Shown here one piece after another: positions 1-32,899 of a stretch of 32,899 nt of DNA. Both the position numbers and the translations under genes were made by a program. Each line of letters starts with the position of its first letter. Positions within the stretch are counted from its first letter, which is position 1. The notes beneath the pieces were generated by a model that did no database searches, had not been told where the DNA came from, and worked only from the letters and a program-made list of their open reading frames with translations. Source of the stretch: a virus; the IMG/VR virus record IMGVR_UViG_3300048033_001020, positions 1 through 32,899 of that record; one strand, written 5' to 3'.

Positions 1-152
1 ACACGTAACATACTGATTGACTACCCAGAGGTAGGAAGCCATCAAACAAATTGGGCTCACTAGTTGGTATAGATAGAATGTTGGCTGTCGAAAAACTGCA
101 AATTACACACAAAAACTTCTTAGCAACAGGAACGAAGCGGAAGGTAGCATAG

Positions 153-212
153 TGTGCAACTATTTGCACTTTATCTTGTACTTTTACGGGTTAAAGTGCA
201 AATAAATGCACA
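153..212 (+). repeat. Long inverted repeat / RNA hairpin
   Basis: A perfect 13-bp inverted repeat, TATTTGCACTTTA at 161-173 and its complement at 192-204, is separated by 18 nt. It is extended outward by a second 6-bp pairing, TGTGCA at 153-158 with TGCACA at 207-212, across a symmetric 2x2 internal loop. The strand is arbitrary because the repeat is symmetric. There is no following T-run, so it is not a standard intrinsic terminator. It could be the stem of a structured RNA or a protein-binding palindrome. Confidence 0.6.
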
Positions 213-328
213 TTATGTGATGTCGACGTAGGTTGGGAAAGGTCAGAGCCCATTGTGTAGCAGTATAACAAACACCTACTTCCAATGTCTAGGCTGGATA
301 AGACTCACATGAAGCTTTTCTTTTAGAC

Positions 329-352
329 GACGGGGCCGTAACAGGTTCCGTC
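329..352 (+). repeat. GC-rich 9-bp hairpin
   Basis: GACGGGGCC (329-337) can pair with GGTTCCGTC (344-352) around a 6-nt loop GTAACA, using seven Watson-Crick pairs and two G-T wobbles. The wobbles favour a structure formed in plus-strand RNA over a DNA palindrome. It is unusually GC-rich for this A+T-rich window. No T-run follows, so it is not a typical terminator. Confidence 0.5.
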
Positions 353-381
353 TGACTGAAACGATCTACATGAAACTTAAA

Positions 382-403
382 CATTATGACGTATGTCATA
401 ATG
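382..403. repeat. Perfect 9-bp palindrome with GTAT spacer
   Basis: CATTATGAC at 382-390 and GTCATAATG at 395-403 are perfect inverted copies separated by 4 nt. The symmetric half-sites would suit a dimeric DNA-binding protein, and the same sequence could also form a tetraloop hairpin in RNA. It lies about 85 nt upstream of the late promoter at 488-495. Confidence 0.55.
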
Positions 404-468
404 CATATTCATATAATAAATCATTTAATTAAAACGAAGTGTAAGTAGTTTGAGCGTTAGCGAAAACT

Positions 469-487
469 TGTTTCGTGCAACGAAACA
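469..487. repeat. 8-bp inverted repeat abutting the late promoter
   Basis: TGTTTCGT (469-476) and ACGAAACA (480-487) are perfect inverted copies around a 3-nt spacer GCA. The last base of the repeat is directly next to the first base of the TATAAATA box at 488. This placement suggests an operator or other factor-binding site for that promoter, though T4 late promoters are not known to need an upstream element. A transcript from further upstream could also fold here. Confidence 0.5.
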
Positions 488-495
488 TATAAATA
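488..495 (+). promoter_or_regulatory. T4-type late promoter (TATAAATA)
   Basis: The box is an exact match to the T4 late promoter consensus TATAAATA recognised by the gp55 sigma factor. It lies 32 nt before the start codon at 528, and no other gene lies between. It is the best promoter match in the window and anchors the weaker NATAAATA-like sites listed elsewhere. Confidence 0.8.
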
Positions 496-527
496 TACTT
501 AATACTAGTTAAGGACGTAGTGTACTA

Positions 528-1763
528 ATGAACATATATGATATTGTTGCTGAAAGTAACATTAAGAAAATTGTAACTGATAAAGAGTTTTTGGAATTCC
601 ATCTTAATGAATCTAAAAAACTAAAACCTGTAAAAATTGTTGATGGCGTAGTTCATTGGAATACATCGCTACCTCTTAATGAAGCACCTGGCGATCGTAT
701 AAGCTTTCCTGGTAATAAGGTTGCTGTATTAGAAAAAATTCCTGGTGCAAATGGATGGTTTGGAGTAGCATATAATAACGGCGAAGTTGGTACATTTGAT
801 AATAGAGAAGATGCTGTAAAAGCAAGGGATGAATATCGTACTGCTGCTAGGGATGCTAGAGGAACAAATAACCCTATAGCTGCTGATCCTGATAGACTTG
901 GGTCAACTAATGATAATTCAGACGTAGAAGCCTACAAGAGAACTAGAGAAGCTACGCTTAGAAGTCGCTTACGAAATTCTGCTGGTAGAGCAAGAATCAA
1001 AAGGTTAGTTAATAGTACAAACAACATGCTTACACGAGCATTAAAAAGATTTATCTTAGTTCCGTTAGGTGTATGGCTTATACTAGAAGAGTTTTTAATA
1101 GACTTGTGGAATTTATCTGAAGAAATTTTAGAAATGCCAATGCAAGAACAAATGACAACAGGCAAGCAAATGGCTATCGACTTTATTAAGATTGAAGGCT
1201 CGAGAGTTTTTGGTCAACTGTTAGGATTTTTTGCAGCAGCATTGCTAGTTGCAAGAACTGCTCGACTGTTAGTAAGTGGACTTTTAAATCTGTTAAGAAC
1301 AGGATCGTTAGCAACAGGACCAGTTGGCGCAGCAATAGTAATATCAATAACTCTTATTGCCGAAGGAGTACTTTGGTTTGTTGTTACTACTGATTGGTTC
1401 CAAGAAAAAATGCGCAGTGCTTTCCTTTGGGCACTGCAAAATATATTTCCTTCAATAGTTAACACTGCATTTAGAGATGCTGGCGAAGAACTTGCAGACG
1501 GTGACGGATTTACTGAAGGATTCTTGCGAGACACTGAACAAGCTGCAAGAGATATGGTAGACATGTTTGGTGAAACTACAGCGCAAGAGATGGAAGAACT
1601 GAGAGATAAAGTAGAAGCTGAAAGAAGTGATGTAGAGAGAAATGATGATCCTAATGCAGCACCTCAAGATAGAACTGCACCAGCTGCGCCACCAACTAGA
1701 TCAGGTCCAGTTGCTACGCCGTCTCAATCAATATCACAGCAGTTAGGTACACTAGAGTGGTAA
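528..1763 (+). CDS. Putative membrane-associated virion protein, unknown function
   Basis: This is a 411-residue protein of no family I recognise. Residues 1-115 look globular. Residues 116-172 are charged and Arg-rich. Three strongly hydrophobic segments follow, at about 174-190, 228-256 and 263-288, and look membrane-spanning. Residues 315-375 are acidic and helical, and the C-terminal 35 residues are Pro/Ala/Ser-rich. There is no signal peptide. The start at 528 is the first ATG after the late promoter, with AAGGA at 511-515 about 12 nt upstream, which is a long spacing. A late promoter plus membrane segments suggests a virion or ejection-related protein that meets the host membrane during infection, or a lysis-related protein; this is inference. 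The gene ends 2 nt from the convergent minus-strand cassette. Confidence 0.75.
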   Translation: MNIYDIVAESNIKKIVTDKEFLEFHLNESKKLKPVKIVDGVVHWNTSLPLNEAPGDRISFPGNKVAVLEKIPGANGWFGVAYNNGEVGTFDNREDAVKARDEYRTAARDARGTNNPIAADPDRLGSTNDNSDVEAYKRTREATLRSRLRNSAGRARIKRLVNSTNNMLTRALKRFILVPLGVWLILEEFLIDLWNLSEEILEMPMQEQMTTGKQMAIDFIKIEGSRVFGQLLGFFAAALLVARTARLLVSGLLNLLRTGSLATGPVGAAIVISITLIAEGVLWFVVTTDWFQEKMRSAFLWALQNIFPSIVNTAFRDAGEELADGDGFTEGFLRDTEQAARDMVDMFGETTAQEMEELRDKVEAERSDVERNDDPNAAPQDRTAPAAPPTRSGPVATPSQSISQQLGTLEW

Positions 1764-1765
1764 TT

Positions 1766-1993
1766 TTAAACTAACGGAAGTCCTGACTTGTTAGTTTGCT
1801 CCCAGTTTGATTTAATAATATTAACAAAAATTTCTTTGTCACCAACATCAATATCATACATAATATCTTGATATTGTACACCTCCTCGCATACTCCAGAG
1901 AATGCGATACAAGTCATCTTTTAACGATTTTTGGGCTGCCTCGTAATCTTCTAAAAGCTTCTCTAGGTCAGACTCCGGCATTTCCTGGATCAC
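1766..1993 (-). CDS. Small protein overlapping gp26-like gene; possible -1 frameshift extension
   Basis: This 75-codon ORF starts with GTG at 1993-1991, overlapping the TGA of the upstream gp26-like gene as GTGA. The next in-frame ATG, at 1981-1979, would give 71 residues and is an alternative start. The product is acidic and helical at its N terminus (residues about 5-35), followed by a mixed region with two Asp-rich stretches. I do not recognise the family. The frame is exactly the one reached by a -1 shift at the slippery run at 1999-2008, so it may be made mainly as a C-terminal extension of the upstream protein. That is the arrangement of tail assembly chaperones such as lambda G/GT. The position beside a tape-measure-like gene fits this. 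Independent translation by coupling is the alternative. Confidence 0.7.
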   Translation of the reverse strand: MIQEMPESDLEKLLEDYEAAQKSLKDDLYRILWSMRGGVQYQDIMYDIDVGDKEIFVNIIKSNWEQTNKSGLPLV

Positions 1994-2820
1994 CCTACGA
2001 AAAAATTTGAGTCATCCATTGTAAAGATTGAAGTGTATTTTTTCTCACAACCACCACAAGTAAGATCTAATTTAGGCAAGTCCCAGTTCGCTGTATTTTT
2101 CTTTATTACTTGTTCAATACCATTAAAGTATTTTCTATCTTCTTCCATAATAAATGAGCGTATTGCATTTATATTAGTTTCTTCTTCTTCACCGTCTTTA
2201 ACTTTATAAACTTGATACAATACATTGCGTTGGTTTATTGATTGGATAATATTGTATACGCTTTTTGTAATTTCGTCTTTTTGTTCTTCGGATATGTTAG
2301 GCTGTTCAGTTAATTGGAACATAGTTCTATTAGCTTGGAATAGACTTGATTGAATTTCGGACCATTCATCATAAGTTAACGGCTTAATATAAAACTTTAA
2401 ACCGTCAATAATAGCATGATCAATAAATTCTCGATTTGTATAATCGTCAATGAACTTTCCTAATTCTAAATCATGACTATTACTTTCGTTACAATGCGGA
2501 CAAACTGAATTTTTAGAATAAACATCACCATATGATGCAATTCGTATTGCAATTAATAAAAATTCTATATCAATACTTGACAACTGTCCTGCATTTTTAA
2601 TTGCAGGAATACATGTCTGAATTAAATCTTTAACTGCTTGGCCATTGAGAAGTGCTTCCGGAGTCTTCATTGCAATTTCGTTTGCACCTGTCATTGAATA
2701 AACTGGCAAATCTTTAAACGATATGTCGGAAGAGTTGCTACTATCCATAAATCTAAACTCTGACGGCACATCAACGAATATTTTAGGCTGTCGTTTATGT
2801 TTGGTTAGTATGCTTTCCAT
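1990..2820 (-). CDS. 26: gp26-like baseplate hub / tail assembly protein
   Basis: This 276-residue protein resembles the T4 gp26 family of baseplate proteins as found in marine T4-like phages, where gp26 takes part in building the central baseplate hub. The N terminus is polar. The middle (about 60-105) is helical and contains a conserved-looking AIRIASYG stretch. Two CxxC pairs are visible, CPHC at 107-110 and CGGC at 255-258, which could form a zinc-ribbon-like site. It is longer than T4 gp26 (208 residues). The start ATG at 2820-2818 has a good AAGGAG on the minus strand just upstream, and a minus-strand late promoter lies at 2863-2856. It is transcribed opposite to the surrounding late genes. 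The identification rests on recalled family features and context, so the exact T4 equivalent is less sure than the general role. Confidence 0.65.
   Translation of the reverse strand: MESILTKHKRQPKIFVDVPSEFRFMDSSNSSDISFKDLPVYSMTGANEIAMKTPEALLNGQAVKDLIQTCIPAIKNAGQLSSIDIEFLLIAIRIASYGDVYSKNSVCPHCNESNSHDLELGKFIDDYTNREFIDHAIIDGLKFYIKPLTYDEWSEIQSSLFQANRTMFQLTEQPNISEEQKDEITKSVYNIIQSINQRNVLYQVYKVKDGEEEETNINAIRSFIMEEDRKYFNGIEQVIKKNTANWDLPKLDLTCGGCEKKYTSIFTMDDSNFFVG
1999..2008 (-). promoter_or_regulatory. Putative -1 ribosomal frameshift site
   Basis: On the minus strand the end of the gp26-like gene reads TCA AAT TTT TTC GTA GGG TGA. The heptamer T-TTT-TTC (2005-1999) is in the X-XXY-YYZ phase for -1 slippage, and the overlapping A-AAT-TTT (2008-2002) is also in phase. 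After slippage both Phe tRNAs re-pair fully and reading continues as CGT AGG GTG ATC. This enters the 75-codon ORF in frame with no stop, giving a predicted fusion of 351 residues. I did not find a convincing downstream pseudoknot by eye. Confidence 0.5.
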
Positions 2821-2835
2821 TGGATCTCCTTTTAA

Positions 2836-2843
2836 GGTAAATA
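2836..2843 (+). promoter_or_regulatory. Weak late-promoter-like box (GGTAAATA)
   Basis: GGTAAATA differs from the local NATAAATA pattern only at its second base and ends 47 nt before the tape-measure-like start at 2891. It is the best plus-strand candidate in the divergent gap between the two genes. It overlaps no other assigned site. Confidence 0.35.
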
Positions 2844-2855
2844 AGTATACAATGA

Positions 2856-2863
2856 TATTTATG
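2856..2863 (-). promoter_or_regulatory. Late promoter on the minus strand (CATAAATA)
   Basis: Read on the minus strand, 2863-2856 is CATAAATA, matching the T4 late core ATAAATA. It ends 35 nt before the gp26-like start codon, a spacing close to the one seen for the perfect promoter at 488-495. It explains how the reversed cassette can be expressed with the other late genes. Confidence 0.6.
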
Positions 2864-2890
2864 TCTAGAAATATGGGTACTTAACTAATT

Positions 2891-4894
2891 ATGACTAATG
2901 AAGAAATGGAAGAATTAGAACGCCTTAGAGCCTCCGCTGGTAGGTCAGCTGGCGCCATGGATAGTTGGACTCGTGGATTAGAGTCAGGAGTTACAGGCCT
3001 TGCTGGATTTGCAGGGGCTGCAATAAGTGGCGAAGAAAAATTATCAAGTTATACTCAGCATATTGGTACAATGCTGTCTGGCTTTGGTGGTGCAGGTAAA
3101 TTTCTAACAGGCAGTTTAGGAGTTATTACTGGGTATATAGACGATACAACAGGATCATTCCAACAAATAACTAAATCCGGTTTCCAGTTAGAAGACGGTC
3201 TAACTGGTGTTGGTATACAATCTGCTAGATCAGGAATGCAAATTCAGCAGTTTGGCAAGTTTGTTACTGATAATAGTGACATGCTGCGTACAATGGGCGG
3301 AACTGGTAGCCAAGCAATAAAAACGTTTGGCGATATGTCAAAAAGCTTTAGAGAAGATTCTTCAAATTATTCTCAAGGACTAAGACGTTTAGGTTATTCA
3401 ACTGAAGAAATTAACGAAAGTCTAGTAGCGTTTTCTGCAATTAACAGAACACAGTACCTTGACAATATGCGAACTGGACAATCACAAAACAGATCCGCAA
3501 TGGAATTTGCACTACAAATGGATCGAATGGCTCAGCTAACTGGAGAAAACAGAAAAGAACTCCAGAAAGAAATGGATGCCAAACGTCGAGATGGTAGAGT
3601 ACAAGCGTATTTAAGAACTGAAACTGGAGCATTAGCAGATCAAATTAGTAGTTCTCTTACTACTATTGGGACAATGGATAAAAATGCTCAAACATTGCTT
3701 GAAGATATATTAGTACAAGGATCAGTTACTGGAGAAAGTGCAGCAGCAGCTAGTTTCTACGGTCAAGAAGTTACAAACGCTGCACATGCCATGCGAGCAG
3801 CACAGCAAGCACAAGATCCTGAAGCATATGCAGCAGCACAGCAACGATTCTTAGCAGGCATGGCAGTAGCACAAAACGATCAAGAGAGATTAAGAGTTGC
3901 AAGATATAGATCAGACTCTGGATACATTAATAATATACAAGATAGTATAGGCAACTTTACTGGAATGAACGATCGTTTATCTTCTGTATTAGCTGAAAGT
4001 GGAGTTGATATAGAAAATGCATCCGCCGAACAAATTCGAGCTGCTATGAGAAGTATCGATGCATCAACAGTAGCAGCGCAAACCGCAGCAGGTGTTACAG
4101 TAGACGGTGCGCAAGACGGAGTAGGCGACGGCGTTACTAACGCAGCAGCATCACTAACTGATGCTATTAATACAGTATCAAGTACAACTAGAGAACAGTT
4201 AGTTAACGTGCTTAGTAATCAAGTAGGGCCTTCGCTACGTGGATTTAGTACAGACATTGATAACTTTGCTGCAACAACACGAACTAGTATTGCATTAATG
4301 GGCGAAGGAATTGTAGGGGCCGGCAATAACGCAGCATCTACAGACACTACAGTAGGAGCAACTGTAGGCCCAGCTAGTGCAGCTCAAACATTTAATGCTG
4401 CTTCAGCTTCAGGTGCTGTCCAAGAAGGAGAACTTAATAGATTACCTCCTGACTTAGTAGCAAGTTTAAGTAGCTTAAATGATGTTTTAGCTGGATTACT
4501 AAGTGGAATAAACCCTCAAGGCAATTTCTTAGGTGGTACTGCTATCGGCGGAATGATGAATATGGTAGGTGAACAAGGACCAGAGTTTATCATGCCAAAC
4601 GCAAATAGCTTAGTTGCTACTGCTAAACAGTTTGCAGACAAAGCAAGACCGCAAATGGAACAGATGGCAGCATCTATGGGACCACAAATGGAACAGATGG
4701 CTAGTCAGATGCGTCCGCAAATGGAATCAATGGCAAATCAAATGCGTTCTCAGTTTGGGTCTGGATCACAAAGTGGTCAAGATATGGAAATGATAGTTGC
4801 AAAACTAGAAACTGGATTTATGAGTTTAGTTAAAGAAATGCAAAACAACAACAGAGAAGTCAGGAAGTTGACCGGAAATGCATATAGGGTATAA
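2891..4894 (+). CDS. Tail tape-measure-like structural protein
   Basis: This 667-residue protein has the composition of tail tape measure proteins: long Ala/Gln/Met/Gly-rich helical stretches and Gly-rich hydrophobic segments near the N terminus (about 37-80). Its key motif is GEQGPEFIMP at residues 560-569. It matches the GE-x-GPE-x-x-x-P signature often found toward the C terminus of tape measures. Directly after it, about residues 590-625, is a short repeat built on QMEQMA/QMRPQM. Its length is comparable to T4 gp29 (590 residues), which sets the length of a ~100-nm tail. Its gene neighbours differ from those of T4 gene 29, so it could instead be a tape-measure-derived structural protein with another role. 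No strong ribosome binding site precedes the ATG, which is the first in frame. The gene is divergent from the gp26-like cassette and 8 nt upstream of the portal gene. Confidence 0.6.
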   Translation: MTNEEMEELERLRASAGRSAGAMDSWTRGLESGVTGLAGFAGAAISGEEKLSSYTQHIGTMLSGFGGAGKFLTGSLGVITGYIDDTTGSFQQITKSGFQLEDGLTGVGIQSARSGMQIQQFGKFVTDNSDMLRTMGGTGSQAIKTFGDMSKSFREDSSNYSQGLRRLGYSTEEINESLVAFSAINRTQYLDNMRTGQSQNRSAMEFALQMDRMAQLTGENRKELQKEMDAKRRDGRVQAYLRTETGALADQISSSLTTIGTMDKNAQTLLEDILVQGSVTGESAAAASFYGQEVTNAAHAMRAAQQAQDPEAYAAAQQRFLAGMAVAQNDQERLRVARYRSDSGYINNIQDSIGNFTGMNDRLSSVLAESGVDIENASAEQIRAAMRSIDASTVAAQTAAGVTVDGAQDGVGDGVTNAAASLTDAINTVSSTTREQLVNVLSNQVGPSLRGFSTDIDNFAATTRTSIALMGEGIVGAGNNAASTDTTVGATVGPASAAQTFNAASASGAVQEGELNRLPPDLVASLSSLNDVLAGLLSGINPQGNFLGGTAIGGMMNMVGEQGPEFIMPNANSLVATAKQFADKARPQMEQMAASMGPQMEQMASQMRPQMESMANQMRSQFGSGSQSGQDMEMIVAKLETGFMSLVKEMQNNNREVRKLTGNAYRV

Positions 4895-4902
4895 GTAATA
4901 GT

Positions 4903-6654
4903 ATGAGCTGGAAAAAATATTTTACACCTGTACAAACAGGAAATCAAGAAGGATCTTATAGTCCACTAGGCAACGGAACTGCTAGTAGACCTGGTCCTGC
5001 ATCGTCGAATTATTCGAGTTATCTTCCAGACGTATACACTGGAAGTCCAAACCGTGTTGATCGCTATGGTCAGTACGAAACAATGGACAGTGACAGTGAA
5101 GTAAATGCAGCACTAGATATTCTTGCTGAGTTTTGTACACAAAAGAACACTACTAACAACACTCCGTTTACTTTAGATTTTAAAGAAAAAGCAACAAGTT
5201 CAGAAGTTAGAATACTAAAACAGTATTTGCAGCAATGGACTAAGCTACAAAACTTCCAAACACGAATCTTCCGCATATTGCGCAACGTATTCAAGTACGG
5301 TGATGCGTTTTTTATTAGAGATCCAGAAACTAAGAAGTGGTTTTATGTAGATCCTAGCAAAATTACTAAAATTATTGTAAACGAAAGCGAAGGCAAGAAG
5401 CCAGAGCAGTATGTTGTTAAAGATCTTAACATTAACTTTGGTAATCTAGTTGCTACTACACTAGCTACTGACCCAGGTGCAACTACAAGTTCAGGACACC
5501 AAGGTTATTTTACAGGCGGCGCTCGCGGAATGGCTGGCGGTTCACCAAATCCAGGTACAAACGGATCTAGATTTGAAACTACACAAGATGAAGTTGCAGT
5601 TGATGCTAAAAATGTTGTACATTTAAGTCTAAGTGAAGGCTTAGACAATAATGCACCGTTTGGTAACAGCCTACTAGAGACAATCTTTAAAGTATACAAG
5701 CAAAAAGAACTACTAGAAGACGCAATTATCATTTATCGTGTACAACGTGCGCCTGAACGTAGAGTATTTTATGTTGATGTAGGCAATATGCCAAGTCACC
5801 TTGCTATGGGCTTCGTTGAGCGTGTAAAAAACGAAATACACCAAAGACGTATTCCTAGTGCAACAGGTGGTGGACAGAATGTTATTGACAGTGCTTACAA
5901 TCCCCTGTCAATCAACGAAGATTACTTCTTCCCACAAACAGCAGAAGGTAGAGGATCTAAAGTTGAAACACTGCCAGGTGGTACTAACCTAGGTGAAATT
6001 GACGATCTTAAATACTTTACTAACAAACTAGTACGTGGACTTAGAATTCCTTCAAGTTATTTGCCAACAGCAGCAGATGACGGACAAAGTCAGTTCAATG
6101 ACGGGCGTGTAGGCACGGCTTACATCCAAGAATTAAGATTTAATGCATACTGCGAACGTTTACAAAGCCTAATACAAAATAAATTCGACGAAGAGTTTAA
6201 ACTTTATATTTTAGAAAAAGGTGTAAACGTTGATACTAGTGTTTTTGAACTAGGTTTCCAACCTCCTAAGAACTTTGCAAGCTATAGACAAGCAGAACTT
6301 GATAATAGTCGTATTGGTACGTTTACACAGCTACAACAAATTCCTTATATGAGTCAACGTTTTGCAATGCAACGCTTCTTAGGTCTTAGCGACGAAGAGA
6401 TTGCAGAAAATGAACAGCTATGGCGCGAAGAAAATGACGAAAATCTCTCAACACCAACTGATGCAAGCGGTGAATTAAGAAGTGCAGGTATTAGTTCGGG
6501 ATCAATTAGTGCAGACTTAGGAGCAGCAGAAACAGAAGCTCCGGCAGCAGATGCACCAGCCCCAGAAGGCGGCGCACCAGGTGAACCAGCAGATTCGGGA
6601 GCAGACCTAGGCGCACCAGCAGCAGGTGGCGGAACTACAACTCCTACTATCTAA
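4903..6654 (+). CDS. 20: Portal vertex protein gp20
   Basis: This 583-residue protein is the T4 gp20-type portal, the dodecameric ring at one capsid vertex through which DNA is packaged and ejected. It also nucleates prohead assembly. Recognisable features include the segment YETMDSDSEVNAALDILAEF (about residues 59-78), typical of T4-like portals, and the following R-x-L-R-N-x-x-K-Y-G-D-A-F-F region (about 124-137). T4 gp20 has 524 residues. The extra length here is largely a low-complexity Ala/Pro/Gly tail over roughly the last 50 residues. The gene starts 8 nt after the tape-measure-like stop, with only a weak ribosome binding site. It heads the block gp20, gp67-position protein, gp21, gp22 and gp23, the same order as in T4. 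Confidence 0.93.
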   Translation: MSWKKYFTPVQTGNQEGSYSPLGNGTASRPGPASSNYSSYLPDVYTGSPNRVDRYGQYETMDSDSEVNAALDILAEFCTQKNTTNNTPFTLDFKEKATSSEVRILKQYLQQWTKLQNFQTRIFRILRNVFKYGDAFFIRDPETKKWFYVDPSKITKIIVNESEGKKPEQYVVKDLNINFGNLVATTLATDPGATTSSGHQGYFTGGARGMAGGSPNPGTNGSRFETTQDEVAVDAKNVVHLSLSEGLDNNAPFGNSLLETIFKVYKQKELLEDAIIIYRVQRAPERRVFYVDVGNMPSHLAMGFVERVKNEIHQRRIPSATGGGQNVIDSAYNPLSINEDYFFPQTAEGRGSKVETLPGGTNLGEIDDLKYFTNKLVRGLRIPSSYLPTAADDGQSQFNDGRVGTAYIQELRFNAYCERLQSLIQNKFDEEFKLYILEKGVNVDTSVFELGFQPPKNFASYRQAELDNSRIGTFTQLQQIPYMSQRFAMQRFLGLSDEEIAENEQLWREENDENLSTPTDASGELRSAGISSGSISADLGAAETEAPAADAPAPEGGAPGEPADSGADLGAPAAGGGTTTPTI

Positions 6655-6655
6655 G

Positions 6656-6663
6656 GATAAATA
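6656..6663 (+). promoter_or_regulatory. Late-promoter-like box GATAAATA
   Basis: GATAAATA matches the NATAAATA pattern and is the same octamer as at 11406-11413. It ends only 5 nt before the ATG at 6669, so a transcript from it would be nearly leaderless for that gene. It would more plausibly serve 6908 and later genes. The same bases also provide AAGGA (6653-6657) as a ribosome binding site, so the match may be incidental. Confidence 0.3.
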
Positions 6664-6668
6664 ATTAC

Positions 6669-6908
6669 ATGATACTAAGAGAACTTTTTTACTTTGATAA
6701 AGCTACGTTAGAAATGACAGACGATGGAAGATATTCGCCTGAGAATGATTCTGATGTTGTTGAACAAGGTGACACACGAAAAACTAGATTAACACTAGAA
6801 CAAATTAATCAACTTCGTGTCGCTTCTGATTTACATGAACAAGAAAAAGAAGCAGAACTAGAGTTTGTTAGACAAATGTATGGTGTACCTGCTCAGCCAG
6901 GTATGTAA
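6669..6908 (+). CDS. Small conserved head protein in the gp67 position
   Basis: This 79-residue charged protein lies directly between the portal and the prohead core genes. That is the place of gp67 (PIP) in T4 and of a conserved small protein in T4-like cyanophages. The sequence shows an N-terminal MILRELFYFDKATLE segment, an acidic centre, then a DTRKTRLTLEQINQLR helix and a C-terminal EFVRQMYG motif. I recall similar sequences from marine T4-like phages as conserved virion or head proteins, but not a proven function. AAGGA at 6653-6657 lies 11 nt before the start. The stop overlaps the next start as TAATG, so the two genes are likely translationally coupled. It is probably a core or portal-associated assembly factor, by position only. 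Confidence 0.75.
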   Translation: MILRELFYFDKATLEMTDDGRYSPENDSDVVEQGDTRKTRLTLEQINQLRVASDLHEQEKEAELEFVRQMYGVPAQPGM

Positions 6909-7507
6909 TGATATCCTTTGTTCTAGGTAACGGAAAATCAAGAAAACAATTTGACATAAAGCATTATAGAAGTTATGGAAACATATACGGATGCAATGCA
7001 ATATATCGCGACGAACAAGTTGATTATCTAATTGCTGTTGATCCTCCAATGGCACAAGAAATAATTGACAATAATGCACACCTTACTACTAAATTCTATA
7101 CTAGAGAACACAAACGTTTTAAAGGAATAGACAATATTAACTATCCTAGTAAAAGTTTAGGATGGTCAAGCGGACCAACAGCACTGTGGATTGCTAGTAG
7201 TAATAACCCTAAAGTTATATTCATTGCAGGTTTTGATTTCGCCAGCTCGGATGAAAAACTAAATAACATATACGGAAGTACACAGAACTATAAACAGGCA
7301 GACAGTCCGGCTACTTACTTTGGTAATTGGATTAAACAAACAGAACTAATTATACGAGACAATCCAGGCATTCAATATTACCGAATTACTACTGAAGAAT
7401 ATAAATTTTCTCCCACTAACTATTACAAATATAAGAATTTTTCTAATATAAGTTATGAGAAAATGAATGAAAAGCTTAAAACCTTCCGTTTTGAGCCTAT
7501 TTCGTAG
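6908..7507 (+). CDS. GT42/DUF115-like Rossmann protein, putative glycosyltransferase
   Basis: This 199-residue protein has the pattern of GT42 sialyltransferases and related DUF115-type proteins. It has a first beta strand ending in GNGKSR (residues 7-12), then GCNAIYRD (28-35) and a following strand LIAVDPPM (41-48). It also has SSGPTALWIASS (87-98), followed by a strand ending in AGFDF (107-111). In GT42 enzymes the GNGPS-like loop binds the CMP-sugar, and the region near CN also lines the active site. The C-terminal third is Tyr/Lys-rich and less conserved-looking. The start overlaps the previous stop (TAATG). Being inside the capsid-assembly block suggests that it modifies a virion protein or acts as a binding protein. 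Enzymatic activity is inferred from motifs only, and it could be a non-catalytic relative. Confidence 0.65.
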   Translation: MISFVLGNGKSRKQFDIKHYRSYGNIYGCNAIYRDEQVDYLIAVDPPMAQEIIDNNAHLTTKFYTREHKRFKGIDNINYPSKSLGWSSGPTALWIASSNNPKVIFIAGFDFASSDEKLNNIYGSTQNYKQADSPATYFGNWIKQTELIIRDNPGIQYYRITTEEYKFSPTNYYKYKNFSNISYEKMNEKLKTFRFEPIS

Positions 7508-7524
7508 TAGTTATTTGTGTATAT

Positions 7525-7532
7525 AGTAAATA
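7525..7532 (+). promoter_or_regulatory. Late-promoter-like box AGTAAATA
   Basis: AGTAAATA differs from NATAAATA only at its second base. It lies in the 69-nt gap after 7507 and ends 44 nt before the ATG at 7577, a spacing like that of the other late promoters here. It would boost expression of the core, protease, scaffold and capsid genes. A TTGACA at 7538-7543 has no good -10 partner. Confidence 0.4.
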
Positions 7533-7576
7533 CTTATTGACAGCCTTGTAATAACAAACGAACATAGGAGATACAA

Positions 7577-8368
7577 ATGACTGATCGTACAAAATTTGAA
7601 AAAATGCTTGAACTCCTTATCAACGAAGACCGTGACGCAGCTGAAGAGCTATTTCACGAGATTGTTGTAGAGAAATCAAGAGACATTTATGAAGGTCTAC
7701 TAGAAACTGATCTAGAAGACGAAGACATTGACGAAGCAACAGAAGAAGACGAAGATGAAGTTGTCGACGAAGCTGATGATGAAGAAGTTGATGAATCAGA
7801 AGAAGAATTAGATGAATTTGCAGTAGAAGGCGACGACCCAATGGGCGGCGACCCTGCAGACGATATGATCGGCGACATCGAAATGGATGGCGGCGATGAC
7901 GAAGGTGACGACATGGACATGGACGACGAAGGCGAAGAAGCTGGAGACGACGAAATGGAAGATCGTGTTGAAGACCTAGAAGATGCCCTTGACGAACTTA
8001 AAGCAGAGTTCGAAGCTATGATGGGTGGAGCTGACGATAACGAAGGCGACATGGACATGGATATGGGCGATGAAGAAGGCGAAGAGGAAGAAGCAGAAGA
8101 AGCTTTTAACTTTGAGTCAGCTGATGCAGACGGTGAGCAACTAGACGAATATACTAACAAAGTTGCAGATCCAAAAGGCGAAGACAACAAAGCAACATCA
8201 CCAGTAGCTGGTAAAAACGATATGGGCGGCACTGCTGCAAATATTGCAAAAGGATCAGCTGAAGAAAAAGGTGGAAGCGCAGACAAGCCAAAAGTAGAAG
8301 ACGCAGGAAACGTTAACACCAAAGGTGGAAACAAAAAAGCGCCAGCATACAAATCTGCTAAAGCATAA
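7577..8368 (+). CDS. Highly acidic prohead core protein (gp67/gp68 position)
   Basis: This 263-residue protein is extremely rich in Asp and Glu between about residues 47 and 180. An N-terminal helix (residues 1-46) carries the pattern FEKMLELLINEDRDAAEELF. The C-terminal 80 residues are Lys/Gly/Ala-rich and probably flexible. Low-complexity acidic proteins encoded next to gp21 and gp22 are typical of T4-like prohead cores, which are digested by gp21 before packaging. T4 has the acidic gp67 and gp68 here. Several L-x-E and I-x-E sequences that could be gp21 cleavage sites are present, though such short motifs are expected by chance in an acidic protein. AGGAG at 7566-7570 is 6 nt from the start. 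A long reverse-strand reading frame opposite it is a by-product of the GA-rich codons. Confidence 0.75.
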   Translation: MTDRTKFEKMLELLINEDRDAAEELFHEIVVEKSRDIYEGLLETDLEDEDIDEATEEDEDEVVDEADDEEVDESEEELDEFAVEGDDPMGGDPADDMIGDIEMDGGDDEGDDMDMDDEGEEAGDDEMEDRVEDLEDALDELKAEFEAMMGGADDNEGDMDMDMGDEEGEEEEAEEAFNFESADADGEQLDEYTNKVADPKGEDNKATSPVAGKNDMGGTAANIAKGSAEEKGGSADKPKVEDAGNVNTKGGNKKAPAYKSAKA

Positions 8369-8383
8369 GCGAGGACTTTACTG

Positions 8384-9007
8384 ATGAATGTACTCCAAGA
8401 GAACTTGACATTCGACCAAGCAAATATGGTCGTTGAGTCTGCTAACGAAGGAAAGGACCTTCACATGAGCGGCATCTTCATCCAAGGTGGTGTAAGAAAT
8501 GCTAATCAGCGTGTGTATCCCGTGAATGAAATCGGCAGGGCTGTCAAAACACTCAATGAACAGATTGAGGGAGGATATTCGGTTCTTGGGGAAGTAGATC
8601 ATCCGCAAGGTCTTAACGTAAACTTAGATCGTGTAAGCCATATGATCACAAAAATGTGGATGGATGGCCCAAACGGTTATGGTAAATTAAAACTTATTCC
8701 GACGCCAATGGGTGCGCTAGTAAAAACAATGCTAGAAGCCGGTGTTAAATTAGGTGTAAGTTCAAGAGGTTCCGGTGCTGTCGCAGAAGATGGCTCCGGT
8801 GAGGTTAGCGACTTCGAAATTATTACAGTTGATGTTGTCGCTCAACCTAGTGCTCCTGGTGCATACCCTACACCGATTTATGAGCACCTTATGAATCAAA
8901 AGGGTGGACATCAGGCATTTGGGCTAGCCCAAGAACTTAGGGAAAACGCACAGGCACAAAAGTATTTAAAGAATCAGTTGATTAATATAATCAACGGGCT
9001 CCGATAA
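8384..9007 (+). CDS. 21: Prohead core protease gp21
   Basis: This 207-residue protein matches the T4 gp21 serine protease family (related in fold to herpesvirus assemblins). The family cleaves scaffold, core and capsid proteins during prohead maturation, with specificity for (I/L)-x-E. Visible motifs are SGIFIQGGVRNANQRVYP near residues 29-46, the catalytic His region GEVDHP (His73) and the catalytic Ser region LGVSSRGSG (Ser126/Ser127). The length is close to the 212 residues of T4 gp21. GAGGA at 8371-8375 lies 8 nt before the ATG. It sits between the acidic core protein and gp22, as expected. All key motifs are intact, so it should be active. Confidence 0.93.
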   Translation: MNVLQENLTFDQANMVVESANEGKDLHMSGIFIQGGVRNANQRVYPVNEIGRAVKTLNEQIEGGYSVLGEVDHPQGLNVNLDRVSHMITKMWMDGPNGYGKLKLIPTPMGALVKTMLEAGVKLGVSSRGSGAVAEDGSGEVSDFEIITVDVVAQPSAPGAYPTPIYEHLMNQKGGHQAFGLAQELRENAQAQKYLKNQLINIINGLR

Positions 9008-9021
9008 ACGAGGAGAAAACT

Positions 9022-10119
9022 ATGTTGGACGCATTAAATAAACTATTTGAGAACAACGTTGTTTCCGAAGACATTCGAGCAGAGATTGAAGAAGCATGGA
9101 ATGCTAAAGTTACTGAAGCAAAACAGACCGCAGTTGCAGAACTACGTGAAGAATTTGCTCAGAAATACGAGCATGACAAAGGCGTTATGGTAGAAGCTAT
9201 CGATAAGTTAGTAGAAGACCGTCTTCAAGCTGAGATTTCTGAGTTTGCAGAAGACCGCAAACAGTTAGCTGAAGCAAAAGCAAAGTACGGAGTAGCAATG
9301 CGCCAAAACGCAGATCTACTAAAAGGCTTTGTTGTTGAGTCATTAACAAAAGAAGTATCAGAGCTACATGAAGATCAGAAAGTTATGGCAGAAAAGTATA
9401 GCCAACTTGAAGATTTTGTTGTAGAAGCTCTTGCTAAGGAAATTGCAGAGTTCCATACAGATAAGAAAGATCTTGCAGAAACAAAAGTTGCATTGATAAG
9501 AGAAGCAAAAGCACAATTTGCAAAAGTAAAAACTACTTTTGTTAAGAAAAGCTCAGCTCTTGTTGCCGAAACAGTTAAGAAGTCACTTACTAAAGAGATT
9601 TCAACACTGAAAGAGGATATCGACGCAGCTCGCACTAACGACTTTGGTCGTAAGATCTTCGAAGCGTTCGCGTCAGAATACAATAACAGCTATCTTAATG
9701 AGAAATCAGAGACAGCTAAACTTCTAAAAGTACTAGATAAGAAAGATTTAGAACTTGCAGAAGCGAAAAAAGTAGCAAAAGAAAAAGCTGCTTTAGTTGA
9801 AAGCAAACAGCAAGAGATTGCTCAAGCTAACGACAAAATGATGCGCACACAAAAGCTTCACGATCTTCTTCGCCCACTTAACGGTGAGCAAAGAGAAATT
9901 ATGACAGACTTACTGGAATCAGTTCAAACTAATCGCTTAAACGCACAATTTGAAAAGTACCTACCGGCAGTAATTGACGGTAAATCTCCAGCGAAGCAGA
10001 AGGCACAACTTACAGAAGGCACAGAAATCACAGGCAACAAAGAAACAACTAGTATTAGTAGTGCAAAGGGCGATACAGGGGCAGAAGTCTTTGATATTCG
10101 TCGTTTAGCGGGATTATAA
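9022..10119 (+). CDS. 22: Prohead core scaffolding protein gp22
   Basis: This 365-residue, almost entirely helical, Lys/Glu/Ala-rich protein lies between gp21 and gp23, the place of T4 gp22 (269 residues). The T4 protein is the major scaffold around which the gp23 shell assembles and which gp21 later degrades. A degenerate repeat recurs through residues 60-200, with a core such as E-I-x-E-F-x-x-D-x-K-x-L-A-E, suggesting a coiled coil grown by internal duplication. The C terminus ends in a short motif, FDIRRLAGL. In T4 the gp22 C terminus is important for contact with the shell; by analogy this could play that role. GAGGAG at 9010-9015 is a strong ribosome binding site. The extra length over T4 is consistent with the added repeats. 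Confidence 0.87.
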   Translation: MLDALNKLFENNVVSEDIRAEIEEAWNAKVTEAKQTAVAELREEFAQKYEHDKGVMVEAIDKLVEDRLQAEISEFAEDRKQLAEAKAKYGVAMRQNADLLKGFVVESLTKEVSELHEDQKVMAEKYSQLEDFVVEALAKEIAEFHTDKKDLAETKVALIREAKAQFAKVKTTFVKKSSALVAETVKKSLTKEISTLKEDIDAARTNDFGRKIFEAFASEYNNSYLNEKSETAKLLKVLDKKDLELAEAKKVAKEKAALVESKQQEIAQANDKMMRTQKLHDLLRPLNGEQREIMTDLLESVQTNRLNAQFEKYLPAVIDGKSPAKQKAQLTEGTEITGNKETTSISSAKGDTGAEVFDIRRLAGL

Positions 10120-10137
10120 TTTAAGGAGAACATGAAA

Positions 10138-11313
10138 ATGTCAGAATTACTAGAAAGCCGCTGGCAGGACACTAAAAGCGCACTGCTCGAAGGCCTAGAA
10201 GGCAATCGTAAGTCAGTCATGGCTGTAACACTTGAGAATACACGTAAGTATTTGTCAGAGAGTGCAACAGCTGGTGCCACATCTGCCGGTAACGTAGCAA
10301 CACTTAACCGTGTTATTTTACCAGTCATTAGACGTGTAATGCCAACAACTATCGCAAACGAGTTAGTTGGTGTACAACCAATGACAGGTCCAGTGGGTCA
10401 AATCCACACACTAAGAGTTCGTTATGCTGACTCTGCCACAAGTGGCGGCGGCGTAACAGCTGGAGAAGAAGCTCTATCACCATTCAAAATTGCTCAAGGT
10501 TACTCAGGTAACGATGCAGCAGATCCAGATGGTAAGGGTGACGCAACTGCAACACTAGAAGGTGCAGCAGGCAAGCGTATGTCAATTCAGATCCTAAAGC
10601 AAACTGTCGAAGCAAAGTCACGCAAGCTATCAGCTCGCTGGACATTTGAATCAGCACAAGACGCACAAGCCCAGCAGGGTATTGACGTTGAAGCTGAAAT
10701 CATGGCAGCATTGGCTCAGGAAATTACAACTGAAATCGACCAAGAAATCCTAAACAGCCTACGTGGCCTAGCAGGAACTGCATCTGAAACATTCAATCAG
10801 TCAGCAGTATCTGGTACAGCTACATTCGTTGGTGACGAGCATGCAGCACTTGCAGTTCTAATCAACCGTCAGGCAAACAAGATCGCTCAGCGTACACGTA
10901 GAGGCGCAGGTAACTTTGCAGTGGTATCACCACAGGCATTGACTATCCTACAGTCAGCAACTACAAGTGCATTTGCACGTACAACTGAAGGTACATTTGA
11001 AGCACCAACAAACACTAAGTTCGTTGGCACATTGAACAACGCAATGAAAATTTACGTTGATACATATGCAGCAGATGATACTGATGTTCTTGTTGGATAC
11101 AAAGGTTCAAGTGAAGCAGACGCAGCAGCGTTCTACTGCCCATACATCCCATTGATGTCAAGTGGTGTTGTGCTTGATCCAGATACTTTCGAGCCAGTAG
11201 TAAGCTTTATGACACGTTACGGTTATGTTGAGTTGAACAACACAGCATCGTCACTTGGTAATGCAGCAGACTACGTAGAGAAAGTAGCTATCTCAAACGT
11301 AAGCTTCAGCTAA
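10138..11313 (+). CDS. 23: Major capsid protein gp23
   Basis: This is the T4-type major capsid protein (391 residues from this start), which forms the hexamers of the head. The segment GVQPMTGPVGQ and the nearby RVRYAD are hallmark gp23 sequences (T4 has GVQPMNSPTGQ). A gp21-type site LSE followed by SATAG lies about 41 residues from the start and would release an N-terminal propeptide, matching LTE-A in T4. It is shorter than T4 gp23 (521 residues), as is common in marine relatives. Two starts compete: ATG 10132 is only 3 nt from AAGGAG (10123-10128), while ATG 10138 is 9 nt away and is preferred. A strong terminator follows 26 nt after the stop. Confidence 0.95.
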   Translation: MSELLESRWQDTKSALLEGLEGNRKSVMAVTLENTRKYLSESATAGATSAGNVATLNRVILPVIRRVMPTTIANELVGVQPMTGPVGQIHTLRVRYADSATSGGGVTAGEEALSPFKIAQGYSGNDAADPDGKGDATATLEGAAGKRMSIQILKQTVEAKSRKLSARWTFESAQDAQAQQGIDVEAEIMAALAQEITTEIDQEILNSLRGLAGTASETFNQSAVSGTATFVGDEHAALAVLINRQANKIAQRTRRGAGNFAVVSPQALTILQSATTSAFARTTEGTFEAPTNTKFVGTLNNAMKIYVDTYAADDTDVLVGYKGSSEADAAAFYCPYIPLMSSGVVLDPDTFEPVVSFMTRYGYVELNNTASSLGNAADYVEKVAISNVSFS

Positions 11314-11339
11314 GTTTTATTATACATAAAACACTAAAA

Positions 11340-11363
11340 GGGCGCCTTAGGGTGCCCTTTTTT
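11340..11363 (+). terminator. Intrinsic terminator after gp23
   Basis: GGGCGCC (11340-11346) pairs with GGTGCCC (11351-11357) around a TTAG loop, giving a 7-bp stem with one G-T wobble, followed directly by six T residues. It is the only clear Rho-independent terminator in the window. It separates the head block from the fibre block. Confidence 0.9.
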
Positions 11364-11405
11364 AATGACTAGAGTAAACTGCAAACTTAGCTTATTCCGT
11401 AAATG

Positions 11406-11413
11406 GATAAATA
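11406..11413 (+). promoter_or_regulatory. Late promoter GATAAATA
   Basis: GATAAATA lies between the gp23 terminator and the next gene and restarts transcription of the fibre block. It ends 84 nt before the ATG at 11498, leaving a longer leader than at the other promoters here. A longer reading frame would start at 11429 inside this leader, but the ribosome binding site supports 11498. Confidence 0.55.
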
Positions 11414-11497
11414 CTTTTGTCATAGAGAATGTCCTCTACGATAGGACTTATGCAGTATACCCACTGCGTAGACTTAGAACGTCAAAGGAGAAAACAA

Positions 11498-11905
11498 ATG
11501 GGAAGACCACTCAATAAAAGATTTTTCGGAACGCCAACAGCTGGCGGAAACGAAATTAAAGTAAGATTCCGTGCAACAGGTGAAACTGAAGCAAATGGTT
11601 GGATTGTTAAGCAAAAAGGATCCAAGAAGTTTGTATGCACAGATGGAACTAACGAAGAACTATGTACACTAGTTGATAAAGCGCAAGGCACTTTAGCAGC
11701 TGGCGACATGACAATTACAGTTAAAGACGATGCAGGTAATGCAAAACAAGTTACTAAAATTGCAGGACGCAAAGTAACGCTTGACACAGGCGAAAGTATT
11801 GCTTGGAACATGACAGATGCAACAGATGATGGTGCAGTTGAAATGGAAGAAGCGGGCACTGATGACTCGTTTACAAGTGCAGATGATTTCGAGCCAGACG
11901 CATAA
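11498..11905 (+). CDS. Small virion structural protein, possible head protein
   Basis: This 135-residue protein begins MGRPLNKRFFG and has an acidic tail ending DDFEPDA. The middle (about 20-105) alternates short hydrophobic and Gly/Thr/Lys stretches, suggesting a compact beta fold. I recall similar proteins downstream of gp23 in marine T4-like phages annotated only as structural. The start is set by AAGGAG at 11485-11490, 7 nt before ATG 11498. The upstream ATG at 11429 would add 23 residues but has no good ribosome binding site. By position it could be a head decoration or neck protein, or the first subunit of the surface-fibre set that follows. Function is not established. Confidence 0.75.
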   Translation: MGRPLNKRFFGTPTAGGNEIKVRFRATGETEANGWIVKQKGSKKFVCTDGTNEELCTLVDKAQGTLAAGDMTITVKDDAGNAKQVTKIAGRKVTLDTGESIAWNMTDATDDGAVEMEEAGTDDSFTSADDFEPDA

Positions 11906-11937
11906 GAAATTATCGTTAATCTGAATAAGGAATTGTA

Positions 11938-13023
11938 ATGTTAAAACTAGTTAGTGTACCAGACGGCGACTATAAAATTAAATCAAAACCAGGCGGCAAG
12001 ATTATTCTCTCCCCTGGTGCAACAGGTAATGTTGTAGTCGATGGTAATTTGACTGTTACTGGTAGTACTAGTACAATTGAATCTACAATCACAACGATTA
12101 AAGACCCTATTATAACTTTAAACGAAGGTGACCCAGGTACACAAGGCGGCATAAGTTTTAGAAAGTCAGGATTGCACATTAATAGAGGTAATGGCATTCC
12201 TGACACTTACATTGTTCACGATGAAGATATTACTTGGTCTGATCCTAGATCAGGCGCAGTAACTGATGGTGTAATTAATGTGTTCCAAGAGTCCTTTACA
12301 GGCGGCGGAACAAGGATTGAAAGATCTGTTCCTATTAAAGTAGGCGGAATTGTTATTAGTTCTGGTTCTGACTTCCAGTTCCAAGGACTAGGAGCAACTG
12401 GAGTATTGTCAGTTGACAGTGCAAGTTATACTGAAACACTGGATCCTAGAGCATCAGGATACTTTTTTGATGATGATGATAAATTTCTTGCTAACAAAGG
12501 TTACGTTGATTGGAAAATTATTAATTATCTAACATCTATTGGTGTTCCAACTATTAGTGCAGCTTTACTTGATCCAATTACATTCCAGACTATATCAGCT
12601 ACTAGTGTAGGTGTTCAGCAAGATGGTGTTGCAGGATGGGCTCAGAATAGTCAAGTTGAAATGACTATTGATAACATCCCTGTATTTAGAGCAACACTGG
12701 ACGATGGATTTGAATTTTATAATGCTATTGACGCACAAGGATTACGAATTAAATCAGTTGCTGACGGCACTTTACTTGAAAGTATGGGGTCAAACTCAGA
12801 CTTAATATTAGGTGTTAGCGGGACTGGAAGCGTACAAGTATTAGATGATTTATTAATGGTTAAAAACGTAAGTGAGCCTGCGTTACCAGCACCTGATACT
12901 GGAACTAAATTATACGGAGGCGAAATCGGCGGTGGCGGCACAGGTTTGTATGCTGCAACAGACGAAGGCCGAGATGAATTGGCAAGCAGACGAAAAGCAA
13001 TCATTTACGGATTGTTATTTTAA
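11938..13023 (+). CDS. Fibre-like structural protein
   Basis: This 361-residue protein is rich in Gly, Thr, Ser and Val in short alternating strands. It begins with a segment GNVVVDGNLTVTGSTSTIES (about residues 30-49), a fibre-shaft pattern that recurs in the two larger fibre genes downstream. An Asp-rich patch (FDDDDK, about 176-181) interrupts the middle. The C terminus ends with a basic helix and a hydrophobic IIYGLLF. This layout suggests a trimeric fibre, or an adaptor linking a fibre to the virion. AAGGA at 11927-11931 is 6 nt before the start, and AAGGA for the next gene overlaps its stop codon, so these genes form one operon. I cannot tell whether it belongs to the tail, baseplate or head. 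Confidence 0.7.
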   Translation: MLKLVSVPDGDYKIKSKPGGKIILSPGATGNVVVDGNLTVTGSTSTIESTITTIKDPIITLNEGDPGTQGGISFRKSGLHINRGNGIPDTYIVHDEDITWSDPRSGAVTDGVINVFQESFTGGGTRIERSVPIKVGGIVISSGSDFQFQGLGATGVLSVDSASYTETLDPRASGYFFDDDDKFLANKGYVDWKIINYLTSIGVPTISAALLDPITFQTISATSVGVQQDGVAGWAQNSQVEMTIDNIPVFRATLDDGFEFYNAIDAQGLRIKSVADGTLLESMGSNSDLILGVSGTGSVQVLDDLLMVKNVSEPALPAPDTGTKLYGGEIGGGGTGLYAATDEGRDELASRRKAIIYGLLF

Positions 13024-13033
13024 GGAATAAAAA

Positions 13034-13366
13034 ATGGCTATTAAAAATGTAAGAATAACTGATACTAACCCAACAGAGGTGTTGTTAAACGACCAAGCTG
13101 TCGGCGGAGGTAACGACATAGCTGTTACTATTGCAATACTTTGTAACACAACTGCTTCTACGGATGCAACAGTTGATATATTTGTTGTAGCAGCAGGTGA
13201 TGCTGCTGGACCAAGTAATCAAATAATGAATAACTTAGCAATTCCAGCAGGAGAAAGTTTTAGTTTAGATACTGAAAAGTTTGTTATGGAAACAAATGAC
13301 GGAATTGTAATAACTGCTAGTGTTGCAAATGCAATAACAGTAACTTCAAGCTTTGTGAGAGTATAA
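13034..13366 (+). CDS. Small beta-rich structural protein
   Basis: This 110-residue protein is made of alternating hydrophobic beta strands with Asn/Thr/Asp-rich turns. A strand pattern near its end (DGIVITASVANAITVTSSF, about 89-107) is typical of small phage virion proteins with a jelly-roll or immunoglobulin-like sandwich. AAGGA at 13022-13026 overlaps the stop of the preceding gene. It lies between two fibre genes with 4-10 nt gaps, so it is likely made in step with them. It may be a fibre tip, adaptor or decoration subunit. I do not recognise a named family. Confidence 0.7.
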   Translation: MAIKNVRITDTNPTEVLLNDQAVGGGNDIAVTIAILCNTTASTDATVDIFVVAAGDAAGPSNQIMNNLAIPAGESFSLDTEKFVMETNDGIVITASVANAITVTSSFVRV

Positions 13367-13370
13367 CAAC

Positions 13371-16300
13371 ATGAAATTTCTAAAACGTACTACACTTGCT
13401 AATAAAAATGTTAAAGACGAAGCACTAAAGATTAATAGGTTTGGCGAAGTAACTACTGACAGTAAAATGTCAATAGGAAAAACTGGTCGACCTAACGTAG
13501 AACTTGATGTTGCAGGCAGCGCAAATGTTGCAGATACGTTAAATGCAAACGTACTACAAGCATCAGTACTTGAACCACAATTTTCTAATGGAGACTTGTC
13601 GATCCAGGCAAGCGGAACAGGCAATGTTGTTATTAACAACTTGCTTACTGTTGGCGAAACTGCTACTACGTTTACTGGTGAAGTAGTTAACATTAACAAC
13701 TTACGACTCGATGGCGATGGCGCAAGAACAGGTATTTCGGCAATCGATTCAAACACAGGGTTGTATTTAGATAGTGCAGGTACTGAAGGAATTTATGCAA
13801 ACGGAGTAGACATTACTAAGAAAGAAGGTAATGTTTATTGGGTAACAGCAAACGGAAGCGACGGTAATACTGGCGAAAGTATGCAAGATGCATTTGCTAC
13901 TATTAGACAAGCACTTGTTGTTGCACGTAACGGCGATCATGTTAAAATTGGATCAGGAACATTTGAAGAAATATTTCCGCTAACTGTTTTTCCAGGCGTG
14001 AACATTAGTGGACAAGGAATTCGTTCTACACAAATTAAACCAACTGCGGCTACAAGAACACAAAACTGTTTCCAGTTTAGAGGCGGATCTTTAGTTAAAG
14101 ATTTAACAATTCGTGAAATGGAATATGACTCTGTAAATGATAGAGGTTATGCATTCTGTTACGACGAAAGTACATTAGCAACCTTTACACGTGGTCCGTA
14201 CATTATGAACGTAACTGTTCTAAACTTTGGGTCTAGTGTAAGATTAGGACTTAATTCTCCAGATGATCCATACGGATTTAATGCAGGAGATGCAGGACGA
14301 GGTATTAAAGCAGACGGTCAATTTGTTAGTAGAAGCGCAATAGAAGCTAGCTTCTTAGTTAACGAAGCAACGTTCTTTTGTCCAGGACAAACTGCTGTTG
14401 TTTTAACTAACGGTGTAAGAATGGAGTATTTAAACTCATTTACATACCTTGCAGACAAAGCGTTTGATGCAACAACTGGAGTACAAGGTTGGGGCGGATC
14501 AGGACAAACATATGTTGTTGTAAACAATGTAACCGGCGGAAACTTTATTCCAGGAGAAACAGTACGTTATACGTCAACTGACGGTTCTACTGTAGCACAA
14601 TTCCAGATATCAGGATGGGACGTTGCAACACAAACATTATCTATTACAGGATTATATACAGGATTAGACGGAGTAGACTTTACACCGCAATACGGACAAG
14701 GTGGGTCAATTATTGGTACAGTTTCCGGCGTACAAGCAGAGTCTGTAACAGAAGTTACAAAGTTTGAATTTGGCGCAGAATTAAGAGCAATTGGTTCTGC
14801 AAACGTATACGGTAACACTGGCGTAAATGCTGACGGCCCGGGTGTAAGTTTAAGATTAATTAGCCACAACTTTGCATACATTGGCGCAGGTAAACTTACA
14901 TCAAATCGTGCATCAGATGCAATACAAGCAAATGAAGTTGTAGAAACTAATGGCGGTAAAATACGCTATACTACAACTGACCATTTAGGTGATTTCCGTG
15001 TAGGTGAATTATTTTATGTATCACAAGAAACTGGCGAAGTAACAATTGACGGTGCTGGCTTAAACTTTGGTGCATTAGCTGGCGGCCTAGAATTTGATGA
15101 CGGTCAGGGAAATAAAAGTACTATTACTGCTACAGGAATTACAACAGGATTTATGTCCTTTGCAAATAACGGTATAGGTTCTACTGATATACTTGAGATA
15201 GACTCGCTAGATGCATTAAGTTTATTCTCAGACGAAGGAACTATTACTATTAATGCTGCTAGCGGAACACAGCAAGTAGAAATAACAGGTGAACCGATTG
15301 TACTACGCGGCAACATTGACTTAGGTACAGATCCAGATGATCCAGTTAATCCATATCCGTTTGTTACAAGATTTAAATCGTATGTAGAAAGTAATATACA
15401 ACCTGCACCAGAGTTTACAAATATTTGGGACTTAGGTGCCCCTGACGCAGTTTGGGGAACAGCTTATGTTAGTGCTGTACAAGTAGATGATATTCTAATC
15501 GAAAACAATAAAATATCAGTAGGAGTTACTAACCAAGATTTAGAACTAGAGCCAGCAGGCGCAGGTAAGATTTTACTAGGTGGTACTTCGTATGTTAGAG
15601 TTCCTGTAGGCAACACACCTGAAAGAGGATCAAGTGCTGATACAGGTGCTATAAGATTTAACACACAAATTCAACAGTTTGAAGGATATCAAGGTACTGC
15701 TTGGAGTTCACTAGGTGGTGTTAAAGATATTGACGGCGACACGTACATTACTCCGGAAGTATCTCCAGGATCTAACGATGATAGATTTGATATCTATGCA
15801 GGTGGCTCGCTAGTTGGACAATGGAACTTTGATGATCTAACAGTTAATACTACACGATTTAATAATAATAACTTTACATTTGAATCTAATACGATGAAGA
15901 TGACAGATGCAAATGTAGACTATCGCTTTGAGATTCTTCCAGGCGGTACTGGCGAATTCCGCTTTAATAAAACAGTAAACATTGACGGCGACATTGTACT
16001 ACCTGGGGGTACTATTAGTGCCCCTAACGCTGTACTAAGTGTTACTACGCTTGCTGCAAGTAACTTTGCTAGTGATATTATTCCTGATGTAAGCATGGCG
16101 TATGATATTGGTCATACAACAGCAATGTACAATGCAGCATACATTAACGAAATTAACACTGAAGACTTTAGACTTTTCCAAAACAGAATTAGTACAGTTA
16201 ATACTAACTCTGACTTTGAAATTGCAGCAGCTGGTAGTGGACAAATTAGAGTACTTGGCGAAAGTGCATTAGTTATTCCAATCGGTACAAACGCTACAAG

Positions 16301-17873
16301 ACCAATTGGCGAAATTGGTCAAGTACGATTTAACACAGATACAAATCAGTATGAAGGTTTCAACGGAGTTGCTTGGAGTTCGTTAGGCGGCGTAAGAGAT
16401 GTAGACGGCGATACTCTTATTCTTCCAGAATTATCACCTGGGTCAAATGAAGATACATTGTTCTTCTATGTTGGCGGCATCGAAGCACTTAGATTAAACA
16501 ACCAAGGTTTCCAAGGCGGTATCTTAATTGATGGCAACATGCGTCTTGAAGGTAACGCAATTAAAACATTAACATCCAACTCAGACTTAGATGTAATGGT
16601 TAACGGTACTGGAGAAATCAATTTAGAAGCTAACACAAATGTAACTGGCGTATTAAATGCAAGTAGTTGGGTAACAACTCCGAGAGCGTTTGTTACAGGA
16701 GAGTTAATAAACAGAATTGCGTATATTGACTTCCAGAATGAAATACAAACAAGCGATAACTTACAATTTGATGATACTGAATTAACTGTTAATGTTCCTA
16801 CTAACATTAATAGTAACACAACTATCGATGGAATACTTAACGTTACGGCTAACATAAACGTTCCAGAAGTATTTACAGACTTCTTAACTGTTGCTGAAGA
16901 TTCGTACTTCTTAAAAAATGTTTACTTTGATCAGATAGGTATATTTGGTACACGTATTAGTACACTAGATACTAATGCTCCTTTACAACTTGATGCTGCC
17001 GGTAACGGTAGAGTTGTATCAATGACAAACATGACCATTGAAGGCGAATTGTTTATAGACGGCGACATCTTTGGTAATCAAACAACACAGAATGTGTTTA
17101 ATACTACAGCAACTTCTATTAATGCATTTGGTCAAGCAACTACTATTAGCTTTGGTAATGCTGCTGGCACAACAACATTTAACGCAAATACACCGTCACT
17201 AAATTCTACATCAGGCGCAGTAGTTATAGGCGGCGGTGTTGGCATTGGCGAAAATTTACACGTTGCAGGTGACTTAAATGTTGAAGGCGGCGACATTAAA
17301 ACGTTGCAACAAAACTTTAAACTACTTGACGAAAACATACAATTCTTAGATGCATTCGGAAGTTCTACCTCAATTAACTTTGGTGCACCAACTGGTCAAA
17401 CTGACTTTAAATCAACTGACGGCAGTACTAGCTCGCTAACAGGCGGCGTTATATTTAGAGGTGGCATTGGTGTTGCAGAAAACATCTTTGCAGATGGTAT
17501 TATAAATGCAACTAACACTACTGATGCAACTAACACTTCAAGCGGCGCTCTTATTGTTGAAGGCGGCGCAGGAATTGGAGCAAGTTTATTTGTCGCAGGA
17601 ATTACACGTCTTGAAAATACAACAACGTCGACAGATAGTACAACTGGCGCACTTGTAGTCGAAGGCGGCGTTGGAGTTAAAGAAAATCTCAACATAGCCG
17701 GAGTTGTTAACATTGAATCAACAACTGAGTCTGGTAGCACTGAAACTGGTGCATTGGTTGTATCAGGTGGCATTGCTACAGGCAGAGACATTTATGTTGG
17801 TCAAGATGTAGAAGGTTCGGGAATTGATCTAAGTTATATTAATAACTTTACTATCGATGGCGGAACTTACTAA
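13371..17873 (+). CDS. Long fibre protein with beta-helix and shaft repeats
   Basis: This 1500-residue protein is a modular fibre. Residues 1-150 contain shaft-like sequence. From about residue 155 (VYWVTANGSDGNTGE) a right-handed beta-helix domain of the pectate-lyase-like type begins. It has the sequence GTFEEIFPLTVFPGVNISGQG, broken here only by normal turns, and reaches to about residue 400. Residues about 684-1100 contain two copies of a ~224-residue module, each including AWSSLGG. The C-terminal ~220 residues carry repeats with the core GALVVEGGVG-x-x-x-NL. Such proteins bind or degrade surface polysaccharides, or form fibre shafts. No catalytic residues can be assigned by eye. No clear ribosome binding site precedes the start, so translation is probably coupled to the gene 4 nt upstream. 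Confidence 0.85.
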   Translation: MKFLKRTTLANKNVKDEALKINRFGEVTTDSKMSIGKTGRPNVELDVAGSANVADTLNANVLQASVLEPQFSNGDLSIQASGTGNVVINNLLTVGETATTFTGEVVNINNLRLDGDGARTGISAIDSNTGLYLDSAGTEGIYANGVDITKKEGNVYWVTANGSDGNTGESMQDAFATIRQALVVARNGDHVKIGSGTFEEIFPLTVFPGVNISGQGIRSTQIKPTAATRTQNCFQFRGGSLVKDLTIREMEYDSVNDRGYAFCYDESTLATFTRGPYIMNVTVLNFGSSVRLGLNSPDDPYGFNAGDAGRGIKADGQFVSRSAIEASFLVNEATFFCPGQTAVVLTNGVRMEYLNSFTYLADKAFDATTGVQGWGGSGQTYVVVNNVTGGNFIPGETVRYTSTDGSTVAQFQISGWDVATQTLSITGLYTGLDGVDFTPQYGQGGSIIGTVSGVQAESVTEVTKFEFGAELRAIGSANVYGNTGVNADGPGVSLRLISHNFAYIGAGKLTSNRASDAIQANEVVETNGGKIRYTTTDHLGDFRVGELFYVSQETGEVTIDGAGLNFGALAGGLEFDDGQGNKSTITATGITTGFMSFANNGIGSTDILEIDSLDALSLFSDEGTITINAASGTQQVEITGEPIVLRGNIDLGTDPDDPVNPYPFVTRFKSYVESNIQPAPEFTNIWDLGAPDAVWGTAYVSAVQVDDILIENNKISVGVTNQDLELEPAGAGKILLGGTSYVRVPVGNTPERGSSADTGAIRFNTQIQQFEGYQGTAWSSLGGVKDIDGDTYITPEVSPGSNDDRFDIYAGGSLVGQWNFDDLTVNTTRFNNNNFTFESNTMKMTDANVDYRFEILPGGTGEFRFNKTVNIDGDIVLPGGTISAPNAVLSVTTLAASNFASDIIPDVSMAYDIGHTTAMYNAAYINEINTEDFRLFQNRISTVNTNSDFEIAAAGSGQIRVLGESALVIPIGTNATRPIGEIGQVRFNTDTNQYEGFNGVAWSSLGGVRDVDGDTLILPELSPGSNEDTLFFYVGGIEALRLNNQGFQGGILIDGNMRLEGNAIKTLTSNSDLDVMVNGTGEINLEANTNVTGVLNASSWVTTPRAFVTGELINRIAYIDFQNEIQTSDNLQFDDTELTVNVPTNINSNTTIDGILNVTANINVPEVFTDFLTVAEDSYFLKNVYFDQIGIFGTRISTLDTNAPLQLDAAGNGRVVSMTNMTIEGELFIDGDIFGNQTTQNVFNTTATSINAFGQATTISFGNAAGTTTFNANTPSLNSTSGAVVIGGGVGIGENLHVAGDLNVEGGDIKTLQQNFKLLDENIQFLDAFGSSTSINFGAPTGQTDFKSTDGSTSSLTGGVIFRGGIGVAENIFADGIINATNTTDATNTSSGALIVEGGAGIGASLFVAGITRLENTTTSTDSTTGALVVEGGVGVKENLNIAGVVNIESTTESGSTETGALVVSGGIATGRDIYVGQDVEGSGIDLSYINNFTIDGGTY
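15421..16660 (+). repeat. Two-copy ~224-residue module in the 1500-aa fibre
   Basis: Copy one starts near 15421 and copy two near 16096, a period of about 675 nt. Each contains, in order, an asparagine-containing NKIS/NRIS strand, an AAGSG or PAGAG turn, an IRFNT/VRFNT strand, AWSSLGG, a DIDGDT/DVDGDT motif and an ELSPGSN/EVSPGSN motif. A degenerate third partial copy follows around 16900-17050. DNA identity is clearly below protein similarity, so the duplication is old. Confidence 0.7.
17200..17800 (+). repeat. GALVVEGGVG shaft repeats
   Basis: Five copies of a segment with the core (S/T)GAL(I/V)VEGG(V/A)G-x-x-x-x-L-x-VAG occur near 17213, 17437, 17541, 17643 and 17744. The last four are spaced by about 101-104 nt (34 residues), a regular fibre-shaft period. 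A further copy of the same core occurs in the 3923-aa fibre near 27355. Confidence 0.75.
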
Positions 17874-17896
17874 AAAATCAGTTACCTCCTTAAAGA

Positions 17897-17904
17897 AATA
17901 AATA
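17897..17904 (+). promoter_or_regulatory. Late promoter AATAAATA
   Basis: AATAAATA matches the T4 late core and lies in the 68-nt gap between the two large fibre genes. It ends 37 nt before the start at 17942, a spacing close to that of the perfect promoter at 488. It provides separate expression of the giant fibre and the genes behind it. Confidence 0.6.
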
Positions 17905-17941
17905 CATGTACAAGAGCATATCGTAACCAGGAAATGACCTA

Positions 17942-20900
17942 ATGGCAAATAAAATACTACACAAACGAAATAATGTCCAAGGACAAGCACCAACAGCAGA
18001 GCAATTAGACTTAGGTGAAATTGCAATTAATACTGCCGATGGGAAGATGTTTATTAAAAAATCCGATGGCACTATTCAAGATGTAAGTAAAGAAATATTT
18101 AAAGGCGATACTAGAGTAGTAGTTAATGACGAAGGAAATGGCGTTGTTACTATGTTAGTTGACGGTGTAGAAAAACTACGTGTTGACGGAACTCAAGTAA
18201 GTATATCTGATGATTTAGAAATAGATAATCAAGGATCAATTAAACTTAAAGAACTGGGAGCATTTGGCAATGACTCAGTTAACCTTAAAGCTCCGTCGGA
18301 GCTAAGTGATAGTTACGATATTATACTGCCAGCATCTGATGCTAAAAAAGGACAAATTTTACAAAACGTAGGATTTGGACAAACGCAATGGAGTGATCCA
18401 GGTTCACTAGGTGGTAACAGAATTTACGTTAGTGCAGAGTACGGCGACGATACAAATGACGGACGCACTGGCGCTGTTAAAACTATTAAACGTGCTGCAC
18501 AAATTGCTTCAGATGGTATCTTTACACCGGTTGTTGATCCTGGTCAGTCAGCTTACGATGCTAAAGATTTAATAGAAGCTAACAGAGCATTCTTAGAAGA
18601 AGAAGTTGTACAGTTTAGTACTAATGCATTTAATATTACATATGATGCAGCAAAGTGTGAACGTGATGTAGGTTTAATTATTGATGCAATTGAGAACGAT
18701 ATGCGCCTTGGCGGCGACTCTGCATCAACAGTTGCTGGCGCACTTTATTCACTAGAAAGTTCTGCATTAGTTAAACAATCACAAGACGTTGCTACAGAAT
18801 ACGGCTTAAGAAGAATTAGAGATATTGTTAAAGAAGTTGTAACTAACTCTGTTATTACTGACACAACTCAAGTAGGCGCAGTACAACAATTCGACGGCAC
18901 GAAAACTGCAACAGCAAGTGAAGCATTATTAGTTGAAGGATTAGGACAAAAAGTAGTTGACTTTTATGTTGATGGCGTCGGCGATGGTCCAAATGAAACT
19001 AAAACTTTAGACACTGGCTTACTTAATGCAGAAACACTAATCGACAATAACAAAAACTTTATTCAAGACGAAGTTATTGCATTCTTAAATCAAAAGTATA
19101 GCGGCTTTGCATATGACGAAGCTAAGTGTGCTAGAGATACTGGGCTACTTATTGATGCTGCAAACTTTGATTTACTTTATAGTGGTAATGCTGAATCTCA
19201 TTATGCTGGCATAACTTATTTAAATGCTACAGCTTCAGCAGTTAGAGATTCGCAAAAACTAGAAACACTTGCAGGTATTGATTATGCAAGAACAATTGCT
19301 AAAAAGGTTGTACTAGGTGAACCTGTAAAGTATACATATCAAACAAATGAAGTACAAAACACTGCTTTACCGGCTGGTACGCAAACTGAAGCAGATAAAG
19401 TTGAAACAAACCTTAGTATTGTATACGGATTATTAAATGCTGGTATAGGAACTGCTAACGGTGTAATAACAACTGATACTGCAAAACTAAATTCAGACAC
19501 ACTAATTGAAAACAACTACGACTTTATTAAAGAAGAAGTCATTGGATACTTGACAGCAACATATGCTGGTTACACTTATGATCAAAATAAGTGTCGTAGA
19601 GATGTTGGCTTAATTCTTGATGCAGTGCGTTATGACTTAACACACGGCGGAAACAACGAAAGTATTCAAGCAGCACTATCTTACTATCGTTGGGTTGCAA
19701 GTACAACTATTAATCAACAACTAGGCGAAACACTTGCAGGTATTGATTATGCACTAGACCTAGCTGCATTAGTAGTACTAAATCAAGCACCTGCACAAAG
19801 TTATCAAGGTGTATTTGCACAGTTTACTGATACAGGCAATGCAGGCGATGCTGCTTCGCAGACTATCATTAACGGATTAAACGCATTAATTGCTGACATT
19901 ATTACAGACGGCGACAGTGCATCTATTGGATTAGACATCGATCCTAATAACGCTGTACCAAGTACTTTACAAGATGTTATTAATGCAAACGCAATACTAG
20001 AAGCTAACAAAGACTTTATTAAAGCTGAAACAGTTGCATTTATTACAGAAACATTTGGCAACTTTGATTATGACCCAGTTACTTGTTCTAGAGACGTAGG
20101 TCTTATTGTAGACGCAGTAAAATATGACGTAGAACACGGCGGCGATGCAGAAAGTATCTTTGCAGGTATTTCTTACTACAACAATGTTAGTGCAGGCACT
20201 GGAGAAATTACAGGAGATGCAGTTGACGTATTAAGAGCGCAATTGCAGCCAACAATTGATGCACTAGAATATACTAGAGACTTGCTAACTAAAGTAGTAC
20301 TACAGTCTACAATTGATAATCCTTACCAAACAGGATCTACACAAACACTTGACGCTGCTAACCCAACTACAAATGCAGTAGCAAATACAGTTTATAATCG
20401 TGCTAATACAGTAGTAACAATACTTAAAAACGGTTTAGGCGTACAGAACAGCTTTACAAAAACAGCAAATGTTCCGGCACTTAACGCTGAAAGTTTGTTA
20501 CAACAGAACACTACATTTATCCAAGAAGAAGTAGTTGCATACACTACTGATCAGTTCCCAGGCTTTACTTATGACGCAAATTCATGTAAACGTGATGTTG
20601 CGCTAATACTTGATGCTATTGAATATGACTTAACACACGGCGGTAATACTAATACTATTGCAGCAGGTGTTGCATATTATAAACAAGCAGCAGCATTAGT
20701 AGTCAGTGGACAGCGTACAGAAACACTTGCAGGCCTTGCACACTTTAAAGACATTGCGCAAAAAATTGTTCGTAACGTAACAATTGACACAACATACTCT
20801 TCAGAAGCACAAGTATTTGACGGAGCAAATCCAAGTGATGTAACTAGTGCAAACACAATAGGTTCACTACTTGACATTATTATTGATATTGTTGATGACG

Positions 20901-23900
20901 GATTAAGTACACAAGTAAACGTTATAGCTAACGGTGCTTTAACAACTGATCAAGATATACTAGATGCAGGTGCATTAATTACTTCTAATAAAGCGTTTAT
21001 CCAGGCTGAAACAGTTGCTTACGTAGATGCAAGTTGGATTAACTTCTCTACAGGTTATAATCAAAACTTGTGCAGACGTGACACTGGTTTAATACTTGAT
21101 GCAATTAACTTCGACTTAACATACGGCGGAAATTCTAACTCAGTAACAGCAGCAATTGCATACTTTAAGCAAAGCAGTGCATTTGCACTACAACGACAGT
21201 TAGTACAAACTGTTGACGGTATTATGCATGCTGTTAAGCTAGCACAACAGGTTGTCGAAAACTATGATGTAACTAGCTGGCAGATTGGCTCTACACAAAC
21301 ACTTGACGTTCAAAATCCAGGAAGTGCAGAAGCAGTTACTAAGATTGCTGAACTTGGAGTAGTAATTGAAGATATTATTACAGACGGGGCAAGCGCAGAA
21401 GCAGGTATTTCTATATCTAGAAATACACTAATACCAACAACTAATACAAACATTACAAATGCAGCAGACCTAGTTGCACTTAACAAAGCATTTATACAAG
21501 CTGAAGTTGTTAGCTACATTAACACATACTTTACAAACTTTACATATGATGTAGAGTTCTGTCGTAGAGACGTAGGACTGTTTATTGATGCCATTACATA
21601 TGATTTAATCTACGGTGGTAACTCACGTGCAATTGAAGCAGGTGAAGCATACTACATTGGTAATACTAGTGTTATTCAAGGACAGGAATTCCAAACAGTC
21701 TTAGCTAACTTATACTTTAAGAAACTAGTTAACAACATATTACAAAACGTTGTAAACGATCGTTTGTACCAAAACATAACAGGACAAACAGTTGATTTTA
21801 CTAAAACTGTAGAAGGTCCTACACTAGGAATTGTTGAATCAGAATTTGATATTATTGTTGATATTATCGAAAACGGACCTAATTCTGTAAATATTCCAAC
21901 ACAAGTTGATCCGGCATTTAATATTGCATATACAACTATTATGGTATCAACTGGCGAATACAAAGAAGACAACCCAGTTATTCTTCCAGACTATGTATCT
22001 GTTGTTGGCGACAACTTGCGTACAACTATTATTCGTCCACTAAATGCTAACCAAGACATCTTCCGTATTCGTAACGGTTGTTACTTACTAGGTGTTACAT
22101 TTAAAGACGGACTAGATGCGTTTAACGTGCCGAGCTTTACAGGTAGATTCTGTACAGCTTTCGATGATCCGTTTGATACAGGTGTTGATCGTACAGGTTA
22201 TGTAGGACTAAGAGAGCGTCCACTTATTACACAATCGCCATACGTGCAGAACGTATCTATTATTTCGTTCTTAGGACTAAGTGGTTGTTTAGTAGACGGT
22301 TCAAAAGTTATTACACCAAACATTCCGCGCTTTGCAATTGAAGCAGAAAATCCAGTATTTGGCGAAACACCTGAACAAGGTAAGTCAATGGTTGCTAACG
22401 CATATACTATGCTATCATTTGGTGGTGTTGGTTGGCGTCTAACTAACGATGCATACGCACAGATCGTTTCCTGTTTCCAAATCTTCTTAGGCAACGGTTG
22501 TTGGTGTCAGTCAGGTGCTTACCTTTCTGTTACTAACTCTGCTACTAACTTTGGTTTATACGCACTGCGTTCATCAGGTTACTCTGCTAACAGCTTTGTG
22601 TTTGACCGTGGTGTTATTGCTGAAGCTGGCGCACAAGCGTCACAGCAAAAACTAATTACCGTTGGTACTAAGCGTACTCCGATTAACCAGTTTGTTATCA
22701 GACTTTATGACGATGACGAGTTTAACAACTTAGCTAACGATATTACAAACAGCTTTAAAACTGTACCTGCTATACTAGAATTTAATGCAGGTGAGATTGG
22801 AGAGCTATACGGTGACGATGCAATTTACCCTGTTGACTCAGTTACAGCATCAACATTTACTATCCAAGTTGGTCCAGGTAAAAATCTAGGAACTTATGTA
22901 TCCGGCGGTACGGTTGATATTAATGGTGCTAATACTCCTGAGAATGTTGTATCAGCAGTTTATGATAATGTAGCAGGAACTTTAGAAATTGAAGTAGCTA
23001 CACTGCCTGTAGTACTTGATAATGTAACTATTACAGAGATTGAATTTGACGGAACTAATTATCCTGTATATGAAGCAGGATCATTAGATGTAGATGCAAA
23101 CACAATTACTATTCCAGGACACGGATTAGTTACAGGTGATGCTGTAACTTATCGTAGAAACGGTAACGTTGAGATCCCAGGTATTGCTGACCAAGGCTTG
23201 TATTATGTAGAAGTGCTAACAGCAGAAATTATTAGACTGTATCAAGATGATTCAAGAGGATTTGTTGCTGATATTATTGAAGTTTCTAGTGGTACACATA
23301 CTATTGAAACACAAACTGAAGAATTCTTTATTGATGACATTCTTCTTGATGCAGACGGTAATAAGCAAACACACAACAAGTATCAAGTACTAACATTAGC
23401 ACCTGGATCATATGCATTTGCACCAGGTGATACTATTGAAGCAACTACTGGAATTTATAGAAACAAGGCATATGTTTATGAATACAATTCAGTTACTAGA
23501 CAGCTAACAGTATCTGTAGAAAAAGCAGAAAACCAAGGCTCACTAACAAGAATCTTCTTTGATGCTACAAGTATTATTGACAGAGATAGTGCTGCGATTC
23601 CTAACAGTAATATTGCTGTTACAGGATTTACGTCAAGAACAGACTTGTTCACAGCAGAGTTTACAATTGATCCAACTATTGTTGGTGGTGTATTTACTAA
23701 CACTGGTAATTTACCAGGAACGTTTATACGTTTCCATAGACCAAGTATTGTTAACAGTTCATCTCACACTTGGGAATATGCAGGTTCGGGTACAGACTAT
23801 AACGCTCTACCACAGAACGGCGGCATTACAAGAGAAGAATACGAACAGTTTAGTGACTTACCAGGACGTGTTTACTCTTCAGGTACAAACGAACTTGGTG

Positions 23901-26900
23901 ACTTTAAAGTTGGTGACTTCATTGTTGCAGAAAACAGAACTGGTAACATTACGTTTAAAAACACAGTTACAGTTGGTGAACTATCAGCACTGAAACTTGC
24001 TGTTTCGGATGTTGTTATTGAAGCAATTTCGACTGATCCAGGACTAGGTGACAATGAACCAGGCGGCGCAACTGATACACGATTAATTACACAGAACGCT
24101 GCACGTAGCTTCCTAGCAAACAGACTAGGCGACTTTATTGATAAGAGTGTATCTACTAACTCAGTTGCTGGTGCAGTTCCACAGATGAACGCACAGGGCT
24201 TGTTGAACTCAGATATTATTCCTGCAACACGTAACTTTAGTTTGTATGTAACAGATCAAAAGTTTGGTAGATTTAATCTAACTGATGATATTCCACCACA
24301 AGAACCATTACAGGGCGACATTGCGCAAGAAAGATATGAGCGTGTGTTCTTTACACTTAGTCAGCCAGTTGCATTTAGCGAAGGTGACATTATAGTCGAA
24401 GCAAATACAGGTGCAACTGCTATTGTTGATGAAGACAACGGCGGCGCTGCTACTGCGTACTTTGCAAATATTGTTGGAACATTTAGTAACAACATTAGTG
24501 CAAACACCCTGAGTATTAACGGACAAAACACTACAGCATATATTACTAACACAGGCGGAACTGATGTGCGTGATATCCAGTACACTATGGTACAAGATAG
24601 TAGTAGCCAGTTCTTAAGATACTTACCAGCTGGAAGTACATTTACAGTTGGAACTACACTTACAGCAGCTAACTCTAAAACACAAGGTACCGTAACAGGA
24701 CAAGTAGAAGGTGTTGCTCTAGCAGTTGACATTGCTAATATTAGTAATGGTGCAGGGTATGTACCGACAACAGGATCACAAACATACACCCAAGTTCCTT
24801 TAATTAGTAACACAGGTACAGGTACAGGCGCTATTGCAGACATTACTGTATCTAACGGACAGGTAACTAACGTTGACTTAACAAGAGGCGGTAGTGGTTA
24901 TGCAGTGGGAGACACTGTTACGGCTGCAACAGGCAACTTAGGCGGACAAAACTCACAAGACTTCCAAGTTAACATTAACGCAGTTGATAACAGAGTGTTT
25001 GTAGATTTGATTGCTGGTAAGTTTATTGCTACAAGTACTTCGAACGAATACACAGAAAGTACCGTAGCTCCAGTAACTTCAGTTGCGTTAGGTAATACAA
25101 CACTAAGTGCATTTAATGCAGATACAACTGCTAATGGCGGTAACGTTGATTATCCTAACTCACAGATAATAATTAACTCGCACATATTTGACAACGGTGA
25201 TGTTGTTAACTATGCAAGTTCTCCAAACCCGGCAATAGGCGGATTACTACAAGGCGAAAGTTATTTTGTTAAAGTTATTGATTCAAATACTATTGAGTTA
25301 TACAACAGATATGATCTTGATGCAGCACAAAAAGTAACATTTACTTCGAGTTCAACTGGCACACATGCGTTTATTATTAAACATGTAGACACACGTAAAA
25401 ATCGTATATATGCACCAGATCACGGATATACTAGCGGACAAGCTTTCCGCTTTGTAAGTGCAAACCCTCCAACAGGAATGGTAAGTGGTGGTTACTACTA
25501 CGCTGGTACAACAAGTCAGAACACATTCTCAGTACACGAATTCCTACAAGATGCAGTAAGCAGTGTTAATGGTGTTACAGCAAATGAAATTAACTTTATA
25601 CAAACAGGTAGTGGTAGTGCTGACTTTGTAAGACAAGATGTTACAATATATGGAGAAGTTAATACTTCAGGCGAAACTGAAACTAACTGGGCATTGACTG
25701 GTAGTGCTAACGTTGATGCAAGTAACATTGTATCAGGTGTTATTAGTACTTCAAGACTTGCAGCAGTAGGAACTGCTAATAGTAACACTTACTTAAAAGG
25801 TGATAGTAGTTGGGATCTTGCAACACGTACAGTACGTGTAGCACTTGATTCTCCACTTAACATTACAGGCGACTTTTATACTAGTGGCGGCCAAAACTTC
25901 TACTTTAAAGATACACAGTTTGATATTGACAGAACTGATGATACTTTAGGTAATCAAAGTTTTACAAACATTGGTGTTGCTGCATTTAGTAAAGCACAGT
26001 TTAATGTTAACTCAGGCGAAGTAGAACTAAAAGCAGGCGTACTTGATGCAGGTACACTAGACGGACTAGATAGTCAGTACTTCCTAGATCCAGGTAACTT
26101 ACTAAATCCTGTACCAGTTAACAGAGGTGGTACAGCAATTGATCAGTATATACCGGGCGATATGCTATATGCAACATCACCGACAACACTAAACAGATTG
26201 CCAATTGGTGATCAAGGTGCTGTTATGGTTGTTGACGAGCTAGGTAATCCGACTTGGTCAAATGACGTTGCACCGTTTGTAGAAGATACAAACAACTTTG
26301 GTGTTTCGAGACCATTAGAAATACGACATGACGTTACAAACACACCAGCGGTAGGCATTGGTGTAGGTATGCAGTTCCAAGTTGAAACAGCTAACAACAA
26401 CAGAGAAGTTGGTGGTACTATTGATGCTGCTGCAACGGATGTAACATTTGGTTCAGAAGACTTTAGCTTCAAGTTTAACTTAATGTCAGCAGGCTTCTTG
26501 CAAGAACGAGCAGTATTAGATTCCATTGGTAACATGTCAATTGACGGCGACTTTACAATCCAAGGCGGCGATCTTAAAACAACAAAAACTAGTGCTTCGA
26601 TTTATGATACTACTGTGTCTTCGATGAGTATTGGTAGAGCTGCTTCTGCAATTACAATTGGTGCAGATAAAACTGGTGAAATGCGTATTAGAAATAAAAC
26701 GCTAGTAGTAGGCGGTGACGCAGTTGAAACTGCTCCAGTAGATGCTATAATTAAAGCACCTAATGCACTAGGTACTAACAAGCAAGGACCAGACTTAACA
26801 ATCAAAGGTGGTGCATCAACTGGTAACGGTGTGGCAGGGTCAGTATTTATTGATACTGGTGCATCTGGAAATTCAGGTAGTACTTCAAATACACAAGTTA

Positions 26901-29713
26901 ACCGTCTTGAAGTAACGGGCAATGATGCGCATACACCGTCATTATTATTAGGTAGAAGTTCACAGAGTACACAGCAAGTAGGTACAGTTGGCGTTAAAGG
27001 TCCTATTACTGGACAGTTTAACATTAATGGTGCATTACTTGAGTTAACTCCAGGACCGGGTACAGGTTCAGGACAAGGTGCTGCTGTAAACATTTACGGT
27101 TCAGACAGCATTGGTTCAGGCAGTGGTATACAAGTAAGCGAACTAGTTGCTAGCTTCTCAGGCGATGCTATTAGACTAAACAAAGATGTTATTACACAAG
27201 CTAATAGCTTAGGAACTAACCAAGCAGCATTTGACTTGTTAAACGACACAGTTACAACACTTAACATTGGTGGTGCTGCAACTGCTATTGACATTGGTGC
27301 ATCAAGTGGTTACTTGCACGTTAACTCCGCTGACCAATCAACAAGTACTACAACAGGTGCTTTACGTGTAGACGGTGGTGGTAGCTTTGGTAAAAACTTA
27401 TATGTTGGTGGTAACTTAGTTGCTGCTGAACTTACACTTACTGGTGCTATTGACGGTAACAGTTATAATGTTAGTGGTAACGAAGTTATTGACACTAACA
27501 GACGCTTTATCTCAAGCGGTGGCACAACAGGCGAACTTGCTAAAGTACATGCTATTAGCTTTGACTGGGACGGAAACTACGGTAACTTAGGCGGATATGT
27601 AAATCATGGTATTAGTTCAAGAGGCGAAACATGGGGAGCAGGAGATGATATTAGTATTAACTCTTACCACAACGTTAACGTAAGACTTGACACTAACTCA
27701 AACAACAGTGCTGCAACTACATACTTCCGTGTAAACAATGACGTAAGCCAAACAAATGGTAACATTGTACTAAGTGCAAGAGGCGATGGTAAAGTTGGTA
27801 TTAACAAAGATCCAAGCGGTACTTACAACTTAGATGTTAACGGTAGCTTCAATGCTACAACTGGTTACATTAACGGTGGTGCTATTTGGACTGCATCAAA
27901 TGACGGAGATGGTTCAGGACTAAACGCAGACTTGCTAGACGGCTTACATGCATCAAGCTTCCTGCGTGTTGATACTGGTGCAGCATTTAGTGGTGGTGTA
28001 TTTAAAATTAGTGCTCCTGCAACTACTATTCAAAATACTGGCGAAGTTAATACACTCCAGCTATACCAAGGCAACGGCGCAAACGCATACGATGCATTCT
28101 TAACATTCCATATTGGCGGTGACTATGCTGTACACTTTGGTTTAGACGGAAGTACAAACGACTTAGCATACGGTGGCTGGTCAGCAGGCGCAGTAGCACA
28201 TAAAGTATGGCATGCTGGTAACGATGGTTCAGGCAGTGGACTAGATGCAGACTTGTTAGACGGACAGGATAGTGCATTCTTCCGTAATGCAAGTAACATT
28301 AACGCTGGTACATTCCCAGATAGATTTAGTAGTAGTACACGTTACAACATTGGCTTTATTGACGGTTATGGCGGCGACAACTACGATAAATTACGTGTTT
28401 GGAACAGTGGTTCATACACAATTGGTATGCACAGTGGTCAAACAATGGGCTGGCTAAACGACTATGCAATGACGTTTACTATGAACAATGACACTGATCG
28501 TGGCTGGAAGTGGAGACATGATGGCGACGGCGTTGCAACTGGTGCTATGGCACTTACAACAGATGGACGTTTAACAGTTAAACAGTTTATCTCAGTAGGT
28601 AACCAAACAACACGCTACTTGAGAGAACCAACAGGTAACTACGGTTCAATTCAGGTTAGTGGCAGCGGCTACGGTAACTGGGAAGGCTTTAGCATCGACG
28701 GTCGTGCAGTATTCATGCATGACGGCGGTAGTGAAACAGGTATTTACAACGATGTTAACAACCATTGGCTAGTGCGTTCAGATCATGGCGGACGTACAGG
28801 ACTATATCACAACAACAGTGAAAAGATCAACACACGTTCAAATGGTGCTGATATTAATGGTGAATTGTATGTAAACAACTGGGTACGTATTGAGTCAGAC
28901 TCGGGTATTTACTGGCAAGCAGGTTCATATGCTGGCTGGCACATTTATCCAAACGCAACTAATGCAATGGCGTTCCGTTCTGCAAACAGTGGATCATGTG
29001 AACTGCGTCTAAACAACAGTTCAAACACTATTTACGGTAGACTGTATGCAGACGATGCATCGCAAGGCTTCCTAAACGAAGACGGTAACTGGTCACTACG
29101 TTCATATAATAACGACGGTGTATCACCGGGTATAAGATTCTACGAAACAAGTGGAAACACTAGCTGGACAGGTAACCCAGGTAACGATATTGGTAAAATT
29201 GAATACCACGCAGATAGAATGTACATTGTTGCTGGTGCTAACTCAAACAGAGTTGTACAGTTTAGACGAGACGGTACTGATGTATCATACGTTGATAACA
29301 GTGGTGTGTACCAAGGTACAGCAGCAAGTGCTAACTGGGCTGACTTGGCAGAGAAATACTTAGCTGATGCAGTATATGCACACGGTACAGTTCTTGCAAT
29401 GGGCGGTGATGCTGAAGTAACAGAATACAAGCCAGGCATGAAACTTGCAGGTGTTGTATCTACATTACCAGGCTTGATGATGAACCAAACAGATGAAAAC
29501 AGAGATGATCCGATGTGGCCATTTGTTGCACTAAAAGGTCGTGTTCCATGTAAGATTAACGGAACTGCTAAAAAAGGACAGTTTATTATTGCTGATCAAG
29601 ACGGTGCAGGCCGTGCTGTAGATGAGCTAAGTACTATAGCAGAATATACATTACTAATCGGAACTGCAATTAGTGATTGTGATGGAAACGGTACTGTAGA
29701 GGTTAAGGTATAA
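17942..29713 (+). CDS. Giant 3923-residue tail fibre protein
   Basis: This fibre takes up over a third of the window. Residues 1-55 (LDLGEIAINTADGKMFIK and flanks) resemble the N-terminal attachment domain seen in phage fibres and Mtd-like receptor-binding proteins. A beta-helix start (RIYVSAEYGDDTNDGRTG, about 159-176) is followed by seven helical repeats of about 160 residues (about 205-1320). The beta-helix then resumes at VSTGEYKEDNPVILPDYVSV and continues to about 1570. Mixed beta regions follow. DADLLDG-type fibre repeats occur near 2701, 3326 and 3433, and a GALRVDGG repeat near 3140. The last ~125 residues (from WADLAEKYLADAVY) form a compact domain common at fibre C termini. It may assist folding, as intramolecular chaperone domains do, but no protease triad can be assigned. 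AGGA at 17929-17932 is 9 nt from the ATG. It is likely host-recognition apparatus. Confidence 0.9.
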   Translation: MANKILHKRNNVQGQAPTAEQLDLGEIAINTADGKMFIKKSDGTIQDVSKEIFKGDTRVVVNDEGNGVVTMLVDGVEKLRVDGTQVSISDDLEIDNQGSIKLKELGAFGNDSVNLKAPSELSDSYDIILPASDAKKGQILQNVGFGQTQWSDPGSLGGNRIYVSAEYGDDTNDGRTGAVKTIKRAAQIASDGIFTPVVDPGQSAYDAKDLIEANRAFLEEEVVQFSTNAFNITYDAAKCERDVGLIIDAIENDMRLGGDSASTVAGALYSLESSALVKQSQDVATEYGLRRIRDIVKEVVTNSVITDTTQVGAVQQFDGTKTATASEALLVEGLGQKVVDFYVDGVGDGPNETKTLDTGLLNAETLIDNNKNFIQDEVIAFLNQKYSGFAYDEAKCARDTGLLIDAANFDLLYSGNAESHYAGITYLNATASAVRDSQKLETLAGIDYARTIAKKVVLGEPVKYTYQTNEVQNTALPAGTQTEADKVETNLSIVYGLLNAGIGTANGVITTDTAKLNSDTLIENNYDFIKEEVIGYLTATYAGYTYDQNKCRRDVGLILDAVRYDLTHGGNNESIQAALSYYRWVASTTINQQLGETLAGIDYALDLAALVVLNQAPAQSYQGVFAQFTDTGNAGDAASQTIINGLNALIADIITDGDSASIGLDIDPNNAVPSTLQDVINANAILEANKDFIKAETVAFITETFGNFDYDPVTCSRDVGLIVDAVKYDVEHGGDAESIFAGISYYNNVSAGTGEITGDAVDVLRAQLQPTIDALEYTRDLLTKVVLQSTIDNPYQTGSTQTLDAANPTTNAVANTVYNRANTVVTILKNGLGVQNSFTKTANVPALNAESLLQQNTTFIQEEVVAYTTDQFPGFTYDANSCKRDVALILDAIEYDLTHGGNTNTIAAGVAYYKQAAALVVSGQRTETLAGLAHFKDIAQKIVRNVTIDTTYSSEAQVFDGANPSDVTSANTIGSLLDIIIDIVDDGLSTQVNVIANGALTTDQDILDAGALITSNKAFIQAETVAYVDASWINFSTGYNQNLCRRDTGLILDAINFDLTYGGNSNSVTAAIAYFKQSSAFALQRQLVQTVDGIMHAVKLAQQVVENYDVTSWQIGSTQTLDVQNPGSAEAVTKIAELGVVIEDIITDGASAEAGISISRNTLIPTTNTNITNAADLVALNKAFIQAEVVSYINTYFTNFTYDVEFCRRDVGLFIDAITYDLIYGGNSRAIEAGEAYYIGNTSVIQGQEFQTVLANLYFKKLVNNILQNVVNDRLYQNITGQTVDFTKTVEGPTLGIVESEFDIIVDIIENGPNSVNIPTQVDPAFNIAYTTIMVSTGEYKEDNPVILPDYVSVVGDNLRTTIIRPLNANQDIFRIRNGCYLLGVTFKDGLDAFNVPSFTGRFCTAFDDPFDTGVDRTGYVGLRERPLITQSPYVQNVSIISFLGLSGCLVDGSKVITPNIPRFAIEAENPVFGETPEQGKSMVANAYTMLSFGGVGWRLTNDAYAQIVSCFQIFLGNGCWCQSGAYLSVTNSATNFGLYALRSSGYSANSFVFDRGVIAEAGAQASQQKLITVGTKRTPINQFVIRLYDDDEFNNLANDITNSFKTVPAILEFNAGEIGELYGDDAIYPVDSVTASTFTIQVGPGKNLGTYVSGGTVDINGANTPENVVSAVYDNVAGTLEIEVATLPVVLDNVTITEIEFDGTNYPVYEAGSLDVDANTITIPGHGLVTGDAVTYRRNGNVEIPGIADQGLYYVEVLTAEIIRLYQDDSRGFVADIIEVSSGTHTIETQTEEFFIDDILLDADGNKQTHNKYQVLTLAPGSYAFAPGDTIEATTGIYRNKAYVYEYNSVTRQLTVSVEKAENQGSLTRIFFDATSIIDRDSAAIPNSNIAVTGFTSRTDLFTAEFTIDPTIVGGVFTNTGNLPGTFIRFHRPSIVNSSSHTWEYAGSGTDYNALPQNGGITREEYEQFSDLPGRVYSSGTNELGDFKVGDFIVAENRTGNITFKNTVTVGELSALKLAVSDVVIEAISTDPGLGDNEPGGATDTRLITQNAARSFLANRLGDFIDKSVSTNSVAGAVPQMNAQGLLNSDIIPATRNFSLYVTDQKFGRFNLTDDIPPQEPLQGDIAQERYERVFFTLSQPVAFSEGDIIVEANTGATAIVDEDNGGAATAYFANIVGTFSNNISANTLSINGQNTTAYITNTGGTDVRDIQYTMVQDSSSQFLRYLPAGSTFTVGTTLTAANSKTQGTVTGQVEGVALAVDIANISNGAGYVPTTGSQTYTQVPLISNTGTGTGAIADITVSNGQVTNVDLTRGGSGYAVGDTVTAATGNLGGQNSQDFQVNINAVDNRVFVDLIAGKFIATSTSNEYTESTVAPVTSVALGNTTLSAFNADTTANGGNVDYPNSQIIINSHIFDNGDVVNYASSPNPAIGGLLQGESYFVKVIDSNTIELYNRYDLDAAQKVTFTSSSTGTHAFIIKHVDTRKNRIYAPDHGYTSGQAFRFVSANPPTGMVSGGYYYAGTTSQNTFSVHEFLQDAVSSVNGVTANEINFIQTGSGSADFVRQDVTIYGEVNTSGETETNWALTGSANVDASNIVSGVISTSRLAAVGTANSNTYLKGDSSWDLATRTVRVALDSPLNITGDFYTSGGQNFYFKDTQFDIDRTDDTLGNQSFTNIGVAAFSKAQFNVNSGEVELKAGVLDAGTLDGLDSQYFLDPGNLLNPVPVNRGGTAIDQYIPGDMLYATSPTTLNRLPIGDQGAVMVVDELGNPTWSNDVAPFVEDTNNFGVSRPLEIRHDVTNTPAVGIGVGMQFQVETANNNREVGGTIDAAATDVTFGSEDFSFKFNLMSAGFLQERAVLDSIGNMSIDGDFTIQGGDLKTTKTSASIYDTTVSSMSIGRAASAITIGADKTGEMRIRNKTLVVGGDAVETAPVDAIIKAPNALGTNKQGPDLTIKGGASTGNGVAGSVFIDTGASGNSGSTSNTQVNRLEVTGNDAHTPSLLLGRSSQSTQQVGTVGVKGPITGQFNINGALLELTPGPGTGSGQGAAVNIYGSDSIGSGSGIQVSELVASFSGDAIRLNKDVITQANSLGTNQAAFDLLNDTVTTLNIGGAATAIDIGASSGYLHVNSADQSTSTTTGALRVDGGGSFGKNLYVGGNLVAAELTLTGAIDGNSYNVSGNEVIDTNRRFISSGGTTGELAKVHAISFDWDGNYGNLGGYVNHGISSRGETWGAGDDISINSYHNVNVRLDTNSNNSAATTYFRVNNDVSQTNGNIVLSARGDGKVGINKDPSGTYNLDVNGSFNATTGYINGGAIWTASNDGDGSGLNADLLDGLHASSFLRVDTGAAFSGGVFKISAPATTIQNTGEVNTLQLYQGNGANAYDAFLTFHIGGDYAVHFGLDGSTNDLAYGGWSAGAVAHKVWHAGNDGSGSGLDADLLDGQDSAFFRNASNINAGTFPDRFSSSTRYNIGFIDGYGGDNYDKLRVWNSGSYTIGMHSGQTMGWLNDYAMTFTMNNDTDRGWKWRHDGDGVATGAMALTTDGRLTVKQFISVGNQTTRYLREPTGNYGSIQVSGSGYGNWEGFSIDGRAVFMHDGGSETGIYNDVNNHWLVRSDHGGRTGLYHNNSEKINTRSNGADINGELYVNNWVRIESDSGIYWQAGSYAGWHIYPNATNAMAFRSANSGSCELRLNNSSNTIYGRLYADDASQGFLNEDGNWSLRSYNNDGVSPGIRFYETSGNTSWTGNPGNDIGKIEYHADRMYIVAGANSNRVVQFRRDGTDVSYVDNSGVYQGTAASANWADLAEKYLADAVYAHGTVLAMGGDAEVTEYKPGMKLAGVVSTLPGLMMNQTDENRDDPMWPFVALKGRVPCKINGTAKKGQFIIADQDGAGRAVDELSTIAEYTLLIGTAISDCDGNGTVEVKV
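18560..21910 (+). repeat. Seven tandem ~160-residue repeats in the giant fibre
   Basis: Each unit contains a segment of the form KxFIxxExxxY...FxYDxxxCxRD(V/T)GL(I/L)(I/L)DAxxxDLxxGGN followed by a second helix with a variable loop. The single Cys of each unit is at residues 239, 396, 551, 715, 882, 1044 and 1207, giving periods of 155-167. The Cys and the following RD-x-x-L-x-x-DA are kept in all seven. The units are diverged at DNA level, so they are stable and not recent expansions. Confidence 0.85.
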
Positions 29714-29717
29714 TACT

Positions 29718-30092
29718 ATGGGCAATATGACAAGAGCATCGGCACGTGATTACTTTAGAGACCGTGCCGGCGCTCAGTTAAGAGGATTTGATAAAACTGT
29801 TAACGTTGCTGCCACGGTATACTATGCTGGTAATACTGCAAGTTATAATGCAACTACTGCATATGGCAATCGCCGATATGAGTATGTAAATGCTAATAGT
29901 ACCTTGTATGACGGCAATGTTTATCCAAATACAACACTAGTTGATGCTACACAGATGATAGATCAAGCATTAAGTGCAATTCAAAGAACTTGTGATCTAA
30001 TCGAAGGTAGATTAACTAATCAGTACTTTGACTTTAGAGTATGTCATGGCAGCTGTCATTACAGTTGTCACGGATCGAGAGGAAGAAGATAA
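29718..30092 (+). CDS. Small protein with C-terminal (CHxS)3-RGRR tail, copy 1
   Basis: This 124-residue protein is the first of two paralogs. The body (about 20-107) contains FDKTVN, VYYA, AYGNRRYEYVNA and IEGRLTNQYFDFR, all shared with copy 2. The last 16 residues are CHGSCHYSCHGSRGRR, three CHxS tetrapeptides followed by a basic tail. I do not recognise a named family. The tail resembles either a metal-binding site (HxC-rich, as in some fibre tips) or a core peptide modified by an enzyme. A radical SAM gene in the same operon points to modification; this is inference. AAGGT at 29705-29709 precedes the start, 4 nt after the giant fibre stop. The bases encoding RGRR also act as a ribosome binding site for the next gene, which overlaps as TAATG. 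Confidence 0.75.
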   Translation: MGNMTRASARDYFRDRAGAQLRGFDKTVNVAATVYYAGNTASYNATTAYGNRRYEYVNANSTLYDGNVYPNTTLVDATQMIDQALSAIQRTCDLIEGRLTNQYFDFRVCHGSCHYSCHGSRGRR

Positions 30093-30475
30093 TGGCAGGT
30101 TTAAGTCACGCACAATTAGAATCTCGTTATGTAAATGCAGCTTATGCAAGATTAAGAACATTTGATAAAACAGTTAACTTTGCAGCAAGCGTATACTATG
30201 CAAACGCAGGCGGCCAAGGCCAAGGCACTGCATATGGTAATCGTCGATATGAATATGTAAATGCAGGAACAGGCACATACTCAACAGGAGATATTCCCAA
30301 TAGAATCGGGGATAATAGTTTAATTGTAGCAAGTGATATACAAAACTTTGCAACAAATTGTATATCAAGAACAGTAAACCAAATCGAAGGTAGAATTACA
30401 AATAGCTACTTTGATTTTAGAATATGTCACAGCAGTTGTCACTATAGCTGCCACGGCTCAAGGGGAAGAAGATAA
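30092..30475 (+). CDS. Small protein with C-terminal (CHxS)3-RGRR tail, copy 2
   Basis: This 127-residue paralog of the preceding protein shares the FDKTVN, VYYA, AYGNRRYEYVNA and IEGR-x-TN-x-YFDFR blocks. It ends CHSSCHYSCHGSRGRR. Its tail codons differ from copy 1 at many synonymous positions while the residues are kept, so the tail is under selection. A longer open frame from 30041 exists, but ATG 30092 overlaps the previous stop (TAATG) and has GAGGAAG upstream, so that start is preferred. The N-terminal region differs most between the copies, suggesting different partners. Its stop overlaps the next start, again as TAATG. As for copy 1, the role may be a modified or metal-binding virion component; this is not proven. 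Confidence 0.75.
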   Translation: MAGLSHAQLESRYVNAAYARLRTFDKTVNFAASVYYANAGGQGQGTAYGNRRYEYVNAGTGTYSTGDIPNRIGDNSLIVASDIQNFATNCISRTVNQIEGRITNSYFDFRICHSSCHYSCHGSRGRR

Positions 30476-31533
30476 TGATTGGTGAAAGTTTTTATTATAT
30501 TAACAATAAAAAGTATATAGGAAAGTCGTCTGCAATGACATCTGCAATAGCTGAGAGTCCGTTTAATGGTGATCAGACACGCAAAATAAAAATTGTAACA
30601 CCAGATGAACATCTTCCTATTAAAGAATCGTATGTAACTATGTTACAAGAAGATTATCCAGCAGCAACTGAAGATTTAGTTGAGTTTGCACAATGGAACG
30701 AAGTAGATACGGTAGAATATCTAGGCAATAGTAATAAAGAATACTTGCTATTTGACGAAATACTTGACTTTCTTAAATATTATGCAAAGTATACTGCTTC
30801 GCTATTGCGAACTGCTACTAGTAAAGATGTAAAAGAAGTTACTAAAGATTTCTTAAAGTTAGTAACAACTAGAGACCAGTCGTATGCAACATTTGCAGAA
30901 TTTAATGACGGAAACATAGATGCAGTAGTTGAAGAAATATTTGCCGAAAATAACTTTTACCAATTCTCGTCGACACCAACAAGTAAGTGGTGGGGATATG
31001 ATATACTGTTCTTTATTAATGATAGATATAACAGAGATGAAACTTACGAAGAAATTAATTCTGTAACAAGCGCACACTTACGTGAGAAGTTTACAATACA
31101 TTCAGAAACAATGATTTTTGAAGTTATTGCAATGCTTCAAAGTAAAATTGGTTATATTAGTGTAATTAATAATATCATTGACTGGCTAAATGACAACGGA
31201 AATAGTACATATAACAAAGTGCAATTTATTAAAGATACATTCCAAAACAAAAACAGAATGATGGCACTATATTCTCTTAGAGATTTTTGGAACGAAGTTG
31301 GCAACAATGCTGAACTTATGAATCTTATTAATAATCACGAAGAATGGGAATACGAAGAAGTATATAAAGAGTTTGCTAAAACTATTCCTATTGTTGTACA
31401 AATCGCAGAAGGGGGCTTTAATTTTGCAAGTAATGAGCAACTGAGAGATGCGTGGAGCGAAGTAGAGTTTTTCTACAAGCGTAAAGCACGTATTCCTTAC
31501 TTGATATTTAAAGTAAAACCATTAGTGGAGTAA
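30475..31533 (+). CDS. Unknown 352-residue protein in the CHxS/radical SAM operon
   Basis: I do not recognise this protein. It is mostly helical and acidic, with many aromatic residues, and has no signal peptide or clear membrane segment. An N-terminal piece (about 1-40) has a short beta pattern. Residues 85-125 and 190-260 look like long helices. It starts by overlapping the CHxS copy 2 stop (TAATG) and ends 2 nt before the next gene, so it is translated as part of the operon. Its position between the putative substrates and the radical SAM gene suggests a partner, recognition or scaffold protein, but a separate tail-assembly role is equally possible. Confidence 0.7.
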   Translation: MIGESFYYINNKKYIGKSSAMTSAIAESPFNGDQTRKIKIVTPDEHLPIKESYVTMLQEDYPAATEDLVEFAQWNEVDTVEYLGNSNKEYLLFDEILDFLKYYAKYTASLLRTATSKDVKEVTKDFLKLVTTRDQSYATFAEFNDGNIDAVVEEIFAENNFYQFSSTPTSKWWGYDILFFINDRYNRDETYEEINSVTSAHLREKFTIHSETMIFEVIAMLQSKIGYISVINNIIDWLNDNGNSTYNKVQFIKDTFQNKNRMMALYSLRDFWNEVGNNAELMNLINNHEEWEYEEVYKEFAKTIPIVVQIAEGGFNFASNEQLRDAWSEVEFFYKRKARIPYLIFKVKPLVE

Positions 31534-31535
31534 AA

Positions 31536-32243
31536 ATGGAAAATCGTACGAGCTACACATTACCCTTAAATCCTGTAGATCTTGCAAGTATATACAAGAT
31601 TAAAGCAGATCAGGAAGATTATATTCTGCATGTCGATTACGAAGAATCTAAAAAGGTACTATCGGTAAAACATATCTTAGTATACATATCAAACACTAAC
31701 TTTAAAGTACAGTTTGATACTATTGATGCTGAGTTAATTAATGAATATATAAAGTGCGACTTCTTGGTAGAATGTCCCATTATAGCTCGCATAATAGCAG
31801 TTATTGCAAAAAGAAAGTTGAATTACGATTTTAATAATGTTGACGAAGCAATCAATGTTATATGGTCAAATGAAATGATAGATGCATATTTAGAAGAGAA
31901 CGGTGAATTATTTAACGATCTTCTAGATAAGATACAACACATTCCTTTATTTTGCATATCACAATCTACAAAGTATGATGATAAATTTAAAGAATTTGTT
32001 CCTGAGGATTTGGACTACACAGACGAAGAAACAAATATTGGACTAAATATTGTATATATTGCAACGTATGCATTAGACTTGTTGTATTTGTTAGGTAACA
32101 AATTTGGTCCGTGGCCGTCTAGTAACTTAAACAAGCGATTGTTTAATGATGTTAGTAAGTACAAAGGTTCCGACTTATATAATACTTTACTTAAACAAGG
32201 CGTTGCAACTAGTATGTTAGAACTATTTGAGGAAGAATCATAA
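31536..32243 (+). CDS. Unknown 235-residue protein in the CHxS/radical SAM operon
   Basis: I do not recognise this protein. It is acidic and rich in Ile, Asp and Asn. It has alternating beta-like segments in the first 75 residues and helices after that, including YIATYALDLLYLLG near residue 175, which is hydrophobic but short for a membrane span. GGAG at 31527-31530 lies 5 nt before the start. The stop overlaps the radical SAM start as TAATG, so expression of the two is probably coupled. The first 75 residues could be a small recognition domain of the kind used with radical SAM enzymes, but I see no specific signature. Confidence 0.7.
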   Translation: MENRTSYTLPLNPVDLASIYKIKADQEDYILHVDYEESKKVLSVKHILVYISNTNFKVQFDTIDAELINEYIKCDFLVECPIIARIIAVIAKRKLNYDFNNVDEAINVIWSNEMIDAYLEENGELFNDLLDKIQHIPLFCISQSTKYDDKFKEFVPEDLDYTDEETNIGLNIVYIATYALDLLYLLGNKFGPWPSSNLNKRLFNDVSKYKGSDLYNTLLKQGVATSMLELFEEES

Positions 32244-32899
32244 TGACAATGCAACAATCATATTGCAAACAAATGAAGTACAGTGGCCCTGAAAGTTTGC
32301 CTCCAAGCCTGGCACAAAAGTTTGATGTTCTTATCAACTTCGAAGGACTCACTGGTTGCGATCATGGTTGTGTTGGCTGTTTTGTGAATAAAAACCAAGA
32401 CGTTAGTGCAATGAATAGTATGCTAGAAACTGCACAAACACTAGCAGACGGAGTTAAACGTACAGGGTTAAACTTACGTGAATTTGTTATTGGGCCTACT
32501 GACTTTTTCTCTGCAGAGAATACTATTAAAGTTTTAGAACATCCAACTGTGCAAAACATTATGAGAGAGCATACTAAAGCACGTATTGCTACTCCAAGTA
32601 AAATTGACGAAGTAAGTATGGAAAAACTTCGTGATATATTCTCTATCTTAGACGATCCTAGCAAATATAGAGACGAAATGATTATTGAGTTTATTATGCC
32701 GATTGGTAATATTGATCGCATACTCAATGACGAAGATTACTTTAACGATATAAAAGCAAAGTTAGACTTTTTTGATAAAGAAACTCCTAAGAATATTGAC
32801 TGGAGTTGGACATTGCAAGCAAGTAATGTAATGCAAAAACATTTAACTAAAGAAAACTACAATAATTTACTATACAAGATTCTAAACGAATACGAAACT
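32243..32899 (+). CDS. Radical SAM enzyme (partial, runs off right edge)
   Basis: The open frame continues to the window end (219 codons, no stop). Residues 39-46 read CDHGCVGC, the canonical CxxxCxxC motif that binds the 4Fe-4S cluster used to cleave S-adenosylmethionine. It is followed by Phe, as usual. It is preceded by a beta strand (VLINFEG) ending just before the cluster loop, and followed by a strand and turn near VIGPTDFF (86-93) in the place of the GGE-like motif. ATG 32243 overlaps the previous stop, with GAGG at 32229-32232. The family beyond radical SAM cannot be told; any C-terminal SPASM or accessory domain would lie outside the window. The CxHxCxGCF pattern resembles NrdG (the anaerobic nucleotide reductase activase). 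The rest differs and the operon context argues against it. Confidence 0.85.
   Translation, partial: MTMQQSYCKQMKYSGPESLPPSLAQKFDVLINFEGLTGCDHGCVGCFVNKNQDVSAMNSMLETAQTLADGVKRTGLNLREFVIGPTDFFSAENTIKVLEHPTVQNIMREHTKARIATPSKIDEVSMEKLRDIFSILDDPSKYRDEMIIEFIMPIGNIDRILNDEDYFNDIKAKLDFFDKETPKNIDWSWTLQASNVMQKHLTKENYNNLLYKILNEYET

Follow-up and report, generated by a model that had tools for sequence, protein, structure and literature searches.

A slippery site in phase at the end of the gp26-like gene

The stretch of viral DNA analysed here (the window, 32,899 nt, IMG/VR record IMGVR_UViG_3300048033_001020) carries on its minus strand a gp26-like ORF of 276 aa (positions 1990..2820), read in the 0 frame to a TGA stop at 1992..1990, and a 75-codon ORF that starts with a GTG at 1993, overlapping the TGA as GTGA, and ends at 1766. 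The question raised by this locus is whether the two ORFs encode separate proteins or belong to a single gene expressed in two forms. The slippery site, its phase and conservation, selection on the extension, start codons missing in relatives and homology to T4 gp26 and gp51 make it very probable that the two ORFs are one tail assembly chaperone (TAC) gene, whose short product (TAC-N) and long product (TAC-NC) would arise by programmed -1 frameshifting. From this sequence evidence we infer that ribosomes slip here, how often they do so and that the products act as chaperones in the window phage.

The 3' end of the gp26-like ORF reads ATG GAT GAC TCA AAT TTT TTC GTA GGG TGA on the minus strand, with the TCA codon beginning at 2010. 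As the first-pass annotation had stated, it contains two overlapping heptamers in the -1 phase, T_TTT_TTC (1999..2005, minus strand) and A_AAT_TTT (2002..2008, minus strand), although the distance of 12 nt to the stop given there was imprecise, as the TGA begins 6 nt past the end of T_TTT_TTC. Across the 10,253 codons of the 18 genes in the window, T_TTT_TTY occurs in phase once, four codons before the gp26-like stop; a slippery site at this junction is well beyond chance. Reading across the junction in the -1 frame gives ...SNFF-RRVIQEM... and remains free of stops to 1766, so that the fusion of 351 residues proposed earlier is found as 274 + 77 aa. The added part, the putative C-terminal domain of TAC-NC (RRVIQEM...LV, 1766..1999, minus strand), comprises 77 aa plus the stop and four predicted helices.

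The gp26-like product belongs to PF12322

The gp26-like product matched PF12322 (T4 gp26) with E=1.6e-15 and 57.8 bits, above the curated cut-off of 24.5, and its second family match was PHROG 150, 'baseplate hub'. Its AlphaFold2 model had a pLDDT of 91.5, and the BFVD matches of this model were T4-like baseplate hub assembly proteins. Among the PDB matches obtained with Foldseek and VIA-align there was no solved tail assembly chaperone, such as HK97 gp13, and PDB searches with the models of the gp26-like product and of the extension returned unrelated helix matches only. Neighbouring genes in the window encode a T4-like portal (gp20), protease (gp21) and capsid protein (gp23), while the named relatives are mostly jumbo T4-like phages (PA5oct, Atu_ph07, Phosso, SCTP-2, CBB and GAP32, with RaK2, 121Q, Munch, XacN1 and RAS14 in addition). 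The window phage is a member of a diverged, jumbo-related branch of the T4-like phages.

The BFVD search with the gp26-like model also returned uncharacterised jumbo-phage proteins of 450-690 aa (E 1e-4 to 1e-6) from the Ralstonia phages RP12 and RSF1, the Erwinia phages phiEaH2 and Special G, and the Aeromonas phage PS1. From this structural resemblance, they may be the tail assembly chaperones of those phages.

Site, phase and extension are conserved among relatives

We compared 107 distinct gp26-like proteins, taken from IMG/VR scans and from named phages. In 101 of them an in-phase T_TTT_TTY lies near the 3' end of the gene and leads into a -1 frame extension of 53-80 aa, and among the named phages with both are PA5oct, Atu_ph07, SCTP-2, CBB, RaK2, 121Q, S-PM2, P-SSM2 and KVP40. 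Site, phase and extension, which the first-pass annotation had proposed to look for in related phages, are thus kept across many lineages. Of the pair of heptamers described there, T_TTT_TTC stood in this comparison, whereas only 29 of the 101 site-bearing sequences retain A_AAT_TTT, which was for that reason rejected as the main slip site; judged from its conservation, T_TTT_TTC is the working slip site. Phe-Phe pairs elsewhere in the relatives' loci take the T_TTT_TTY form in only 18 of 138 cases, and from local codon usage it would be expected at about 43 of 99 tested sites, or at 19 of 44 after thinning of lineages. The codon before the site varies among ten triplets, all with a final T because the motif demands it, and the following base is G in 95/101 because an Arg opens the extension. 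This opening Arg is invariant in a 51-row alignment (A8). In each of 16 large phage records, a single complete gp26-like gene has one clear extension immediately behind it, and we saw no second fused copy.

The extension itself appears to be a conserved protein domain. Comparison of the window extension with that of its relative L001 gave a dN of 0.044 and a dS of 0.58, with 6, 0 and 20 changes at codon positions 1, 2 and 3, respectively, a pattern indicating that it evolves as a protein under purifying selection. Its model had a pLDDT of 91.8. The extensions of the jumbo phages are homologous to those of T4-like phages (hhalign, E=3.6e-6, probability 87), and that of EniLVp02 matches PHROG 634, the family of gp51. 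Searches with the window extension gave no significant match in Pfam, PHROG or NCBIfam, nor did its model in BFVD; tblastn of the extension alone against the phage collection also gave no match, since the query is too short and too diverged.

These data bear on the possibility that the extension is a protein of its own, translated from the GTG of the 75-codon ORF by termination-reinitiation at GTGA, the T run being incidental. The window by itself would allow this, as it has the GTGA overlap and codons 3 and 7 of the extension are GTG and ATG. However, in 56 of the 101 relatives the extension lacks ATG, GTG and TTG throughout its first 15 codons, and independent translation therefore fails as a general explanation; a start codon is lacking even in L004-L006, whose extensions are 39-60% identical. 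Moreover, the extension is conserved from its first residue, the Arg, upstream of any start codon, and the slippery run would be left unexplained. We consider separate translation very improbable.

RNA signals downstream of the slip

Across the family, sequences downstream of the site are more structured than would be expected, with a mean folding z of -1.96 over 50 nt as compared with -0.17 for the control, and the longest stem that the two arms can form averaged 7.85 bp against 5.73±0.22 bp when the arms were dealt anew (46 thinned lineages). In 21 relatives an 11-bp stem begins 5-6 nt past the slip, with 95.7% of cells able to pair and 13 changing on both sides; these relatives were chosen for possessing the stem and are therefore fairly judged only against slid and shuffled controls, and none of 500 shuffles equalled the covariation score. 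RNAalifold on 66 sequences found no single consensus stem for the whole family, because the register of the stem differs among clades, while the clade-wise stem holds. In the window, downstream structure is weak (folding z near 0), and the 6-bp stem that could form between GTGATC (1993..1988) and GATTAC (1948..1943), spanning 1943..1993 on the minus strand, is a weak candidate stimulator only and is unproven. An upstream Shine-Dalgarno-like element was rejected as a stimulator, since 97 of the 101 relatives had no match to one; none was found for the window.

Slippage of RNA polymerase on the T6 run would place the fusion in a fraction of the mRNA, and the homopolymeric nature of the run, in which a one-base insertion yields the same frame, is compatible with it. 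Nevertheless, transcriptional slippage usually needs runs longer than T6, and the run is T6 closed by C in 98 of the 101 relatives and T7 in only 3. The covarying stem 5-6 nt downstream suits a ribosomal signal instead, and we give polymerase slippage even less credence than separate translation. Homopolymers are error-prone in sequencing, and a lost or gained T could have split a single ORF, but more than 100 distinct sequences show this arrangement, among them the complete genomes of many phage isolates, and these independent isolate genomes refute a sequencing or assembly error.

Under programmed -1 frameshifting within one TAC gene, the majority of ribosomes would translate the gp26-like ORF through to the TGA and release the 276-aa TAC-N. 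In a minority, the Phe-tRNA would exchange its pairing with UUC for UUU at T_TTT_TTC, setting the ribosome back by one base, and translation in the -1 frame would then yield the 351-aa TAC-NC with its added helical C-terminal domain. By analogy with gpG and gpGT of lambda, the tape measure protein would be coated by many short and few long copies, and the C-terminal domain of TAC-NC would recruit tail-tube subunits.

T4 and other known systems

We located PF12322 in T4, S-PM2, P-SSM2, KVP40, HTVC008M, Cr30, phiM9, phiW-14 and EniLVp02, and all of these except T4 have the slippery site and a -1 extension, the site being T_TTT_TTC or T_TTT_TTT, or T_TTT_TTG in phiM9. The cyanophages and KVP40 thus share with the window both the -1 frame relation and the poly-T site. 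T4 gp26 and gp51 (TAC-N and TAC-NC) resemble the window proteins in PF12322 and in the homologous C-terminal extension, but T4 encodes each form in a gene of its own. The Phe-Phe at the 3' end of T4 gene 26 is coded TTC TTT and so the slippery run is gone, while gp51 matches PF12322 and has the same C-terminal extension ([23 protein letters not shown]) without any change of frame. As read from these genes, T4 is a natural control, in which gp26 is without the run and gp51 is the fused form encoded as a separate gene.

The first-pass annotation knew of no described frameshift in a T4-like phage, yet Vladimirov, Gautam and Davidson (Virology, 2022) reportedly identified the T4-like TAC genes, with frameshifting said to be conserved in several T4-like groups and T4 said to have separate genes 26 and 51. 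Our results appear to agree with that account and to extend it to the jumbo T4-like branch, to which the window phage, with a TAC gene divergent from a tape-measure-like gene, belongs. Passages of PMC12846349 and PMC10885494 cite that work for T4-like TAC genes and frameshifting.

As in the window, the lambda system has a short form and a frameshifted long form (gpG and gpGT; PMC5009743). It differs in gene order, since in lambda the chaperone gene precedes the tape measure gene and shares its strand, and the window phage is a T4-type myovirus; the slippery sequence of lambda G/GT probably also differs from that of the window. The chaperones of the Vandenendeviridae and Andersonviridae (phage Adele) resemble the window gene product in being myovirus chaperones with a conserved poly-T -1 site, although they come from other phage families and use another motif, GTTTTT; their downstream ORF is frequently annotated as a separate hypothetical gene (PMC12846349). 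In the annotated giant-phage records that we examined, the extension is omitted or given as an unrelated hypothetical gene. A 2016 review described G-T frameshifting as widely conserved 'except T4' (PMC5009743). If our reading is correct, tail chaperones made by recoding extend throughout the giant T4-like phages, and T4, which had long stood apart from other tailed phages, would look like a case in which a second gene replaced frameshifting.

A +1 clade and two-gene variants

Searches with L154 and L016 as queries recovered a sister PF12322 clade (L161-L258 from IMG/VR, with L153, L154, L261 and L262) in which the C-terminal extension lies in the +1 frame. The junction is TTY TTT TGG CCT in 72 of 74 distinct sequences, where reading on in the +1 frame gives Phe-Phe-Gly-Leu. 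Isolates with a +1 extension include Microcystis phage Mel-JY01 (TTT TTT TGG CCT) and Flavobacterium phage immuto (TTT CTT TGG CCT). The frame relation suggests that this clade uses +1 frameshifting (or -2, which gives the same frame) in place of -1.

In Listeria phage LIS04 (L263:1480-2400), the gp26-like gene lies just before the tape measure gene and has an unannotated +1 frame extension of about 70 aa, with the junction GAG TTT TTT AGT. Another locus, L150:1805-3768, has two gp26-like ORFs in tandem. The second encodes a PF12322 protein whose extension is in frame with the rest, an organization that looks like another case of the two-gene solution of T4 gp26/gp51.

Three routes to the long form may be represented in PF12322: -1 at T_TTT_TTY (the window, jumbo phages, cyanophages and KVP40), +1 at TTT_TGG_CCT, and a second gene (T4 and the L150 lineage). 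Chances are about even that the family switched repeatedly between these routes and that the +1 and jumbo-phage branches are undescribed. Since this gene occurs naturally in a -1, an apparent +1 and a two-gene form, the question of which recoding signals matter becomes directly testable.

The tape-measure-like neighbour and gene order

A gene of 667 aa on the plus strand (2891..4894) is divergent from the gp26-like ORF and is tape-measure-like by position and weak similarity. One BLASTP comparison matched it to RaK2 ORF088 (E=1e-7), whose record likens that protein to a tape measure protein, and no protein-family match was found in searches that included Pfam and PHROG; its identity as the tape measure protein is weakly supported. 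Of the lambda-like design proposed earlier, a chaperone gene beside a tape measure gene, the chaperone reading is the part that gained support, the neighbour being weakly tape-measure-like and divergent. The canonical order is seen in relatives, as Flavobacterium phage immuto and Listeria phage LIS04 have the family member between the tail tube and tape measure genes.

Virion annotations point both ways. In PA5oct, the neighbours of gp26 were detected by virion mass spectrometry while gp26 has no such annotation, as expected for a chaperone that leaves the virion. The homologue in CBB, on the other hand, is annotated as a structural protein, which counts against the chaperone reading.

Elsewhere in the window, positions 17942..29713 form a single ORF of 3923 codons, preceded by an ORF of 1500 codons, and an inverted repeat at 148-217, with 33-nt arms that are 82% complementary and separated by 4 nt, lies upstream of a 411-aa ORF.

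Follow-up and report, generated by a model that had tools for sequence, protein, structure and literature searches.

The genes at the end of the viral DNA stretch analysed here (the window, 32,899 nucleotides, positions 1 to 32,899 of IMG/VR record IMGVR_UViG_3300048033_001020) probably belong to a module, encoded by the phage, that matures a fibre-associated virion protein, in which a C-terminal tail of repeated Cys-His-x-Ser (CHxS) units would be the substrate of radical SAM (rSAM) enzymes. The chemistry, including the thioether or crosslink formation raised at first, is unproven, and no modification has been observed.

All genes concerned lie on the plus strand. The giant tail-fibre gene (17942..29713; 3,923 amino acids) stops 4 bases ahead of a five-gene operon, which thus sits directly behind the fibre, as first described. 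Its first two genes are indeed paralogs with (CHxS)3-RGRR ends, sharing 54% identity: tail protein T1, the proposed substrate (29718..30092; 124 amino acids), ends in CHGSCHYSCHGSRGRR-stop with the motif at 30042..30089, and T2 (30092..30475; 127 amino acids) ends in CHSSCHYSCHGSRGRR-stop with the motif at 30425..30472, both motifs being placed by direct reading and by comparison of tail proteins. Next come protein X (30475..31533; 352 amino acids), a partner confined to a two-paralog subgroup (42 loci), protein Y (31536..32243; 235 amino acids), a near-universal partner (126 loci), and the rSAM enzyme E1 (32243..32899). The identification of this last gene as an rSAM enzyme was borne out by the [4Fe–4S] motif CxxxCxxC, present as CDHGCVGC at residues 39–46 (32357..32380). 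Only the N-terminal 219 of around 393 residues of E1 are encoded because the virus record itself stops at 32,899. Neighbouring genes overlap as TAATG at 30092, 30475 and 32243; the earlier count of three in four junctions is right, since the fourth (31533/31536) has no overlap.

We scanned IMG/VR with a degenerate pattern for CHxSCHxSCHxxRGR that did not require the terminal Arg or the stop, and found the tail motif in at least 120 stretches. As the pattern is expected at around 6e-14 per position (our own arithmetic, uniform bases), this lies beyond chance. Comparison of the encoded proteins established that the motif is strictly C-terminal among the matches listed, and that the 148 distinct tail proteins sharing this end fall, among those matches, into eight N-terminal BLAST clusters. 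The final Arg and the directly following stop were invariant in all 148. Codons of the fixed residues vary synonymously (TGT/TGC, 87/61), with all six Ser codons in use. A tblastn search with a 25-residue tail matched only three Burkholderia phages, the query being too short for a general scan. The tail protein (T) was predicted to form a helix, a β-hairpin and a second helix followed by a low-confidence C-terminal tail (pLDDT 75 for the model, 43–54 for the tail part), and a fold search of this model against PDB and BFVD gave no match with E below 0.01.

The link between enzymes and tails had been inferred in the original prediction from adjacency alone, and it is now supported by co-occurrence across phages in both directions. 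Among the matches listed, rSAM genes accompanied the tail in 120/120 loci (108 identified by script, L088 and L127 by eye and the other ten elsewhere in the record), so that these 120 contain no instance of CHxS phages lacking an rSAM gene, the outcome named beforehand as a refutation. Searching full records recovered an rSAM gene in 15 of the 15 searched, including the ten loci without one in the stored stretch. Conversely, the tail was present in 27 of 32 records picked solely by one of the module's enzymes, rSAM C, with 0 for a reversed-pattern control; the contigs of the other five all end inside the operon. When 50,697 phage records were searched, the matches to rSAM A, to rSAM C and to Y fell in the same seven records (six phages), each with the tail. 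Among 28 portal-matched relatives, the E1 family occurred in one, which also carried the tails, and 27 had neither. A plasmid search with rSAM C returned only Pseudomonas proteins of around 25% identity. Contigs used in this two-way comparison are related to one another, so its counts are not independent events.

Less weight was placed on the mere presence of rSAM genes, since PF04055 often matches in relatives (5/11 portal relatives). The same abundance speaks for treating the rSAMs as auxiliary metabolic or DNA-repair genes that lie near structural genes by chance, as has been done for pPa_SNUABM_DT01 (PMC8541153) and for Campylobacter phages (PMC2853527). We find this barely credible, as those portal relatives lack both the E1 family and the tail, whereas the linked families occur together with T and Y in unrelated phages and keep a fixed order there. 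Linkage alone is no proof that the tail is what the enzymes modify; the N-terminal part of T, the fibre or a small molecule carried by T could be targets.

The pairing of enzyme and tail stood, but the system is far larger than first described: the core comprises four rSAM families, a JmjC-type cupin, Y and usually 2OG oxygenases. By gene-by-gene comparison, its order is cupin–rSAM A–T–Y–rSAM B–C–D in PhiKZ-related, Rak2-like and marine phages, with Y, B, C and D all downstream in 12/12 single-tail loci with sufficient sequence. The rSAM C proteins of a T4-like marine phage and of jumbo phages are 55–60% identical. The two-paralog subgroup typically has five additional rSAMs of E type (E1–E5), of which the window encodes E1, and the closest relative has nine successive rSAM genes together with a 2OG oxygenase and a cupin of JmjC type. 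Cultured carriers are the Burkholderia phages FLC6, FLC8 and SURPRISE13, Agrobacterium phage Atu_ph07, Sinorhizobium phage Phosso and Pseudomonas phage pPa_SNUABM_DT01. Cys and His bind metals well, and some phage spikes and fibres are known to have iron-binding tips with histidine motifs, which, with no mass change observed, allows the tail to be an unmodified metal- or Fe–S-binding tip while the clustered enzymes serve another virion part or a metabolite. We regard this as unlikely, because plain metal binding needs neither a two-way enzyme linkage nor a fixed gene order, and the constant Ser and RGRR-stop are atypical of metal ligands.

E1 and the core enzymes satisfy the signature of the radical SAM superfamily, CxxxCxxC in the N-terminal part of a partial TIM-barrel enzyme, the fold of E1 being predicted from the motif only, and PF04055 scored above cut-off for the class C enzyme of G001. 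On the evidence of C-terminal auxiliary-cluster cysteines, the enzymes also qualify for the SPASM/Twitch subfamily: C-x2-C-x5-C sets are conserved in rSAMs A–D and occur near the C terminus of E1 relatives (around 393 amino acids). The SPASM model TIGR04085 gave class A 31.9 and 29.3 bits against a cut-off of 27, and class C only 19 bits. The nearest solved relatives were CteB, an anaerobic sulfatase maturase and SuiB; profiles of E1 and B found no solved relative, and class B and E proteins have, apart from motif and cysteines, weak database matches at most. In five phages the cupin beside rSAM A reached or exceeded the cut-off for JmjC_2, and a module oxygenase matched 2OG-FeII_Oxy_5 above cut-off. 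For X we found no match in Pfam, PHROGs or NCBIfam. Y is related to phrog_20767 and has no Pfam or NCBIfam match; its model is confident (pLDDT 92) but without a PDB match, and its profile found no solved relative.

The genes for the CHxS proteins neighbour those for tail fibres or for virion structural proteins, and their products are probably associated with the fibre or the baseplate. The Atu_ph07 tail protein is gp170, as judged from sequence with the CDS numbering checked. Virion proteins of this phage identified by mass spectrometry are stated to cluster in CDS 170–215 (PMC6102473). As the first of that cluster, gp170 seems to be a component of the particle, an inference resting on the cluster boundary in this one published statement.

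The fibre C-terminal domain (ADLAEKY...GRVP...KG) recurs in fibre-like genes that lie a short way ahead of the module in Atu_ph07, Phosso and contig G031; the last 404 residues of the fibre matched Peptidase_G2 weakly, below cut-off. In five loci that we compared, a fibre-like protein whose C-terminal domain is related is encoded just upstream, as would suit a tail that is a docking tag only, with enzymes binding CHxS and modifying another protein, for instance the C terminus of the fibre. This seems to us highly improbable, as three Cys-His-Ser units would be odd for a tag and Cys, we infer, is a common rSAM target. Radical SAM enzymes also build peptide-derived cofactors, such as PQQ and mycofactocin, and having several tailoring enzymes for one invariant motif would fit T as a carrier on whose tail a cofactor-like group is built, later to be released or used catalytically. 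We give this very little credence, given that the motif sits on proteins of 120–300 amino acids and varied N-terminal type next to fibre genes, and that gp170 is apparently virion-borne.

Several known systems resemble the module without accommodating it. HxsA, the target in the His-Xaa-Ser (Hxs) system, carries a repeated His-x-Ser motif. That system (HxsA/B/C/D; Haft and Basu, via PMC9062424) likewise places a repeat-bearing target beside rSAM maturases; in the module, however, the repeat is Cys-His-x-Ser, occurs three times and closes with RGRR in almost every case, and the carriers are phages. Hxs membership was rejected for rSAMs A and C (HxsB, 21.5–33 bits against a cut-off of 370; HxsC, 23.3 against 267.9), as was an HxsA-type target, NCBIfam models giving no match to five tail proteins. 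The rSAM/SPASM maturases of ribosomally made peptides (CteB, SuiB, DynA, DarE and PapB) share the superfamily, the auxiliary-cluster cysteines and a neighbouring target gene, but the module enzymes all score far under family cut-offs and at least four distinct rSAMs would serve one motif. The proposed target, of 120–300 amino acids, is a probable structural protein. The locus looks more like maturation of a probable virion protein than like a peptide natural-product cluster; reading through the operon, without a dedicated search, brought no export gene or peptidase to light.

For A and C, the closest relatives of solved structure include anaerobic sulfatase-maturating enzymes, which form formylglycine, and CHxSR resembles CxPSR; in the CHxS tail, by contrast, Arg follows the last repeat only. 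A formylglycine target, (C/S)-x-(P/A)-x-R, was rejected, the +2 residue being Pro in 0/148 and Ala in 5/148. The module cupin matches JmjC_2, as in JmjC ribosomal oxygenases of the YcfD/MINA53 type, but is much shorter (around 160–205 amino acids) and matches over a short stretch only. Campylobacter T4-like phages CP220 and CPt10 and Aeromonas phage 332-Vera have five or eight clustered rSAM genes, called "highly unusual" (PMC2853527, PMC12390700), but no CHxS target is reported for them in the literature; nor did we find a paper connecting the CHxS tail to enzymes.

For maturation of the virion protein, we infer the following scheme. It is a proposal throughout: that the tail is the substrate, what Y does, how the steps are ordered, which chemistry takes place and what purpose it serves. 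The substrate would be the flexible last 16 residues of T, (CHxS)3-RGRR. Before assembly, Y (plus X in the two-paralog subgroup) may present or hold T while the SPASM/Twitch-type rSAMs A, B, C and D (with E1–E5 here) modify the Cys, His and Ser units and possibly the Arg block; the JmjC-type cupin hydroxylase and 2OG oxygenases would act on the same units. The product would be an end group, crosslinked or oxidised, that the particle displays and that most likely serves adsorption or keeps the tip stable. On balance we favour a multi-enzyme radical pathway (four core rSAMs, up to five more, and oxygenases) that builds a non-standard group at the exposed end of a fibre-associated virion protein, for attachment or particle stability, within a module that moves between T4-like, PhiKZ-related and Rak2-like phages.

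The claim can be tested now, including in existing virion mass spectra, because cultured carriers exist; the C-terminal tryptic peptide of T ends VCHSSCHTSCHGSR, and its Atu_ph07 counterpart VDFCHSSCHASCHNSR. The enzymes also offer new catalysts for modifying peptides, with a target tag that is short and portable. If the proposal is true, phages complete a structural protein by radical chemistry, which to our knowledge is known in no virus, and the rSAM gene clusters that papers call unusual or class as metabolism would have a direct explanation.

The window is an entire virus record of 32,899 bases. Its phage is a T4-like myovirus, as judged by a major head protein and a portal protein of T4 type and by a T4 baseplate protein. 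Directly 3′ of the gene for a 3923-aa fibre, five genes lie on the same (+) strand. They encode two tail proteins, so named for their C-terminal (CHxS)3-RGRR motif, T1 (29718–30092, ending in CHGSCHYSCHGSRGRR) and T2 (30092–30475, ending in CHSSCHYSCHGSRGRR), the partner proteins X (30475–31533) and Y (31536–32243), and the radical SAM (rSAM) enzyme E1, whose gene runs from 32243 to the contig end and is cut by the end of the record. Direct reading of the window sequence agreed with the original prediction on this five-gene operon, the tail ends and the TAATG at three of the four gene junctions. The N-terminal part of the giant fibre (17942–29713) contains internal protein repeats (..CxRDVGLIxDAxxYDxxxGGN..). 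Separately, a gene at 6908–7507 that resembles phrog_30607, of unknown function, lies between the portal and prohead genes, a position out of the ordinary for a T4-like head module.

The closest relative found, G001 (117,792 bases; 90% portal identity to the window), shows how the operon continues: T1, T2, X, Y, E1, E2, E3, E4, E5 and rSAM B, faced by a 2OG oxygenase, a JmjC-type cupin and rSAMs A, C and D (domain calls from Pfam). The G001 module has nine rSAM genes; because the window record stops within E1, this full set cannot be demonstrated for the window's own phage. The order cupin-A-T-Y-B-C-D, T being the tail protein, was observed in the PhiKZ-related phages SURPRISE13 and pPa_SNUABM_DT01, in Atu_ph07, which has been placed near the Rak2-like phages, in Phosso and in marine contigs. 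When at least 9 kb of downstream sequence was required, Y, B, C and D were present together in all 12 single-tail loci, with a 2OG oxygenase in 11. Y occurs at 126 loci and X at 42, the latter only in the two-paralog subgroup. Between a marine T4-like phage and jumbo phages, rSAM C is 55–60% identical, yet their tail proteins belong to different N-terminal clusters. A single phage contig (G031; L235 and L236) has the module twice, once as a two-paralog set and once, at a separate position, as a single-tail set that includes an rSAM A, Y, B and D of its own.

Searches of IMG/VR with peptide patterns drawn from the N-terminal and central portions of T1 gave 11 loci, each with the triple repeat and RGRR end. 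A DNA pattern for the repeat matched at least 120 IMG/VR stretches, on at least 119 contigs by the locus list. Bacterial and archaeal genomes totalling 257 billion bases gave only 12 stretches. Eleven of these 12 adjoin rSAM genes, and several, in metagenome bins, may be phage contigs. By N-terminal BLAST (E 1e-3), 148 distinct tail proteins formed eight clusters (78, 61, 4 and five singletons), and in all 148 the stop directly follows R-[G/S]-R-R. Every fixed residue shows variation among synonymous codons, so the motif is held constant at the protein level. The main length variant (L118:7832–8515) has a far longer CHxS-like run, with blocks of type CHSSCHDSCHSNVV N-terminal to the usual RGRR end.

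The original prediction inferred a link between tail and enzyme from adjacency, and co-occurrence in both directions now supports it. Among the matches listed, all 120 tail loci had rSAM genes, 108 by script, two by eye in the stored locus and ten through a search of records that was positive in 15 of 15, these ten included. Conversely, rSAM C alone was used to select 32 records no shorter than 25 kb, and 27 of these contained the tail; in the other five the contig ends within the operon, short of the tail's position, and a reversed-pattern control gave zero matches in the 32. Among 28 control records matched to the window through its portal gene, the E1 family appeared in one, the same record that had tails. 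Five of the 11 large relatives identified by portal carry the generic rSAM domain PF04055, so only families A–E are informative for linkage. A set of 50,697 named phage records was searched with rSAM A, Y and rSAM C, and all three matched the same seven records, representing six phages (FLC6, FLC8, SURPRISE13, pPa_SNUABM_DT01, Atu_ph07 and Phosso), all of which have the tail, as an RSRR variant in Phosso.

In the alignments of A, B, C and D, C-x2-C-x5-C sets close to the C terminus are invariant, and rSAM A exceeds the SPASM domain cut-off. Its nearest solved chains are 8vpo, 5wgg (CteB) and 4k37 (anaerobic sulfatase maturase); that of rSAM C is the sulfatase maturase, matched over almost its full length, and that of rSAM D, weakly, is 5v1q (SuiB). 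The module rSAMs reached none of the curated rSAM family cut-offs. In five phages the cupin reaches the cut-off for JmjC_2, a family whose members include protein hydroxylases, and 2OG-FeII_Oxy_5 was found in G001 and SURPRISE13. Atu_ph07 gp164 (L148:15342–16055) is rSAM D-like, but its annotated frame is without the N-terminal CxxxCxxC part, through a misannotated start, a split gene or decay. In Burkholderia jumbo phages the rSAM cluster includes two adjoining dihydrofolate-reductase genes (L001:13873–15050; L003:13783–14996), one with a strong DHFR_1 match; the pair might support folate-dependent methylation or have no connection with the module. Another phage with the CHxS module (G037) has a second, different rSAM cluster (L232, contig 18001–37000) adjoining two genes that by eye resemble nucleotide-sugar dehydrogenase and PP-loop/QueC; no CHxS target was seen in this cluster. 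Distant rSAM C relatives (about 25%) occur on Pseudomonas megaplasmids (NZ_CP127046.1, NC_009444.1 and others).

The AlphaFold2 model of T1 comprises a helix, a hairpin, a helix and a tail of low confidence, with pLDDT falling to 54 and 43 over the final blocks, and had no fold match; the Y model (pLDDT 92, pTM 0.90) had no match in the PDB. The fibre-like genes upstream share a C-terminal domain across the five loci compared. In Atu_ph07, clusters CDS 31–76, 170–215 and 284–329 encode most virion proteins identified by mass spectrometry (Attai et al., PMC6102473). That numbering fits the record annotation (major head protein 215, head proteins 198 and 204, baseplate 181), and therefore CDS 170 is the tail protein; as a cluster-boundary gene, and on that basis only, it should itself be among the identified proteins. 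A place for T in the virion has the support of this one published statement.

No published link between tail and enzymes was found in the openly licensed literature. Authors have given the rSAM, cupin and 2OG genes as separate items (PMC8066314, PMC11898562), described the rSAMs as DNA-repair and host-metabolism genes (PMC8541153) and termed such numbers of them highly unusual (PMC2853527, PMC12390700). The sequences show the motif, the linkage, the gene order and the type of enzyme. From these we infer that T is the substrate: Y, with X where present, would hold T while A–D, the cupin and the oxygenases modify its repeat before assembly. The chemistry and purpose are likewise inferred; thioether, Cys-His or carbon–carbon crosslinks and oxidation all remain open. 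A formylglycine reading of CHxSR was rejected, as it fails the usual +2 Pro/Ala rule (Pro in 0 and Ala in 5 of 148). The Hxs system is closest in logic, although the module rSAMs do not meet its family cut-offs. We regard the module as a form of target maturation by rSAM enzymes whose site of action would be new.
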